Of a stretch of 64,000 bases of DNA, positions 1 through 64,000 are shown in pieces. Both the position numbers and the translations under genes were made by a program. Every line of letters begins with the position of its first letter. Position 1 is the stretch's first letter. The notes below the pieces were generated by a model that made no database searches, was not told the origin of the DNA, and was given only the letters and a program-made list of their open reading frames with translations. The stretch comes from Frigoribacterium sp. MEB024 (lineage in GTDB: Bacteria > Actinomycetota > Actinomycetes > Actinomycetales > Microbacteriaceae). The stretch spans positions 1 through 64,000 of the forward strand of contig NZ_JXQZ01000017.1 in NCBI RefSeq assembly GCF_000878135.1, written 5' to 3'.

Positions 1-2257
1 CCGACGCCGCGTCGACGGCACGGCTCGCGGCGTCGACGGCCTCGACCGACGCGTCGAGGGCGTCGGAGAGACGGTCTACCTCTGCCTCGGCGGCCTCGAC
101 CCGGGCACGCAGACGACCGAGCTGTTGCCCGTGGGAGGTGACCCGCGCCTCCTCGTCCCGGGCGGCTGCCGCTGCCTCTTTCGCACGGGTGCGCGTCGCG
201 GCGAGGCGGTCCCGCAGCTCGGCGAGTTCGGGGGCGAGGCGCTCGATCTCGGTGGCCACGCCGGTGAGCCGGTCGGCGGCCGCGTCGCGCTCGGCGACGA
301 GCTCGAGGCGCGACCGCTCGGCACCCGACCCGCCGCGCAGCACGTAGTCGGTCAGCACCTCGCCCGCCCGTGTGATGACGGTCACGGGGACCGGGTGGCC
401 GGCGAGTGCCTGCCAGGCCGAGCGCGCGACCACGAGGTCGTCGGCCACGACGGTGGCGGCCAGCAGCCCGAGCACCCCGGGAGGCGCGGTGACGACGGCC
501 GTGGCGGCGACGGCTCCGGTCGGGAGGTCGACGTCGAGCGTCGACAGGGGACGCACGGGCTCGGCCACGACGACCTCGACCCGGCCGAGCTCGGCCTCGG
601 TGGCGTGCGCGACGGCGTCGACCGCGGCCTCGACGTCGTCGGCCAGCACCGAGTCGACCACGCTGCCGAGCGCCGCGGCGACGGCGGCCTCGTAACCGGG
701 ACGCACCTGCACGTGCTCGGCCACCAAGCCGCGGATGCCCGGTCGGCCCGCGGCCACGAGAGCGGCCGTGGCGTCGTTCTGGTCGAGGGCGAGCGACAGG
801 GCGCTCCGCCGGGCCGCGAGGGCGTCGCGCTCGCGTTCGGCCGCGTGCAGGCGGTCGCGCAGCTCGTCGACGCTCGCCGTGAGAGCCGTCAGCTGCTCTT
901 CGGCCTCGGCCTGGACGGCGGCGTGATCGACCCCGTCGGCGTCGGCACGCGGCGACCGCTGCTCGAGCTCGGCGTACTCGACCCGTCCGGCGTCCCGACG
1001 CGCCTCGGCAGCCTCGAGCGCGGCGCGTTGACGCAGCTGCTCGCCCCGGACGGCGGCGAGCCCCGACCGCGCCGTCTCGAGGGCGCCACGCAGGCGGGTG
1101 GCCTCGAGGTCGTGTTGCGAGACGACGACGCTCTGCGCCTGGATCTCGACGTCGAGGGCGTCGAGGGACGCACGGACCGTGGCCAGCTCGGCCCCGGCCG
1201 CCCCCACCGCCGCCTCGGCCTGCGAGACGTCGCCGCGCAGGCGCTCGGCCTCGTCGCGGGCGTCGGCGACCATGCCCGCGCTGACGGTGGTCGCCACGGC
1301 GGGCTGGTCCGCCTGCTGGGCGAGCAGCTGGAGCCGCTGCTGCGCGAGGCTCGACAGGCTGCGCAGGCGCTCGTGGACCGACTCGAGGCCGAAGACCACC
1401 CGGCGGGCGTCGTCGACGGCGTCGCCGACCATGGCCTGCTCGAGGCGGTGCTCACGCTGCTTGTTCTCGTCGAGGCGGTCCTGCAGCACGAGGCGCTCGC
1501 TCTTGCGCTCGGCCTCGGTGCTCGACCGGGCCGTGAGCGACTCCCGCAGGGCGACGACCTCGTCCGCCAGGAGACGGGCGCGGGCGTCCCGGACGACCGC
1601 GGCGATGGTCTGCGCCTCGCGGGCGATCTCGGCCTGGCGCCCGAGCGGTTTGAGTTGACGGCGGAGCTCGCCCGCGAGGTCGCTGAGCCGCGTGAGGTTC
1701 GTCTGCATGGCCTCGAGCTTGCGGAGGGTCTTCTCCTTGCGACGACGGTGTTTGAGGATGCCGGCGGCCTCCTCGACGAAGCCCCGGCGGTCCTCCGGGG
1801 TGGCGCGCAGCACGGCGTCGAGCTGCCCCTGCCCCACGATGACGTGCATCTCGCGGCCGAGGCCGGAGTCGCTGAGCAGCTCTTGGACGTCGAGCAGCCG
1901 GCACCCCTCGCCGTTGATGGCGTACTCGCTGCCACCGTTGCGGAAGAGGGTACGGCTGATCGTCACCTCGGTGTAGTCGATCGGCAGGGCCCCGTCGGAG
2001 TTGTCGATGGTCAACACCACCTGCGCCCGACCGAGCGGGCCGCGGGTCGAGGTGCCGGCGAAGATGACGTCCTCCATCTTGCCGCCGCGGAGGTTCTTCG
2101 CCCCCTGCTCGCCCATCACCCAGGCGAGGGCGTCGACGACGTTGCTCTTGCCCGAACCGTTCGGGCCGACGACGCAGGTGACCCCCGGCTCGAAGGCGAA
2201 CGTGGTCGCCGAGGCGAACGACTTGAAGCCCTTGAGCGTGAGGCTCTTCAGGTACAT
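1..2257 (-). CDS. smc: Chromosome segregation ATPase SMC (C-terminal part cut by window edge)
   Basis: SMC is the coiled-coil ATPase of the bacterial condensin complex (with ScpA and ScpB), which compacts and separates replicated chromosomes. The visible 752 residues start MYLKSLTLKGFKSF, the usual SMC N-terminus. They carry the Walker A GPNGSGKS at residues 31-38, then a long Arg/Glu/Ala-rich coiled coil, a hinge-like stretch around residue 500 (GIRGLVAEHV), and the start of the return coil. The C-terminal head with Walker B lies beyond the window. The ATG at 2257 is preceded by GAGGAGG, a strong ribosome site that is itself part of a GGAGGCGCG repeat copy. It lies downstream of mutM and rnc on the same strand, the usual actinobacterial order. 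Confidence 0.96.
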   Translation of the reverse strand, partial: MYLKSLTLKGFKSFASATTFAFEPGVTCVVGPNGSGKSNVVDALAWVMGEQGAKNLRGGKMEDVIFAGTSTRGPLGRAQVVLTIDNSDGALPIDYTEVTISRTLFRNGGSEYAINGEGCRLLDVQELLSDSGLGREMHVIVGQGQLDAVLRATPEDRRGFVEEAAGILKHRRRKEKTLRKLEAMQTNLTRLSDLAGELRRQLKPLGRQAEIAREAQTIAAVVRDARARLLADEVVALRESLTARSSTEAERKSERLVLQDRLDENKQREHRLEQAMVGDAVDDARRVVFGLESVHERLRSLSSLAQQRLQLLAQQADQPAVATTVSAGMVADARDEAERLRGDVSQAEAAVGAAGAELATVRASLDALDVEIQAQSVVVSQHDLEATRLRGALETARSGLAAVRGEQLRQRAALEAAEARRDAGRVEYAELEQRSPRADADGVDHAAVQAEAEEQLTALTASVDELRDRLHAAERERDALAARRSALSLALDQNDATAALVAAGRPGIRGLVAEHVQVRPGYEAAVAAALGSVVDSVLADDVEAAVDAVAHATEAELGRVEVVVAEPVRPLSTLDVDLPTGAVAATAVVTAPPGVLGLLAATVVADDLVVARSAWQALAGHPVPVTVITRAGEVLTDYVLRGGSGAERSRLELVAERDAAADRLTGVATEIERLAPELAELRDRLAATRTRAKEAAAAARDEEARVTSHGQQLGRLRARVEAAEAEVDRLSDALDASVEAVDAASRAVDAAS

Positions 2258-2397
2258 GCGCCGCGCCTCCTCGGGGCTCGTGACGGGTGGTGGACCGGGC
2301 GGACCGGGGCGTCGACGGCAGGTCGTGACCCGTTCTCAAGGATACGGGTGGAGGCCCCGCCGTCCGGGGAGGCGGGCGGCGCCGGACGAGGCGGGGG

Positions 2398-3414
2398 TCA
2401 GCGCGTGCGCACCCGCTGGCAGCGAGGGCAGAAGTGGCTCGAGCGGTTCATGAACGCCTCGCGCACGATGGGGGTGCCGCACCGCGGGCAGGGGCGACCT
2501 TGCTGCCCGTACGCGGCGAGGCTGTGGCTGAAGTAACCCGACTGGCCGTTGACGTTGACGTACTGGGCGTCGAAGCTCGTCCCGCCCTCGCCGAGGGCCT
2601 TGAGCAGCACGACCCGCACCTCGGCCAGCAGCACGCGGGCCCGCGCCCTCGACAACGACTCGGTCGGCTGCTCTGGGTGCACCCGCGCGGCCCAGAGGCT
2701 CTCGTCGGCGTAGATGTTGCCCACCCCGCTCAGCAGACCCTGGTCGAGCAGCGCGCGCTTGACACCGGTGCGTCGGGCCAGCAGGCGGGTGATCACCCGC
2801 GGCTCGTCGAAGGCCGGGTCGAGCGGGTCGCGCGCGATGTGCGAGACCTGCTGCGGGACCCGGCGCACCCAGGCGGCCGGATCGGCGTCGGTGCCGTCGG
2901 TGGTGGTCGGCCGGGCGTCCGTCCCGGCCTCGACCGCGGCCTCGGCGTCGGCGTCGGACCCCAGGAGGCGCGGGCCGGCGAACCCCGCCGCCCGCCCGTC
3001 CAGCGTGGGCACGGTCTCGTCGAGGGCCATCGAGCCGAAGATGCGCTGGTCGACGAAGGCGAGTCGCACGGGGCCGAGCGACGGGCTCTCGACCTCGAGC
3101 CGGATGCGCATCAGACGGTCGGGCTCGGCGTCCCGGCTGCGGAGCAGGACCTGACCGCTCATGCCGAGGTGAGCCACGAGGGCCAGGGGCTGCTCGTGCG
3201 GCTCGGCCGGCTCGAAGGGGAACCAGAGGAACTTGCCCCGGCGGACGGCCGAGTCGATCGTGCCACCGACCAACCGGTCGACGAAGTCGTCGCTCGGACC
3301 GCGGTGCCGCTTGAGCGACCGCTGGTCGAGGACGTCGACCGCCGTCACCACGGCACCGGCCACCACGGGGTGCAGACCGGCCCGGACGACCTCGACCTCG
3401 GGCAGTTCGGGCAC
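2398..3414 (-). CDS. mutM: Formamidopyrimidine-DNA glycosylase (Fpg/MutM)
   Basis: A bifunctional base-excision repair enzyme that removes 8-oxoguanine and other oxidised purines and nicks the abasic site. It begins MPELPEVEVV, so the catalytic N-terminal proline and following glutamate are present. It ends with a four-cysteine zinc finger (Cys 309, 312, 329, 332; CPRCG and FCPRCQ). At 338 residues it is about 50 longer than common Fpg proteins. The extra length is an acidic, low-complexity insertion around residues 130-165 (GSDADAEAAVEAGTDARP). The start is GTG, and the rnc stop codon lies two bases upstream, so the genes are probably translationally coupled. Confidence 0.95.
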   Translation of the reverse strand: MPELPEVEVVRAGLHPVVAGAVVTAVDVLDQRSLKRHRGPSDDFVDRLVGGTIDSAVRRGKFLWFPFEPAEPHEQPLALVAHLGMSGQVLLRSRDAEPDRLMRIRLEVESPSLGPVRLAFVDQRIFGSMALDETVPTLDGRAAGFAGPRLLGSDADAEAAVEAGTDARPTTTDGTDADPAAWVRRVPQQVSHIARDPLDPAFDEPRVITRLLARRTGVKRALLDQGLLSGVGNIYADESLWAARVHPEQPTESLSRARARVLLAEVRVVLLKALGEGGTSFDAQYVNVNGQSGYFSHSLAAYGQQGRPCPRCGTPIVREAFMNRSSHFCPRCQRVRTR

Positions 3415-3416
3415 GG

Positions 3417-4169
3417 TCAGGCGGTGGAGGCGGCGGCCCGACGGGCGGCGGCCACCCCGGCGGCCGACGCGTTGAGCGACGTCCAGGCCCCGAGGGCGGC
3501 GGCCATCTCGGCCTGCTTCTTGCTGCTGCCCGACCCCTCGGCGACGCCCTGCTCGTCACCCAGGGCGACGACCGCGTGGAAACGCTTGTCGTGATCGGGA
3601 CCACTGTCGGTGACCGAGTACGAAGGCATGCCCCGACCCAGGGTCGCAGCCAGTTCTTGCAGGCTGGTCTTGGGGTCCATCGCGGCACCGAAACGATCGG
3701 GGTCGACGAGCAGCGGCGCCACGAGACGCAGCACGAGTGCCGTGGCAGCCTCGCCCCCGGCCTCGAGGTACGTCGCACCGATGATGGCCTCGACGGTGTC
3801 GGCCAGGATCGAGTGCTTGTCCCGACCGCCGGTCAACTCTTCGCCGCGACCGAGGCGCAGGTACGGGCCGAGACCGATGATCCGCGCGACCTCGGCCAGG
3901 GCGACGGTGCTGACGAGACTGGCCCGACGCTTCGCGAGGTCGCCCTCGTCGAGGTCGGGGTTCTCGGTGAAGAGCATGACCGTGACGGCCTGGCCCAGGA
4001 TGGAGTCGCCGAGGAACTCGAGGCGCTCGTTGTTGCCGACGCCGCCGTGCTCGTACGAGTACGACCGGTGCGTGAGCGCCTGGTCGATCAGGTCGTCGCT
4101 GAGCTCGATCTGCAGTCGGGACAAGAGAACAGCCCGGTCGGCACCAGGGCTCGACTCGGGCTGACTCAT
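3417..4169 (-). CDS. rnc: Ribonuclease III
   Basis: A double-strand-specific endoribonuclease for rRNA precursor processing and mRNA turnover. The 250-residue protein has the RNase III signature NERLEFLGDSILG at residues 47-59 (metal-binding Glu and Asp) and a C-terminal double-stranded-RNA-binding domain from about 160 to 235. I chose the ATG at 4169 (MSQPESS). A longer open frame upstream would run into the rpmF region and adds non-conserved sequence. It sits between rpmF and mutM, the classic actinobacterial rpmF-rnc-mutM-smc arrangement. Confidence 0.96.
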   Translation of the reverse strand: MSQPESSPGADRAVLLSRLQIELSDDLIDQALTHRSYSYEHGGVGNNERLEFLGDSILGQAVTVMLFTENPDLDEGDLAKRRASLVSTVALAEVARIIGLGPYLRLGRGEELTGGRDKHSILADTVEAIIGATYLEAGGEAATALVLRLVAPLLVDPDRFGAAMDPKTSLQELAATLGRGMPSYSVTDSGPDHDKRFHAVVALGDEQGVAEGSGSSKKQAEMAAALGAWTSLNASAAGVAAARRAAASTA

Positions 4170-4206
4170 GCGCTCACCGCGAGGGTGGACGGGTTCACGT
4201 CGGTGA

Positions 4207-4410
4207 TCAGACGTCGGCGACCTTGCGGCCCTTGTACTCCATGTACAGGGCGGTGCCGGCGCTGTCCTCGACGACCTTGGCACGGTGCGGCAGGCTGTAG
4301 GTGACCTTGCCGTTCTCGATCGTCTTGACGAGCTGGACCGGCGTGGCCTTCCACTGCGAACGACGAGCGTGCGTGTTGGAGCGTGACTGCTTGCGCTTCG
4401 GGACGGCCAT
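4207..4410 (-). CDS. rpmF: Large ribosomal subunit protein bL32
   Basis: A structural protein of the 50S subunit. The 67-residue chain starts [20 protein letters not shown], the invariant bL32 N-terminus, and is strongly basic. It has no CxxC zinc-ribbon pairs, so this is the cysteine-free, zinc-independent form. It lies 71 bases downstream of the DUF177 gene and just upstream of rnc. A short hairpin precedes its purine-rich ribosome site (AGAGAGAAGAG). Confidence 0.97.
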
Positions 4411-4430
4411 GGGTTTCTCTTCTCTCTGTC

Positions 4431-4448
4431 GGCACCCTCACGGGTGCC
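4431..4448 (-). promoter_or_regulatory. Small hairpin in the rpmF leader
   Basis: A perfect 7-bp stem (GGCACCC/GGGTGCC) with a 4-base loop lies between the DUF177 stop and the rpmF ribosome site. It could act as a weak attenuator or an mRNA processing site that sets the higher level needed for a ribosomal protein. This is inferred from position only; no U-tract follows. Confidence 0.35.
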
Positions 4449-4481
4449 TGGGTCTGACGATGGTGGGTGACGCGGTGGTGT

Positions 4482-5069
4482 TCAGTGCTGCTCGTCGGCC
4501 GGGCGCTGGTCGTCGTGACCGGTTCCCTGTGACGTGCCGTCGGCGGGTGCCGATTCAGCCTGGAACCCTGCCAGGGCCGACCAGCGGGGGTCGGCGATCT
4601 CGCGGGGCTGGTAGCCGGGGATGTCGTCCACGCGCTCGCCCGTTTCGGGGTCGAGGCCCGGACAATCCGGCCGACAGACCGGCTGGAAGGGCAGTGACAG
4701 AACCACTGCGTCTCTGACCACGGGTTCAAGATCCACGTGATCGTCTTGAACCTGATAGTCAAAAGCTTCGTCGACATCGTACGCGAAAAGCTCGGCGAAA
4801 TCGACTTCGACGGGCTCGGAGATGTCACGGAGGCATCGGCTGCACTCACCGACCGCCGTGCCCGAGACGTGCGCGGACACCAGGATGCCGTCGTGCAGCC
4901 CCTCGAGCTTGACGTCGATCGCGATCTCGGCACCCTTCGGCACCGAGATCTGTCCCTCGCCGAGCTTCTCGGGCACGACGACGTCGAGTTCGTGCTCGCG
5001 CATCTCGCCCGGACGGTGCACGAGGTCGAACACCGGGACGGTGTAGGGGGTCTGGCTGAAATGAGGCAC
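4482..5069 (-). CDS. DUF177 / YceD family protein
   Basis: A 195-residue member of the DUF177 (YceD, 23S rRNA accumulation) family, which almost always precedes rpmF. A role in ribosome biogenesis is proposed for homologues. The family core is seen as VFDLVHRPGEMREHEL at the N-terminus, then GECSRCL near residue 75 and CRPDCPGL near residue 140; the cysteine pairs CxxC and CxxxC suggest metal binding. The C-terminus is acidic and non-conserved. Codons around 4640-4830 contain many A/T-ending triplets (GCT, TTT, TAT, GTT, CAA, AGA, TCA) that are rare in the neighbours. Confidence 0.9.
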   Translation of the reverse strand: MPHFSQTPYTVPVFDLVHRPGEMREHELDVVVPEKLGEGQISVPKGAEIAIDVKLEGLHDGILVSAHVSGTAVGECSRCLRDISEPVEVDFAELFAYDVDEAFDYQVQDDHVDLEPVVRDAVVLSLPFQPVCRPDCPGLDPETGERVDDIPGYQPREIADPRWSALAGFQAESAPADGTSQGTGHDDQRPADEQH

Positions 5070-5080
5070 GAAGAGAGAGT

Positions 5081-7402
5081 TTACGCCGTCGAGCCGGACG
5101 CCGCCTCCGTGCCCCCGACGAGCGATCGCGGCGCGATGGTCGCCACGACGCGCTGCCCCACGGACGAGGAGGCGCGGAGCCCGTCGATCACGCGGCGTGC
5201 GTCCGCCTGCACCTGCCGAGCGGCCGGCTCGGCCCCGAAGCGCTCGGCCTGCAGGGCGTCCAGCAGCGCGACCGAGGCGACCCGCGCCTCCTCGGCCCTG
5301 CTCGTCCGGCCGGAGGACGGTGCCGTCGCCGTGCCGGTCACGGCATCGTGGCCGACGCCCCCCACCCCGAGTCGCTGCGCCAGCAGGCCGGCGACGGCCG
5401 GCGGGGTCATCGTGGCCGTCACCGGGACACCCAGGTCTCGAGCGGTGTCGACCACCTCGTGCCAGGCGTGCAGCGCCAGGTCGGGCGGGGACGCCGACAA
5501 TCGGCGACGTCGGCGGCCCGCGCGCAGACCCGAGGGGACGACGAGGGCGGCGAGCACGAGCGCCGCGAGCACCGACAGGGCGATCGACGGGACCGGCCCG
5601 ACGCCGGAGCCCGGCCCCGAGGCGGCGGACGTCGGCGTGGCGCTCGCGCTCGGAGCCGCACCGGTCGGCGCGGTCGAGGCCGACGGGGCCGTGCTCGCGT
5701 CGGGCGCGGTGCTCGCGTCGTCGCTGGGGACGTCGCTCGGCTCGACGCCGGTCTGCTGCAGGTACTGCTGAGGCGCGCCGAGGCCGACGGTCGGCTCGAA
5801 GGGGACCCAGCCGAGCCCGGCGAAGTACAGCTCGGGCCAGGTGTGCAGGTCGTCGCTGCTCACCCGGAACGCGGCGTCGTCACCGACGCCCTGCAGGTCG
5901 CCCGGCAGGAAGCCCACGGCCACCCGCGAGGGGATGCCCAGCGTCCGGGCCATGACCGCCATCGCCGAGGCGAAGTGGACGCAGTACCCGCTGCGGACCT
6001 GCAGGAACGTCTCGATCGCGTCGAGGCCGCTGCCGTCGTAGCCGCGCTGGACAGGGGTGTCCTCCGAGTACGTGAAGTCGCCGTCGCGGAAGAAGTCCTG
6101 CAGCTCGACGGCCGCGTCGAACGGGTTGGCCGAGCCGCCGGTCACCTCGGCGGCGAGGTCGGTGACGGCCTGCGGCACCTCGTCGACCGAGAGGTAGGGC
6201 GCCATGTCGGGCCCCGTGTCGTCGAGCGAGGCGACGACCTGCTCGGGGCTCGGGTCGACGGGCCGACTCGTCACCTCGTACTCGAGGCCCTGCGTGCCCT
6301 CGGAGTCGCTGCGGACGGTGACGCCGCTCTCGTCGACGAACCGCCACCCGTCGTCGAGCCCCTCGATGGTGGTCGGCGGCACCGGGACGGGCAGGTACGG
6401 ACTGCGGAGCGCCCCGATCGTGACGTCCGTCGTGACGTCGCGTCGTGCGGTGCCCGGGTCGATGCCGGGAGCGTCGGGCAGGGTGTCGAGCGTGTTGAGC
6501 GGGTCGAGCGGCACGTCGGCCGGACTCCAGGTGCGGCCCGAGAAGTCGACGAGGTCGACGAGCTTGAGGTAGGTGCCCTGCGGATCGTCGGTCCGGTACG
6601 ACAGGACGGTGACCGGGGCACCCCGCCGCAGGTCGTCGCCGAGGTCGATGATGGGGTTCACGCCGGTCGCGAGGCCGGCACCGGTGCCCGAACCGGTCAA
6701 CGGCGCCACGCCCGTGAGGGGAACGACGGCGGTCAGGAGCCCGGCCACGGCGACCGACGCGGCGGCACCGACGAGACCGGCGCGCGAGGGTCGTCGCCCC
6801 GTGGAGACCATCAGCAGCACGAGGTAGGCCAGCACGGTCGCCACCACCCAGGGCCAGCTCGTCACGACGCCCGGGACGAAGGTCGGCACGGCCAGGACGA
6901 GGGCCGGGAAGACCCCGGTCACGACCGGCAGTTGCCCCACCGACGACAACAAGTCGGTGACGACGGCGACGACGAGGACCGAGAGTGCCACCGTGACCAG
7001 CAGGCCGTCGTTGACCTCGACGGGGGCCGATCCCTCGACGATGGCCGCGTTGGCCTGAGCCGAGAGCTCCGGGACGCGCGCGAAGGTGGCACCCGTCGGC
7101 ACGACGCCGAGCAGGGCCGTCCCCCCCGAGGCGAAGGCCGTCGTGACGAGCGCGCCGAGGACCGCCCCGCCGACCACGCCCGCCCAGGAGGCTCCTCCGA
7201 GCGCCCGGACGGCGAGGGAACCCCCCAGCACCACGGCGGCCACGACGGCACCGGCGATCCACCAGCCCACCCCGACGAAGACGGGATGCAGGCTCGCGAG
7301 CGAGAGGACGAGCACGAGCCAGAGCAGAGCCGTGGTCTGCCAGCGGGCCGCGCCCGTGGGCTCGGCCCCGAAGAACCCCACGCGCGTCGACGAGTCAGTC
7401 AT
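5081..7402 (-). CDS. Membrane-anchored transglutaminase-like protein
   Basis: A 773-residue protein with about seven hydrophobic segments in the first 230 residues, an extracytoplasmic domain, one membrane span near residue 635 and a short cytoplasmic tail with a DUF4129-like Ala/Leu-rich helix. The transglutaminase core is visible: GYCVHFASAMAVMARTLGIP holds the nucleophilic Cys and LHTWPELYF the His. The usual third residue in FDPT appears here as FEPT, a Glu replacing Asp. A Ser/Thr/Ala/Pro-rich linker precedes the last span. It overlaps the DUF58 gene by 8 bases and follows MoxR, a common three-gene set with proposed chaperone or envelope roles. The substrate is unknown. Confidence 0.9.
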   Translation of the reverse strand: MTDSSTRVGFFGAEPTGAARWQTTALLWLVLVLSLASLHPVFVGVGWWIAGAVVAAVVLGGSLAVRALGGASWAGVVGGAVLGALVTTAFASGGTALLGVVPTGATFARVPELSAQANAAIVEGSAPVEVNDGLLVTVALSVLVVAVVTDLLSSVGQLPVVTGVFPALVLAVPTFVPGVVTSWPWVVATVLAYLVLLMVSTGRRPSRAGLVGAAASVAVAGLLTAVVPLTGVAPLTGSGTGAGLATGVNPIIDLGDDLRRGAPVTVLSYRTDDPQGTYLKLVDLVDFSGRTWSPADVPLDPLNTLDTLPDAPGIDPGTARRDVTTDVTIGALRSPYLPVPVPPTTIEGLDDGWRFVDESGVTVRSDSEGTQGLEYEVTSRPVDPSPEQVVASLDDTGPDMAPYLSVDEVPQAVTDLAAEVTGGSANPFDAAVELQDFFRDGDFTYSEDTPVQRGYDGSGLDAIETFLQVRSGYCVHFASAMAVMARTLGIPSRVAVGFLPGDLQGVGDDAAFRVSSDDLHTWPELYFAGLGWVPFEPTVGLGAPQQYLQQTGVEPSDVPSDDASTAPDASTAPSASTAPTGAAPSASATPTSAASGPGSGVGPVPSIALSVLAALVLAALVVPSGLRAGRRRRRLSASPPDLALHAWHEVVDTARDLGVPVTATMTPPAVAGLLAQRLGVGGVGHDAVTGTATAPSSGRTSRAEEARVASVALLDALQAERFGAEPAARQVQADARRVIDGLRASSSVGQRVVATIAPRSLVGGTEAASGSTA

Positions 7403-8723
7403 CGAGGACCCCCGAGGTCGTGATCAGGCGGCCGACGTCGACGCTCGAGTCGGTCTCGACGACCCGCCAGCCGGAGTCACGCAGGGCGCCGGCGACCTCG
7501 TCGGGGGCGAGCACGCGGTCGTCGCCCCGGCCCGGACCGTCGGCGAGGCGCGCGGGTCGTGAGGTCAGGCCGGCGCCGAGGGGCAGGGCGGCCGTGACGA
7601 CGACGGCGATCGCCGACGACCCGGGAGCCCTCGAGGCGACGAGCAGCTCGAGGTCGAGCCGGCCCAGGCCCGAGACGACCGCCACGACGGGCTCCCGGGG
7701 CGACGGGGCGGGAGCCGGTGCCCCGAGCGCGTCGTCGAGCCGCAGGTCGGCGAGGTCGTCGAGGAACCCCGTGGTCGACTCCGGGTCGTGCCGGGCGACG
7801 AGCGTGCCGCCGGGTGTCGTCAGCACGGTCGCGGACCCCGCGTGGCCGATCTCGACCGCGATGGTCGCGGCGAACGAGACCGCCCACTCGAACGCGTCGC
7901 TGACGAGCGGGATCGAGGCGGTCGCCGGCCTCACCCGGACGCCGCTCGTCGGCGGCACCGTCGGACGCGCGTCGGACCATCCCTCGGCCGCGACGGCGAT
8001 GACGACCCGCGCGCTGGGCAGGCCGTGCTGCTCTTCTTGTCGGACCATGAGCTCACCGTGCCGGGCCGTCGCCTTCCAGTGCACCCGACGCATCGGGTCA
8101 CCCCGGCGGTACTCGCGCGTGACCGGATCGTCCTCGCCACCGGCCAGGCTGTGCTCGCGCTGCCGTCTCGACCCGTCACCCAGGGCACGGGACTCGCGCC
8201 CGAGCCCCACCTCGACGACGTCGGGCACGACGACGAACTCGGCCACGCCGGCCGCCACGACCCGTCGCCGGGCGACGCCGTACGACTCGACGAGGTCGAC
8301 GTGCAGGGGGCCGATGCGGTGCCGACCGCGCGGCAGGTCGTGGTGACGGAAGACCGCCGAGGAGGCGCGGCCCGGCACGAGCAGGACGGCCGCGGCCTCG
8401 GAGTCGGACAGTCGCCCGAACGGCAGCTGCTCGCGGACCCGCACCGTGCCGGAGGTCCTCCCCCCTCGGGGAAGGACCGTGACCGTCTCGACGGCGGACC
8501 ACCCCGCGACGCCGCGGTCGGGGGTGAAACGGCGGGCGACCCGCACGTCGGCCGTGCGGAAGAGCAGCGACACCGTGACGGCCACGATCAGCACGACGAG
8601 CGTCGAGCCGGCGAACACGAGGGCCGGGGCCTGCAGCAGCCAGCCCACGAGCACGACGAGCACCCCGGCGGCGAGCACGCCGACGCCTCGGCCGGTCGGC
8701 CTGGGGACCCCACCCCGTCTCAC
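7395..8723 (-). CDS. DUF58 domain-containing membrane protein
   Basis: A 442-residue protein with two N-terminal membrane spans (about residues 10-50) followed by a cytoplasmic region. The DUF58 hallmark REYRRGDPMRRVHWKATAR lies near residues 205-225. The family is the regular partner of MoxR AAA+ ATPases and carries a von Willebrand factor A-like fold downstream of the motif. The start is GTG two bases after the moxR stop, and the 3' end overlaps the transglutaminase start, so the three genes form one translationally coupled operon. Molecular function is unproven. Confidence 0.9.
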   Translation of the reverse strand: MRRGGVPRPTGRGVGVLAAGVLVVLVGWLLQAPALVFAGSTLVVLIVAVTVSLLFRTADVRVARRFTPDRGVAGWSAVETVTVLPRGGRTSGTVRVREQLPFGRLSDSEAAAVLLVPGRASSAVFRHHDLPRGRHRIGPLHVDLVESYGVARRRVVAAGVAEFVVVPDVVEVGLGRESRALGDGSRRQREHSLAGGEDDPVTREYRRGDPMRRVHWKATARHGELMVRQEEQHGLPSARVVIAVAAEGWSDARPTVPPTSGVRVRPATASIPLVSDAFEWAVSFAATIAVEIGHAGSATVLTTPGGTLVARHDPESTTGFLDDLADLRLDDALGAPAPAPSPREPVVAVVSGLGRLDLELLVASRAPGSSAIAVVVTAALPLGAGLTSRPARLADGPGRGDDRVLAPDEVAGALRDSGWRVVETDSSVDVGRLITTSGVLDD

Positions 8724-8725
8724 GG

Positions 8726-9757
8726 TCAGCGCGCGTCGGTCGCGTCGCCGAGCGGGACGGGGGTCTGTTCGACGACCTCGGCGACGAGGTCATAGGCCGC
8801 GGAGACCGCCCCCGCACCGGCTCGACCGGCGAGGATGACCCGGTGGCCGAGGACGGGACCGGTGAGGGCGTCGACGTCGTCGGGGACCACGTAGCCACGG
8901 CCGTTGAGGGCGGCCCAGGACTTGGCCGCCCGCATGAGCTGCAGGGTCGCGCGGGGGCTGGCCCCGAGACGCACGTCGGGGTGGACGCGCGTCGCCTGGA
9001 CGATCCGCACGGCGTATTCTTCGACCGCCTGCGCGGTGTAGACCGTGCGGACGGCGGCGATCATGCGCGTGAGCTCGTCGAGCGAGACGAGCGGACGCAG
9101 GGTGTCGAGGGGGCTGACCCGCTCACGCTGCTGCAGCATGCGCAACTCGCTGCGGGCGTCGGGGTAGCCCAGCGAGATGCGGGCCATGAACCGGTCGCGC
9201 TGGGCCTCGGGCAGGTTGTAGGTGCCCTCCATCTCGACGGGGTTCTGCGTCGCCACGACGAGGAACGGCGAGGGCAGCGGGTGCGTGATGCCGTCGACGG
9301 TCACCTGGCGCTCTTCGAGGCTCTCGAGCAACGCCGACTGCGTCTTCGGCGAGGCGCGGTTGATCTCGTCGCCGATGACGACGTTGGCGAAGACGGGACC
9401 GGGCTTGAACTCGAACCCGCCGCTCTGCCGGTCGTAGACCGAGACGCCCGTGATGTCGCTCGGCAGCAGGTCGGGGGTGAACTGGATGCGGGTGACGGTC
9501 GCGTCGACCGCCTTGGCGAGCGCCCGGGCCAGCTGGGTCTTGCCGACCCCCGGGACGTCCTCGATCAACAGGTGGCCCTCGGCGAGCAGGACGGTGAGCG
9601 CCGTCGAGATGGCGCCGTCCTTGCCGTCGATCACGGTGGCCACGGCCTCGAGGATGCCCCTCGCGCGCTGCTGGACCTCGGCGAGCGACATCGTGGGCCC
9701 GGAGCCGGTCGCGCGGACGGCGGCGGGCTCGACGGTGGGGTCGTTGGTCGTGGTCAT
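8726..9757 (-). CDS. MoxR-family AAA+ ATPase
   Basis: A 343-residue MoxR-type ATPase. Walker A is at residues 70-74 in VPGVGKTQLA, the Walker B region reads GDEINRASPKTQSALLE near residue 135, and sensor/arginine-finger sequence ATQNPVEMEGTYNLPEAQRDRF follows. MoxR proteins act as chaperone-like ATPases that help cofactor insertion or assembly of partner VWA/DUF58 proteins. It is first in the MoxR-DUF58-transglutaminase operon and lies 29 bases after coaD. It may be transcribed from the coaD promoter. Confidence 0.93.
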   Translation of the reverse strand: MTTTNDPTVEPAAVRATGSGPTMSLAEVQQRARGILEAVATVIDGKDGAISTALTVLLAEGHLLIEDVPGVGKTQLARALAKAVDATVTRIQFTPDLLPSDITGVSVYDRQSGGFEFKPGPVFANVVIGDEINRASPKTQSALLESLEERQVTVDGITHPLPSPFLVVATQNPVEMEGTYNLPEAQRDRFMARISLGYPDARSELRMLQQRERVSPLDTLRPLVSLDELTRMIAAVRTVYTAQAVEEYAVRIVQATRVHPDVRLGASPRATLQLMRAAKSWAALNGRGYVVPDDVDALTGPVLGHRVILAGRAGAGAVSAAYDLVAEVVEQTPVPLGDATDAR

Positions 9758-9786
9758 CGCGGCGTCCTCGTCGGGTGGGGTCGGGG

Positions 9787-10269
9787 TCAGGTCGTGCTGA
9801 GGTAGGCGGCGACGGCGTCGGGCACGTAGGGCGACACGTCCCCGCCGAGCGAGGCCACCTGCCGCACGAGCGAGCTCGACACGTGGGCATGGGCCGGGTC
9901 GGGGAGCAAGAAGACGGTCTCGACACCGGCGAGGCTGCGGTTCATGATCGCCATCGGGGTCTCGTAGGCGACGTCGACCTGCGAGCGGATGCCCTTGACG
10001 AGCACGCTCGCCCCGACCTCGGTGCAGTAGTCGACGAGCAACCCGACGCTCCAGCTGTGGACCGTGACGGTCTCGGGCAGCCCGGCCGCCCGGAGCGATT
10101 CGGTGAGCAGGGAGACGCGCTGCGCGAGGGGCAGCAGCGCACTCTTCTCGGGGTTGTGGACGACGAGGACGTGGACCTCGTCGAAGATGTTGGCGGCCCG
10201 GGCGATCACGTCCACGTGCCCGAGGGTCACGGGGTCGAACGAACCCGGCACGACGGCGATCCTGCTCAT
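9787..10269 (-). CDS. coaD: Phosphopantetheine adenylyltransferase
   Basis: Catalyses ATP + 4'-phosphopantetheine to dephospho-CoA, the penultimate step of coenzyme A synthesis. The 160-residue length is typical. The nucleotidyltransferase motif [12 protein letters not shown] occupies residues 8-19 and the ISSTKVR-equivalent [15 protein letters not shown] lies near the C-terminus. The ATG at 10269 has a -10 hexamer TACAGT (10276-10281) only six bases upstream and no Shine-Dalgarno sequence, so the transcript is probably leaderless. Confidence 0.96.
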
Positions 10270-10275
10270 CCGGTC

Positions 10276-10281
10276 ACTGTA
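10276..10281 (-). promoter_or_regulatory. -10 element of leaderless coaD promoter
   Basis: TACAGT on the minus strand is separated by six bases from the coaD ATG. With a start point about 7 bases after the hexamer, the mRNA would begin at the start codon. No purine-rich ribosome site is present in the gap. Confidence 0.5.
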
Positions 10282-10350
10282 TCCCGCCGACCCCGGACGG
10301 ACACCCAGGGCGAAGGCGGCGTCGAGGACGCGTCACGCACCACGGCGCGC

Positions 10351-12561
10351 TCAGTTCTTGCCCATGGCCTCGCGGCTCCGGTCGTCGAGTCGACGCGCGA
10401 TGGCCGCCGCGAGGGCGGGGTGGTCGACCAGGCGCGGGTCGTCGTCGAGGACCTCGGCCGCGTGCTCGCGGGCGAGGCCGATGAGGTCGCCGTCGCGGGC
10501 CACCCGCAGCAGACGCAGGGACGAACGGCCGCCCGACTGGAGGTTGCCGAGCACGTCGCCCTCGCGACGCAGGTCGAGGTCGACCTGCGCGAGCTCGAAG
10601 CCGTCGAGCGTGGCCGCGACCGCGTCCACCCGCTCACGCGCGACCGTGTCGGCCGCCGCGTGCGTGACGAGCAGACAGAGCCCCGGGTGACCGCCGCGGC
10701 CCACGCGACCGCGCAACTGGTGCAGTTGCGAGACGCCGAACCGGTCGGCGTCGAGAACGACCATGGTCGAGGCGTTCGGCACGTCGACACCCACCTCGAT
10801 GACCGTCGTCGCCACGAGCACGTCGATGTCGCCGGCCGCGAAGCGACGCATGACGTCGTCCTTCTCGTCGGACGACATGCGTCCGTGGAGGGGCTCGATG
10901 CGCAGCCCGGCCAACACGGGGATGGTGGGCACCCGGGCCATGACCCCCTCGACGCTCGCGCGTTCGGGTGCCGGCGCCTCGGCCACGTCTGCCCCGTGCG
11001 CGTCGTCGCCGGGTGCGACCTCGGCATCGGGCGGGTCGCCGGGTTCGGCCGTGACCGCGTCGATCGCCGGGCAGACGACGAACACCTGTCGCCCCTTCGC
11101 CACCTCTTCGGCCGAGCGCTGCCAGATGCGACCGCCCCAGGTCGGGTGGTCGGCGAGGGGCACGACGAACGACTCGATCGGCTGGCGCCCCTTCGGCAGC
11201 TCGGCGATGGTGGACACGTCGAGGTCGCCGAAGACCGTCATGGCCACGGTGCGCGGGATCGGCGTCGCGGTCAGGACGAGCACGTGCGGCGGTGTGGTGC
11301 CTTTCTTACGCAGCGCCTCACGCTGGTCGACGCCGAAGCGGTGCTGCTCGTCGACGACGACGAGGCCGAGGTCGAAGAACTCGACGGCCTCGCTGATCAG
11401 GGCGTGGGTGCCCACGACGACGTGCGCCTGGCCGCTGACGATGGACAGCAGCGCCTTCTTGCGCTGGGCGACCGTCATCTGGCCGGTCAGCAGGGTCGGG
11501 CGGAGGCGGGCCGCCAGGTCGGGACCGAGGGTGGCCGTGATGGATCGCAGGTGCTGAGCCGCGAGCACCTCGGTCGGGGCCAGCAGGGCCGACTGGCCGC
11601 CGCTCTCGGCCACCGCGAGCATGGCCCGCAGGGCGACGAGGGTCTTGCCCGAGCCGACCTCGCCCTGCACGAGGCGGTTCATCGGCACCTCGGCCTCGAG
11701 GTCGCGGGTGATCTCGTCGCCGACGAGGCGCTGGTCGCCCGTCCGCTCGAAGGGCAGGGCGGCGTCGAAGGCGGCGAGCAGGCCGTCGGGTGCGGTCCGA
11801 CGGGGGGTCGCGGCCGACCGACGCACGAGCGCTCGCTGCTGCAGCAGGGCGCTCTGCAGCACGAAGGCCTCGTCGAACCGCAGGGTGTCGCGGGCCGTGA
11901 GGTGGTCGCGATCGGTCTCGGGACGGTGGATGCGCTCGTACGCCTCGGACACCGGCATCAGGTCGAGTTCGAACCGGACCGACGCCGGCACCGCGTCGTC
12001 GATCGGCGGCAGGCCGTCGAGCAGCACCTCGACCGACTTCTGCACCTGCCAGGACGCCACGGAGGCGCTGGCCGGGTAGATCGGGATGGGCTGCTTCGCC
12101 CACTTCTGGGCCTGCTGGTCGCCGACCCCGGCGACGGCCTCGTGCGAGGCGTCGAACAGCTCGTAGTCGGGGTGCGCCAGCTGGCGCAGCCCTCGGTAGT
12201 CGCCGACCTTGCCGGCGAAGATGCCCCGGGCACCCGGCACCAGGTCCTTGGCCCGCCACGCCTGGTTGAAGAAGGTGAGCGTGAGGATGCCCTGGCCGTC
12301 GCCGATGCGCACCTCGAGGATCGACCCGCGCCGGGCGCGCATCGTGCGTTCGCGGACGTCCAGCACCTGGGCCACGATCGTGACGGACTCGCCCAGCGGC
12401 AGCTGGTCGAGCGCCGTGAGCTCGCCCCGCCGGGCGTAGCGCCGAGGGAAGTGCGTCAGCAGGTCGCCGACCGTGCGCAGGCCGAAGGCCTTCTGCAGGG
12501 CGGTGGCCGTCCGGCCGCCGAGGGCCCCGGCCAGCGACGCGTCGAGGGGTGAGTCGGGCAC
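10351..12561 (-). CDS. recG: ATP-dependent DNA helicase RecG
   Basis: A superfamily 2 helicase that remodels stalled replication forks and Holliday junctions. The roughly 735-residue chain has the N-terminal OB-fold wedge (about 50-160), Walker A GEVGSGKT near residue 275, the DEQHRFG motif II near residue 400, TATPIPRT motif III, and the C-terminal RecG motif GRVGRGGHPG. An acidic insertion (EPGDPPDAEVAPGDDAHGAD) sits between the two helicase lobes. I chose GTG at 12561 (MPDSPLDAS) because TAGCGT lies exactly seven bases upstream, a leaderless layout. A GTG at 12570 would add three residues. Confidence 0.95.
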   Translation of the reverse strand: MPDSPLDASLAGALGGRTATALQKAFGLRTVGDLLTHFPRRYARRGELTALDQLPLGESVTIVAQVLDVRERTMRARRGSILEVRIGDGQGILTLTFFNQAWRAKDLVPGARGIFAGKVGDYRGLRQLAHPDYELFDASHEAVAGVGDQQAQKWAKQPIPIYPASASVASWQVQKSVEVLLDGLPPIDDAVPASVRFELDLMPVSEAYERIHRPETDRDHLTARDTLRFDEAFVLQSALLQQRALVRRSAATPRRTAPDGLLAAFDAALPFERTGDQRLVGDEITRDLEAEVPMNRLVQGEVGSGKTLVALRAMLAVAESGGQSALLAPTEVLAAQHLRSITATLGPDLAARLRPTLLTGQMTVAQRKKALLSIVSGQAHVVVGTHALISEAVEFFDLGLVVVDEQHRFGVDQREALRKKGTTPPHVLVLTATPIPRTVAMTVFGDLDVSTIAELPKGRQPIESFVVPLADHPTWGGRIWQRSAEEVAKGRQVFVVCPAIDAVTAEPGDPPDAEVAPGDDAHGADVAEAPAPERASVEGVMARVPTIPVLAGLRIEPLHGRMSSDEKDDVMRRFAAGDIDVLVATTVIEVGVDVPNASTMVVLDADRFGVSQLHQLRGRVGRGGHPGLCLLVTHAAADTVARERVDAVAATLDGFELAQVDLDLRREGDVLGNLQSGGRSSLRLLRVARDGDLIGLAREHAAEVLDDDPRLVDHPALAAAIARRLDDRSREAMGKN

Positions 12562-12568
12562 GGACCCC

Positions 12569-12574
12569 ACGCTA
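12569..12574 (-). promoter_or_regulatory. -10 element of leaderless recG promoter
   Basis: TAGCGT on the minus strand is seven bases before the GTG at 12561. It would overlap the alternative upstream GTG at 12570, which argues for the shorter recG start. Confidence 0.45.
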
Positions 12575-12634
12575 GTGCCCGCCCCCGACAGCCCCCTCGC
12601 CGAACGGCGCCGGCCCCGTCGGGCCGACCCGCGG

Positions 12635-14341
12635 TCAGAGCGAGAAGGAGTACCCGCCGGAGGCGCGGGTCGCCTTCGCGAGGTCGGCCACGTGCCCGTC
12701 GTCGTTCACCTCGAGGGCCCGCAGCTGTCGCCCCACCCCGCGCGCGGACTGCTTGCAGAAGCCGACGGCCAGGTGACGCTCGGCGTCGGAGTCGGCCCGC
12801 GCCTCCTGGAGGGCCGTCGAGGCCCGCGACAGGACGGCCGTCTGCGCGTAGATGCCGCTCGCCGCGTCGGCGAGGCGCTTCTGCACGAGCTGCTTCTCTT
12901 GCACCTTCTTGCCGTGCTTGCGGAGCGCCCCCTCGGTGCGCTCGCGCAGCCGCGAGACCTGGTCTCCGAGCTCGGCGGCCTGCTTGGCGAGCGCGGGATG
13001 GACCCCGACCGGCCGTTCGGGCCGGATGCGGCGCTGGACGCGACCCGCGACGTACGGCGCGAGCACCCCGAGCGCCCGTCCGGGCTCACCGATGCGGAGC
13101 GACGCCACGTCGGGCAGCTCTTCGCTGAGCGTCTTGAGGCCGTTCAGGGCGACGAACGCGCGCAGGACGTCGTTGGCCCCCTCGAAGATCGGGAAGATCC
13201 GGAAGTCGCGCAGGGCCTTGGAGAGCGGGTGACCTTCCATGTACGCCTCGCCTCCGTGCAGCTGCACCGCCCGGTTGAGGGCGTACCAGCCGGTGTCGCT
13301 CGCCGCGACCTTGGTCAGCGCGGACTCGAGCGCGAAGTCGGTGTCGCCGCGGTCGACGAGGCCCGTTGTCAGGTACGACATCGACTCGACGCCGTAGATC
13401 TGCTGGGTCATCCACGCGAGTTTGTCGCCGACCATCTCGAAGTCGGCGAGCGGTCTGCCGAACTGGTGCCGCGCCTCCGTGTGGTCGAGGCTCAGCTCGA
13501 GGAACCTCTTCATGCCGCCCGCGATGGCCGTGCCCATCGACATGCGACCGTTGTTGAGCGTGTTGACCGCGATGCGGAAGCCGTCGCCCGGCTCGCCGAG
13601 GAGGTTCTCGGCGGGCACCCGGACGTCCTTGAAGTGCACGCGCTGCAGGTGGTTGGCCTTGAGTCCGTGCGTCTCGAACCGCGGGCCGGTGGTCAGCCCC
13701 TCCATGCCCTTCTCGACGATCAGCGCGACGTGCCCGAAGTCGCTCTGCGCGAAGACCGTCAGGACGTCCTTGTCGCCGTTGCCGATCCACCGCTTCTCGC
13801 CGTTCAGCAGCCAGCTGCCGTCGCTCTGCCGCTCGGCCCGGGTCTCGAGCGCGTAGGCGTCGCTGCCGACGTTCGGCTCGGTGAGCACGAACGCCGCGAG
13901 CTTGCGGCCGCTCGCCAGGTCGGGCAGCCAACGGGCCTTCTGGTCGTCGGTGCCGAAGAGGTGCAGCGGCTTGGTGCCGATCGACTGGTGCACCCCCATG
14001 ACCGTGGCCAGGGTGCCGTCGACCCGACCGAACTCCTCGTACACGCGGCAGTAGGCGCTCTGGCCGAGCCCGAGTCCGCCGTACTCCTCGGAGACGAAGA
14101 GTCCCATCAGGCCCCGCTCGCCCAGCTCGCGCACCAGGTCGTCGCCGATCCATCCCTCGCGTTCGGCCTTCAGCGGTTCGTAGCCGGCGAGCACCTCACG
14201 GGCGGACGCCGAGACCGTCTCGACCCGGGCCTTCTCGGCCGCCGTCATCTGCGGGTACGGGAAGACGAGTTCGGAGGCGATGCGCCCCGCGAAGAGCGAC
14301 TTCGTGAAGGAGGGCCTGACGGTACGATCGACGCTGGTCAT
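12635..14341 (-). CDS. Acyl-CoA dehydrogenase (very-long-chain/ACADVL-like)
   Basis: An FAD-dependent enzyme of beta-oxidation. The 568-residue length exceeds the 380-residue short forms, and the C-terminal extra helical domain (from about residue 420) resembles the VLCAD/ACAD9 group. Visible motifs are FVLTEPNVGSDA (flavin/substrate loop), WLLNGEKRWIGNG, QLHGGEAYMEGHPLSKALRD, and IFEGANDVLRAF with the expected catalytic Glu. The longer open frame upstream is rejected because the conserved protein starts at MTSVDRTV. It is monocistronic and divergent from rsmD, with a weak -10 (CAGCAT, 14349-14354) seven bases before the ATG. Confidence 0.93.
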   Translation of the reverse strand: MTSVDRTVRPSFTKSLFAGRIASELVFPYPQMTAAEKARVETVSASAREVLAGYEPLKAEREGWIGDDLVRELGERGLMGLFVSEEYGGLGLGQSAYCRVYEEFGRVDGTLATVMGVHQSIGTKPLHLFGTDDQKARWLPDLASGRKLAAFVLTEPNVGSDAYALETRAERQSDGSWLLNGEKRWIGNGDKDVLTVFAQSDFGHVALIVEKGMEGLTTGPRFETHGLKANHLQRVHFKDVRVPAENLLGEPGDGFRIAVNTLNNGRMSMGTAIAGGMKRFLELSLDHTEARHQFGRPLADFEMVGDKLAWMTQQIYGVESMSYLTTGLVDRGDTDFALESALTKVAASDTGWYALNRAVQLHGGEAYMEGHPLSKALRDFRIFPIFEGANDVLRAFVALNGLKTLSEELPDVASLRIGEPGRALGVLAPYVAGRVQRRIRPERPVGVHPALAKQAAELGDQVSRLRERTEGALRKHGKKVQEKQLVQKRLADAASGIYAQTAVLSRASTALQEARADSDAERHLAVGFCKQSARGVGRQLRALEVNDDGHVADLAKATRASGGYSFSL

Positions 14342-14499
14342 GGCACCGATGCTGCCGACGTCGGCGGGCACCGCCAACTCGGTTGTGCAGGTCCGACGAC
14401 TGGGCGGGGCGGTCGACGGTGATGCGTTGTCGGGATGCTCGAACCGCGTGCGTGCCGGGTGCGTGCCCGGTGCGCGCCGGGTGTCGCGCGTCGACCTGG

Positions 14500-14505
14500 C
14501 ATGGT
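14500..14505 (+). promoter_or_regulatory. -10 element of leaderless rsmD promoter
   Basis: CATGGT lies seven bases before the rsmD ATG at 14513, with no ribosome site between them. Confidence 0.4.
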
Positions 14506-14512
14506 TGACCCC

Positions 14513-15088
14513 ATGTCCCGCATCATCTCCGGCTTCGCCGACAACCTCTCGCTCGTCGTCCCCAAGGTCGGGACGCGGCCCACGAGCGACCGGGTGCGCG
14601 AGGCGCTGTTCTCGTCGCTCGACGCGCGCGACGAGATCCGGGGCCGGCGCGTGCTCGACCTCTACGCCGGCACGGGGGGCCTCGGGCTCGAAGCGGCGTC
14701 GCGAGGGGCCGCCTCGGTCGTCCTCGTCGAGAAGGCCCCGGCCGCCGCGAAGGTGTTGCGCCGCAACGTCGAGTCCGTGCTGGCGCGGGCCCCCCGACCG
14801 CCGCGCGGCACTCCCCCGCGCGTCGACGTGGTCACCCAGCCCGTGCGGTCGTACCTCGAGGGCGGCTCGGCGCTCGTCGACCTCGTCTTCTTCGACCCGC
14901 CCTACGAGCTGTCGGCCGCCGACCTCACCGCCGACCTCACGGCCCTGCTGCCCTCGCTCGACGAACAGGCCCTCGTCGTCGTCGAGCGCGCCTCGCGCGA
15001 CGGCGAACCGGGCTGGCCTGAGGGCCTCACCCTCGACGTGAAGAAACAGTACGGCGACACGACGGTCTGGTTCGCGCTGCGCGACTGA
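14513..15088 (+). CDS. rsmD: 16S rRNA (guanine966-N2)-methyltransferase RsmD
   Basis: An S-adenosylmethionine-dependent methyltransferase modifying 16S rRNA G966. The 191-residue protein starts MSRIISG and keeps the family signature RPTSDRVREALFSSL, the SAM-binding DLYAGTGGLGLEAASRGA, and the catalytic FDPPYEL (DPPY motif). An upstream in-frame extension (MLEPRAC...) is non-conserved, and the start at 14513 fits a leaderless transcript. In many actinobacteria rsmD neighbours coaD and recG. Here the acyl-CoA dehydrogenase separates them and rsmD is on the opposite strand. Confidence 0.94.
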   Translation: MSRIISGFADNLSLVVPKVGTRPTSDRVREALFSSLDARDEIRGRRVLDLYAGTGGLGLEAASRGAASVVLVEKAPAAAKVLRRNVESVLARAPRPPRGTPPRVDVVTQPVRSYLEGGSALVDLVFFDPPYELSAADLTADLTALLPSLDEQALVVVERASRDGEPGWPEGLTLDVKKQYGDTTVWFALRD

Positions 15089-15116
15089 CCCCCGACAGGA
15101 GGCGCGGGCCGGCTCG

Positions 15117-16136
15117 TCAGCCCTGCTCCCCCGACCACAGGCGGTACGGGTCCCACCCGCCGGACTCGCCGAGGTCGGAACCGTCGACGGTGACGCGGGG
15201 CGCACCTCCTGCCGGATCACGGACCGTGCCGACGGCGCGGAAACCACCGGGCAGCGCGACGTCGGGCGGGAACGTGGCGAACAGGGAGTGGTCCTCACCG
15301 CCCGAGAGCGCGAGCCGCGGGTCGTCGCCCAGCGCCCGGGCCGACAGGTCGACCACGACGCCGGAGGCGCGGGCCACCCGGCCGGCGTCGAGGGCGAGGC
15401 CGTCCGACAGGTCGAGCATCGCGGTCGCCCCGGCAAGCGCCGCCGAGCGGCCGTCGGCCACGGGCGGGCTCGGAGCGAGGTGCCAGCCGACGTCCGGGTC
15501 GCGCTCGCGCAGGGCGGCGGCCGCGGCGGTGTCGGGCACCCCGTCGTGGTCGACGCCGAGGCGGAACAGCAGGTCGAGCCCGCGCGCCGAGCGGCCGAGC
15601 GCGCCGGACACCGCGACGACGTCGCCGACGCGCGCCCCGTCCCGCCGCACGGGCGGGCGCCCCTCGAGGTCGCCGAACGCCGTCACCGCGACCGTGAAGG
15701 TCGGCGACACCGAGAGGTCGCCGCCGACGACCCCCGTGCCCGGAGCCATCACGGAACAACCCGCACGCAGACCGTCCGCGAAGGCCTCGAGTTCGGTCAC
15801 GCCGGTGTCGCCGGGCACTGCGAGGGCGACCACCAGCGCCGTGGGCCGAGCGCCCATCGCCGCCACGTCGGCCAGGTTCGACGCCGCGGCCTTCCAGCCG
15901 AGGTCGTACGACGTCGACCACGCGCGTCGGAAGTCGGGGCCGTGCACCATGAGGTCGGTCGTGACGACGAACCGGCCGTCGGGTGCCGCGACCACGGCCG
16001 CGTCGTCACCGGGACCGAGCAGCGTGTCGTCGCTGCGGGGCAGGCGGGGCAGGATGCGGGCGAGGGTGGCGAGCTCGCCGACGCCCTCGACGGTGTCGGC
16101 GTCGGCCGGGCAGGGGTCCGTGGAGCGTCGTTCCAT
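15117..16136 (-). CDS. thiL: Thiamine-monophosphate kinase
   Basis: Phosphorylates thiamine monophosphate to thiamine pyrophosphate, the active cofactor also used by IlvB in this window. The 339-residue protein has the PurM/AIRS-type N-terminal metal/ATP loop LLGPGDDAAVV, TTDLMVHGPDFR, GGDLSVSP, and a C-terminal domain with LDLSDGLALDAGR and LSGGEDHSLF. The ATG at 16136 lies only 24 bp from the start of the divergent DUF3515 gene. Its -10 TACCGT (16144-16149) sits seven bases upstream, consistent with a leaderless mRNA. Confidence 0.95.
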   Translation of the reverse strand: MERRSTDPCPADADTVEGVGELATLARILPRLPRSDDTLLGPGDDAAVVAAPDGRFVVTTDLMVHGPDFRRAWSTSYDLGWKAAASNLADVAAMGARPTALVVALAVPGDTGVTELEAFADGLRAGCSVMAPGTGVVGGDLSVSPTFTVAVTAFGDLEGRPPVRRDGARVGDVVAVSGALGRSARGLDLLFRLGVDHDGVPDTAAAAALRERDPDVGWHLAPSPPVADGRSAALAGATAMLDLSDGLALDAGRVARASGVVVDLSARALGDDPRLALSGGEDHSLFATFPPDVALPGGFRAVGTVRDPAGGAPRVTVDGSDLGESGGWDPYRLWSGEQG

Positions 16137-16143
16137 GTGCTGA

Positions 16144-16153
16144 ACGGTAGCCT
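16144..16153. promoter_or_regulatory. Overlapping divergent -10 elements for thiL and the DUF3515 gene
   Basis: In the 24-bp gap between the two start codons, ACGGTAGCCT contains TAGCCT on the plus strand (16148-16153) and TACCGT on the minus strand (16144-16149). Both hexamers are exactly seven bases from their start codon, and they share the same self-complementary TA step at 16148-16149. Polymerase can therefore occupy only one orientation at a time. Confidence 0.55.
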
Positions 16154-16160
16154 GGATGCG

Positions 16161-16724
16161 ATGTCGAACCCGTCCTCGCGCCTCTCCGCGCGCCTCCGTC
16201 CCCGTCTTCGCGTCCCGGCCCTCGTGCTCGTCGGGGCCGGTCTCGCGACGACGCTGGTCGGCTGCTCGCAAGCCGTCCCGATGCAGCCCGCCGCGGGGGC
16301 GAACGACCCGGCCTGCGCGCAGGTCACCGTCCACCTGCCCGAGGTCGTCGACGACGGACAGGACCGCCGCGAGACGGACGCCCAAGCGACCGGCGCCTGG
16401 GGTTCGCCGACGAGCGTGCTGCTGCACTGCGGCGTCGAGACGCCCGCCGTGTCCGACCTGCCCTGCTACGACATCCAGGGCGTGGACTGGCTCGTCGATC
16501 AAGACCCGGACGACGCCGAGACCTCGATCCTCACCACGTACGGCCGCGAGCCGGGCGTGCAGGTGATCGTCGACACCACCAAGGCGAACGGCGGCAACGT
16601 GCTGCGCGACCTGGCCGACGCGGTCGGCTACCTGCCGAACGACGGCAAGGAGTGCGTCGGAGCCGGCGACCTGCCCGGCTCCGCCGGGTCGGCCGACGAG
16701 CCGACCGCGACGCCGACGCCCTAG
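16161..16724 (+). CDS. DUF3515 family lipoprotein
   Basis: A 187-residue predicted lipoprotein with an Arg-rich N-terminus (residues 1-18), a hydrophobic segment and lipobox LVGCSQ at about residues 34-39. The mature domain has the DUF3515 features CAQVTVHLPEVVDG, RRETDAQATGAWGSP and CGVETP, and ends in a Ser/Ala/Thr-rich tail. The function is unknown, but the family is habitually next to ddl and thiL in actinobacteria, as here. The ATG at 16161 fits a leaderless transcript from TAGCCT. Confidence 0.88.
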   Translation: MSNPSSRLSARLRPRLRVPALVLVGAGLATTLVGCSQAVPMQPAAGANDPACAQVTVHLPEVVDDGQDRRETDAQATGAWGSPTSVLLHCGVETPAVSDLPCYDIQGVDWLVDQDPDDAETSILTTYGREPGVQVIVDTTKANGGNVLRDLADAVGYLPNDGKECVGAGDLPGSAGSADEPTATPTP

Positions 16725-16752
16725 GGCCGGTCTCGGGGGCGGACGAGCTCCG

Positions 16753-17937
16753 TCAGCGCTCGGTCTCGAGGCCGAGAGCGATGAGTTCGTCGATCAGCTC
16801 GGGGTAGCTGAGGCCGCTCGCCAGCCAGCAGGCGGGGAACATCGAGATGGGTGTGAAGCCGGGCATCGTGTTGACCTCGTTGATCACCCACCCGTCGTCC
16901 GTCAAGAAGAAGTCGACCCGGGCCAGGCCCGTGCCGTCGATCGCCTCGAACGCCAGGGCGGCGAGCCGCTGCATCTCGGCCAGGTCGCCCGGCGCGAGAT
17001 CGGCGGGGCAGACCAGGTCGGCCCCGGGGGCACCGAGGTACTTCGACTCGAAGTCGTAGAACGTGTCGTCCGCGAGGACGATCTCGCCCGCGACCGACGT
17101 GCGGGGCGCCGCCCCGTCGCGTCCACCGAGAACGGCGCATTCGATCTCGCGACCGACGACGGCGGACTCGACGAGCACCTTGTGGTCCTCGGCGAAGGCC
17201 TTCGCCATGGCCGCGGCGAGATCGGCGGGCGAGTCGACGCGGGACACCCCGACGCTCGACCCGGCTCGGGCGGGCTTGACGAACATCGGGTAGCCGAGCG
17301 CCTCGACGTCGCCGGCGACACGATCGGGCGCGGCATCCCAGTCTCGACGGCGGACGGTGCGCCACGGGGCGACGGCCACGCCGGCCGCCTGCAGCACCGT
17401 CTTGGTGAAGTGCTTGTCCATGCCGAGCGACGAGGCGAGCACGCCCGCCCCGACGTAGGGCAGCCCGGTCAGTTCGAGCAGGCCCTGCACCGTGCCGTCC
17501 TCGCCGAACGGACCGTGCAGGATCGGGAACACCACGTCGACCTCGCCCAGCAGGCGCGTCGTGCCGTCGGGCTCGGTGACGGTCAGCTCACGGGTGGTGG
17601 ACGACTCGGGCCAGTGCACGCGCGTGCCGTTGTCGACGACGGTCGGCAGCGTCTCGGCATCGAGCGCGAAGCTCGCCGCGTCGTCGGGCTGGAGGGTGAA
17701 CGCCCCGTCGACGGTGATGCCCACGGGCACCACGTCGTAGCGGGTGCGGTCGATCGCCGAGAGGACTCCCCCGGCCGTGGCGCAGCTGATCGAGTGCTCG
17801 CTGGAGCGGCCACCGAAGAGGACGACCACGACGGTCTTCGCCGCCCCGGGTGCCGAGGTCCCGACCGACGAGACGTCGACCGACGAGATGTCGGCCGCGG
17901 CGAGGCGGGTGGTCGCGGTGGGCTCGGTGCTCGCCAT
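16753..17937 (-). CDS. ddl: D-alanine--D-alanine ligase
   Basis: Makes the D-Ala-D-Ala dipeptide used in peptidoglycan stem peptides. The 394-residue ATP-grasp enzyme shows LFGGRSSEHSISC at the N-terminus, FPILHGPFGEDGTVQG, MDKHFTK, PMFVKPARAGSSVGVSRV, and the metal-binding VINEVNTMPGFTPISMFP. I chose the ATG at 17937 (MASTEPT). An Ala/Ser/Thr-rich lead of about 30 residues precedes the conserved core. It is the last gene of the minus-strand leuC-leuD-murA-plsC-gpsA-ddl run, 91 bp after gpsA. Confidence 0.95.
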   Translation of the reverse strand: MASTEPTATTRLAAADISSVDVSSVGTSAPGAAKTVVVVLFGGRSSEHSISCATAGGVLSAIDRTRYDVVPVGITVDGAFTLQPDDAASFALDAETLPTVVDNGTRVHWPESSTTRELTVTEPDGTTRLLGEVDVVFPILHGPFGEDGTVQGLLELTGLPYVGAGVLASSLGMDKHFTKTVLQAAGVAVAPWRTVRRRDWDAAPDRVAGDVEALGYPMFVKPARAGSSVGVSRVDSPADLAAAMAKAFAEDHKVLVESAVVGREIECAVLGGRDGAAPRTSVAGEIVLADDTFYDFESKYLGAPGADLVCPADLAPGDLAEMQRLAALAFEAIDGTGLARVDFFLTDDGWVINEVNTMPGFTPISMFPACWLASGLSYPELIDELIALGLETER

Positions 17938-18028
17938 GAGGGGCCTTTCGTCGGTGTCACGGCCCGCGGGCCGACCCGCGGTGGGCGGGCTCTGGTCGTC
18001 GCACGCCCCCGGCGAGGACGACCGGCGG

Positions 18029-19123
18029 TCACTCGCCCTGCGGCTCGTCCGTCTCGGTGAGGTGCGGGGCGATGTTGCGCGGGTCGAGTGTACCGGCGAG
18101 CACCTCGGCCACCTGCTGGACGATGGGCATGTCGACACCGCGCGACCGGGCGAGTTCGAGGATCGGAGCGACGGAGGCCAGCCCCTCGGCGGTCTGGTTC
18201 ATCTGGCGCACGACGTCGCCGAAGGCGTAACCCTGCCCGAGCAGCCGACCCGCCGTGTTGTTGCGCGAGAGCGGCGACTCGCAGGTGGCGATGAGGTCGC
18301 CCAACCCGGCGAGACCGGCGAGGGTCTCGGCCTTGGCCCCGAACGACACGGCGAACGCGGTCATCTCGGCCAGTCCGCGCGTGATGATCGAGGCTTTGGT
18401 GTTCTCGCCGTACCCGACGCCGTCGACGATGCCGATCGCGACGGCGATCAGGTTCTTGAGGACGCCGCCGAACTCGGTGCCGATCACGTCGGTGTTCACG
18501 AACGACCGGAAGTACGGGTTGGTGGCGGTGGCCGCCACCAGGGTCGCCGTGTCGAGGCTGTACGACGACACGACGGCGGCCGTGGGCTGCCGCTTCGCGA
18601 TCTCGAGGGCGAGGTTGGGCCCCGACGCGACGGCGATCAGGTCGCGGTCGATGCCGAGCTCGGCCTCGATCACCTCGCTCATGCGCAACCCGGTGGCCTT
18701 CTCGACGCCCTTCATCAGGCTGACGACCGGCACGCCGGACGGGACCATGCCGCGGATCGCGGTCAGGTTGTCGCGGAGCGTCTGGCTGGGGACCGACAGG
18801 TAGACCTGCTCGGCACCCGCCAGGGCCTGCTCGACCGACGGGGTCGCGACGAGGGTGCGGGGCAGGTTGATGCCCGGCAGGTAGTCGCTGTTGCGCTTGC
18901 TCTCGGTGATCTCGCGGGCCACCTCGGGTCGACGGGCCCAGAGCGTGACGTCCGCGCCCCCCTCGGCGAGGACCTTGGCGAAGGTCGTGCCCCAGCTGCC
19001 CGATCCCAGGACGGCGACCCGGCGCGGGATCGAGTCGCGCATGACGATCGAGATCGCCTCGGTCGTGACCGCCCCTTCTCCGAGGGCCTCGATGGCGCCT
19101 TCGCGTGACTCGGAGCTACTCAA
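18029..19123 (-). CDS. gpsA: Glycerol-3-phosphate dehydrogenase [NAD(P)+]
   Basis: Reduces dihydroxyacetone phosphate to sn-glycerol-3-phosphate for phospholipid synthesis. The 364-residue protein carries the Rossmann motif VLGSGSWGTTFAKVLAEGG, the catalytic-domain motif GVLKNLIAVAIGIVDG with the conserved Lys, and GLGDLIATCESPLSRN. About 30 non-conserved residues precede the Rossmann strand, so an internal start (for example MRDSIPRR) is possible. The start overlaps the end of plsC by 8 bases, linking the supply of G3P to its acylation. Confidence 0.94.
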   Translation of the reverse strand: MSSSESREGAIEALGEGAVTTEAISIVMRDSIPRRVAVLGSGSWGTTFAKVLAEGGADVTLWARRPEVAREITESKRNSDYLPGINLPRTLVATPSVEQALAGAEQVYLSVPSQTLRDNLTAIRGMVPSGVPVVSLMKGVEKATGLRMSEVIEAELGIDRDLIAVASGPNLALEIAKRQPTAAVVSSYSLDTATLVAATATNPYFRSFVNTDVIGTEFGGVLKNLIAVAIGIVDGVGYGENTKASIITRGLAEMTAFAVSFGAKAETLAGLAGLGDLIATCESPLSRNNTAGRLLGQGYAFGDVVRQMNQTAEGLASVAPILELARSRGVDMPIVQQVAEVLAGTLDPRNIAPHLTETDEPQGE

Positions 19124-19898
19124 AGCGGCCTGTCTCCTTCTGGTGGTTCTTGGTGGGGTTCCAGCGTTCGACGGGTGCCTTCTCGCCCCGCAGCCGCTCG
19201 ACCAGCTCGGTGACGGCGTCCATCACGAGGGCGGTGGCGGCCGTGACCGAGGCCTGGTCGAGGGGACGATCGCGGAAGGCCGAGAGGTCGACGGGGTCGC
19301 CGATCACGACGGCGATGCGCTTGCGCGGGAAGGCGTGCAGCCGACTCGAGTAGCGACCCATGAGGTGCTGGCTGCCCCAGTGCGCCATCGGGACGACCGG
19401 CACCCCGGCGGCGAGGGCGAGGCGCACGGCACCGCTCTTGCCCTTCATGGGCCAGAGGTCGGGGTCGCGGGTGAGGGTGCCCTCGGGGTAGACGATCACG
19501 CCACCGCCCCGGGCGACGAGCAGACGCCCGGCCGCCAGGGGGTCGTGGTCGTGGGTACGACCCGCCCGCTCGACGGGGATGTGCCCCATCGCGTGCATCA
19601 TGCGGCCGAACACCGGCACCCGGAACAGGGACGCCTTCGCGAGGAAGCGCGGCACCCGCCCGAGTGACCACATCACTCGACCGACGACCACCGGGTCGAT
19701 GTTCGTGTAGTGGTTCGGGGTCAGCACGAACGCACCCTCGGCCGGCAGCTTGTCGCCGTCGACGATGTCGATCCGGGCCATGAGGTCGAAGAGGGGCGCG
19801 GCAGGAGTCGCGAGGACTCGGAAGAACGCGCCCTTCTCCTTGCGACGCCTGCGCGCCGGGACCGGGACGACAGGGGCGTCGGGGTCGGCTGTCGACAC
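19116..19898 (-). CDS. plsC: 1-acyl-sn-glycerol-3-phosphate acyltransferase (PlsC-type)
   Basis: A LPLAT-family acyltransferase making phosphatidic acid. The catalytic NHYTNID (HX4D) block lies near residue 65, and the PEGTLTRD glycerol-phosphate-binding block near residue 135. An Arg/Lys-rich N-terminus (ARRRRKEKG) suggests peripheral membrane binding. I place the start at GTG 19898, 7 bases after the murA stop. A GTG at 19931 would overlap murA by 26 bases. The gene lies between murA and gpsA, joining wall and lipid precursor synthesis in one operon. Confidence 0.9.
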   Translation of the reverse strand: MSTADPDAPVVPVPARRRRKEKGAFFRVLATPAAPLFDLMARIDIVDGDKLPAEGAFVLTPNHYTNIDPVVVGRVMWSLGRVPRFLAKASLFRVPVFGRMMHAMGHIPVERAGRTHDHDPLAAGRLLVARGGGVIVYPEGTLTRDPDLWPMKGKSGAVRLALAAGVPVVPMAHWGSQHLMGRYSSRLHAFPRKRIAVVIGDPVDLSAFRDRPLDQASVTAATALVMDAVTELVERLRGEKAPVERWNPTKNHQKETGRFE

Positions 19899-19905
19899 CG
19901 GTCGA

Positions 19906-21273
19906 TCAGCCCTTGAAGTCGAAGTCGGCACCCAGCTTGCGGAGCTTCGCGATGAAGTGCTCGTAGCCGCGGCTGATGATGCCGACGTTGCTGATCTTCG
20001 ACTCGCCCTCGGCGGTCAGCGCCGCGATGAGGTGGCTGAACCCGCCGCGCAGGTCGGGCACGCGGATGTCGGCTCCGTGCAGGGCGGTCGGTCCGTTGAT
20101 GACCGCGGCCTGCTCGAACTCGCGACGCGCGACGCGGCGGTCGTGGTCGGGCAGTCCGTCTTTGTGGACCGTGATGTCGGCGCCCATGTCGTTGAGGGCC
20201 TCGGTGAACTGGAAGCGGTTCTCGTAGACCGTCTCGTGGACGACGGAGGTGCCCTGCGCCTGCGTGAGCGCGACGATGAGCGGCTGCTGCCAGTCGGTCA
20301 TGAACCCGGGGTGGACGTCGGTCTCGACGACGACGGGCTTGAGCTCGCCACCGGGGTGGAAGAAGCGGATGCCGTCCTCGTGGACGTCGAAGTCGCCGCC
20401 GACCTTGCGGAAGACGTTGAGGAACGTCATCAGGTCTTTCTGGTCGGCACCCTCGACGAAGATGTCGCCCTTGGTGGCGAGTGCGGCCGAGGCCCAGCTC
20501 GCGGCCTCGTTGCGGTCGTTGATCGCCCGGTGCGTGTAGCCGCGGAGCTTCTCGACGCCCTCGATGAAGATGACGCGGTTCGGTTCGACCGAGACGACGG
20601 CGCCCATCTTCTGCAGGATCGCGATGAGGTCCATGATCTCGGGCTCGATCGCGGCGTTGCGCAGTTCGGTGACGCCCTTGGCGAGCACCGCGGTCAGCAG
20701 CACCTGCTCGGTGGCGCCGACGCTCGGGTAGGGCAGCTCGATGTTGGCGCCGGTGAGGCCGTCGGGCGCGGTGAGGTGGATGCCGTTGTACGACTTGTCG
20801 ACGACGGCACCGAAGGCCCGCAGGGCGTCGAGGTGGAAGTCGATGGGTCGGTCGCCGATGCGGCAGCCGCCGAGGTCGGGGATGAACGCCTCGCCCAGGC
20901 GGTGCAGCAGCGGTCCGCAGAAGAGGATCGGGATGCGGCTCGAGCCGGCGTGGGCGTCGATCTCGGCGAAGTGGGCCGACTCGACGTTGGAGGGGTCGAG
21001 GATCATCTCGCCGCGAGCCGGGTCGGTGATGCGCACGCCGTGCACCGAGAGCAGGCCGCGGACGACGTTGACGTCGCTGATGTCGGGGACGTCCTTGAGG
21101 ATGCTGGGGGTGTCGCCCAGGAGGGCCGCGACCATGGCCTTCGTGGCCAGGTTCTTGGCACCACGCACCTCGATGCGACCGATCAGCGGCTTGCCGCCGC
21201 GGATGACGATCTCATCGGAGGTCAACCCCACACGGGCACCTGCTGCTGCTGCGTCTTGGACGAGAGAGTTCAC
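19906..21273 (-). CDS. murA: UDP-N-acetylglucosamine 1-carboxyvinyltransferase
   Basis: The first committed step of peptidoglycan synthesis, adding enolpyruvate from PEP to UDP-GlcNAc. The 455-residue protein has the RGAKNLATKAMVAALL substrate loop and the active-site loop DLGGCRIGDRPIDFHL. The Cys here is the residue alkylated by fosfomycin; mycobacteria have Asp instead, so a fosfomycin-sensitive type is expected. The GTG start follows the leuD TAA stop with no gap, indicating translational coupling. Confidence 0.95.
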   Translation of the reverse strand: MNSLVQDAAAAGARVGLTSDEIVIRGGKPLIGRIEVRGAKNLATKAMVAALLGDTPSILKDVPDISDVNVVRGLLSVHGVRITDPARGEMILDPSNVESAHFAEIDAHAGSSRIPILFCGPLLHRLGEAFIPDLGGCRIGDRPIDFHLDALRAFGAVVDKSYNGIHLTAPDGLTGANIELPYPSVGATEQVLLTAVLAKGVTELRNAAIEPEIMDLIAILQKMGAVVSVEPNRVIFIEGVEKLRGYTHRAINDRNEAASWASAALATKGDIFVEGADQKDLMTFLNVFRKVGGDFDVHEDGIRFFHPGGELKPVVVETDVHPGFMTDWQQPLIVALTQAQGTSVVHETVYENRFQFTEALNDMGADITVHKDGLPDHDRRVARREFEQAAVINGPTALHGADIRVPDLRGGFSHLIAALTAEGESKISNVGIISRGYEHFIAKLRKLGADFDFKG

Positions 21274-21870
21274 TTACTTCACCGGCAATGTCTTCGGGCG
21301 CCAGGCGGCGCGGCGGGATTCGAATTCTGTGATGGCCGCTTCGTCGCGGAGCGTCAGGCCGATGTCGTCGAGGCCTTCGAGGAGACGCCACTTAGTGTAG
21401 GCATCGACTTCGAATCCGACGGTGAGGCTGCCGACCGTGGCGGTCTGGGCCACGAGGTCGACCGTGATCTCGACGCCGGGCCGGCGGTCGATCTCGGCCC
21501 AGATGCGCTCGACGTCGTCTTCGGCGACGGCCGCGGCGAGCAGTCCCTGCTTGCCGGAGTTGCCCCGGAAGATGTCGCCGAAGCGCGAGCTGATGATGAC
21601 GTCGAAGCCGAAGTCGCGCAGCGCCCACACGGCGTGCTCACGACTCGAACCGGTGCCGAAGTCCGGCCCGGCGACGAGGACGCGCGCGCCCTGGAACTCG
21701 GGCCGGTTCAGCACGAACTCGGGGTCGTTGCGCCACCCGAAGAACAGGGCGTCCTCGAAGCCCGTCTTGGTGACCCGCTTCAGGAACTGCGCCGGGATGA
21801 TCTGGTCGGTGTCGACGTTCGAGCGCTTCAGCGGCGCGGCGACCCCGGTGACGGTGGTGAACTTCTGCAT
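21274..21870 (-). CDS. leuD: 3-isopropylmalate dehydratase small subunit
   Basis: The swivelling small subunit of isopropylmalate isomerase in leucine synthesis. The 198-residue protein shows [34 protein letters not shown] and [18 protein letters not shown]. The ATG at 21870 overlaps the leuC TGA stop (ATGA). The last 40 or so codons use more A/T-ending triplets (ACT, ACA, TTG) than the body of the gene. Confidence 0.95.
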
Positions 21871-23372
21871 CAGAGGGCCCTTGCTCGATCGGTGCCGTCG
21901 GCGAGGACGGGTTCGTCGGTCGCCCGGGCGTCGGAGGCCGCCGCGGCGGCGTGGTCGTCGTCCGACCGGAGGTCCCACGGCGAGGACAGGGTCCCGCGCA
22001 CCGCGGTGGCGGCGGCGACGAGGGGCGACACGAGGTGCGTGCGACCGCCCTTGCCCTGCCGACCCTCGAAGTTGCGGTTCGACGTCGACGCACACCGCTC
22101 GCCCGGTGCGAGCTGGTCGGGGTTCATGCCGAGGCACATCGAGCACCCGGCGAAGCGCCACTCGGCGCCGAACGCGATGAAGACCTGGTCGAGCCCCTCG
22201 GCCTCGGCCTCGAGCCGGACGCGAGCCGACCCCGGCACGACCATGACGCGCACGCCCTCGGCCTTGCTGCGGCCGCGGATGATCGACGCGAACGCACGCA
22301 GGTCTTCGATGCGGCTGTTGGTGCACGACCCCATGAACACGGCGTCGACCGGGATGGCCTTCATCGGCGTGCCGGCCTCGAGGGCCATGTACTCGAGCGC
22401 GCGCGTCGCCGCGGCCTTCTCGTTGGGGTCGACGACCGACTCGGGGTCGGGCACGGAGTCGCTGAGCGACACGCCCTGGCCCGGGTTGGTGCCCCACGTG
22501 ACGAAGGGCTCGAGAGTGTCGGCGTCGAGGAAGATCTCGGCGTCGAACACGGCGTCGTCGTCGGTCGGCAGGGTGTCCCAGTAGGCGACGGCTTCGTCCC
22601 AGTCGGCACCCGTGGGAGCGTGCGGCCGACCCTGCAGGTAGTCGTACGTGGTCTGGTCGGGCGCGACCATGCCCGCCCGGGCACCCGCCTCGATCGACAT
22701 GTTGCAGATCGTCATGCGCCCCTCCATCGAGAGGGCGCGGATCGCACTGCCGCGGTACTCGAGCACGTAGCCCTGCCCGCCGCCGGTGCCGATCTGGGCG
22801 ATGACCGCGAGGATGATGTCCTTCGCGGTCACGCCGGGGCGCAGCGTGCCCTCGACGGTGACCGCCATGGTCTTGAACGGCTTGAGCGGCAGCGTCTGCG
22901 TCGCCATGACGTGCTCGACCTCACTCGTGCCGATGCCGAACGCCATGGCCCCGAACGCCCCGTGGGTCGAGGTGTGCGAGTCGCCGCAGACGACCGTGAT
23001 GCCCGGCATCGTCAGGCCCAGCTGGGGGCCGACGACGTGCACGATGCCCTGCTCGGCGTCGCCCAACGGGTGCAGGCGGACGCCGAACTCGGCCGTGTTG
23101 CGGCGGAGCGTCTCGATCTGCGTGCGGCTCGTCAGGTCGGCGATCGGCTTGTCGATCGCGAGGGTCGGCGTGTTGTGGTCCTCGGTCGCGATCGTCAGGT
23201 CGGTGCGACGCAGGGGCCGGTCGGCCTGGCGCAGTCCGTCGAAGGCCTGGGGGCTGGTGACCTCGTGCACGAGGTGGAGGTCGATGTAGAGAAGGTCGGG
23301 GGCGCCGTCTTCGCCCTTGACGACGACGTGGTCGTCCCATACTTTCTCGGCCAGCGTCCTACCCACGGGCAC
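21870..23372 (-). CDS. leuC: 3-isopropylmalate dehydratase large subunit
   Basis: The catalytic [4Fe-4S] subunit that isomerises 2- to 3-isopropylmalate. The 500-residue protein includes [14 protein letters not shown], the cluster-binding MGSCTNSR (first Cys) and [13 protein letters not shown] (two further Cys), and [20 protein letters not shown]. The start is GTG at 23372 ([10 protein letters not shown]), preceded by AGGAGA. A much longer open frame upstream has no homology and crosses the promoter. An acidic tail of about 30 residues follows the conserved end. It heads the leuC-leuD-murA-plsC-gpsA run. Confidence 0.96.
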
Positions 23373-23409
23373 GCCCCTTCTCCTGTATCGACGGCAAGAT
23401 GATCCGTGG

Positions 23410-23438
23410 AGTCTACGCCAGTGTTTCGGGCAGGTTTC
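23410..23438 (-). promoter_or_regulatory. Probable leuC promoter
   Basis: On the minus strand, GAAACC (23433-23438) and TAGACT (23410-23415) are spaced by 17 bp. The start point would fall about 30 bases before the GTG, leaving room for the AGGAGA ribosome site. I see no leader peptide or T-box in the 213-bp gap. Confidence 0.4.
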
Positions 23439-23585
23439 TCGACGGTCGTTGGGGTGAACCCCGCCCCCACGACGGCCATTCCCGGCGCACCCGACGGCTG
23501 CGGCGAGCGCCCGGGGCGAGGGCTCCGAATAGCATGACGACACCCGTCGGGCGGACGACGGCTGCGCTCGACGAGGAGGCCGACC

Positions 23586-25085
23586 ATGAGCCACCCCGAG
23601 CGCGCACGCGACCACCCCCGGGAGGCGCGGGTCGCCGGCCGCTGGCGCCGCGCCTCCCCGGGTCGTCGCCTCGTCGGCGTGCTGGGCGCACTGGTCGTGG
23701 CGTGCACGCTCGTGGCCGCCGGGGCGGTCTCGGTGGCACCGCGGTACGGCGACGGCCGCCCCTGGACGGGGCTCGCGGTCGACGACCTCAGACGGTCGCC
23801 GGACGCGACCGGCTGGACCCTCGACCTGGCGGCGACGCTCGCGCCGGACGCACCCCGTCGGTGCCTGAACTTCTGGGCGTCCCCGGCGGTCGACGGACTC
23901 GTGGCGGTCGGCACCTCGGTCGACCTCGACTTCGGCGACGCGTTGGGCGCGCCGGCCTGTCGGTCGTACGCGTCCGCGGCGGACACGAGCCTGATCGGGC
24001 TGGTGGAGACGGCGACGGGCACGGTCCGCTGGGTGCACGACCTGGCCCGTGACGTCCCCGACACCGACGCCCTGAGCATCCCCGCGACGCAGGTCGTCCC
24101 GTCGGCCGGTCGCGTGCTGGTGCAGACCCAGACCACGGGGGCGACCGTGCTGGCCGCCCTCGACCTGCGCGACGGTTCGCTCGTCGAGTCGACCCGCGGC
24201 CGGCGCGACCTGCCCAGCGTCAGCGTCGACTCGCGGGGACCCCTGCAGCTGCGCACGTTCTCGGGCATCGCCGGGTCGGGCGACCGCTACCAACTGGTGG
24301 AGGCCTCGCGTCTCGCCGACCCGGTGTGGGAGGGCGGGGTCGACTCGGGCAGTTCGCCGGCGCTGCTGAACGACGGCGCCCTCGTGTCGCGGGGCGGCGA
24401 GACCGTGTTCGTCGACGCCGCCACGGGCCGGGAACGACCGTTCGCGGCGTCGCCGGACGAGATCGCCGTACCGCCCGTCGGCTCGTCCGTGACGACCGAG
24501 GACGGGCGCCGCGTCGTCGCCTTCGGCATCGAGCGCACCCGTGCGAACGGCACCGTCGAGGCCCTCGACGACGACGGTGAGGCCGTCTGGAGCCGCCCGA
24601 CCAGCGGCCGTCGGCTCGCGGTCACGCCGTCGTGCGTGGTCGTCGTCACCGGCGGCGACACGGCGGCGGAGTGCCTCGACCCCCGCGACGGCACGGTCCG
24701 CTGGACGACCGACCTCGGTGCCCCGTTCGCGGTCGAGGCCGTGCCGGGTCAGCGCGCGGCCGACGTGTTCGTCGTCGTGCAGCGATCGGGTGGGTCACGC
24801 CTGCTCGCCCTCGACGGCACCGACGGACACACCCGCTTCAGCTCGTCCGTCGGACTGCTCGACGACCTCGCCGCGGCGGGCCGGTCGGTGCTCTACCTGC
24901 AGACGGACGACGGTCGTTCGTCGGGGCGGAACGTGGCGGCCCTCGACCTGGACGACGGCCGGCCGCTCTGGACGACCTCGACGTCGGGCAGCGTGGCGTT
25001 CTGGGGCGGTCACCTCGTGCGGATCGACGAGCAGGGGGTCGCCCGGCGGCTCGTCGACACCGCCCGCGTCGGGGCGACGTCGTGA
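23586..25085 (+). CDS. PQQ-type beta-propeller repeat protein (first of a tandem pair)
   Basis: A 499-residue protein with an Arg-rich cytoplasmic start and one membrane anchor or signal segment at about residues 28-50. The secreted domain has repeated units ending in variants of G-x-x-x-W ([33 protein letters not shown]), typical of PQQ-binding-like or outer-membrane assembly propellers. No quinoprotein active-site residues can be assigned, so a structural or ligand-binding role is as likely as catalysis. GAGGAGG lies 8 bases before the ATG. It overlaps the following paralogue by 4 bases. Confidence 0.85.
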
Positions 25086-26527
25086 GGCCGGGACGCCGGC
25101 TGGCCGTGACCTACGCCGTCGTGGCCCTGGCCGCGCTCGCGACGACGGCCCTCGTCGCACCGACGCAGCCCGAGTACGGGGCCGACCCGCCCTGGCAGGG
25201 CGTCGAGGTCGACGACCTCCGGCAGGAACCCGGCACGACCGGGTGGCGGGTCGACCTGCGGGCCGCCCTCGCGCCCGAGGCCCCCGCCGAGTGCCTCCGC
25301 TACCGGGCCACACCCGTCGAGCAGGGGCTCGCGCTCGTGAGCGCCGCCGGGGCCTGGACCTACGGCTTCGCCAACGACGGCGACTGTGCCACCCCGACCC
25401 AGGGAGTCGGCACACGGATCGGTGCGCTCGACGTCGACCGCGGCACCTTCCGCTGGGTGCACGACGTCGCCGACGACCTCGCCGGGCTCGACCTGACCGG
25501 ACCCGCCCTCGTGTCGTCCGTGACGACGGTGCCCGGGGCAGGACTCGTGCTCGTCCGGGCGGCGGTGGACGGCGAACAGGTGCTGGCGACGCTGTCCCTC
25601 GAGACCGGGCGTCCCGTCGAGGTGGTCGAGACCGGCTCGGCCGGCGACGGGGACCAGTTCCAGACCGTCGGAGCCGTGGTGGTCACCGGACGACAGCAGG
25701 GCGTCGGAGGCGTCTACCGCTACGACCTGCGCGACGCCCGCGACCTCGACCGGGTGGTGTGGAGTGGACCCGCCTCGACCACGGGCGTCGCCCTCGCCCT
25801 GACCGACCGGCTCGTCGTGGCCCGGGCGGACGGCTCGGTCCAGGTCGACCTCGTCACCGGCGTCGAGCGCCCCTGGGGTGCGCGGCTCGACCGGCTGATC
25901 GGTTACGTCGTCCACGACGACGTCGTCTACGCCCCCCGAGGAGGCGCGGCCACGGGACGCGGGGACGCGGGCTTCGTCGCGTTGACCGCCGGCGGCGAGC
26001 GTCTCTGGAGCTCGGACCGCGACGTCCGGGGCGGCTACTCGGTGACGCGGTCGTGCCTCGCCGTCACCGACGTGCGTTCGCGGACGGTGACGTGCCTCGA
26101 CCTCGCGACCGGAGAGGCGCGGTGGACCGACCGGGCGTCGAGCTCGTCCGCCCTCGAGGGCCTGCCCGGTCAGACCGACGACCGCGTCTTCGCGACGGCG
26201 ACCGCCGCGGGCCCCGGCCCGGTCGTGGTCCGCGCACTCGACGGGTCCACCGGCTCGGCCGGCGCACGGGTGTCGCTGCCCGACGGAGCCGTCCTCGCGG
26301 CCGCGGGGCGGACGGTCGGCTACGCCCTGGCGTACGGCAGCTCGGGCGGCCGGTCGACCCTCGTGGCGTTCGACCTCTCGAGCGGGCGCGCCCTCTGGGA
26401 ACACGCCGCGGAATTGCAGGTCTACGCCTGGGCGGGGCGGCTGGTGGACGTGGACGTCGACGGGGTCGCGCGGGTGCTGGTCTCCCCCGATCGCCTCGCG
26501 GTCCCGACGGGCTCGTCCGGAGGGTGA
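25082..26527 (+). CDS. PQQ-type beta-propeller repeat protein (second of a tandem pair)
   Basis: A 481-residue paralogue of the preceding gene. After an N-terminal membrane anchor (residues 8-26) it repeats the same opening block: [18 protein letters not shown] versus [18 protein letters not shown] in gene one, then [10 protein letters not shown] versus [10 protein letters not shown], and [11 protein letters not shown] versus [11 protein letters not shown]. Later blades show [15 protein letters not shown] and GRALWEH. The GTG start overlaps the TGA of gene one (GTGA), so the pair is translationally coupled and likely arose by tandem duplication. Function unknown. Confidence 0.85.
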
Positions 26528-26544
26528 CGCCTCGTCCGCCCGGC

Positions 26545-26560
26545 TCGAACACGTGTTCGA
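26545..26560. promoter_or_regulatory. Perfect LexA (SOS) box upstream of alkB
   Basis: TCGAACACGTGTTCGA is a perfect 16-bp palindrome that fits the actinobacterial SOS operator TCGAAC-N4-GTTCGA exactly. It lies 20 bases before the alkB start and covers the expected -35 position of a promoter whose -10 is TAGGGT (26569-26574), an ideal place for repression by LexA. Confidence 0.75.
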
Positions 26561-26568
26561 ATCGAGCG

Positions 26569-26574
26569 TAGGGT
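26569..26574 (+). promoter_or_regulatory. -10 element of leaderless alkB promoter
   Basis: TAGGGT lies six bases before the ATG at 26581. No ribosome site is present between them. Confidence 0.5.
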
Positions 26575-26580
26575 GTCGGG

Positions 26581-27225
26581 ATGAGCCTCCCCTTCACCGC
26601 CTCTCTGCTCGACGGCCTGTCCGACGGCCCCGACCTCGCGCCGCTCGTCGGGCGCGTCGACCACCTCGACCTCGACGAGGGCGCCTGGCTGGACGTCGTC
26701 CCGGGCTGGGCGTCGAATTCCGACGCCCTGTTCGAGCGTCTCGTGACCGACGTGCCGTGGCGAGCCGACCGCCGCCAGATGTACGACCGGGTGGTCGAGG
26801 TGCCCCGGCTCGTCTCGTCCTACGACGTGGGCGACGCACTCCCGGACCCCGTGCTCGCCCAGGCTCGAGACGACCTCAACGCCTACTACGCGCACGAGCG
26901 CGGTGCCCCCGTCGAGCAGCGCTTCGACCGGGCGGGGCTGTGTTTCTACCGGACGGGCGACGACAGCATCGCCTGGCACGGTGACCACGTGGGGCGCACG
27001 ATCGACCGCGACACGATGGTGGGCATCCTCTCGCTCGGGGCACCGCGCACGCTCGCGGTGCGGTCCCGCTCGACCGGCACGACCCGGCGGTTCCCGCTCG
27101 GCCACGGCGACCTCCTGGTGATGGGCGGAAGCTGCCAACGGACCCACGAGCACGCCATCGCCAAGACCAAGAAGGCCGTCGGTCCTCGCATCAGCGTGCA
27201 GTTCCGACCGGTGTGGCCCTCCTGA
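26581..27225 (+). CDS. alkB: AlkB-like 2-oxoglutarate/Fe(II) dioxygenase
   Basis: A 214-residue member of the AlkB family, which removes alkyl lesions such as 1-methyladenine and 3-methylcytosine from DNA or RNA by oxidation. The double-stranded beta-helix shows the iron-binding HxD in AWHGDHVG (near residue 138), the distal His in RTHEHAI and the 2-oxoglutarate-binding Arg region GPRISVQFRP. The start at 26581 follows a -10 by six bases. A perfect LexA box in its promoter predicts DNA-damage induction. It stands alone between the propeller pair and a LacI-type regulator. Confidence 0.93.
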   Translation: MSLPFTASLLDGLSDGPDLAPLVGRVDHLDLDEGAWLDVVPGWASNSDALFERLVTDVPWRADRRQMYDRVVEVPRLVSSYDVGDALPDPVLAQARDDLNAYYAHERGAPVEQRFDRAGLCFYRTGDDSIAWHGDHVGRTIDRDTMVGILSLGAPRTLAVRSRSTGTTRRFPLGHGDLLVMGGSCQRTHEHAIAKTKKAVGPRISVQFRPVWPS

Positions 27226-27312
27226 CCCGCCTCTGACGGACCGGTCGGCCGCGCGGACCACCGGGCCGTCGCTCGTATGCTGTGCACACGATCGACGACG
27301 AGGTGGACGAGA

Positions 27313-28344
27313 ATGCCGGCAACCCGTGACGACGTGGCGCGTCTGGCAGGCGTCTCGTCGAGCACCGTGTCGTACGCCATCAGCGGGCGACGGACCATCT
27401 CCGCCGCCACCCGCCGCCGGGTCGAAGCGGCGATGGCCGAGTTGAACTACACGCCCAACGCGTTCGCCCGGGGTCTCGCCGGCGCACGTGGCGGCATCCT
27501 CGCCCTGCACTACCCGTACGGACGCCGCGGCGTCACGTCGTCCGAGTTCGAGTACGTGGCGGCGGCCACCGACCGGGCGAGATGCCGGGGTTACCACCTG
27601 CTGCTGTGGTCGAACCCCATCGACGACGTCGAGGGACTCGGCAGCCTCGTGAGCGAGGGCCTGGTCGACGGCGTGATCCTGATGGAGCTCACGGCACGCG
27701 ACGACCGCGTGGCCGTGCTGTCGCGGTCCCGTCTGCCGTTCACGAACATCGGGCGCCCCGACGACGTCGACGGGCTCTGGTTCGTCGACGCCGACTACGA
27801 CTCGCTGGCCCGTCAGGCGGTCGACCACCTCGCCGACCTCGGCCACCGGCGCGTCTTCTTCCTCGGGCAGAGCATCCGGACCCCCGAGCGCGGGTCCGGT
27901 CCGCTCGACCGGACGTCGAGGGCGCTGGTCCGCCCCGTCGGCGAGAGGGGCCTGACGCTCGAGACGCATTCGGCCGACGACTCCGTCCCGGGGGGCCGCC
28001 GGGCCTTCGACGCCTTCGTCGCCTCGGCGGCCCGACCGACGGCGGTGCTCGCCTTCAACGAGATGGCGCTCGCCGGCTTCGTGCAGGCCGCGGCGACGGC
28101 CGGCCGGTCGATCCCGGACGATCTCACGGTCGTCGCGTTGAGCATCGGCGACCTCGCCGCCGAGATGACCTCACCCCCGCTCACCACCGTGAACCCGCCC
28201 GGCGCCGACATCGCCGCCGCCGCGGTCGACGATCTCGTCGACCGCATCGAGGGTCGACGCCACGACGCCCCCCACGTCCTCGTGGCACCACGGCTCGTCG
28301 TGCGGGGCACCTCGGCGCCTGCTCCCCCCGAGCGGACGACCTAG
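27313..28344 (+). CDS. LacI-family transcriptional regulator
   Basis: A 343-residue repressor with an N-terminal helix-turn-helix at residues 4-24 (TRDDVARLAGVSSSTVSYAIS), a hinge helix (YTPNAFARGLAG) and a periplasmic-binding-protein-like sensor domain. It lies 129 bp upstream of a sugar ABC importer on the same strand, so it most likely controls that importer in response to its sugar. The -10 TATGCT near 27278 and purine-rich GAGGTGGACGAG before the ATG indicate a leadered transcript. The sugar cannot be read from sequence. Confidence 0.92.
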   Translation: MPATRDDVARLAGVSSSTVSYAISGRRTISAATRRRVEAAMAELNYTPNAFARGLAGARGGILALHYPYGRRGVTSSEFEYVAAATDRARCRGYHLLLWSNPIDDVEGLGSLVSEGLVDGVILMELTARDDRVAVLSRSRLPFTNIGRPDDVDGLWFVDADYDSLARQAVDHLADLGHRRVFFLGQSIRTPERGSGPLDRTSRALVRPVGERGLTLETHSADDSVPGGRRAFDAFVASAARPTAVLAFNEMALAGFVQAAATAGRSIPDDLTVVALSIGDLAAEMTSPPLTTVNPPGADIAAAAVDDLVDRIEGRRHDAPHVLVAPRLVVRGTSAPAPPERTT

Positions 28345-28354
28345 CAGATCCGGT

Positions 28355-28404
28355 TGCGCGCCTCCTGCGAGTATGTGACACTCATCGTCGACGCGCGTCG
28401 ACGA
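28355..28404 (+). promoter_or_regulatory. Importer promoter with a 20-bp palindromic operator
   Basis: TTGCGC (28355-28360) and GACACT (28378-28383), 17 bp apart, form a plausible promoter. A perfect 20-bp palindrome at 28385-28404 (centre CGCGCG, arms TCGTCGA) begins two bases after the -10 and would cover the start point. A CpG-centred palindrome is the typical LacI-family operator form, so the adjacent regulator is the likely ligand. The binding assignment is inference. Confidence 0.5.
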
Positions 28405-28473
28405 CGACGTGCGGCGGACGATCATCCCGACAGCACGGGCCGTCCGCTCTTGCGACTCAATGAGGAGACACCA

Positions 28474-29832
28474 ATGCGAGCATCCCTGCACCGCCGCTTC
28501 ACGGGCCCCCTGGCCATCCTGGCGGCGTCGAGCTTCCTGTTGGCCGGTTGCTCCGGCACGGCCGACCCCAACGACCCCAACGCCGGAGGCGCGGGTGCCG
28601 GCGACGTCGGAACCGCCGACGGCGTCGTCAACGTCTACGGCACGATCAACGGCGACGAGGCCACGCTCCTCGAGCAGTCCTGGGCCGACTGGGAGAAGGC
28701 CAACGACATCGAGATCAAGTACACGGGCGACAAAGAGTTCGAGAAGCAGATCGGCATCAAGGTCCAGGGTGGCGACACCCCCGACCTGGCGATCTTCCCC
28801 CAGCCCGGCCTGCTGGCCGACACGGTCGCGTCCGGCAAGGTGCAAGAACTGCCCGCCGATGCGCTGGCCAACGTCAAGGAGGGCTGGTCCGAGGACTGGC
28901 AGAAGTACGGTCAGGTCGACGGCAAGCAGTACGGCGCCCCCCTGATGGCCAGCGTCAAGGGCTACGTCTGGTACTCCCCCGCCAAGTTCGAGGAGTGGGG
29001 CGTCGAGGTCCCCAAGACCTACGACGAGCTCGTCGCCCTCTCGAAGACCATCCAGGAGAAGACCGGCGGCCCCTCGTGGTGCGCCGGCTTCAACTCGGGC
29101 GAGGCCTCGGGCTGGCCCGGCACCGACTGGGTCGAGGACCTCGTCCTGCGCGAGGCCGGCCCCGACGCCTACGACTCGTGGGTCGCGGGTGACACGAAGT
29201 TCACCGACCCCGAGATCAAGGCAGCGTTCGACTCGGTGGGCGACATCCTGCTCGACCCGAGCCTCGTGAACGCCGGCTACGGCGACGTCAAGTCGATCAA
29301 CTCGACCGCCTTCGGCGACGTCGCGACGAACGTGGCGAACGGCAGCTGCGCCCTGACCCACCAGGCCTCGTTCTTCGAGGGCTTCCTGACGGCCGCGAAC
29401 AACGCGAGCGGTCAGCCGGCGACGGTCGCCGAGGACGGCGACGTCTGGGCCTTCCTCACCCCGCCGATGAAGGAGGACGACCCGGCAGCCGTCACCGGTG
29501 GTGGTGAGTTCGTCGCCGCGTTCTCGAACGACGACGACACCGCCAAGGTGCAGGCGTACCTCGCCAGTGCCGACTGGGCCAACAGCCGCGTCTCCCTCGG
29601 TGGCGTCATCTCCGCGAACAAGGGCCTCGACCCCGAGAACGCCGGCAGCGACCTGCTCAAGGGCGCCGTCGAGATCCTCCAGGGCACCGACACCACCTTC
29701 CGCTTCGACGGTTCCGACCTGATGCCCAAGTCGGTCGGCTCCGACAGCTTCTGGAAGGGCATGGTCGACTGGATCGACGGCACCGACACCGACACGGTGC
29801 TCGACGAGATCCAGGCCGGCTACACCTCGTAA
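28474..29832 (+). CDS. Sugar ABC transporter substrate-binding lipoprotein
   Basis: A 452-residue family 1 (maltose/alpha-glucoside type) extracellular solute-binding protein. The signal peptide ends in lipobox LLAGCSG (about residues 21-27), and a Gly/Ala/Asn-rich linker precedes the folded domain. Recognisable elements are LEQSWADWEKAN, QGGDTPDLAIFPQPGLLAD, YGAPLMASVKGYVWYSPAKFEEWG, and TGGGEFVAAFSND. GAGGAG lies before the ATG. It is the first gene of the importer operon. A strong hairpin follows it, which would keep its expression above that of the permeases, as is usual for binding proteins. Confidence 0.93.
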   Translation: MRASLHRRFTGPLAILAASSFLLAGCSGTADPNDPNAGGAGAGDVGTADGVVNVYGTINGDEATLLEQSWADWEKANDIEIKYTGDKEFEKQIGIKVQGGDTPDLAIFPQPGLLADTVASGKVQELPADALANVKEGWSEDWQKYGQVDGKQYGAPLMASVKGYVWYSPAKFEEWGVEVPKTYDELVALSKTIQEKTGGPSWCAGFNSGEASGWPGTDWVEDLVLREAGPDAYDSWVAGDTKFTDPEIKAAFDSVGDILLDPSLVNAGYGDVKSINSTAFGDVATNVANGSCALTHQASFFEGFLTAANNASGQPATVAEDGDVWAFLTPPMKEDDPAAVTGGGEFVAAFSNDDDTAKVQAYLASADWANSRVSLGGVISANKGLDPENAGSDLLKGAVEILQGTDTTFRFDGSDLMPKSVGSDSFWKGMVDWIDGTDTDTVLDEIQAGYTS

Positions 29833-29843
29833 CACCCGCGCCA

Positions 29844-29872
29844 CAGGGGCCACCGCACGTCGGTGGCCCCTG
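29844..29872 (+). terminator. Intra-operon hairpin (attenuating terminator)
   Basis: A perfect 12-bp GC-rich stem (29844-29855 with 29861-29872) and 5-base loop sit 11 bases after the binding-protein stop and about 90 bases before the first permease. There is no U-tract. It likely stabilises the upstream mRNA end or attenuates read-through into the permease genes. Confidence 0.6.
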
Positions 29873-29960
29873 ACCCCGCGCCCGCTCGCCGCCCCGCTCG
29901 CCGCCCCGGGCGACGGCGTCCGGCCGCGTCCTGCTCGGACCCGAACGTGAAAGGACAGAG

Positions 29961-31100
29961 ATGTCCAGTTTCTTCCAGTGGCTGGCGGGAATCCCGCCCC
30001 TGGCGCAGATCCCCCTGATCCTCGTCGCCTTCACCGCCCTCGTGGCCGTGGTGCTCGTCTTCGTCGAGTTCGCCCCCCGCCGAGGCCTGCAGTACACGAT
30101 CATCCGACTGGCCGTCTGCGTGGTCGTCCCGGTCGTCGTGCTGCTGGCGTTCGGCCTCTACAACTCGGTCATCTGGGTCGCCGCCGTCGCCGCCGTCCTC
30201 GGCGGCGGTCTGTTCCTGCTCGACTACCGCTCGAAACGCGGAGCCGGGTACTCGCTGCAGCTGATCGCCTTCATGACCCCGGCCGTGTTCTTCCTCCTGA
30301 TCGGGCTGATCTACCCGACCATCACGACCGCCGGCCAGGCCTTCATGAAGAACGACGGCTCCGGCTTCGCCGGTCTCGACAACTTCGTCTGGGTGTTCAC
30401 GAGCCCCGACGGCCTCACCGCCTTCGGCAACACGCTCGTCTGGGTGCTGCTGGCACCGATCACGGCGACCGCGATCGGTCTGGCCTACGCCGTCTTCATT
30501 GACAAGAGCCGCGGCGAGAAGTTCCTCAAGTTGCTCGTGTTCATGCCGATGGCCATCTCGTTCGTGGGCGCCTCGATCATCTTCAAGTTCTTCTACGACA
30601 TCCGCCAGGGCGAGCAGATCGGTCTGCTCAACGGTGTCCTCGTGGCCTTCGGTGGCCAGCCCGTGGACTGGCTGGGGCTCGAGCCGTGGAACACGCTCCT
30701 GCTCGTGATCGTGCTGATCTGGACGCAGGCCGGGTTCGCCATGACGGTGCTGTCGGCCGCCATCAAGGGCGTCCCCGCCGAGCAGCTCGAGGCGGCGTCA
30801 CTCGACGGCACCAACGGGTTCCAGGCATTCCGGCACATCACCGTCCCCGGCATCCGCACGACCATCATCGTGGTGCTCACCACCATCTCGATCGCGTCCC
30901 TCAAGGTCTACGACATCGTCTCGGCCATGACCGGGGGCCGCAACGACACGACCATCCTCGCGTTCGAGATGGTCCGGCAGTTCCAGCTCGGCAGCCGCAC
31001 GGGCTACAGCTCGGCACTGGCCGTCATCCTGTTCGTGCTGGTGCTGCCGATCGTGATCTACAACGCCCGTCAGATCCAGAAGCAGAGGGAGATCCGATGA
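29961..31100 (+). CDS. Sugar ABC transporter permease (MalF-type)
   Basis: A 379-residue inner-membrane permease with about eight hydrophobic segments. Two or three are extra spans in the first 95 residues ahead of the usual six-span MetI-like domain. The ATPase-docking EAA loop reads EQLEAASLDGTNGFQAFRHITVPGIR near residue 275. AAAGGACAGAG precedes the ATG. Its stop overlaps the next permease start (ATGA). It transports the sugar delivered by the upstream binding protein. Confidence 0.93.
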   Translation: MSSFFQWLAGIPPLAQIPLILVAFTALVAVVLVFVEFAPRRGLQYTIIRLAVCVVVPVVVLLAFGLYNSVIWVAAVAAVLGGGLFLLDYRSKRGAGYSLQLIAFMTPAVFFLLIGLIYPTITTAGQAFMKNDGSGFAGLDNFVWVFTSPDGLTAFGNTLVWVLLAPITATAIGLAYAVFIDKSRGEKFLKLLVFMPMAISFVGASIIFKFFYDIRQGEQIGLLNGVLVAFGGQPVDWLGLEPWNTLLLVIVLIWTQAGFAMTVLSAAIKGVPAEQLEAASLDGTNGFQAFRHITVPGIRTTIIVVLTTISIASLKVYDIVSAMTGGRNDTTILAFEMVRQFQLGSRTGYSSALAVILFVLVLPIVIYNARQIQKQREIR

Positions 31101-32080
31101 CTGCCACACCCACCCCCGTCGGGGTCGCCGTCGGCTCGGGCACCGAGAGACAGCTCAAGCGAGGAATCGCGAAGATCGAGACCTCGAGCGGCAAGCTGAA
31201 GAAGGGCACGACCAGCCGCGGCGCCACCATCGCCGCGCTGATCATCGCCGTGATCTGGACCCTGCCCACGGCCGGCCTCTTCATCTCGTCGTTCCGGCCC
31301 GCGAACGACATCAAGACCACCGGATGGTGGACCGTCTTCGCCAACCCGGGGTTCACGCTCGACAACTACGTGAACGCCCTGAACTCGGGTGACAGCCTCA
31401 CGCTGGGCAAGGCGTTCCTGAACTCGCTGGTCATCACGCTGCCCGCCGCTCTGATCCCGATCACGATCGCGAGCCTCGCGGCGTACGCGTTCGCCTGGAT
31501 CGACTTCAAGGGACGCAACACCATGTTCGTGCTGGTGTTCGCCCTGCAGATCGTCCCGATCCAGATGGCTCTCGTGCCGCTGCTTCGACTGTTCTCGGAC
31601 GGCCTGCGCATCGGTGGCCTGTACATCCTGCCGGGGCTCGGCGTGAACGGCCTCGACGGTTCGTTCGCGAAGGTCTGGATCGCGCACACGATCTTCGCGC
31701 TGCCGCTGGCGATCTTCATGCTGCACAACTTCATCTCGGAGATCCCGGCCGAGGTGATCGAGGCCGCCCGCATGGACGGAGCCGGTCACGGACAGGTGTT
31801 CTTCCGCATCGTGCTGCCACTGTCGATGCCCGCGATCGCCTCGTTCGGCATCTTCCAGTTCTTGTGGGTCTGGAACGACCTGCTCGTGGCCACCGTCTTC
31901 ACCTCCGGGCAGGGATTGCCGATCACGAAGGCCCTGCAGGACCTCTCGGGGTCGTACGGCCAGTCGTGGGAGCTGCTGACGGCCGGAGCGTTCATCTCGA
32001 TCATCGTGCCGCTGATCGTGTTCTTCGCCCTGCAGCGGTTCTTCGTCCGCGGCCTGCTGGCAGGTGCCACGAAGGGCTGA
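31097..32080 (+). CDS. Sugar ABC transporter permease (MalG-type)
   Basis: A 327-residue second permease with a Lys-rich cytoplasmic N-terminus (LKRGIAKIETSSGKLKKG) and six membrane segments. The EAA loop AEVIEAARMDGAGHGQVFFRIVLPLS lies near residue 225. It pairs with the preceding gene to form the transmembrane channel. No ATP-binding subunit or glycosidase is encoded next to it, so an unlinked MsmK/UgpC-type ATPase shared by several importers probably energises it. A terminator hairpin follows directly. Confidence 0.93.
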   Translation: MTATPTPVGVAVGSGTERQLKRGIAKIETSSGKLKKGTTSRGATIAALIIAVIWTLPTAGLFISSFRPANDIKTTGWWTVFANPGFTLDNYVNALNSGDSLTLGKAFLNSLVITLPAALIPITIASLAAYAFAWIDFKGRNTMFVLVFALQIVPIQMALVPLLRLFSDGLRIGGLYILPGLGVNGLDGSFAKVWIAHTIFALPLAIFMLHNFISEIPAEVIEAARMDGAGHGQVFFRIVLPLSMPAIASFGIFQFLWVWNDLLVATVFTSGQGLPITKALQDLSGSYGQSWELLTAGAFISIIVPLIVFFALQRFFVRGLLAGATKG

Positions 32081-32093
32081 GCCAGCAGGCACG

Positions 32094-32131
32094 GAACGAG
32101 ACCGCCCGGCGCGAGCCCGGCGGTCTCGTTC
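32094..32131 (+). terminator. Terminator of the sugar importer operon
   Basis: Inverted repeat GAACGAGACCGCC (32094-32106) and GGCGGTCTCGTTC (32119-32131), a 13-bp perfect stem, followed by a short TGTCT stretch. It starts 14 bases after the second permease stop. Confidence 0.75.
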
Positions 32132-32187
32132 TGTCTCGGGTCGTGCCGTTCCGCGCCGTGACGTCCCGTGCCGTCCCGGAAACGAGA

Positions 32188-32215
32188 AAACCGCCAGGCG
32201 AGAGCCTGACGGTTT
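32188..32215 (-). terminator. Terminator of tRNA-Glu
   Basis: Read on the minus strand, a 12-bp stem with one G-T pair and a 4-base loop is followed by TTTT, the best U-tract in the window. It lies about 15 bases downstream of the tRNA 3' end. Confidence 0.75.
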
Positions 32216-32232
32216 CTTGTCGGTGCTGGTGG

Positions 32233-32305
32233 TGACCCCAACGGGATTCGAACCCGTGTTACCGCCGTGAGAGGGCGACGTACTAGGCCGCTATACGATG
32301 GGGCC
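32233..32305 (-). tRNA. tRNA-Glu(CUC)
   Basis: A 73-nt tRNA on the minus strand: acceptor stem GGCCCCA/TGGGGTC, D-loop TATAGCGGCCTAGTA, anticodon loop CTCTCAC giving anticodon CUC (reads GAG), T-arm ACGGGTTCGAATCCCGT, discriminator A. CCA follows at 32230-32232, so the 3' end appears to be encoded. It lies alone between the importer operon and a metallo-beta-lactamase gene. Confidence 0.97.
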
Positions 32306-32394
32306 GTATTTGCAACTCGTCGAGTATGCCACACCCCGCGAGCCCGTCACAAATCGAGGCACCGGCGCGTCGAGATCGAGCCACCCGACACGCG

Positions 32395-32400
32395 TACAGT
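32395..32400 (+). promoter_or_regulatory. -10 element of a leaderless promoter (metallo-beta-lactamase gene)
   Basis: TACAGT lies seven bases before the ATG at 32408, with no ribosome site between. Confidence 0.45.
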
Positions 32401-32407
32401 CGCTCTC

Positions 32408-33043
32408 ATGCGCCTCACGAAGCTCGAACATGCCTGCCTGATCCTCGAGAAGGACGGGCGCAAGCTCGTCGTCGACCCCGGGTCGTTCACGGCCCCCCTC
32501 GTCGACCTGCACGACGTCGACGCCGTCGTGGTCACCCACGAGCACGCCGACCACTGGACCCCCGACCAGCTGACCCACCTGCTCGCCACGAACCCCGACG
32601 CGACCGTCTACGGTCCGTCGGGCGTGGCCACGGCCGCCGAGGGCTTCGACGTGCACGTCGTCGCCGACGGCGACACCGTCGAGGTCGGCCCCTTCACGCT
32701 CGCGTTCCACGGCTCGCGCCACGCGGTCATCCACGAGAGCATCCCGGTCATCGACAACGTCGGCGTGCTCGTCGACGGCTCGCTGTTCTACCCGGGCGAC
32801 CAGTTCACGGTGCCGCCGGTGCCGGTGGACGTCCTCGCGACCCCCGTCGGAGCACCGTGGCTCAAGGTGTCCGAGGTCATCGACTACGTCGCGGCGGTCA
32901 AGCCCCGACTGGCGTTCCCGACCCACGAGCAGACCCTCTCCGCGCCCGGACTCGCCATGCACTTCGACCGCATGAAGGCCTCCGCGCAATCGGTCGGTGG
33001 TGACGCGGTGAAGCTCGAGGCCCACGAGTCACTCGACCTGTAG
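32408..33043 (+). CDS. Metallo-beta-lactamase-fold metal-dependent hydrolase
   Basis: A 211-residue UlaG/RomA-like hydrolase of the MBL superfamily. It starts MRLTKLEHACLIL, has the metal motif VVVTHEHADHW (HxHxDH) near residues 42-53, GSRHAVIHE, LFYPGDQF, and a C-terminal FPTHEQTL His. The longer upstream frame would cross the tRNA gene and is rejected. The substrate is unknown. A strong bidirectional terminator separates it from serA. Confidence 0.9.
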   Translation: MRLTKLEHACLILEKDGRKLVVDPGSFTAPLVDLHDVDAVVVTHEHADHWTPDQLTHLLATNPDATVYGPSGVATAAEGFDVHVVADGDTVEVGPFTLAFHGSRHAVIHESIPVIDNVGVLVDGSLFYPGDQFTVPPVPVDVLATPVGAPWLKVSEVIDYVAAVKPRLAFPTHEQTLSAPGLAMHFDRMKASAQSVGGDAVKLEAHESLDL

Positions 33044-33049
33044 GTCCCC

Positions 33050-33103
33050 CGACGACGAACCGCCCCTCTCCGGTCTGACCGGATGAGGGGCGGTTCGTCG
33101 TCG
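33050..33103. terminator. Bidirectional terminator between converging genes
   Basis: A perfect 19-bp inverted repeat (33050-33068 with 33085-33103) with a 16-base loop that itself can fold (TCCGG/CCGGA). It lies 7 bases after the hydrolase stop and 13 bases after the serA stop, so it can end transcription from both sides. No U-tract on either strand. Confidence 0.8.
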
Positions 33104-33116
33104 GGCGCCGTGACGA

Positions 33117-34706
33117 CTACAGCGTGACGTCGATCTCGCGCAGCGTCTTCGCGTCGATGGCGACGCGCACCTTCTCGACCAGCTCGTCGGGGGCCGGGCT
33201 GTCGATGGTCAGGACGCTGAGGGCCTGACCGCCGGCACTCTGTCGGGCGATCTGCATGCCGGCGATGTTGATGCCGGCGTCGCCGAACTCGCGACCGTAG
33301 ACCGCGACGATGCCGGGGCGGTCGGTGTACACCATGACGAGGTGGTGGGCCGCGATGGGGACCTCGACGTCGTAGCCGTTGATCTCGACGATCTTCTCGA
33401 CCTGCTTCGTCCCGGTGAGGGTGCCCGAGACCGAGATCTGCGAACCGTCGCTGAGCGAGCCGCGCAGGGTGATGACGTTGCGGTACTCGTCGCTGGTCGG
33501 GTCGGTGAGCAGACGCACGGTGATCCCGCGCTGCTCGGCCAGCAACGGGGCGTTCACGTAGCTCACCGACTCGCTGACGATGTTCGTGAAGATGCCCTTG
33601 AGGGCCGCCAGCTTCAGCACGCTGACGTCGTACTCGACCAGGTCGCCGCGCACCTCGACGTCGACGCTCGTCAACGGGCTGTCGGCGAGGCCCGAGAACA
33701 CCTGGCCGATCTTCTCCACCAGGGGGATGCCGGGACGCACGTAGGGGTCGATGACGCCACCGGCGACGTTGACCGCGTCGGGCACGAGCTCGCCGCCGAG
33801 CGCGAGCCGCACCGATCGGGCCACCGAGACGCCGGCTTTCTCTTGCGCCTCGTCCGTGGAGGCACCGAGGTGGGGGGTCACCACGACGTTCTCGAGACCC
33901 AGGAGCTTCTGGTCGACCGGGGGTTCCTTCACGAACACGTCGAGCCCGGCGCCGGCGATCTCGCCGGTGGTGAGGGCCTCGTACAGGCCGTCCTCGTCGA
34001 TGAGGCCGCCGCGGGCGACGTTGACGACGAATGCCGACTTCTTCATGGCCTTCATCTGCTCGAGGCCGATCATGCCGGTGGTCTCGGGGGTCTTGGGCAT
34101 GTGGATGGTCACGAAGTCGCTCGTGGCCAGCAGCTCGTCGAGCGACAGGAGCGTGACCCCGAGCTGCTGGGCGCGGGCCGGCGTGACGTAGGGGTCGTAG
34201 GCCACGACGTTCACGCCGAAGGCCTGCAGGCGCGCCGTGATCAGGGCGCCGATGCGCCCGAGGCCGACGATGCCGACCGTCTTCTCGTACAGCTCGACGC
34301 CGGTGTACTTCGACCGTTTCCACTGCCCCTGTGCCAGGGCGGAGTGCGCGGCCGGGATGTGGCGCGCAAGGCTCAGGATGTGGCCGACCGTGAGCTCGGC
34401 GGCCGAGATGATGTTCGACGTCGGAGCGTTGACGACCATGACCCCGGCCGTGGTGGCCGCCTTGATGTCGACGTTGTCGAGCCCGACACCGGCGCGCGCG
34501 ACGACCTTGAGCGACGGAGCGGCGGCGATGGCCTCGGCGTCGACCTGCGTCGCCGATCGCACCAGGATCGCGTCGGCGTCGGCCAGGGCGGCCAGCAAGG
34601 CGGGGCGGTCGGTGCCGTCCACCGATCGCACGTCGAAGTCGGGCCCGAGGGCGTCGACGGTGGCGGGTGACAGTTCTTCTGCGATCAACACGACGGGCTT
34701 GGCCAC
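33117..34706 (-). CDS. serA: D-3-phosphoglycerate dehydrogenase (long, ACT-containing)
   Basis: The first step of serine synthesis, NAD-dependent oxidation of 3-phosphoglycerate. The 529-residue length is that of the actinobacterial type with an extra allosteric substrate-binding domain. The order is substrate domain, Rossmann motif VGLGRIGALIT near residue 150, NVARGGLIDEDGL, catalytic HLGASTDEAQEKAG, the intervening ASB domain (about 320-450), and a C-terminal ACT domain (DRPGIVAVYGREFGDAGINIAGMQ) that senses serine. GTG start with AGAAGGA upstream. Confidence 0.96.
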   Translation of the reverse strand: MAKPVVLIAEELSPATVDALGPDFDVRSVDGTDRPALLAALADADAILVRSATQVDAEAIAAAPSLKVVARAGVGLDNVDIKAATTAGVMVVNAPTSNIISAAELTVGHILSLARHIPAAHSALAQGQWKRSKYTGVELYEKTVGIVGLGRIGALITARLQAFGVNVVAYDPYVTPARAQQLGVTLLSLDELLATSDFVTIHMPKTPETTGMIGLEQMKAMKKSAFVVNVARGGLIDEDGLYEALTTGEIAGAGLDVFVKEPPVDQKLLGLENVVVTPHLGASTDEAQEKAGVSVARSVRLALGGELVPDAVNVAGGVIDPYVRPGIPLVEKIGQVFSGLADSPLTSVDVEVRGDLVEYDVSVLKLAALKGIFTNIVSESVSYVNAPLLAEQRGITVRLLTDPTSDEYRNVITLRGSLSDGSQISVSGTLTGTKQVEKIVEINGYDVEVPIAAHHLVMVYTDRPGIVAVYGREFGDAGINIAGMQIARQSAGGQALSVLTIDSPAPDELVEKVRVAIDAKTLREIDVTL

Positions 34707-34866
34707 GGGGCGGACGTCCTTCTCTGGGTGGTGTTCGGTGAGGAGCCGCGACGCGCCGTGGGCGCGGCTGGTGACGACTCTATCGACTCGCGCGGATCGT
34801 TACGCCCGGATGACGCTGGACCCGACGGGCGGCGTCGAGGACCCGACCCGCGCCTCCTCGGCTCGC

Positions 34867-35262
34867 TCAGACGGTCGTGACGTACGTCGTGAGGGTCAGC
34901 GAGACGGCAGCCACGAGACCGAGGGCCGCGAACAGCGCGAGCGTGAACTTCCACAGTTCGCGACGGCGACCCACCACGATCGCGGCCACGAACGCCAGGG
35001 GCGGCACGACGACCCCGACGATCAGCGGCACCCAAGGCGGCGACACCACGAGGCCGTCGAGGCCGTTCTCACGGTAGAAGTCGTTGTTCTGCGTGAAGAC
35101 CTGCGGCACGAGAACGAGGTTGGAGATCGCCTCGAACAGGTCGAAGGCGAAGAAGACGGCGAAGACGATCGCCACCGCGAGGTAGAAGAAGAAGGAGGCG
35201 CGGCCCGGTTCGCTCGCGTCACCGGCCGTCACCGAGACGGCGTCGTGCTCGTGGTCGCTCAT
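34867..35262 (-). CDS. Small membrane protein, unknown function
   Basis: A 131-residue protein with an acidic, His-containing start (MSDHEHDAVSV) and three hydrophobic segments (about residues 25-47, 70-95 and 107-128). I do not recognise a family. It overlaps the preceding membrane-protein gene by 4 bases (ATGA), so it is the third gene of the mtlD operon and lies in front of serA. Confidence 0.75.
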   Translation of the reverse strand: MSDHEHDAVSVTAGDASEPGRASFFFYLAVAIVFAVFFAFDLFEAISNLVLVPQVFTQNNDFYRENGLDGLVVSPPWVPLIVGVVVPPLAFVAAIVVGRRRELWKFTLALFAALGLVAAVSLTLTTYVTTV

Positions 35263-35759
35263 GCGGAGCCTCCGATCACGAGGGGCCAGGGGGCCACGAG
35301 AAGCGCCCCGAGGGCCATCCAGGCGAGACGGCGCCCGGTGCGGTCGACGGGGACGAGCACGATGACCGCCACGAACCACGCGATCGGAGCCGCCACGGCG
35401 AACAACTCGCCGAGGTTCCACATGAGCGACGAGATCGCGTCGGTGAACGGGTTGGTGAAGTCGCCCACGGCGACGATCCAGCCCGCGGCCCAGAGGAGGA
35501 ACACGCCACCGAGCACGCCGTGCACGACCAGCGACGCCGAGCTCATCACGGCCGGGCCGTCGTCGACGTCGTCCGCGTCGCCCGACTCGTCGTCGAGGTC
35601 GACGCCGAGCTCGTCGTCGGTGGAGTCGAACCGCCTGCCGCGACGCGGACGACCCGTCGGCGTGGGCCCTTCGACGTGACTGCTGTCGGCCTCGTCGCCC
35701 CAGGTCAGGGCGTCGTCGGGGTCGCCACCGGCCGGCGCCTGCGGCTCGGCTGGCGTCAT
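35259..35759 (-). CDS. Membrane protein with acidic N-terminal domain, unknown function
   Basis: A 166-residue protein whose first 75 residues are highly acidic and disordered-looking (DDELGVDLDDESGDADDVDDG), followed by three hydrophobic segments (about 76-98, 105-130 and 140-162). No family is recognised. It starts at 35759, overlapping the mtlD stop by 4 bases, and its own stop overlaps the next small membrane gene. The two may form a small membrane complex. Confidence 0.78.
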   Translation of the reverse strand: MTPAEPQAPAGGDPDDALTWGDEADSSHVEGPTPTGRPRRGRRFDSTDDELGVDLDDESGDADDVDDGPAVMSSASLVVHGVLGGVFLLWAAGWIVAVGDFTNPFTDAISSLMWNLGELFAVAAPIAWFVAVIVLVPVDRTGRRLAWMALGALLVAPWPLVIGGSA

Positions 35760-36895
35760 GCGGTGAGCTTGGACGAGACCGCCGCGAGCAACGCGGGGAA
35801 CAGCGGGTGGTCGTCCTCGACGCCCGTCAGCGTGCGCGTGAGCTCGTCGGCCCCGAGGCCCGAGGTCAGCAGCGACTGCAGCTCGACGCTCTCGACGTCG
35901 TCGGGCACCGAGAAGTCGAGAGCGGCACGCACGGCGCGCACGAGGGCGTCGTAGGGCAGCCCGCGCTCGGCGGCCTGCGCCGCCGGTCCGACGAACCGCT
36001 CGTGGCGGCTGAGCTTGCGGAGCGGATTGCGGCCGACGCGTTCGGTGGTGTCGGGAAGATGCGGGTTGGCGATGCGGACCAGGTTCTTCTCGATGTAGGC
36101 CTGCTGCTCGTCGGCGTCGAGCTCGTGCTTTGCCACGAGCAGTCCCTTGGTCTCGGCGAGGACGCCGCGGACCTCGGCCATGACCTCGGCGTCGTCGAGG
36201 GCCTCGCGGATGCTCGCGAGCCCCTTGCGGAACCCGTGGTAGGCGGCCGCGGCGTGGGCGGTGTTGACCGTGAAGAGCTTGCGCTCGATGAAGGGCTCGA
36301 GGTCGGCGACCCAGGTGACGCCCTCGATGTCGGGGCGGTGCTCGCCGAACGGCGTGCTCTCGACGACCCACTCGAAGAACGACTCGATGGTGACGTCGAG
36401 CGTGCCACCGGCCTGCTCGGGTACGATGCGGTCGATGGCGCAGTTCGCGAAGACGGCGTTCTCGGCAGGGTCGTGCTCACGCACGGCGGCCGCGAGCGAG
36501 TCGGTCGCGTTGATGGCGTTCTCGCACGCGATGACGGAGAGCGGCGCCAAGTCGGCGGACCGCTGGGCCAGCCCCTTGGCGATGACCGGTGCCACGAACG
36601 GCAGGATGCGGGCGCCGACCGCGGTGGTCACGACGTCGGCGGTCGCGATCTCGGCGACGAGGGCCGCCTCGTCGGTGCGGCTGTTGATCGCTCGGTAGCC
36701 GTCGACCACCGTCGTGCGGCTGTCTTCACCGACCTCGTGGACCTCGAACGACGACTGCGACTGCAGCGCCCCGATCAGGTCGTCGTTCACGTCGGCGAAG
36801 ACGACCTCGTAGCCGCTCGCGTGGAGGAACTGGGCGACGAAGCCGCGGCCGATGTTGCCGGCGCCGAAGTGCACTGCTTTCTTGCTCTGAGCCAT
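35756..36895 (-). CDS. mtlD: Mannitol-1-phosphate 5-dehydrogenase
   Basis: Interconverts mannitol-1-phosphate and fructose-6-phosphate with NAD. The 379-residue protein starts with the Rossmann motif KAVHFGAGNIGRGFVAQFL and has ENAINATDSL, CAIDRIVPEQ and KLFTVNTAHAAAAYHGF, all typical of the polyol-specific long-chain dehydrogenases. No mannitol PTS genes are present nearby; instead two small membrane proteins follow in an overlapping operon. A weak -10 (CATGAT, 36903-36908) lies seven bases before the ATG. Confidence 0.93.
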   Translation of the reverse strand: MAQSKKAVHFGAGNIGRGFVAQFLHASGYEVVFADVNDDLIGALQSQSSFEVHEVGEDSRTTVVDGYRAINSRTDEAALVAEIATADVVTTAVGARILPFVAPVIAKGLAQRSADLAPLSVIACENAINATDSLAAAVREHDPAENAVFANCAIDRIVPEQAGGTLDVTIESFFEWVVESTPFGEHRPDIEGVTWVADLEPFIERKLFTVNTAHAAAAYHGFRKGLASIREALDDAEVMAEVRGVLAETKGLLVAKHELDADEQQAYIEKNLVRIANPHLPDTTERVGRNPLRKLSRHERFVGPAAQAAERGLPYDALVRAVRAALDFSVPDDVESVELQSLLTSGLGADELTRTLTGVEDDHPLFPALLAAVSSKLTA

Positions 36896-36935
36896 GCCTT
36901 AGATCATGCCACGACGTCACCTGGCCGACGGACGG

Positions 36936-36973
36936 CGAGAGGGCCCCGCACCGGGTGGTGCGGGGCCCTCTCG
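36936..36973 (-). terminator. Terminator of the ilv operon
   Basis: A perfect 17-bp stem (36936-36952 with 36957-36973) with a 4-base GGGT loop lies 24 bases after the ilvC stop and ahead of mtlD. No U-tract. Confidence 0.8.
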
Positions 36974-36996
36974 GGTGGTTCCGGTGTCGCCTCGCG

Positions 36997-38094
<1,098 letters not shown>

Positions 38095-38601
38095 TCAGTT
38101 CTTGAAGACGCGGTCGGTGATCGACTTCGCACCGCGGCCGATGGCCAGCAGGCCGGACTGCGAGATCTCCTTGATGCCGTAGGGCTCGAGCACCCGGAGC
38201 AGCGCGGTCGTCTTGCCCGTGTCGCCCGTGACCTCGATGACGAGGGCGTCGGTCGACACGTCCACGACCGAGGCGCGGAAGAGGGTGACGGCCTCGAGCA
38301 CCTGTGAGCGGGTCGTGTTGTCGACGCGCACCTTGATCAACAGGTGCTCGCGCTGCACGGACTGCGAGTAGTCGAGCTCGACGATCTTGATCACGTTGAT
38401 CAGCTTGTTCAGCTGCTTGGTGACCTGTTCGAGCGGCAGTTCTTCGACGTCGACGACGACCGTGATGCGGCTCAGGCCCTCGACCTCGCTCTTGCCGACG
38501 GCGAGGCTCTCGATGTTGAACCCGCGGCGGGCGAAGAGCCCGGCCACCCGGGTCAGCAGACCCGGCTTGTCTTCGACGAGCAGGGACAGGACGTGGCTCA
38601 T
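38095..38601 (-). CDS. ilvN: Acetolactate synthase small (regulatory) subunit
   Basis: The 168-residue regulatory partner of IlvB. The N-terminal ACT domain ([28 protein letters not shown]) binds valine for feedback inhibition, and the C-terminal domain ([22 protein letters not shown]) activates the catalytic subunit. The ATG overlaps the ilvB stop codon by 4 bases, giving the 1:1 coupling expected for subunits of one enzyme. Confidence 0.96.
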
Positions 38602-40490
38602 GCGTGTTCTCCGGTCATGTCGCCGTCACGGGTGGTGTCGGAGGCGCTCGTGCCGGGCGCCTCGTCGTCCCACTCGGGAGCGAGGGCACGGGCGTGCTGG
38701 ATCTCGGAGTTCGAGACCCCTTGCGGCACCATCGGCCAGACCATCGCGTCGCGGCTGACGACGAAGTCGATGACGACCGGTCGGTCGTTCGTCGCGAGGG
38801 CGAGCTCGATGGCCGCGTCGACCTCGTCCTCGGTGCGGACCCGGATGCCGAGGGCGCCGTAGGCGTCGGCGAGCTTGACGAAGTCCGGCACCATCCGCGT
38901 CTCGTGACCGGTGTTGAGGTCGGTGAACGAGTGGCGCCCCTCGTAGAAGAGCGTCTGCCACTGCCGCACCATGCCGAGCGACGAGTTGTTGATGATCGCG
39001 ACCTTGATCGGGATGTCGTTGATGACGCAGGTCGCCAGCTCTTGGTTGGTCATCTGGAAGCAACCGTCGCCGTCGATCGCCCACACCACCCGGTCGGGCT
39101 GGGCGACCTTGGCCCCCATGGCGGCCGGGACCGAATAGCCCATGGTGCCCGCGCCTCCCGAGTTGAGCCAGGCGTGCGGTCGCTCGTACTCGATGAACTG
39201 GGCCGCCCACATCTGGTGCTGGCCGACGCCGGAGGCGTAGATCGCCTCGGGGCCGGAGAGCTGACCGATGCGCTGGATGATGGCCTGCGGCGAGAGCAGG
39301 CCGTCGTCGGGCTGGGTGTAGCCGAGCGGGAACTGCTCGCGCAGCCCGTCGAGGTGCTCCCACCAGGCGGCGATGTCGGGCTTGACGCCGCCCGTGACCT
39401 CGGCGAAGGCGCTCGTGAGGTCGGGGATGACGATCTTGGCGTCACCCACGATCGGGACGTCGGCGATGCGGATCTTCGAGATCTCGGCCGGGTCGATGTC
39501 GACGTGCACGACCTTGGCATCGGGCGCGAACAGTTCGGCCTTGCCCGTCACCCGGTCGTCGAACCGCGCGCCGAGGGCGATGATGAGGTCGCTCTCTTGC
39601 AGGCCGAGCACGGCCGGGACGGTGCCGTGCATGCCGGGCATGCCGAGGTGCTGCGGGTGGGTGTCGGGGAACGCGCCGCGGGCCATCAGCGTGGTGACGA
39701 CGGGAGCCCCGGTCAACTCGACGAGGGCTCTGAGCTCGGCCGATGCCTCGGCGCGGATCACGCCGCCGCCGACGTAGAAGACCGGCTTCTTCGCATCGGC
39801 GATCATCTGGGCCGCAGCGGTGATCTGCTTGCCGTGTGCCCTCGTGACCGGCCGGTAGCCCGGCAGGTCGACGACGGGCGGCCAGATGAAGGGGGCGCTG
39901 TTCTGCTGCGCGTCCTTCGTGATGTCGACGAGCACGGGGCCGGGACGGCCCGTACTCGCGATCTGGTACGCCGCGGCGAGCGTCGCCGGGATGTCCTCGG
40001 GCTTGGTCACCAAGAACGAGTGCTTCGTGATCGGCATCGTGATGCCGACGATGTCGGCCTCCTGGAAGGCATCCGTACCCATGAGGGTCGAGAAGACCTG
40101 CCCGGTGATGGCCAGCAGCGGCATGCTGTCCATGTAGGCGTCCGCGATGGCCGTGACGAGGTTGGTCGCACCGGGGCCGGACGTCGCGATCGCGACGCCG
40201 ACGCGGCCGGACGCGGCGGCGTAGCCCTCGGCGGCGTGGCCGGCACCCTGCTCGTGGCGGACCAGGATGTGCCGGATCGCGGTCGAGGCCATCAACTCGT
40301 CGTAGAAGGGGATGATGGCGCCGCCGGGCAACCCGAAGACGTCGGTCACGCCGAGGTGCTCGAGCGACTTGAGGATGGCACCCGATCCGGTCAGAACGGG
40401 AGGCGCGGGGGGCGCCCCGACGGACGCGCCGGCGCTCGGCCGGGCCGTCCGTGTCGCGGTGCCGGGCGTGGGGGTGGACTCTGCAGGCAT
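38598..40490 (-). CDS. ilvB: Acetolactate synthase large (catalytic) subunit
   Basis: A thiamine-pyrophosphate enzyme condensing two pyruvates, or pyruvate with 2-oxobutyrate. The 630-residue protein has a Pro/Thr/Ala-rich leader of about 35 residues, then [16 protein letters not shown], the catalytic Glu in [26 protein letters not shown], and the TPP motif from GDGCFQM to IINN. The ATG at 40490 was chosen; a longer frame upstream is not conserved. It lies 106 bp after ilvD. The overlap with ilvN implies one transcript through ilvC. Confidence 0.96.
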
Positions 40491-40596
40491 CAGTGCCGGT
40501 TCCCTGTTCGTGGTCGGTGATCGATGGTGACGGTACGGGACGCCGCCGTGCACGTGGGTGCGACGACAGGTCGGCTCGGCCCGAGGGCGGGAGGCG

Positions 40597-42309
40597 TCAG
40601 TAGGTGACGGCGCCCTCGGCCGCGGAACGGACCTGGCGTGCGTACTTCGCGAGGACACCGCGGGTGTAGCGCGGAGGAAGCGGTGCCCAGCCGTCTCGGC
40701 GGGCGTCCAGCTCTGCGGCGTCGACGAGTAGGTCGATCGAGCGAGCGGCGATGTCGACCCGAATCAAGTCACCATCGCGCACGAAGGCGATCGGACCGGA
40801 GTCGACCGCTTCGGGTGCTATGTGGCCGATGCACAGGCCGGTTGTGCCGCCTGAGAATCGTCCGTCCGTCAAGAGTAGTACATCTTTGCCGAGCCCAGCG
40901 CCCTTGATGGCTGCGGTGATGGCGAGCATCTCGCGCATGCCTGGGCCGCCCTTGGGGCCCTCGTAGCGGATCACGACCACGTCGCCGGCCTCGATGCGCC
41001 CCTCGGTGAGTGCGTCCATCGCGCCACGCTCGCGTTCGAAGACCTTCGCAGGCCCCTCGAAGACCGAGGCGTCGAAGCCGGCCGTCTTGACGACGGCGCC
41101 CTCGGGAGCCATCGAGCCGCTGAGGACCGTGAGACCGCCGGTCGCGTGGATCGGGTTGTCGAGCGTCCGCAGCACCTTGCCGTCGAGCGGCTTCGGCTTG
41201 ATCGACTCGAGGTTCTCGGCCACGGTCTTGCCCGTGACGGTCAGGCAGTCACCGTGCAGCAGGCCCGCGTCGAGCAAGGCCTTCATGACGACGGGCACGC
41301 CGCCCATGCGGTCGACGTCGTTCATGACGTACTTGCCGAAGGGCTTCAGGTCGCCGATGTGCGGCACCTTGTCACCGATGCGGTTGAAGTCGTCGATGGT
41401 GAGGTCGACCTCGGCCTCGTACGCGATGGCGAGCAGGTGCAACACGACGTTGGTCGAGCCGCCGAAGGCCATCGCCACGGCGATGGCGTTCTCGAAAGCC
41501 TTCTTCGTGAGGATGTCGCGCGTCGTGATGCCCAGGCGGAGCATCTCGACGACGGCCTCGCCCGAACGGTGGGCGAAGTAGTCGCGGCGGCGGTCGGCCG
41601 ACGGCGGGGCCGCGGAACCGGGGAGGCTCATGCCGAGGGCCTCGGCGACGCTGGCCATGGTGTTGGCGGTGTACATGCCGCCGCAGGCACCCTCGCCCGG
41701 AACGATGGCGCACTCGATCGCCTTGAGGTCGTCGTCGCTCATGTTGCCGGCCTTGTAGGCACCGACCGCCTCGAACGAGTCGATGATCGTGACGTTCTTC
41801 TCGGTGCCGTCGCTGAGCTTGACCCAGCCGGGGGCGACACTGCCGGCGTAGAGGAAGACGCTGGCGAGGTCGAGGCGGGCCGCGGCCATGAGCATGCCCG
41901 GCAGCGACTTGTCGCAGCCGGCGAGCAACACCGACCCGTCGAGACGTTCGGCGTTCATGACGACCTCGACGCTGTCGGCGATCACCTCGCGCGAGACGAG
42001 CGAGAAGTGCATGCCCTCGTGGCCCATCGAGATGCCGTCCGACACCGAGACCGTGCCGAACTGCAGCGGGTAACCACCGCCGGCGTGGACGCCCTCTTTG
42101 GCGCCCTGGGCCAGTCGGTCGAGCGACAGGTTGCAGGGGGTGATCTCGTTCCAGCTGCTGGCGATGCCGATCTGGGGCTTGCTCCAGTCTTCGTCGCCCA
42201 TGCCGACGGCACGGAGCATGCCTCGCGACGTGGTGGCCTCGACGCCGTCGGTGACGACGCGGCTGCGGGGTTTGATGTCGATCCCGTCCGGGGTGGGCTT
42301 CTCTGGCAT
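40597..42309 (-). CDS. ilvD: Dihydroxy-acid dehydratase
   Basis: An iron-sulfur enzyme making the 2-oxo acids of valine and isoleucine. The 570-residue protein shows cluster cysteines in [23 protein letters not shown] and [15 protein letters not shown], and the C-terminal [21 protein letters not shown]. The ATG at 42309 has TAAACT six bases upstream, a leaderless arrangement. The last 90 or so codons (about 40620-40930) use triplets that are rare in the neighbours (GTA, CTA, ATA, TTG, ATT, TCA, ACA), although the protein sequence there is fully conserved. Confidence 0.96.
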
Positions 42310-42315
42310 GGGTCG

Positions 42316-42321
42316 AGTTTA
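42316..42321 (-). promoter_or_regulatory. -10 element of leaderless ilvD promoter
   Basis: TAAACT on the minus strand lies six bases before the ilvD ATG; no ribosome site is present. Confidence 0.5.
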
Positions 42322-42362
42322 GGCCGTGACCGGGCCCGTGCCGTCCATCGTGGCCGGAGGCC

Positions 42363-42923
42363 TCAGAGCTCGCCCGGCTCCCCCGCCGCGGCGTCGCGTG
42401 AGCGGGTGCGCCGGCCCTCGTGGTCGCGGGCCTCGTCGTCGCCCTCACTGTCGTCGAGCCCGGAGGAGTCACCCACCCGGTCCATCTCGACGGCGAGGGC
42501 GTCGGCCGACCCGACGGGCAGGTCGGACACGTCGAGATCGGCGACGTCGCCCTCGGTGGTCTCGGCGATCTCGCCGGCGGCCCGGGCCACGGCGTCGTCG
42601 AGTTCGTCGACGACCAACTGGTCCCGCAACAGGTCGCCGTTGCGGTACCCCGCCCGCCCGATCATGTGCGCCGAGATGGGGGCGGTGAGCATCTGGAAGA
42701 CGAGGACGACGAGCAGGGACGCGATCGTGCCGACGGTGTGCTGATCGAGCGCGATCGCCGCCAGCACGAGGATGAGGCCGAATATCTGTGGCTTGGTCGC
42801 GGCGTGCATGCGCGACAGGGCGTCGGGGAACCGCAGGAGCCCGATGCCTGCCGCGACCGACAGCAGCGCCCCACCGATCAGCATGACGGAGGCGGCGACC
42901 TCGTAGACCATCTCGGGGATCAC
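42363..42923 (-). CDS. mnhG: Na+/H+ antiporter subunit G (MnhG/MrpG) with acidic tail
   Basis: A subunit of the multi-component Mrp cation/proton antiporter. The first 105 residues hold three membrane segments with the family motif GLLRFPDALSRMHAATKPQIFGLILVL. A charged cytoplasmic tail of about 80 residues rich in Asp, Glu and Ala follows (VADLDVSDLPVGSAD, DDSEGDDEARDHEG), making this protein 186 residues against roughly 110-125 in typical MrpG. The GTG at 42923 overlaps the mnhF stop. Last gene of the operon. Confidence 0.92.
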   Translation of the reverse strand: MIPEMVYEVAASVMLIGGALLSVAAGIGLLRFPDALSRMHAATKPQIFGLILVLAAIALDQHTVGTIASLLVVLVFQMLTAPISAHMIGRAGYRNGDLLRDQLVVDELDDAVARAAGEIAETTEGDVADLDVSDLPVGSADALAVEMDRVGDSSGLDDSEGDDEARDHEGRRTRSRDAAAGEPGEL

Positions 42924-43183
42924 GACGGGTCCTGCTTCGAGACGTACCGCGCGACCGTGATCGAACCGAGCACTGCCGTCAGCGCCAGGCCGAGGATGAC
43001 CGGGATGGTCCGCGTGTGGCCGTTGAACACCATGTCGGCGGCGAGGACGCAGATCAGGGTGGTCAGCAGCATGTCGGACGCGATCATGCGGTCGAGGATC
43101 GACGGCCCCCGCACGATGCGGATGACCGACGCGAGTCCGGCGAACGCGAACAGCGCACCGACGACGTAGGCGACGACGGTCAC
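42920..43183 (-). CDS. mnhF: Na+/H+ antiporter subunit F (MnhF/MrpF)
   Basis: An 87-residue membrane protein with three hydrophobic segments and the family core VRGPSILDRMIASDMLLT. It is a small structural subunit of the Mrp complex and overlaps both neighbours by 4 bases, as do all adjacent pairs in this operon. Confidence 0.94.
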   Translation of the reverse strand: MTVVAYVVGALFAFAGLASVIRIVRGPSILDRMIASDMLLTTLICVLAADMVFNGHTRTIPVILGLALTAVLGSITVARYVSKQDPS

Positions 43184-43800
43184 GAGGGACCTCCTTCGTG
43201 GGACGAGGACGGGCTGATCGGTTCGTGGACCTCGGCGGCGGCCGGGGTGCCGTCGGCGATGCGACGACGGTCGTCGTCGCTGCCGAGCACCCGGACGAGG
43301 CGGGCCTCGACGACCAGGACGCCGTCACGGACGTCCTCGACGCCGGCGACGTCCTCGACGGCGAGGGCGTGCAGGTAGAGGATCGACCGTTCGCGGTCGG
43401 CCTCGACCACGAGCGACCCGGGAACGAGCGAGATCGCCTCGGCGACCAGGGTCATGATGAAGTCCGACCTCGTGTGCAGCTGGACGGCGACGATGGCGTT
43501 CGAGGTCACCCCACGAGGACGCACGGCCTGCCAGGCGACGATGACGGAGGCGCGCACCAGGTCGACCACGAAGTGCGCCAGGAAGACCACGGCGTACCAG
43601 AGGTTGAACCGGCCGCTCAGTTCGACCGGCGGCAGGAAGAACACCCGGGTCACGAGCAGAGCCACGGCCACGCCGGTGACGAAGGCCAGGACGGTGAACT
43701 GGTTCCACAAGGCCATCCAGAGGACGACCAGCCCGACGAGCAGGGGAAGCTGACGGGCGAGGCTGCGGCCGACCTCGCCGCGCGTGGGACGACCGGTCAC
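43180..43800 (-). CDS. mnhE: Na+/H+ antiporter subunit E (MnhE/MrpE)
   Basis: A 206-residue subunit with two or three N-terminal membrane segments and the conserved cytoplasmic part AITLTP-like (seen here as VAEAISLVPGSLVVEAD) followed by YLHALAVEDV. The C-terminal 35 residues (GSDDDRRRIADGTP and a Ser-rich end) go beyond the usual family end. Required for complex assembly in characterised Mrp systems. ATGA overlaps on both sides. Confidence 0.93.
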   Translation of the reverse strand: MTGRPTRGEVGRSLARQLPLLVGLVVLWMALWNQFTVLAFVTGVAVALLVTRVFFLPPVELSGRFNLWYAVVFLAHFVVDLVRASVIVAWQAVRPRGVTSNAIVAVQLHTRSDFIMTLVAEAISLVPGSLVVEADRERSILYLHALAVEDVAGVEDVRDGVLVVEARLVRVLGSDDDRRRIADGTPAAAEVHEPISPSSSHEGGPS

Positions 43801-45434
43801 GGGGTGCTCCCCTCGTCGGCGGAGTCCGAGGCCGGTTCGGGCTCGGGCGACGACGGGTCGGACGTCGTCTCGCCCCGGCCGCCCGGGAAGACCGTCTGCA
43901 CGTAGTCGTTCGACCCGTACACCCGACCGGCCGCCCGTTCGGCGACGCCGTAGAGCGGGCCGGCGGCGAAGGTGAGGGCGAGCGAGACGAGCACCATGCC
44001 GGCGGTCGCGCCCACCATGGTGCGGGGGTTGGTGCGACGCTGTTGGACGGCCACCCGCCCCGGGGCCTCCTCGAGATGCTCGGTGAAGGGCGACTCGTGG
44101 TCGTCGACGTCGGCCTTGGGACGCCAGAACGCGAGGTTCCAGGCACGCATGAGGGCGTAGAGCGTGAGGAGGGACGTGAGCGCCCCGGCTCCGATGAGGA
44201 CGTACACGAGCGGATCGTCGAGCCGGGCGCCGGCCTCGAAGAGCGCCACCTTGCCGATGAAACCCGAGAACGGCGGGATGCCGCCGAGGTTGAGCGCCGG
44301 GATGAAGAAGAGGACGGCCACGATCGGCGCCGCCTTGAGCAGACCACCCAGCCGGGTGATCGACGCCGTGCCGCCTCGCCGTTCGATCAATCCCGCACCG
44401 AGGAAGAGCGTGGTCTGCACCGTGATGTGGTGCACGACGTAGTAGATGGTCGCTGCCAGACCCTCGACGGTGCCGAGGGCGATCCCGAAGATCATGTAGC
44501 CGATGTGGCTGACCAGCGTGAACGAGAGCAGACGCTTGATGTCGGCCTGGGCCACCGCTCCGAGGATGCCCACGATCATCGTCAGCAAGGCGATGATCAA
44601 CAGGTAGACGTTGACGTTGCTCTCGACGAACAACACCGTCTCGGTGCGGATGATGGCGTACACGCCCACCTTCGTCAGCAACCCGGCGAACACGGCGGTC
44701 ACGGGGGCCGGAGCGGTCGGGTACGAGTCCGGCAGCCAGAACGACAGCGGGAAGATGGCGGCCTTGATGCCGAACGCCGTCAGCAGCATGACGTGGATGA
44801 TCGTCTGCACGTCGGGCGGGATGGTGTCCATCTTCTGGGCGATGTCGGCGATGTTGACCGTGCCGAGCGCGCCGTAGATCATCGCGATGGACGCGAGGAA
44901 CAGCACGGACGAGACCAGGCTGACGACGATGTAGACCACGCCGGCCCGGATGCGCTGCTCGGTGCCGCCGAGGGTGATCAGCACGTAGCTGGCCACCAGG
45001 AGGATCTCGAAGCCCACGTAGAGGTTGAAGAGGTCACCCGCGATGAAGGCGTTGAAGACGCCCGTGGCGAGGATGAGGTAGGTCGGGTTGTAGATCGAGA
45101 CCGGGGCCTCGCCGTCACCGTCGGCCTGGCCCTGCCCGACCGAGAACACGAACACCGCCAGCAGGACGATCGACGAGATGCTGAGCATGAGCGAGGCGAG
45201 ACGGTCGACGACGAGCGTGATGCCGAACGGCGCCTGCCAACCGCCCACCTGCACGGCGATCGCTCCTTGCGTGTCCACGACGACGAGCAGCACGAGGCTG
45301 ATCACGACGACGAGGGCCAGGGCGACGATCGAGACGACGGCCTGCAGCCGGGGCCGCCGACCCGCGATCAGTGCCGCCGCCGCACCGAGCAGCGGGATCA
45401 GGACGACGAGCGGCACGAGGTAGCTGGTGGTCAT
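43797..45434 (-). CDS. mnhD: Na+/H+ antiporter subunit D (MnhD/MrpD)
   Basis: A 545-residue membrane protein homologous to NADH dehydrogenase ND2/ND4-type proton-pumping subunits, with about 14 membrane segments. Family features include the conserved Lys in the span around TAFGIKAAIFPLSFWLPDSYPTAPAPVTAVFAGLLTKVG and PPFSGFIGKVALFEAG. The C-terminal 25 residues are acidic and Ser/Pro-rich. It couples proton flow to cation export together with MnhA. Confidence 0.95.
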   Translation of the reverse strand: MTTSYLVPLVVLIPLLGAAAALIAGRRPRLQAVVSIVALALVVVISLVLLVVVDTQGAIAVQVGGWQAPFGITLVVDRLASLMLSISSIVLLAVFVFSVGQGQADGDGEAPVSIYNPTYLILATGVFNAFIAGDLFNLYVGFEILLVASYVLITLGGTEQRIRAGVVYIVVSLVSSVLFLASIAMIYGALGTVNIADIAQKMDTIPPDVQTIIHVMLLTAFGIKAAIFPLSFWLPDSYPTAPAPVTAVFAGLLTKVGVYAIIRTETVLFVESNVNVYLLIIALLTMIVGILGAVAQADIKRLLSFTLVSHIGYMIFGIALGTVEGLAATIYYVVHHITVQTTLFLGAGLIERRGGTASITRLGGLLKAAPIVAVLFFIPALNLGGIPPFSGFIGKVALFEAGARLDDPLVYVLIGAGALTSLLTLYALMRAWNLAFWRPKADVDDHESPFTEHLEEAPGRVAVQQRRTNPRTMVGATAGMVLVSLALTFAAGPLYGVAERAAGRVYGSNDYVQTVFPGGRGETTSDPSSPEPEPASDSADEGSTP

Positions 45435-45961
45435 GCTCGGTGCCCTTTCTCGTCGTGGTGGGGCCGGTCGCCGTGGGGCAGACGGTCGTCGCTCGCCCGC
45501 CGATCGTCGGCCGGGACGGCCGCTTCGGCCCGGCTGCCGAACTCGCTGTCACCACCGGCCTCGTCGTCGCCGTCGCCCTGCTCGGACTCTTCTTCGGCCG
45601 GGACGCCTCGACGTCCGATCTCGAGGTCTTCGGCATCGTCCGCGAGGGTGTCGCCCTGGGCGAGTCGCCACGACCGGTAGATCAGCGCGAGCATGAAGGC
45701 CGAGATGCCGAAGGTGATGACGATGGCCGTCAGCACGAAGGCCTGCGGCAGCGGGTCGGCGAAGTCGGCCGGATCGGCCTGTCCGTCGACCACGGGAGCC
45801 GCGCCGCGTCGCCCGGACATGAGCAGGATGAGGATGTTCGTGGCGTTGCCGACGAGCAGGAAGCCCAGCAGCACCCGGGTCATGCTGCGCTCGAGCAGCA
45901 GGTAGACGCCGCAGGCGTAGAGCGCGGCCATGACGACGATCAGGACGAGGGAGACGCTCAT
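45431..45961 (-). CDS. mnhC: Na+/H+ antiporter subunit C (MnhC/MrpC) with charged tail
   Basis: A NuoK-like subunit. Residues 1-105 contain three membrane segments with YLLLERSMTRVLLGFLLVGNATNILIL and DPLPQAFVLTAIVITFGISAFMLAL. A 70-residue tail follows, first acidic (EEESEQGDGDDEAGGDSEF), then basic and His-rich. The ATG at 45961 overlaps the mnhA stop. The tail is extra compared with the roughly 115-residue family norm. Confidence 0.93.
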   Translation of the reverse strand: MSVSLVLIVVMAALYACGVYLLLERSMTRVLLGFLLVGNATNILILLMSGRRGAAPVVDGQADPADFADPLPQAFVLTAIVITFGISAFMLALIYRSWRLAQGDTLADDAEDLEIGRRGVPAEEESEQGDGDDEAGGDSEFGSRAEAAVPADDRRASDDRLPHGDRPHHDEKGHRA

Positions 45962-48960
45962 GCGCGCCCCCGCTCGGTCGGGGACGTACCGGCGACGGAC
46001 ACGGGGAGCGGCTCCTCTTCGGGTTCGGACACCTCGCTCGGGTGGCCGAACGCGTCCTCTTCTTCTTGACGGTCGACCTCGGCTCCGAGACTGCGGAGCA
46101 CGTCGAGGACCAGTCCGACGACCACGAGGTAGACGCCGACGTCGAAGAACGTCGACGTGACGAACTCGACGTGGCCGAGCAGCGGCACCTCGGCCTCGAA
46201 CCAGGTCGACGTGAGGGCGTCGACGCCGAAGAAGAGCGGGACGAGTGCCGTCGCGGCGACCGTGAGCAGACCGGCGCCCAAGAGCTTGCCGGCGTCGAGG
46301 GGTGCGGCCGCGCCGAGTTCGTACCGCCCGCCGGCGAGGTACCGCGCCACGAAGGCGAAGCCCGCGACCAGACCGCCGGCGAAGCCGCCGCCGGGCAGGT
46401 TGTGACCGGCGAAGAGGAGGTAGATCGAGACGACGATGATGGCGTGGAAGATCAGCCGGACGACGACCTCGAGCAGGATGGACCGGTTCTGCGGAGCGAG
46501 TTTGCGCCCGGCCAACAGCCAGGCGCGCCGGTCGCCCTCGGTGCTGTCGCCGATCTGTGCCGTCGCCCCGCCGGCGGGCACGACCGGGGCCGGCTCGCGC
46601 ACGGGTCGCACCCGTGCCAGGAAGCGCTGCGCGCGCGTGCGTCGCTCGGGCCGGGGCAGGACGTCGGCGCGGGACGTCAGGAAGACGAGGCTCGCCACGC
46701 CCGTGGCAGCGACGATGAGGACGGCGATCTCGCCCATGGTGTCCCACCCGCGGATGTCGACGAGCGTCACGTTGACGACGTTTCGGCCGTGGCCACCGTC
46801 GACGGCGAGATCGGGGAAGGCGCCGGAGATGGTGGGGATCGAACGCGCCCCGAGGGCGACGACGGCGATGGCGGCCATGACGGAGCCGACCGAGACGCCG
46901 ATGACGGCCCGGATCGCGCGGTGGGTGCGCCCGTTCCGCTCGCCCAGGCGGGCCGGCAGCCGACGCAGCACGAGGACGAACGCGATGAGGGTGATGGTCT
47001 CGATCAGGGCTTGCGTCAAGGCCAGGTCGGGGGCCCCGTGCAGGGCGAAGAGCGCGGCCATGCCGTAGCCGGTCACGCCGACGAGGACCACGGCCTGGAA
47101 CCTCTTGTTCGACAGCGCCGAGGCGATGGCGCCGATGATCATCAACCCGCCGATGGCGAGCTGCGCGGGGTAGTCCCAGAGCACGGCGGTGGTCGGCCAG
47201 TCGCTGTTGAGCGCCAGCGTCACCGCCGACGAGGCGATGAACACGACGAGGATGGTCGCGAGATAGAACGGCAGCGAGCCGCGCTGCGTCGTCGCGGTCG
47301 TCCGTGACGCCGTGCGGTCGATGGTCGCCATGATGCGCACGTACCCGTCGGAGGCGCGGGGCAGGAACGAGACGGCCTTCTGCACCTGCGACACCCGGTC
47401 ACGCTGCCAGAACAGCAGGCCGCCGACGACGAGCGAGATCGCGGTGAAACCGAGCGCGGGCTCGACTCCGTGCCACAGCGCCAGGTAGTACGGCTCGTGC
47501 TCGCCCGGTGAGGCGGGGAGCGTGTCGGCGTAGCGCGCGAACACCGGGCCGACCTGGTACGAGACCAGACCGAGGACCACACCGGCGACGGCCAGGACGA
47601 TCGGCGACGCGAGGAAGTCCACGTGCTCGCGGACGAAGTCGACCGGTTCGACGCCCTTCTTGCGCCCGAAGGCCCCCCAGAGGAAACGCAGGCTGTACGC
47701 GGTGGTCAGGATCGACCCGACGACCACACCCACCAGCGCGATCACGCCCCAGGCCGAGCCGGTCACGGCGTCGTCGTAGAGTGCCGTCAAGACGGCCTCC
47801 TTCGCGACGAAGCCGAAGGTGGGCGGCACGCCGGCCATGGACGCGAGGGCGAGAATGGTCACCACGAGGAGGACGGGCGCCTGGCGACCCAGCCCGCACA
47901 GTTTGCGGAGGTCTCGCGTGCCCGCCCGGTGGTCGATGACCCCCACCACGAGGAAGAGCGTCGACTTGAACAGGGCATGGGCGACCAGCAGGGCGAGCCC
48001 GGCGAGGGCCGCGTCGCGGGTGCCGAAACCGACCACGATCGTCAGGAAGCCCAGCTGGCTCACCGTGCCGTAGGCCAGGACGAGTTTCAGGTCGTGCTGG
48101 CGGAGGGCGCGGTAGCCGCCCAGGACCATCGTGACGACCCCGACGGTCACGATGATCTCTTGCCAGCCGGGCTGGTCGTGGTAGCCGGGCGCGAGCCGGG
48201 CGACGAGGTAGATGCCCGCCTTGACCATCGCCGCGGCGTGGAGGTAAGCACTGACCGGCGTCGGTGCGGCCATGGCGGCCGGCAGCCAGAAGTGGAACGG
48301 CACCAGTGCCGACTTCGAGAGGGCCCCGACGAGCACGAGCACGACGGCCACCGTGACCACCGTGCCGGTGGGCGGCTGCTCGACGAGCTGCGACAGCGAA
48401 CTGGTGCCGCCCTGGACGGCGAGGATCACGAGGCCGACGAGCATCGCCAGCCCGCCCGCGGTCGTGACGATGAGGGCCTGCAACGCGGCACCGCGGCTCG
48501 CCTGCTTCGCCGTGTAGTGCCCGATGAGCAGGTACGAGAAGACGCTCGTGGCCTCCCAGAAAACGAACAGGACGAAGACGTCGTCGCTCGTCACGAGGCC
48601 GTACATGGCCCCCGCGAAGGCCACGAGCACGGCCGCGAACCGAGCTCGACCGGCCTCGTCGCGCTCGAAGTACCGGGCGCAGTAGACGAGCACGAGGCCG
48701 CCGACGCCGGTCACGACCAGCGCGAGCACCCAGGCGAGCACGTCCATGCGCAGCGTGAGCGAGATGGCGAGTTGCGGGATCCAGGGCACGGCCTCGGTGG
48801 GAACCTCACCCGACAGCACCGCGGGCCCCTGGAACGCCGTGAAGACGAAGGCGACGAAGGGCACGACGGACGCCCAGAGGAAGAGCGATCGACCGAGTCG
48901 CCCTCCGACGCAGGCCACGACGACGGCCGCCACGGCGAACGTTGTCAGGACTACGATCAC
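45958..48960 (-). CDS. mnhA: Na+/H+ antiporter subunit A with fused subunit B domain (MnhA/B)
   Basis: A 1000-residue fusion. The N-terminal part (about 1-500) is the ND5-like antiporter core, with WEATSVFSYLLIGHY, SKSALVPFHFWLPAAMAAPTPVSAYLHAAAMVKAGIYLVARL and GVPPTFGFVAKEAVLTAL. The middle (about 560-750) carries the DUF4040-type spans (VTGYGMAALFALHGAPDLALTQ). The last 170 residues form the MnhB domain (HNLPGGGFAGGLVAGFAFVARYLAGG) and an acidic end. It heads the mnhA-C-D-E-F-G operon, and no separate mnhB is present. The role is alkali, Na+ and pH tolerance. A likely -10 (TAGTCT) lies about 70 bases upstream. Confidence 0.95.
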   Translation of the reverse strand: MIVVLTTFAVAAVVVACVGGRLGRSLFLWASVVPFVAFVFTAFQGPAVLSGEVPTEAVPWIPQLAISLTLRMDVLAWVLALVVTGVGGLVLVYCARYFERDEAGRARFAAVLVAFAGAMYGLVTSDDVFVLFVFWEATSVFSYLLIGHYTAKQASRGAALQALIVTTAGGLAMLVGLVILAVQGGTSSLSQLVEQPPTGTVVTVAVVLVLVGALSKSALVPFHFWLPAAMAAPTPVSAYLHAAAMVKAGIYLVARLAPGYHDQPGWQEIIVTVGVVTMVLGGYRALRQHDLKLVLAYGTVSQLGFLTIVVGFGTRDAALAGLALLVAHALFKSTLFLVVGVIDHRAGTRDLRKLCGLGRQAPVLLVVTILALASMAGVPPTFGFVAKEAVLTALYDDAVTGSAWGVIALVGVVVGSILTTAYSLRFLWGAFGRKKGVEPVDFVREHVDFLASPIVLAVAGVVLGLVSYQVGPVFARYADTLPASPGEHEPYYLALWHGVEPALGFTAISLVVGGLLFWQRDRVSQVQKAVSFLPRASDGYVRIMATIDRTASRTTATTQRGSLPFYLATILVVFIASSAVTLALNSDWPTTAVLWDYPAQLAIGGLMIIGAIASALSNKRFQAVVLVGVTGYGMAALFALHGAPDLALTQALIETITLIAFVLVLRRLPARLGERNGRTHRAIRAVIGVSVGSVMAAIAVVALGARSIPTISGAFPDLAVDGGHGRNVVNVTLVDIRGWDTMGEIAVLIVAATGVASLVFLTSRADVLPRPERRTRAQRFLARVRPVREPAPVVPAGGATAQIGDSTEGDRRAWLLAGRKLAPQNRSILLEVVVRLIFHAIIVVSIYLLFAGHNLPGGGFAGGLVAGFAFVARYLAGGRYELGAAAPLDAGKLLGAGLLTVAATALVPLFFGVDALTSTWFEAEVPLLGHVEFVTSTFFDVGVYLVVVGLVLDVLRSLGAEVDRQEEEDAFGHPSEVSEPEEEPLPVSVAGTSPTERGRA

Positions 48961-49101
48961 GGCGACCTCCGTCGGCTGGCGACCTCGTCGAACCGGCTCG
49001 GCTGAGCGGCGGCGGGGAGTCGCGGCGGAGAGTCCAGACTACCTTGCGGTCGCCTGGGAATGCTCAGACCGGATCATCACACCCGTGCAAGACATGCGGG
49101 G

Positions 49102-49881
49102 TCAGGCATGCCCCAGGTGCTCACGCAGACCGGCCAGTTCGACGAGCAGGTCGGCCATCGCGGCGGGGTCCGCGACGCGGTGCATCGCCCCTGTCTCTCC
49201 CGGGCCGACCTTGATCGACAGGTCGCCCTGGCCGAGCGCTCGGAAGCCGTCCTCGTCCGTCACGTCGTCCCCCGCGTAGAGGACGCCCGTGGCCTCGACG
49301 GCTTCACGGAGTCGGTCGATGCCGTCATTCTTGCCGGTCGCCCGGACGGCGAACTCGAGCACGTTCTTGCCGATCCGCTCGTGCATGCCGCCGAGCGCAC
49401 CGACGGCCTCGCGGGCGGCACCGTGGACGGCCTCGGTCGTCGCGGCGTCCGCGAGCCGCGTGTGCAGGGCGAGGCCAGCGGGCTTCTCTTCGACGAAGAC
49501 GCCCTCACGCCCCTCGGCCGCACCGTGGACGGCGTCGGACAGGCGCGCGCGGGCAGCCCGCTCGTCGTCGCTCAAGGAGGTCTCGTGACCGTCGATCCGG
49601 ACCTCGATGCCGTGCGAGCCGACCAGCAGCACCTCGTCGGGGGTCTGGCTGACCTCGACCAGCGAGGCGAGGTCGCGCCCGGACACCAGGGCCACGGTGG
49701 TCTGGTCGAGGGCCGACAGGCGCGTGATCGCGTCCAGGGCCGCGGGCAGCGCCCGGGCCTGCAGGGGCGCGTCGACCTCGGGGGCGAGGGTGCCGTCGAA
49801 GTCGAGGGCCACGAGGAGGCGCGGGGTCGTCGCGAGGCGACCGAGCGCGTCGCTGAGCGCCAGGGAGTCGGAACCGGTCAC
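49102..49881 (-). CDS. otsB: Trehalose-6-phosphate phosphatase
   Basis: A HAD-family phosphatase releasing trehalose from trehalose-6-phosphate. The 259-residue protein has catalytic motif I ALDFDGTLAPEV near residue 24, LVSGRDLASL, VGSHGIEVR, EEKPAGLALHTR, KNVLEFAV and YAGDDVTDEDGFRAL (motif IV). The GTG at 49881 overlaps the otsA TGA (GTGA). A GGAGGCGCG repeat copy lies inside the codons for the PRLLV just before motif I. Confidence 0.95.
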   Translation of the reverse strand: MTGSDSLALSDALGRLATTPRLLVALDFDGTLAPEVDAPLQARALPAALDAITRLSALDQTTVALVSGRDLASLVEVSQTPDEVLLVGSHGIEVRIDGHETSLSDDERAARARLSDAVHGAAEGREGVFVEEKPAGLALHTRLADAATTEAVHGAAREAVGALGGMHERIGKNVLEFAVRATGKNDGIDRLREAVEATGVLYAGDDVTDEDGFRALGQGDLSIKVGPGETGAMHRVADPAAMADLLVELAGLREHLGHA

Positions 49882-51383
49882 GAGGCGTCGCCGCCCGTCG
49901 CGTCCGAGGCCGAGGCCGGGGCCGGGGTGATCTGCTGCCCCGGTCGCACGTTCTCGAGGGCCTGGAGGAAGGACGCCGACCACTTGGCCACGTCGTTCTC
50001 GAGCACGCGGCGGCGGAGAGCCCGCATGCGCGTGGTGCGGTCCCGCTTGGGCATCTCGACGGCACGCATGATCGTGTTCTTGAGGCCGCCGATGTCGTGC
50101 GGGTTGATCAGCAGGGCGCTCTTGAGCTCGTCGGCCGCGCCGGCGAACTCGCTGAGCACGAGCACGCCGTCGTTGTCGCGACGAACCGCCACGTACTCTT
50201 TCGCGACCAGGTTCATCCCGTCGCGCAGCGCCGTGACCAGCATGATGTCGGCGGCGAGGTACAGCGCCACCATCTCTTCACGGGGGTAACCGTGGTGGTG
50301 GTAGCTGATGGCCGTGTGGCTCATGGTGCCGTAGTCGCCGTTCACGCGGCCGACGGTCAACTCGATCTCGTCGCGCAGCTGCTTGTACGTCTCGACCCGC
50401 TCGCGGCTCGGGCTCGCGACCTGCACGAGCGTGGCGTCCTCGACGCTGAGCCGACCGTCGGCGAGCAGCTCGCCGAAGGCTTTCATGCGGTGCCGGATGC
50501 CCTTGGTGTAGTCGAGACGGTCGACGCCGAGCATGATCGTCTTGGGGTTGCCGAGGCCCTCGCGGATCTCGCGGGCCCTGGCCTGGACGTCGGGTCGGGC
50601 GGCGAGCTGTTCGTAGCTGGCGGCGTCGATCGAGATCGGGAAGTGCTTCGCCAGCACCCGGCGCACCTTCGTGCCGCGGCGCGACACCGGCGCGGACTCG
50701 TCGTCGACCGGCACCTCGATGTAGGGGCGCGTCGTCGAGTAGCCGAGCAGGTGTCGGACGGCGCGCGAGAAGTTCGACGCGTCGTCGGCCCGCTGGAAGC
50801 CGATGACGTCGGCGCCGAGCAGGCCCTCGACGATCTGCTGCCGCCAGGGCAGCTGCGAGAAGATGCCGAGCGGCGGGAACGGGATGTGGTTGAAGAACCC
50901 GATGGTGACGTCGGGTCGGGCCTCGCGCAGCATCTTCGGCACGAGCTGCAGCTGGTAGTCCTGCACCCAGATGGTGCCGCCCTCTTCGGTGATCTCGGCG
51001 GCCCGGTCGGCGAAGCGCTGGTTGACCTGCACGTAGGACTCCCACCAGACCCGGTGGTAGGTCGGTGCCGCGATGACGTCGTGGTAGAGCGGCCACAGCG
51101 TGTCGTTGCTGAAGCCCTCGTAGTAGCGCTGCACCTCGTCGGCGCTGAGCGGCACGGGGACGATCTCGATCCCGTCCGCCTCGAAGGGCTCGAACTCGAG
51201 GTCGGGCTGTCCCGCCCAGCCCACCCACGCACCGTCGTTGGCCTTCATGACCGGCTCGAGGGCGGTGACGAGACCCCCGGGCGAGTGCTGCCAGGACGCC
51301 GAACCGTCGTCGGCGACGACCCGGTCGACGGGGAGGCGGTTGGAGACGACGACGAAGCCGTAGCGTGCGGGGGTGTCAGGCAT
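49878..51383 (-). CDS. otsA: Trehalose-6-phosphate synthase
   Basis: A GT20 glycosyltransferase joining UDP-glucose (or another NDP-glucose) and glucose-6-phosphate. The 501-residue protein shows VVSNRLPVDRV, SPGGLVTALEPV, IWVQDYQLQLVPKMLR, FFNHIPFPP, GVDRLDYTKGIRHRMKAF and LRDGMNLVAKEYVA. The ATG is preceded by AGGAG. Further upstream TAATCT (in GATAATCTGG) fits a -10. With otsB it forms the OtsAB pathway, a compatible solute route matching the betaine importer and MscS nearby. Confidence 0.96.
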   Translation of the reverse strand: MPDTPARYGFVVVSNRLPVDRVVADDGSASWQHSPGGLVTALEPVMKANDGAWVGWAGQPDLEFEPFEADGIEIVPVPLSADEVQRYYEGFSNDTLWPLYHDVIAAPTYHRVWWESYVQVNQRFADRAAEITEEGGTIWVQDYQLQLVPKMLREARPDVTIGFFNHIPFPPLGIFSQLPWRQQIVEGLLGADVIGFQRADDASNFSRAVRHLLGYSTTRPYIEVPVDDESAPVSRRGTKVRRVLAKHFPISIDAASYEQLAARPDVQARAREIREGLGNPKTIMLGVDRLDYTKGIRHRMKAFGELLADGRLSVEDATLVQVASPSRERVETYKQLRDEIELTVGRVNGDYGTMSHTAISYHHHGYPREEMVALYLAADIMLVTALRDGMNLVAKEYVAVRRDNDGVLVLSEFAGAADELKSALLINPHDIGGLKNTIMRAVEMPKRDRTTRMRALRRRVLENDVAKWSASFLQALENVRPGQQITPAPASASDATGGDAS

Positions 51384-51491
51384 GGGGGTGGGTCAGCTCC
51401 TGTCGGATCGCCCGCACGGACGCGGGACGGCCAGATTATCAGCGGCGCCCAGACGCCCCCTGGCGGCCGGCGTACCCCTCTGCGGCGCCGG

Positions 51492-52262
51492 TCAGACGAG
51501 GCGCAGGGTCGCCTCGGCGGCCCGCACCAGCGCCACGCCGTAGCTCGGCCCGTGACCGGCGGCGTGCACGGCCAGCGGATGCAGCTGGTGCAGCGGCACG
51601 CGACCCTGCCATCCCTCCCCCAGCGGCGAGCGCGTCTCGTAGCCGGCCAGCACGTCGTCGAGGTGCGGGCAGCCGAACAACGCCAGCATCGCCAGGTCGG
51701 TCTCGGGGTGCCCGCCGTGGGCCGCCGGGTCGATCAGCACGACTCCCCCGCCGTCGAAGAGCACGTTGCCGGCCCACAGGTCGCCGTGGAGGCGAGCCGG
51801 CGGGACGTCGTCGTCGAAGGCACCGTCGGCGACGACGCGGCACGCCCGCTCGACGACCTCGAGGCCCGCCCGGTCGAGGCTGCCCGCCTCGACGGCGACG
51901 CGGGCGTACGGCAGGACCCGCTGTTCGGCGTAGAAGACGCCCCAGGTCGCCTTCGGTCGCACGGTCATCGATCGGCTGCCGATGAAGCACGGGCCCGTCC
52001 ACCCCCGAGGAGGCGCGCCGAACGCGTCCGCGCCGCTCGCGTGGGTCACCGCGAGCGCCTCGCCGAATGCCCGGGCGGCCTCGGCCGTGGGTCGGACCTC
52101 GTGCACGGGATCGAGGTCGATGCGCCCCGGCGACGCGGACTGCACGCCCACCGTGCGCGCGCCTCCTCGGGGCGTGGCCTCGGCGAGCCAGGCGAGCCCG
52201 GCCGCCTCGGCCTCGAAGAACCCGGCGGGGGCGTCGGCACGCTGCTTCGTGTACGAGGTCAC
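51492..52262 (-). CDS. Fructosamine-kinase family protein
   Basis: A 256-residue FN3K/aminoglycoside-phosphotransferase-like kinase. Family members phosphorylate sugars attached to protein lysines so that they detach. The catalytic ARLHGDLWAGNVLF (HxDxxxxN) lies near residue 150, and VLIDPAAHGGHPETDLAMLALFG supplies the metal-binding DPA and the typical GHPEADLAM block. The N-terminus is short. The GTG start lies only 18 bases from the corA start on the other strand, with a possible -10 (CATGCT) overlapping the corA -10. Confidence 0.9.
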   Translation of the reverse strand: MTSYTKQRADAPAGFFEAEAAGLAWLAEATPRGGARTVGVQSASPGRIDLDPVHEVRPTAEAARAFGEALAVTHASGADAFGAPPRGWTGPCFIGSRSMTVRPKATWGVFYAEQRVLPYARVAVEAGSLDRAGLEVVERACRVVADGAFDDDVPPARLHGDLWAGNVLFDGGGVVLIDPAAHGGHPETDLAMLALFGCPHLDDVLAGYETRSPLGEGWQGRVPLHQLHPLAVHAAGHGPSYGVALVRAAEATLRLV

Positions 52263-52267
52263 GGGAA

Positions 52268-52274
52268 TAGCATG
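52268..52274. promoter_or_regulatory. Overlapping divergent -10 elements for corA and the fructosamine-kinase gene
   Basis: TAGCAT (plus, 52268-52273) is seven bases before the corA ATG at 52281, and CATGCT (minus, 52274-52269) is six bases before the GTG at 52262. The two hexamers overlap by five bases in an 18-bp intergenic gap. The minus-strand hexamer is a weaker match. Confidence 0.45.
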
Positions 52275-52280
52275 CGCCTC

Positions 52281-53321
52281 ATGACCGACACCCGTCCCCC
52301 GCGCACCGAGGGGCCCCACGGCACCGCCGACGAGGGCGACCAGTCCGACACGACCATCGTCACGCGCGCCTATCGCGCGGGCGAGCTGATCGCCCACGAC
52401 TTCCCGCTGCACGAGGTGAGCGACCACCTCGAGACCGACGGCTGCCACGTGTGGATCGATCTCACCGACCCGACCGCCGGTGACCTCGCCGCGCTCGAGG
52501 ACGAGCTCGGCCTGCACGAGCTCGCCGTCGAGGACGCCCTGCAGGACGGACAGCGGCCCAAGATCGACCGCTACGACAACCATCTGTTCACGGCGCTCTA
52601 CGACGTGCGCTTCGACCGTGCCAGCGGCGTGCTCGACACGAGCGAGGTGAAGGCGTTCATCACCGAGCGCGCCCTCGTGACGATCCATCATCCCGAGTTC
52701 GACGTCGCCCGGCTGCAGGCGACCTTCGACCAGAACCGCGACCTGGCGTCGCACGGCGTCTCGTACTTCCTCTGGGGGCTGCTCGACTGCGTCGTGGACC
52801 GGCACTTCGACGCCACGGACGCGCTCGACGACGAGATCGAGGGCATCGCCGACGACCTCTTCGACCCGGCGCCCCGCACCATCGACGTGCAGAAGCGCTC
52901 TTTCGCCCTGCGCAAGAGCCTCGTCCAGCTGCGGCGGGTGGCGTCGCCGATGCGCGAGGTGCTGAACACCCTGCTGCGCCGAGACCTGAAGGAGGTCGAC
53001 GCCGACATGCAGCCGTACTTCCAGGACGTCTACGACCACGTGCTGCGCGTGGCCGAGCAGAACGACTCGCTGCGCGACCTCGTCTCGACCATCCTCGACA
53101 CGAACCTCAACCTGCAGTCCAACCGCATGAACCTGATCATGAAGAAGGTGACGAGCTGGGCCGCCATCATCGCGGTCCCCACGGCGATCACGGGGTTCTA
53201 CGGGCAGAACGTGCCGTACCCGGGGTTCCAGTCCCCCGCGGGCTTCGTCACGTCGTGCGTGCTGATCGTGGCGATCGGCGGCCTGCTCTGGTGGCAGTTC
53301 AAGCGCCGCGACTGGCTGTAG
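52281..53321 (+). CDS. corA: CorA-family magnesium/divalent cation transporter
   Basis: A 346-residue CorA-like channel: a cytoplasmic alpha/beta domain (about 20-240), a long stalk helix and two C-terminal membrane segments. The pore signature is YGQNVP, a GQN variant of the canonical GMN loop, at about residues 310-315; the protein ends KRRDWL. I chose the ATG at 52281 because TAGCAT is exactly seven bases upstream. An ATG at 52272 would overlap that hexamer. The ion may be Mg2+, Co2+ or Zn2+. Confidence 0.92.
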   Translation: MTDTRPPRTEGPHGTADEGDQSDTTIVTRAYRAGELIAHDFPLHEVSDHLETDGCHVWIDLTDPTAGDLAALEDELGLHELAVEDALQDGQRPKIDRYDNHLFTALYDVRFDRASGVLDTSEVKAFITERALVTIHHPEFDVARLQATFDQNRDLASHGVSYFLWGLLDCVVDRHFDATDALDDEIEGIADDLFDPAPRTIDVQKRSFALRKSLVQLRRVASPMREVLNTLLRRDLKEVDADMQPYFQDVYDHVLRVAEQNDSLRDLVSTILDTNLNLQSNRMNLIMKKVTSWAAIIAVPTAITGFYGQNVPYPGFQSPAGFVTSCVLIVAIGGLLWWQFKRRDWL

Positions 53322-53377
53322 TCCGCCGTTCCCGCACTGTTCACCGCGGGGTCGACGCCGCTCTGCCGCACCGGTCG

Positions 53378-53383
53378 TAGCCT
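53378..53383 (+). promoter_or_regulatory. -10 element of a leaderless promoter (TIM-barrel gene)
   Basis: TAGCCT lies six bases before the GTG at 53390, the same hexamer as before the DUF3515 gene. Confidence 0.45.
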
Positions 53384-53389
53384 GGCCGC

Positions 53390-54439
53390 GTGATCACGGT
53401 CGGAATGAGCACGTCCTGCGTCTTCCCGCTGTCGACCGACGAGGCCTTCCGGCTCGCTCGGCTCACCGGCTTCGACGGGGTCGAGGTGATGGTGACGGCC
53501 GACCGGACGACCCGGCGCGCCGACCTGCTCCGTGCGGCGACCGCGCGCTGGGGCCTGCCCGTGCTCTCGGTGCACGCCCCCGTGCTGCCCGTCGCGCACT
53601 TCGCCTTCGGCCGGGACCACGTCGACAAGCTCCGCCGGTCGGCCGAGCTGGCCCGCGAGCTGGGCGCCTCGACCGTCGTCGTCCACCCGCCGTTCGTCTG
53701 GCAGAGGTCGTTCGCGGCCCGATTCGTGGACGTCGTCCGCGAGATCGCCGCGGAGACGGGCGTCACCTTGGCGGTCGAGAACATGTTCCCCCTCCGGTTC
53801 GGGCCGGTGGGGTTCGACGCCTACCGCCCCGGGCCCGACCCCGTGGCGACCGACGTCGACGCGGCCACCCTCGACTTCTCGCACGCCGCCGTCGCCGGTC
53901 GCGACGCACTCGACCTCGCCCTGGCGCTCGGGCCCCGGTTGCGCCACGTCCACCTGACCGACGGCGTCGTGTCGTCCCGGCCGGGCGGGCTGCACGACCA
54001 GCACCTCGTACCGGGCGACGGCACGCAGCCGGTCGCCGAGGTCCTGACCCATCTGGCCCGGTCGGGCTGGTCCGGCGTCGTCGCCGCCGAGGTGCACACC
54101 GCCGGGGACGAGGAGGCGCGGCTCGGCCAGCTGAGGCGGACGCTCGCCTTCGCGCGTCGTCACCTGGCGACCACACCCACGTCGGGCGCCGTCGACCGGC
54201 CCCCTCAGACGACCAGGACCGTCGCGACGACCGCGAGCGGCACGGCGACCGCCGCCACCCCGAGCCCCGCGAGCACGAACCGTCCCCACGCGACCTCGAC
54301 GCCCATCGACGACAACCGGGAGTGCCAGAGCAGCGTCGCGAGCGAGGCCCAGGGCGTGACGAGGCAGCCGATGTTCACCCCGACGAGCACGGCCACGAGC
54401 CGCAACGGTGATCCGGCGACCGGTTCGAGGGCGAGGTAG
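53390..54439 (+). CDS. Sugar phosphate isomerase/epimerase-like TIM-barrel protein
   Basis: An AP-endonuclease-2/xylose-isomerase-like barrel. Residues 1-265 contain FDGVEVMV, VLSVHAPVLPV, ASTVVVHPPFVWQ, LAVENMFPLR, LDFSHAAVAG, HVHLTDG and VAAEVH, the metal-ligand strands of the family. The substrate is unknown. After about residue 265 the frame stays open through 80 Thr/Ser/Pro-rich residues and ends at TAG 54437-54439, overlapping the convergent permease gene by 235 bases. That tail is probably not functional and may reflect a lost stop codon near 54180. Confidence 0.85.
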   Translation: MITVGMSTSCVFPLSTDEAFRLARLTGFDGVEVMVTADRTTRRADLLRAATARWGLPVLSVHAPVLPVAHFAFGRDHVDKLRRSAELARELGASTVVVHPPFVWQRSFAARFVDVVREIAAETGVTLAVENMFPLRFGPVGFDAYRPGPDPVATDVDAATLDFSHAAVAGRDALDLALALGPRLRHVHLTDGVVSSRPGGLHDQHLVPGDGTQPVAEVLTHLARSGWSGVVAAEVHTAGDEEARLGQLRRTLAFARRHLATTPTSGAVDRPPQTTRTVATTASGTATAATPSPASTNRPHATSTPIDDNRECQSSVASEAQGVTRQPMFTPTSTATSRNGDPATGSRAR

Positions 54440-55359
54440 GCCGGCAGGTTGTTCGCGACGTTCGCGGCGACGGCGCTGCCGCCCGCGAGCCGCAGCAGGT
54501 CGGGCAGCTGGTCACCCGTGCCCACCACGGCACCGAGCAGGTCGGCGAGGCCGAGCGAATGGGCGGCCTCGACGACGAGGAAGAGCCCGCCGGCGAAGAG
54601 CAGGGTGCCCCACGGCACCAGCCCGATCCGCAGGACGCCCCGGCGCCGCACGGCCGTGGCCACGACGAGCACGAGCGCCGCGACGGCCGCGGGGATCCAC
54701 ACCTCGACGCCCGAGACCAGGGCCGGCACGAGCAGTCCCGTCGCGACCGCGGCGACGCCGAAGAGCACGCGATCGGCCACGGGCTCGGACGACGGCGCCT
54801 CGAACCGGCCGACCAGCTGACGGCGGTAGCGCAGTCCGATCGCCACGACCGGGACGACGACGCCCACCACGGCGGCCGGCGCGACGAGGGCGGCGAACTG
54901 CACGGGGGCCGGCGACCCCAGCTCGTGCAGGGCGAGCAGGTTGGTGAGGTTCGAGACCGGCAGCAGCATCGAGGCGCAGTTCGCCAGCCACACCGTGGTC
55001 AGGGCGAACGGCATCGGCGGCAGGCCCGCGTGCCGAGCGACGATCACGACCACCGGCGTGAGCAGCACGGCCGTCGTGTCGAGCGAGAGGAACACCGTGC
55101 AGAGCACGGCGAGCGCCACGACCAGGAGCCACAACACGAACACCCGGCCTCCGGCGAGCCGGGCCGAGGCGGACGCCAACCAGGCGAAGAGGCCGGCCTC
55201 CGCTGCCAACTCGGCGACGATCGTGAGGCCGACGACGAACCCCAGCACGGGCGCGACCCGCTCGACGAGGGCGAGGAGTTCGTCGCCGGTCAGGACTCCG
55301 GTGACGACGGCCACGAGGCCGAGCGCCACGAACAGTCCTCCGAGCACGGCAGTGCGCAC
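54205..55359 (-). CDS. SLC13/ArsB-type permease
   Basis: A 384-residue membrane protein with about ten hydrophobic segments belonging to the ion-transporter superfamily that includes ArsB and SLC13. Two inverted substrate motifs are seen: LLPVSNLTNLLALHELG in the first half and VAANVANNLPAYLALEP in the second. The transported ion (arsenite, a dicarboxylate or another anion) is not determined, and no ars genes are nearby. It converges on the TIM-barrel gene with a 235-base overlap. Confidence 0.88.
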   Translation of the reverse strand: MRTAVLGGLFVALGLVAVVTGVLTGDELLALVERVAPVLGFVVGLTIVAELAAEAGLFAWLASASARLAGGRVFVLWLLVVALAVLCTVFLSLDTTAVLLTPVVVIVARHAGLPPMPFALTTVWLANCASMLLPVSNLTNLLALHELGSPAPVQFAALVAPAAVVGVVVPVVAIGLRYRRQLVGRFEAPSSEPVADRVLFGVAAVATGLLVPALVSGVEVWIPAAVAALVLVVATAVRRRGVLRIGLVPWGTLLFAGGLFLVVEAAHSLGLADLLGAVVGTGDQLPDLLRLAGGSAVAANVANNLPAYLALEPVAGSPLRLVAVLVGVNIGCLVTPWASLATLLWHSRLSSMGVEVAWGRFVLAGLGVAAVAVPLAVVATVLVV

Positions 55360-55481
55360 GGCATTCTCCTTCGACCGCGGGACGCACCGGCACGGGACGC
55401 CGGGCAGCTCAACTTACCCCCACCCGGACTCGTGCGACGTCACGCGGTACCGTGGTCGAAACGACCCCTGGGAGCCCCACC

Positions 55482-55661
55482 GTGCGCAAATTCCTCTTCA
55501 ACGGCGCGATCATCAGCGCGATCTTCTCCGGCATCAGCCTCCTCAAGAGCCTGAGCGCCGGGCCGCGTGACTGGCGCCTCGCCCTCATGGCGATCAGCTG
55601 GGCGGCGTCCACCGCGATCGCCGTGGGCAACGTCATCGAGGCCGCGAACGACGACGACTGA
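55482..55661 (+). CDS. Small membrane protein (59 residues), unknown function
   Basis: A short frame from GTG 55482 with GGGAG 7 bases upstream. It has a hydrophobic N-terminal segment (residues 5-24), a Lys/Arg-containing turn (GPRDWR) and a second hydrophobic segment (29-50), then an acidic end (EAANDDD). TACCGT near 55448 could be its -10. A strong terminator hairpin follows 15 bases after the stop, supporting a real gene. No family recognised. Confidence 0.7.
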   Translation: MRKFLFNGAIISAIFSGISLLKSLSAGPRDWRLALMAISWAASTAIAVGNVIEAANDDD

Positions 55662-55676
55662 CGTCCGCCGAGACAC

Positions 55677-55716
55677 CGAGGAGGCGCGTCCCGCTCTGGC
55701 GGGGCGCGCCTCCTCG
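55677..55716. terminator. Bidirectional terminator built from two inverted GGAGGCGCG repeats
   Basis: An 18-bp stem (55677-55694 with 55699-55716, one G-T pair) with loop TCTG lies between converging genes: 15 bases after the small-protein stop and 14 bases after the mscS stop. The outer 12 bp of each arm are copies of the extended repeat CGAGGAGGCGCG in opposite orientation. Confidence 0.85.
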
Positions 55717-55730
55717 TCCGTGTGGTCGCT

Positions 55731-57023
55731 TCAGCGACGCCCGTCGACGCCGGGCGTCGGCCCGGCAGGGTCGCCGTCGGGACGGCCGACGGGCGGGCCC
55801 CCGGGCCGGCCCGCGACGTGCGGGTCGTGTTCCGCCTCGGCACCGAGCGAGGCCTCGTACTCGGCGATGTCGTGGATCGGGATGGCGGCCGTGAACAGCG
55901 CGGTGCGCTCGGAGTCCGCGTTGTCGCCGCTGAACAGACCGGAGGCGTCCGACGTCGAGCGGGGAGCCCGCCCGGTCGGCACCGGTTCGGCCTCGACCAT
56001 CTGCACCCGCGTCCGCGGGATCGACTGCGGGCTCTTCGCGTGCAGCCAGGCGATGAGGTCCTCGCGCACGAGGCAGCGCAGGTCGAACAGGGTCGGGGCG
56101 TCCTTCGCCGTGACCAGCACGCGGACGCGCACGTAGCCGGCCTGCGCGTCCGTGACCTGCAGCACCTTGGTGCGTCCGTCCCAGAGGTCGGTGCCGGCGA
56201 GGATCACGTCGAGCTCCTTCCGCATGGCGCCCGGGTCGACCCGCCAGTCCAGGTCTAACTCGACCGCGCCGAGCAGCTCGCTGTTGCGCCGCGTCCAGTT
56301 CTCGAACGGCGTGGTCGTGAAGTAGGTCGACGGCAGCACGAGTCGGCGGTCGTCCCAGACGTGCACGACCACGTACGAGAGCGTGATCTCCTCGATCAGG
56401 CCCCACTGCCCCTCGACCACGACGACGTCGTCGATGCGGATCGCGTCGCTGAAGGCCAGTTGGATGCCGGCGAAGACGTTGGCCAGCGTCGACTGAGCCG
56501 CGAGGCCCGCGACGACCGAGACCAGTCCCGCGCTGGCGAGGACGCTCGCGCCCACCGCCTCGACGCCCGGGAACCCGAGCAGCACGGTGCCCGCGGCGAG
56601 GATCACGATCAGGGCCACGGTCAACCGGCGCAGGATGAGCACCTGCGTCCGGACGCGACGGGCCACCCGGTTGTCGGGGGTGTCGACCCGGTAGCGCGAC
56701 AGACCGAGGTCCTCGAAGAAGATCGCGAGGGCACCCACGAACCAGGCCACGACGACGATGATGGCGCACCGGAAGGACTGCGAGACCCAGCCCTCCCCCG
56801 GGTAGTCCGCGGGCAGCAGCGAGTCGAACGACGTGGTCAGGGCGATGACGAGCAGCACGACGAGCAGCGTCGCGCGGAACGGGCGACGCATGCGCTTCAC
56901 GAACGCCTGCGCCCACTCCTTGCGCTTCGCGACCACTCCGACGACCGCACCGACCACGGCCGAGACGACGAAGGTGAGGACGACGGCGGCGACGAGCGAG
57001 ATGACGAGTTGTATCCAGGGCAT
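55731..57023 (-). CDS. MscS-family mechanosensitive channel
   Basis: A 430-residue MscS-like channel with four or five membrane segments. The pore-lining helix is ASVLASAGLVSVVAGLAAQSTLANVFAGIQLAF (about residues 160-190), followed by the beta domain (DDVVVVEGQWGLIEEITLSYVVV, LPSTYFTTTPFENW) and an extended C-terminal region. It releases solutes on hypo-osmotic shock, complementing betaine import and trehalose synthesis nearby. I chose ATG 57023 (MPWIQLV); an ATG at 57041 would add six residues. The last 50 residues are Pro/Gly-rich. Confidence 0.92.
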   Translation of the reverse strand: MPWIQLVISLVAAVVLTFVVSAVVGAVVGVVAKRKEWAQAFVKRMRRPFRATLLVVLLVIALTTSFDSLLPADYPGEGWVSQSFRCAIIVVVAWFVGALAIFFEDLGLSRYRVDTPDNRVARRVRTQVLILRRLTVALIVILAAGTVLLGFPGVEAVGASVLASAGLVSVVAGLAAQSTLANVFAGIQLAFSDAIRIDDVVVVEGQWGLIEEITLSYVVVHVWDDRRLVLPSTYFTTTPFENWTRRNSELLGAVELDLDWRVDPGAMRKELDVILAGTDLWDGRTKVLQVTDAQAGYVRVRVLVTAKDAPTLFDLRCLVREDLIAWLHAKSPQSIPRTRVQMVEAEPVPTGRAPRSTSDASGLFSGDNADSERTALFTAAIPIHDIAEYEASLGAEAEHDPHVAGRPGGPPVGRPDGDPAGPTPGVDGRR

Positions 57024-57072
57024 CCCCCGAGCCTGACGCATGACGCACGGCTCCGTCCCGGCTCGACCCTGG

Positions 57073-57078
57073 GACGAT
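57073..57078 (+). promoter_or_regulatory. Possible -10 element of a leaderless promoter (alpha/beta hydrolase)
   Basis: GACGAT lies six bases before the GTG at 57085. The match to TANNNT is poor at the first base. Confidence 0.3.
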
Positions 57079-57084
57079 GGAACG

Positions 57085-57900
57085 GTGAGACGATCCACAG
57101 CTTCCCGTCACGAGTCCGCCATGCCGTCGACGCCCGTGCGTCACCGGTCACGACGACGACGCGTGCTCAAGGGGGTGGCCCTCGGGCTGTTCGCGGTCGT
57201 GGTGCTCGCCGCCACGGGGTTCTTCGTCTGGGCCAAGACGCCGATGTCGGCGACGGCCGCCTCGCTCGCCTCGGTGTCCGCCGACGACCGGGTCGAGGTG
57301 ACGAGCAGGCCCGACACGGTCGTGATGCGACCGGCCGAGACGACCGCCACCGGCCAGGGTCTCGTCTTCGTCGCCGGCGCCCGGGTCGACCCGCAGGCCT
57401 ACGAGCAGACCTTCGCGGGGCTCGTCGCCACCGGCGTCACCGTCGTCGTCGAACGACCCACTCTCGGGTTCGGCATCCTCGACCCCCGTCCGCTGTCGAC
57501 CTTCACCGACCTCGCCCCCGAGGTCGACACGTGGGCCGTCGGTGGCCACTCGCTCGGCGGCGTGCGCGCCTGTCAGTACGCCGCCGACGACCGGGCGGTG
57601 GACGCGCTGGTGCTCCTCGGCTCGTACTGCGCGACCACCGACCTCTCGGACGACGACGAGCTGGCGGTCCTGAGCGTCGGGGGTTCCGAGGACGGCCTGA
57701 GCACCCCGGCGAAGATCGCGACGTACCGCGACATGCTGCCGGGCAGCGCGTCGGTGGTCGAGATCGACGGGTCGAACCACGCGCAGTTCGGCAGCTACGG
57801 CGAGCAGTCGGGCGACGGTTCGGCCACCATCTCGGACGAGGAGGCGCACGATCGGATCACGCGCCGGCTCACGTCGTTCTTCGCCGGCGTCGGTGGGTAG
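57085..57900 (+). CDS. Membrane-anchored alpha/beta hydrolase
   Basis: About 271 residues. A strongly basic start (RHRSRRRRVLKG) precedes one hydrophobic anchor (about residues 30-52). The exported domain has the nucleophile elbow GGHSLGG near residue 170, LLGSY, an acidic residue in GGSEDGLS and the catalytic His in IDGSNHAQFG. This is the dienelactone-hydrolase/alpha-beta hydrolase 5 pattern; the substrate is unknown. The GTG at 57085 fits the leaderless pattern, and ATG 57121 (MPSTPVR) is an alternative start. Confidence 0.87.
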   Translation: MRRSTASRHESAMPSTPVRHRSRRRRVLKGVALGLFAVVVLAATGFFVWAKTPMSATAASLASVSADDRVEVTSRPDTVVMRPAETTATGQGLVFVAGARVDPQAYEQTFAGLVATGVTVVVERPTLGFGILDPRPLSTFTDLAPEVDTWAVGGHSLGGVRACQYAADDRAVDALVLLGSYCATTDLSDDDELAVLSVGGSEDGLSTPAKIATYRDMLPGSASVVEIDGSNHAQFGSYGEQSGDGSATISDEEAHDRITRRLTSFFAGVGG

Positions 57901-57952
57901 GCTCCCGGGCGTTCGTCCGGCCTGACCGAGGACGGCCCGGCGCGGCGGTTGA

Positions 57953-58192
57953 TCAGATCGAGCGCTTGCGCTGCCGCAGGGCCTCGAGGGCGAGCCCCTC
58001 GGAGGGATACCGCCCGACGACCTCGCCCCAGCGGGGGTCGGCGCCGCGCAGCGCGACGAACGTGCCCTGCTCGGCCCGGACGTGGCCGAGCACGCGGTCG
58101 GGGGTCGACACCTGGACGAGGTCGGACGAGATGGTGCGCGTGATGACGCGGGCCATTCTCCTCAGGACGTCGGTCGGTGCGGTGGTGCTCAC
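57953..58192 (-). CDS. Small hypothetical protein (79 residues)
   Basis: A short basic protein from GTG 58192 preceded by GAGAGGCACC. It contains TPDRVLGHVRAEQGTFVALRG and EVVGRYPSEGLALEALRQR, a mixed strand-helix composition with no membrane segment. No family recognised. The larger open frame upstream (to 58531) overlaps opuAC and is rejected. Confidence 0.6.
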   Translation of the reverse strand: MSTTAPTDVLRRMARVITRTISSDLVQVSTPDRVLGHVRAEQGTFVALRGADPRWGEVVGRYPSEGLALEALRQRKRSI

Positions 58193-58380
58193 GTCTGGTG
58201 CCTCTCGTGCTGCAGGTGCGGGTGCTGCGGGGGCGTCTCGGTGACGTCCGTCGACGACGCTACCCGCGCCTCCCGGGGTGTGACCTCGGGGTTGCCTGTG
58301 CGTCGGATGTCGTCCGGCTGTGGTTTCACCCGGCTGCGTCACCCACCGACGGGTCCCGGTCCCGGCACCCCGCCGGTCGC

Positions 58381-58435
58381 CCGGCACGACGTCGCCCCGG
58401 TCGAGCGGGGCTCGGCCGGGGCGACGTCGTGCCGG
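58381..58435 (-). terminator. Terminator of the opuA operon
   Basis: A perfect 20-bp inverted repeat (58381-58400 with 58416-58435) and 15-base loop, 8 bases after the opuAC stop. It is the longest stem in the window and has no U-tract. Confidence 0.82.
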
Positions 58436-58442
58436 GATCGCA

Positions 58443-59357
58443 TCAGCTGGTGAGGCCGTCGACGTAGTCCTGGTTCTCGGAGATCCACTTCTCGACGACG
58501 GGGGCGTAGTCGTCGCCGTCGACCTCGTCACCGTTGAACATGGCGTTCTCGAGCGAGGACAGGGTCTCGGTGTCCATGTCGAAGCCCTGCAGCCACTCGG
58601 TCAGCTGCGGGAAGTTCGCCGTGAAGCTCTTCCCGCCGAAGGAGTGGATGCCCTCGGCGTCGCCCAGGGTGCCCTCGGGGTCGGCGAGGTCCTTGATCGG
58701 GAAGGCGTCGTAGGCCCAGTGGGGGCTCCAGAGCGTCACCGCGATGTTCTCGCCCGCATCGGTCGCGCTCTTCAGCTCGGTGAGCATGGCGGCGGTCGAC
58801 GAGGTCTGCAGCTGCATGTAGTCCAGGCCGTAGGTCGGGATCGTCTCGTCCTGGACCGCGGCGGTGAGGCCCGCCCCCGGCTCGATGCCGACGATCTTGC
58901 CACCAAACAGGTCGGCGTTGGCCGCCAGCTCGTCGAGCGAGTCGATCGGGGCGTCCTCGTTCACGGCGACCGCGAGCTTGGCGCCGTCGTTCCAGGCGCC
59001 GAGGTCGGTGAGGTCGTCACCGTACTGCTCGATGTACGAGGCGTGGGTCGTGGGCAGCCAGGTGTCGAGCACGACGTCGTAGTCGTCCGTCGTGAGGCCG
59101 CTGTAGACGGGAGCGACGTCGGCCGGCTTGAGGTTGACCGTGTAGCCCTTCTCCTCGAGGACGGTCTTCCACAGCCAGGAGGCCGCGATGCCCTCGTCCC
59201 AGCCGTTGAACACGGCGAGGTCGACGACGGCCTGGTCGCCGTTGTCGAGGGTCTCGCCCTCGGCCGACGAGCTGCTGCCGGGAGGCGAGCAGGCGGCCAG
59301 TCCGAGGACGGCGGTGGTGCCGAGGGCGATCGATGCGGCGATGGTGCGCTTCTTCAT
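58443..59357 (-). CDS. opuAC: Glycine betaine/proline ABC transporter substrate-binding lipoprotein
   Basis: A 304-residue OpuAC-type binding protein. The signal peptide ends in lipobox GLAACSP (about residues 19-25), followed by a Ser/Gly linker. Betaine-binding features include FNGWDEGIAASWLWKTVLEEKGY, DVVLDTWLPTTHASY, and LWSPHWAYDAFPIKDL with the conserved Trp residues of the aromatic cage. It lies 75 bp after the permease and ends in a strong hairpin. Catches betaine or related osmolytes outside the cell. Confidence 0.94.
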   Translation of the reverse strand: MKKRTIAASIALGTTAVLGLAACSPPGSSSSAEGETLDNGDQAVVDLAVFNGWDEGIAASWLWKTVLEEKGYTVNLKPADVAPVYSGLTTDDYDVVLDTWLPTTHASYIEQYGDDLTDLGAWNDGAKLAVAVNEDAPIDSLDELAANADLFGGKIVGIEPGAGLTAAVQDETIPTYGLDYMQLQTSSTAAMLTELKSATDAGENIAVTLWSPHWAYDAFPIKDLADPEGTLGDAEGIHSFGGKSFTANFPQLTEWLQGFDMDTETLSSLENAMFNGDEVDGDDYAPVVEKWISENQDYVDGLTS

Positions 59358-59432
59358 GTGGTCCTTTCGGGTGGTGCAGGAGGCGCGGGTCGGGTGGGTA
59401 CGTGTTGCTCCCGTCCCGCAGGTGGTCGGGGT

Positions 59433-60385
59433 CTAGGCCGAGGCCGTCGCGGGTTCGCGGCGGTCGGTCGGGGGCAGGGGCTGCTCGGCCTCCGCGCGGT
59501 CGGGAGCCGGGGTCGGAGGAACGGACCGGCGGTTCTGCGCCCTGGCCAGCCGCCGACCGCGACGGTCGGACCCGAGGGCCGCCGTCATGCGGTCGAGGAC
59601 GATCGCCAGGATGACGACCGAGACTCCGGCTTCGGCGCCCAGCCCCACGTCGATGCGGTTGAGGCTCGCGACGATGTCGCCGCCCAACCCGCCCGCGCCG
59701 ACCATGCCGGCGATGACGACCATCGACAGCGAGAGCATGATGACCTGGTTGACGCCGGCCATGATGCTGGGCTTCGCGAGCGGCAGCTGGATCTGACGCA
59801 GGATGCGCCACGGCGACGAGCCGAATGCCTGGCCGGCCTCGACCACCTCTTTGTCGACCCCGCGGATGCCGAGCTCGGTCAGGCGGACGCCGGGGGCCAT
59901 CGCGAAGACGATGGTCGCGACGATGCCGGGCACGACGCCGACGCGGAACAGCAGCAGGGCCGGGATCAGGTAGACGAAGGCGGGCGTCGTCTGCATGAAG
60001 TCGAGCACGGGCCGGATGATCTGCGACGCCACGGTCGACTTCGCGGCGAGCACGCCGAGGGGGATGCTCAGGGCGATCGCGAGCGTGCTGGCGACGAGCA
60101 CGAGGGCGAGGCTCGACATCGCGTTGTCCCACTGGTTGACCGTGCCGATGAACAGCAGGCCGACGGCCGTGCCGACCGAGAACTTCCAGCCCTTCGCGAC
60201 GAAGGCGAGGGCCGCGATCACGATGACGACCGCCCAGAACGGAGGCGCGCTCAGGAAGTACGCGACCCACTCGTAGAAGAACGTGAAGACCAGGCGGACG
60301 ACGTCGAAGAAGCCGCCGAGGTTGGTGGTGATCCAGTCGACGACGTCCGAGACCCAGGAGCCGAAGGGGATGCGGAGGTACTCGT

Positions 60386-60389
<4 letters not shown>
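59433..60389 (-). CDS. opuAB: Glycine betaine ABC transporter permease
   Basis: A 318-residue permease with an N-terminal amphipathic or extra-span region (MNEYLRIPFGSWVSDVVDW) and five to six spans. The conserved PVLDFMQTTPAFVYLIPALLLF and the EAA loop EVVEAGQAFGSSPWRILRQIQLPLAKP (near residue 185) identify the OpuAB/ProW group. The tail (residues 280-318) is Arg/Pro-rich. The ATG overlaps the opuAA stop (ATGA). Confidence 0.94.
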
Positions 60390-61657
<1,268 letters not shown>

Positions 61658-62147
61658 AGGTGTCTCCAGGCACGCCGAGGGGGCACCGGCCGCTCGGGCC
61701 GGCTCGCCGTCGGCGGCGATCGGGTCGGGCGAACGGGTCGACGACGCGTGCGGACCGTGTCGGCTCAAGCCCACCGTGGAACCACGGGGCGAACCTGTCC
61801 TCCGCCGGGTCGGTCATGGGACCGGACCCTCGCGCCACCAGACCGTACGACGACCGGAACCCGAACTGGTCGGACCATCGGTCGGCGCGTCCTGATGATG
61901 ACGGGCCCGGTCTCCCGGGCCTCCACGACCGTAGCCGACATCCGTCGTCCATCCGAATTGCGAACCGGCCCGACCACGCCTCCGGTGTACCCCGGTCACG
62001 GTGCGTCCCGGCGTGTCGCCCATGTCTGCGGGCTCGTCGATCGTCACCCATTCGTTACCCGCATGTGAATCGGCACCGCGCCTCCTGGGGGTTCGCCTGT
62101 CTCGCGACGGTGATGCGGACGAAACCGATAGGGGCTACGGTCGACCG
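61658..62147. other. 490-bp gene-free divergent region between opuAA and the amino acid permease
   Basis: The largest gap in the window. For opuAA, minus-strand TACGGT (61928-61933) with TTCGGA about 18 bp upstream is a possible promoter, leaving a leader of some 260 bases. For the permease, TACGGT (62136-62141) lies six bases before its ATG. One GGAGGCGCG copy is at 62077-62085. The first half is GC-rich like the coding DNA and the part after 61940 is less GC-rich. I see no convincing riboswitch fold, ORF or repeat. Confidence 0.5.
62136..62141 (+). promoter_or_regulatory. -10 element of a leaderless promoter (amino acid permease)
   Basis: TACGGT lies six bases before the ATG at 62148, with no ribosome site. 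Confidence 0.45.
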
Positions 62148-63686
62148 ATGACGAGTCCCACGAACGGGGGCGGCGACGCCTCCACCGAGACGCACCTCCC
62201 GCAAGACTTCTCGCACGAGCAAGAGGGCTTCCAGCACGGTCTCAAGCCGCGTCAGCTGCAGATGATCGCCATCGGCGGGGCGATCGGCACGGGGCTCTTC
62301 CTCGGAGCCGGCGGCCGTCTGGCCTCGGCCGGTCCGGCTCTCGCGATCGTGTTCGCGATCTGTGGCGTCTTCGCGTTCTTCATCCTGCGGGCCCTCGGCG
62401 AACTGGTGCTGCACCGCCCGTCGTCGGGGTCGTTCGTCTCGTACGCCCGCGAGTTCTTCGGTGAGAAGTTCGCCTACGCGGCCGGGTGGATGTACTTCCT
62501 GAACTGGGCCATGACGGCCATCGTCGACGTCACCGCGGTCGCCCTCTACCTGCACTACTGGTCGGCGTTCACCGCGGCACCCGACTGGTTGCTGGCCCTG
62601 GTGGCCCTCGCCGTGGTGCTCTCGGTCAACCTGCTGGCCGTGAAGGTCTTCGGCGAGATGGAGTTCTGGTTCGCGATCATCAAGGTCGCAGCCCTCGTGG
62701 TGTTCCTCGTGGTCGGCGTGGTGTGGCTCGCGGCGGCTTTCCCCGTCACACACGACGGTGCCGCGGTCGACACCGGTTGGGGACTCGTGGCGTCGTCGGG
62801 CATCCTGCCGAACGGACTGCTGCCGGCCGTGATCGTGGTCCAGGGCGTCGTCTTCGCCTATGCCGCGATCGAGTTGGTGGGCACGGCGTCGGGCGAGACC
62901 CAGAACCCGGAGAAGGTCGTGCCCCGCGCGATCAACACGGTCATCATCCGCATCGCGGTGTTCTACGTCGGGTCGCTGGTGCTGCTGTCGCTGCTGCTGC
63001 CCTACACGGCCTACAAGGCCGGCGAGAGCCCCTTCGTCACGTTCTTCGGCAGCATCGGCAGCCCCGAGGTGGGCGACATCGCGGGGTCGATCATGAACTT
63101 CGTGGTCGTGACGGCGGCGCTGTCGAGCCTGAACGCGGGACTCTACTCGACCGGCCGCGTGCTGCACTCGATGGGCATGAACGGCTCGGCCCCGAAGTTC
63201 ACGACGAAGATGTCGAAGGGCGGGGTGCCGTTCGGCGGCATCCTGCTGACCGCGAGCATCACCCTGCTGGGCGTTGTGCTGAACGCCATCGTCGGGGCGA
63301 ACACGGCGTTCGAGATCGTGCTGAACATCGCGTCCCTGGGCATCCTGACCGCCTGGGGCACGATCATCCTCTGCCAGATGCGACTCCGTCAGTGGGCCAA
63401 GCAGGGCAAGGCGAAGGAGCCCTCGTTCAAGCTGCCGGGTGCGCCGGTGACGAGCTATCTGACGCTGGCCTTCCTGGCCGCGGTCGTCGTCCTGATGGCG
63501 ATCGACTGGCCGATCGGGTCGTTCACGGTCATGTCGCTCGTCGTGATCATCCCCCTGCTGATGCTCGGTTGGCACCTGCAGCGCGACCGCATCCTCGCCG
63601 CCGCCCGCCTCCGTGAGGGCATGACGGGCCCCTACCCCGTGACCGGCCGCGACGCCGCCTCGCAGGTCCCCCGCGACGGCCAGTAG
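62148..63686 (+). CDS. Amino acid permease (APC superfamily, AAT type)
   Basis: A 512-residue secondary transporter with 12 predicted spans. The N-terminal family signature [25 protein letters not shown] lies near residues 31-55, [31 protein letters not shown] follows, and [23 protein letters not shown] is the conserved AAT block. It resembles the asparagine/GABA/proline-specific permeases, but the substrate cannot be fixed from sequence. Single gene divergent from the opuA operon. Confidence 0.93.
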
Positions 63687-63718
63687 CCCGATCTGCGGGG
63701 ACGGCCGCGGGGGTGTCC

Positions 63719-63724
63719 TATGGT
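63719..63724 (+). promoter_or_regulatory. -10 element of a leaderless promoter (acyltransferase-3 gene)
   Basis: TATGGT lies six bases before the GTG at 63731. Confidence 0.5.
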
Positions 63725-63730
63725 TGTCCG

Positions 63731-64000
63731 GTGTCGACGCGAGCCCCCTCCCACTCGGCAGTCGCGTCCGAGACGGGGCGACGGAATCGCCACACGTCAC
63801 TCGACGGGCTGAGGGGCCTGGCCGCCCTGGTGGTCGTCGCCCATCACGCCCTCCTCACGCAACCGTCCCTGGCGGCTCCGTACTACGCGCCCGACGTCCC
63901 CACCACAGGACTGACGCGCTGGGCGGTCAACACCCCCGTGCACCTGTTCTGGGCAGGTACCGAGGCGGTCTACCTCTTCTTCGTCCTGTCCGGCTTCGTC
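63731..64000 (+). CDS. Acyltransferase family 3 (OafA/YrhL-type) membrane protein, N-terminal part
   Basis: The first 90 residues of a gene cut by the window end. The family signature SLDGLRGLAALVVVAHH lies near residues 22-38, with the first membrane span and catalytic-site His, and GTEAVYLFFVLSGFV is the second conserved span. Members O-acetylate cell-surface polysaccharides or peptidoglycan. GTG start with TATGGT six bases upstream. Confidence 0.88.
   Translation, partial: MSTRAPSHSAVASETGRRNRHTSLDGLRGLAALVVVAHHALLTQPSLAAPYYAPDVPTTGLTRWAVNTPVHLFWAGTEAVYLFFVLSGFV

Follow-up and report, generated by a model that had tools for sequence, protein, structure and literature searches.

The alkB gene of this Frigoribacterium is very probably a member of the SOS regulon under direct repression by LexA. 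This assessment draws together an exact LexA operator in front of the gene, boxes of the same kind at other regulon genes of the same genome, and conservation of the box upstream of alkB homologues. Since LexA control of alkB has prior reports in Streptomyces and in Mycobacterium tuberculosis, the result is unsurprising, though it stands as a solid confirmation; what is new here is the breadth of the conservation and the possibility that a published operator has been misplaced. The features concerned are listed in Table 1, with positions in the window, by which we mean the whole stretch of 64,000 nucleotides that was analysed.

Table 1. Features at the alkB promoter, with positions in the window
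Feature	Position	Strand	Description
LexA operator (SOS box), predicted	26545..26560	.	perfect palindrome TCGAACACGTGTTCGA
Inferred -35	26546..26551	+	17-base spacer from -10; inside operator
-10 element TAGGGT (TANNNT)	26569..26574	+	ends 6 bases before alkB ATG
alkB	26581..27225	+	214 aa Fe(II)/2-oxoglutarate dioxygenase, PF13532

The alkB operator and the LexA boxes of the genome

The first-pass annotation of the window held that a perfect palindrome of the LexA consensus precedes alkB, that it covers the -35 region of the promoter, and that the -10 element lies six bases before the ATG. Direct reading of positions 26545-26581 bears this out, giving in order TCGAACACGTGTTCGA, an 8-base spacer ATCGAGCG, TAGGGT, GTCGGG and the ATG. 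The operator is palindromic over all 16 of its bases, has no mismatch to TCGAAC-N4-GTTCGA, and stands at position -36 relative to the ATG. The placement of the -35 within the palindrome follows from spacing, in that a 17-base distance from TAGGGT would put the hexamer there; no classical sigma-70 promoter was called by a generic consensus promoter scan. A transcription start about 7 bases past the -10 would mean that the mRNA begins at the alkB ATG, and the transcript is therefore predicted to be leaderless. Within the window TCGAACACGTGTTCGA is the sole exact match to the consensus, and four further matches have two mismatches; the resulting total of five at up to two mismatches is at chance level (4.0 expected, with 37 of 100 shuffles reaching five).

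The 214-aa product matches PF13532 in a Pfam search (E 4.2e-16), and no NCBIfam family was found above threshold for this open reading frame. The solved structures that match it at E 0.001, 16 in all, each bear the name ALKBH3 or ALKBH2; E. coli AlkB is absent among them. Its HxD, distal H and R catalytic positions align with those of human ALKBH3. From the family, the enzyme would be expected to demethylate 1-methyladenine and 3-methylcytosine, both of which arise chiefly in single-stranded DNA. The closest relative with a name is Frigoribacterium sp. Leaf8, whose AlkB is 98% identical. The distribution of the gene is patchy, with a match at E 1e-10 in 56 of 398 family genomes and 76 of 396 phylum genomes sampled.

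RecA-driven cleavage of LexA is the established SOS mechanism, and the arrangement at alkB suggests how it would operate in Frigoribacterium. A LexA dimer bound to the palindrome would cover the putative -35 and block RNA polymerase at alkB. Upon DNA damage, single-stranded DNA would give rise to RecA filaments, LexA would cleave itself, and the alkB operator would be freed; the promoter could then direct a leaderless alkB mRNA, and hence an oxidative demethylase that would repair 1-methyladenine and 3-methylcytosine.

The remainder of the regulon appears to use the same operator. In the 3.4 Mb genome there are five exact sites, that of alkB included, and none for a reversed control pattern; at up to one mismatch the counts are 39 and 4, respectively. 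Several of the one-mismatch sites fall inside long frames, and one-mismatch matches alone therefore carry little meaning. The genome has one recA and a single LexA match, the latter with PF01726 DNA-binding and Peptidase_S24 domains. Upstream of recA, 248 bases before its start, lies TCGAACACGTGTTCGG (one mismatch), followed after 8 bases by TAGCGT, such that recA and alkB share a near-identical palindrome at an equal 8-base spacing from a TANNNT element; a second, weaker box is also present upstream of recA. Two boxes precede lexA, TCGAACATGTGTTTTG (three mismatches) at 96 bases and CCGAACATACATTCGA (two mismatches) at 190 bases before the start. For a DnaE-type polymerase with PHP and DNA_pol3_alpha domains, which we infer to be DnaE2, an exact site begins 55 bases ahead of the start, and a DUF6504 gene on the same contig has TCGAATGTGTGTTCGA in front of it. 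Another exact site lies directly before a radical SAM gene. The scan for further LexA boxes thus found them at recA, lexA and the polymerase (one mismatch, two and three, and none, respectively), all of one consensus, and with a single LexA match in the genome this speaks against the concern that its LexA might recognise a different sequence.

It could be argued that the alkB palindrome is itself a chance match, given that some one-mismatch sites, and apparently the fifth of the exact sites, lie within coding frames. This is extremely improbable, and we reject it on the genome control (five exact sites versus none) and on the survey described below, in which conservation is far above all controls.

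A separate observation concerns an exact box 33 bases before an 89-aa open reading frame that has no Pfam family (L003:1501-1800, contig C73); this is possibly a hitherto unrecognised SOS gene.

Conservation of the box and of the promoter layout

Conservation was surveyed in two samples. In the family, 55 of 57 matches were used, two fragments of genome G368 being left out; in the phylum, all 77 matches besides the window's own were used and split at 52% identity into 30 closer and 47 more distant homologues. A box with at most two mismatches lies upstream of alkB in 53 of the 55 family loci (with three mismatches in the remaining two), in 27 of the 30 phylum loci at 52% identity or above, and in 27 of the 47 below, where some of the boxes, at distances above 100 bases from the extrapolated start, may reflect chance or a wrong start. 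The box is thus kept in relatives, as the first-pass annotation would predict: pooled, it is found in 107 of 132 windows upstream of alkB homologues versus 4 of 131 windows further upstream, where related genomes are counted separately and independence is therefore overstated. By set, the further-upstream control gave 1/55, 0/30 and 3/46 (family, closer, distant), and a control inside the gene gave 6/55, 1/30 and 6/47. With one mismatch the upstream counts are 49, 18 and 17 and both controls are zero throughout, and five permuted palindromes at two mismatches are found at 0 to 4 loci per set. When the search is limited to the 70 bases preceding the extrapolated start, the box is present in 53/55, 27/30 and 24/47 loci, versus 0 to 1 for each permuted palindrome; two best sites of the closer phylum set lie near -130 (L134 and L138), and the count within 70 bases is still 27 of 30.

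A set of named loci gives a similar picture, with the proviso that it overlaps the survey in species and is not independent of it. Readable upstream DNA was available for 78 of 80 loci (L088 and L089, where the match is at a contig edge, were left out), and the best site has no mismatch in 15, one in 48, two in 14 and three in 1. Herbiconiux, Subtercola, Frondihabitans, Nocardia, Geodermatophilus, Modestobacter, Klenkia and Actinoplanes are among the genera represented. Overall, the box is present in Frigoribacterium, in the 10 further alkB-bearing genera sampled from its family and in other families of the phylum, and one locus or more with a box inside 150 bases occurs in 37 of 56 genera. 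Another family of the class to which Frigoribacterium belongs (f6, 14 loci), whose homologues show 53-61% identity, has the box with at most two mismatches at all 14 loci, nine of them with the form TCGAACN4GTGCGA. At the other end, three families (f9, f41 and f74) have it at 0/5, 0/2 and 0/3 loci. Of the more distant homologues, 20 of 47 are without a box at up to two mismatches, and LexA control of alkB is therefore not universal; inspection by eye of 14 boxless upstream regions from this set found no clear shared motif.

Of the 53 family boxes, 47 have their first base 35 to 39 bases ahead of the extrapolated start codon. The -10 could be tested for in 84 closer homologues (of 85) and 28 distant ones (of 47). 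A TANNNT whose end lies 6 or 7 bases ahead of the first in-frame start occurs in 69 of the 84, where shuffles predict 2.2, and in 14 of the 28, where they predict 0.4. Among the distant homologues (L181-L227), where a -10 accompanies the box, the box tends to have its first base 26 to 30 bases ahead of the start, directly abutting the -10, a layout roughly one helical turn nearer to it than that of the closer homologues.

An alignment of ten sequences from the genus has 13 of 16 columns invariant in the box, 7 of 74 upstream of it and none of the 20 that separate it from the ATG; in this last stretch TANNNT comes back as a pattern whose place varies by a base or two. The alignment bears on a further alternative, namely that another dimeric regulator binds the palindrome, or that LexA acts alongside a second damage regulator such as PafBC (a RecA-independent regulator of mycobacteria), which would make alkB only partly an SOS gene. 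This idea has some basis in M. tuberculosis, where, in the part of the study drawn on here, alkB still responded to mitomycin C and AlkB protein was present after mitomycin C in a recA/pafBC-depleted strain, a result that points to a further input to alkB in that organism (PMC8151990). For Frigoribacterium we consider it unlikely: the alkB palindrome is nearly that of recA and similar to those of lexA in the same genome, and the alignment has no strong conserved block above the box. Direct control by LexA is the reading that we retain.

Precedents and differences in other bacteria

The first-pass annotation implied that an actinobacterial alkB under LexA control would be novel, and on this point it was mistaken. 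The excerpts of PMC9380542 consulted describe alkB of Streptomyces venezuelae (vnz_32390) as a LexA ChIP-seq target that is 11-fold upregulated with mitomycin C, give the LexA motif as tCGAAC-N4-GNNCGa, and list a radical SAM gene, dnaE2, recA and lexA in the regulon, as is likewise seen in Frigoribacterium. In M. tuberculosis, alkB is described as a putative SOS-box gene with a RecA-dependent response to mitomycin C (PMC8151990, in part), and Rv1000c is 8-fold upregulated with moxifloxacin (PMC7911356, in part). This gene, alkB Rv1000c, is a putative SOS-box gene, as here, and a candidate orthologue of the alkB in the window; it differs in belonging to a different family and, going by the same portion of PMC8151990, in possibly receiving a further input beside LexA. 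A literature search with coverage of few subscription journals found no paper on LexA-controlled alkB in Microbacteriaceae or Frigoribacterium, and a search by title with the same coverage found no phylum-wide survey of LexA-controlled alkB.

The S. venezuelae operator itself merits a second look. The box listed for alkB in PMC9380542 is GGTTACGCTGGATC at -20, which is unlike the consensus, whereas the Frigoribacterium operator is a perfect palindrome at -36. When this 14-mer was searched for in 199 genomes of the presumed Streptomyces genus it was found in four. Three of the four occurrences begin 15 bases before the AlkB start codon and hold a TACGCT -10; the fourth precedes an unrelated gene. 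In these three genomes (L254, L256 and L257) a diverged palindrome with two, three and three mismatches (e.g. TGGAACATATTTTCGA) starts 21-22 bases before GGTTACGCTGGATC. As GGTTACGCTGGATC in these presumed Streptomyces relatives coincides with the -10 and start region and a palindrome lies 21-22 bases upstream of it, the S. venezuelae operator is likely to be found upstream of the listed box, and the published box, which looks like a -10 element, is possibly misplaced. Two points stand against misplacement: the table in PMC9380542 marks the alkB box as experimentally validated, although the sites that section 8 of that paper names for its binding assay are those of lexA, recA, dnaE2 and uvrA only, and the listed distance is -20 as opposed to the 15 bases seen in the presumed Streptomyces genomes.

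These observations can be assembled into a broader proposal, in which LexA control is the old default wiring of alkB in actinobacteria, the operator has remained with the gene through distant lineages, the promoter comes in two layouts (the operator over the -35 in closer homologues and displaced towards the -10 by roughly a turn of the helix in distant ones), the transcript is commonly leaderless, and the published S. venezuelae box is really a -10 element. Taken jointly, we regard these statements as evenly balanced between true and false. Were they true, AlkB in this phylum would answer to stalled forks and single-stranded DNA rather than to methylation itself.

The comparison with E. coli is of a different kind. 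There alkB likewise encodes a damage-inducible oxidative demethylase of the AlkB family but is induced by Ada, according to the part of PMC4437013 used here, whereas the Frigoribacterium gene has a site of the repressor type. The Ada zinc-binding domain (PF02805) has no match in the Frigoribacterium genome in a search that does detect it in 6 of the 14 genomes used as controls, among them E. coli and B. subtilis. The statement in the first-pass annotation that the wiring differs from Ada control in E. coli therefore agrees with the genome. Control of alkB by an Ada-type adaptive response, with the palindrome incidental, has the E. coli precedent in its favour (PMC4437013, in part); it is nevertheless highly improbable here, since the palindrome is kept across genera, and we reject it because the genome yields no hit to the zinc-binding domain of Ada. 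With LexA as the more credible regulator, Frigoribacterium and its family are added to the organisms whose AlkB seems to be part of SOS and not of Ada, and the survey suggests that this is common in the phylum. Membership of the SOS regulon would place AlkB in a programme for single-stranded DNA and replication stress, which fits the preference of the enzyme for single-strand lesions.

Genes around alkB

Across the 80 named loci, with flanks of up to 2.5 kb, the gene upstream of alkB recurs in 9 and the neighbouring LacI gene in 7, all of them Frigoribacterium. Shared flanking genes are thus confined to this genus, which argues that the box travels with alkB and not with synteny; we accordingly rejected the idea that it is kept through synteny alone.

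Two adjacent open reading frames before alkB (23586-25085 and approximately 25058-26527) look by eye like paralogues of a repeat, beta-propeller-like type. The second of these has no Pfam or NCBIfam family, and among the 80 loci it occurs in Frigoribacterium only. Downstream of alkB, positions 27313-29832 hold a LacI-family regulator followed by an open reading frame that, by eye, resembles a sugar-ABC solute-binding protein.
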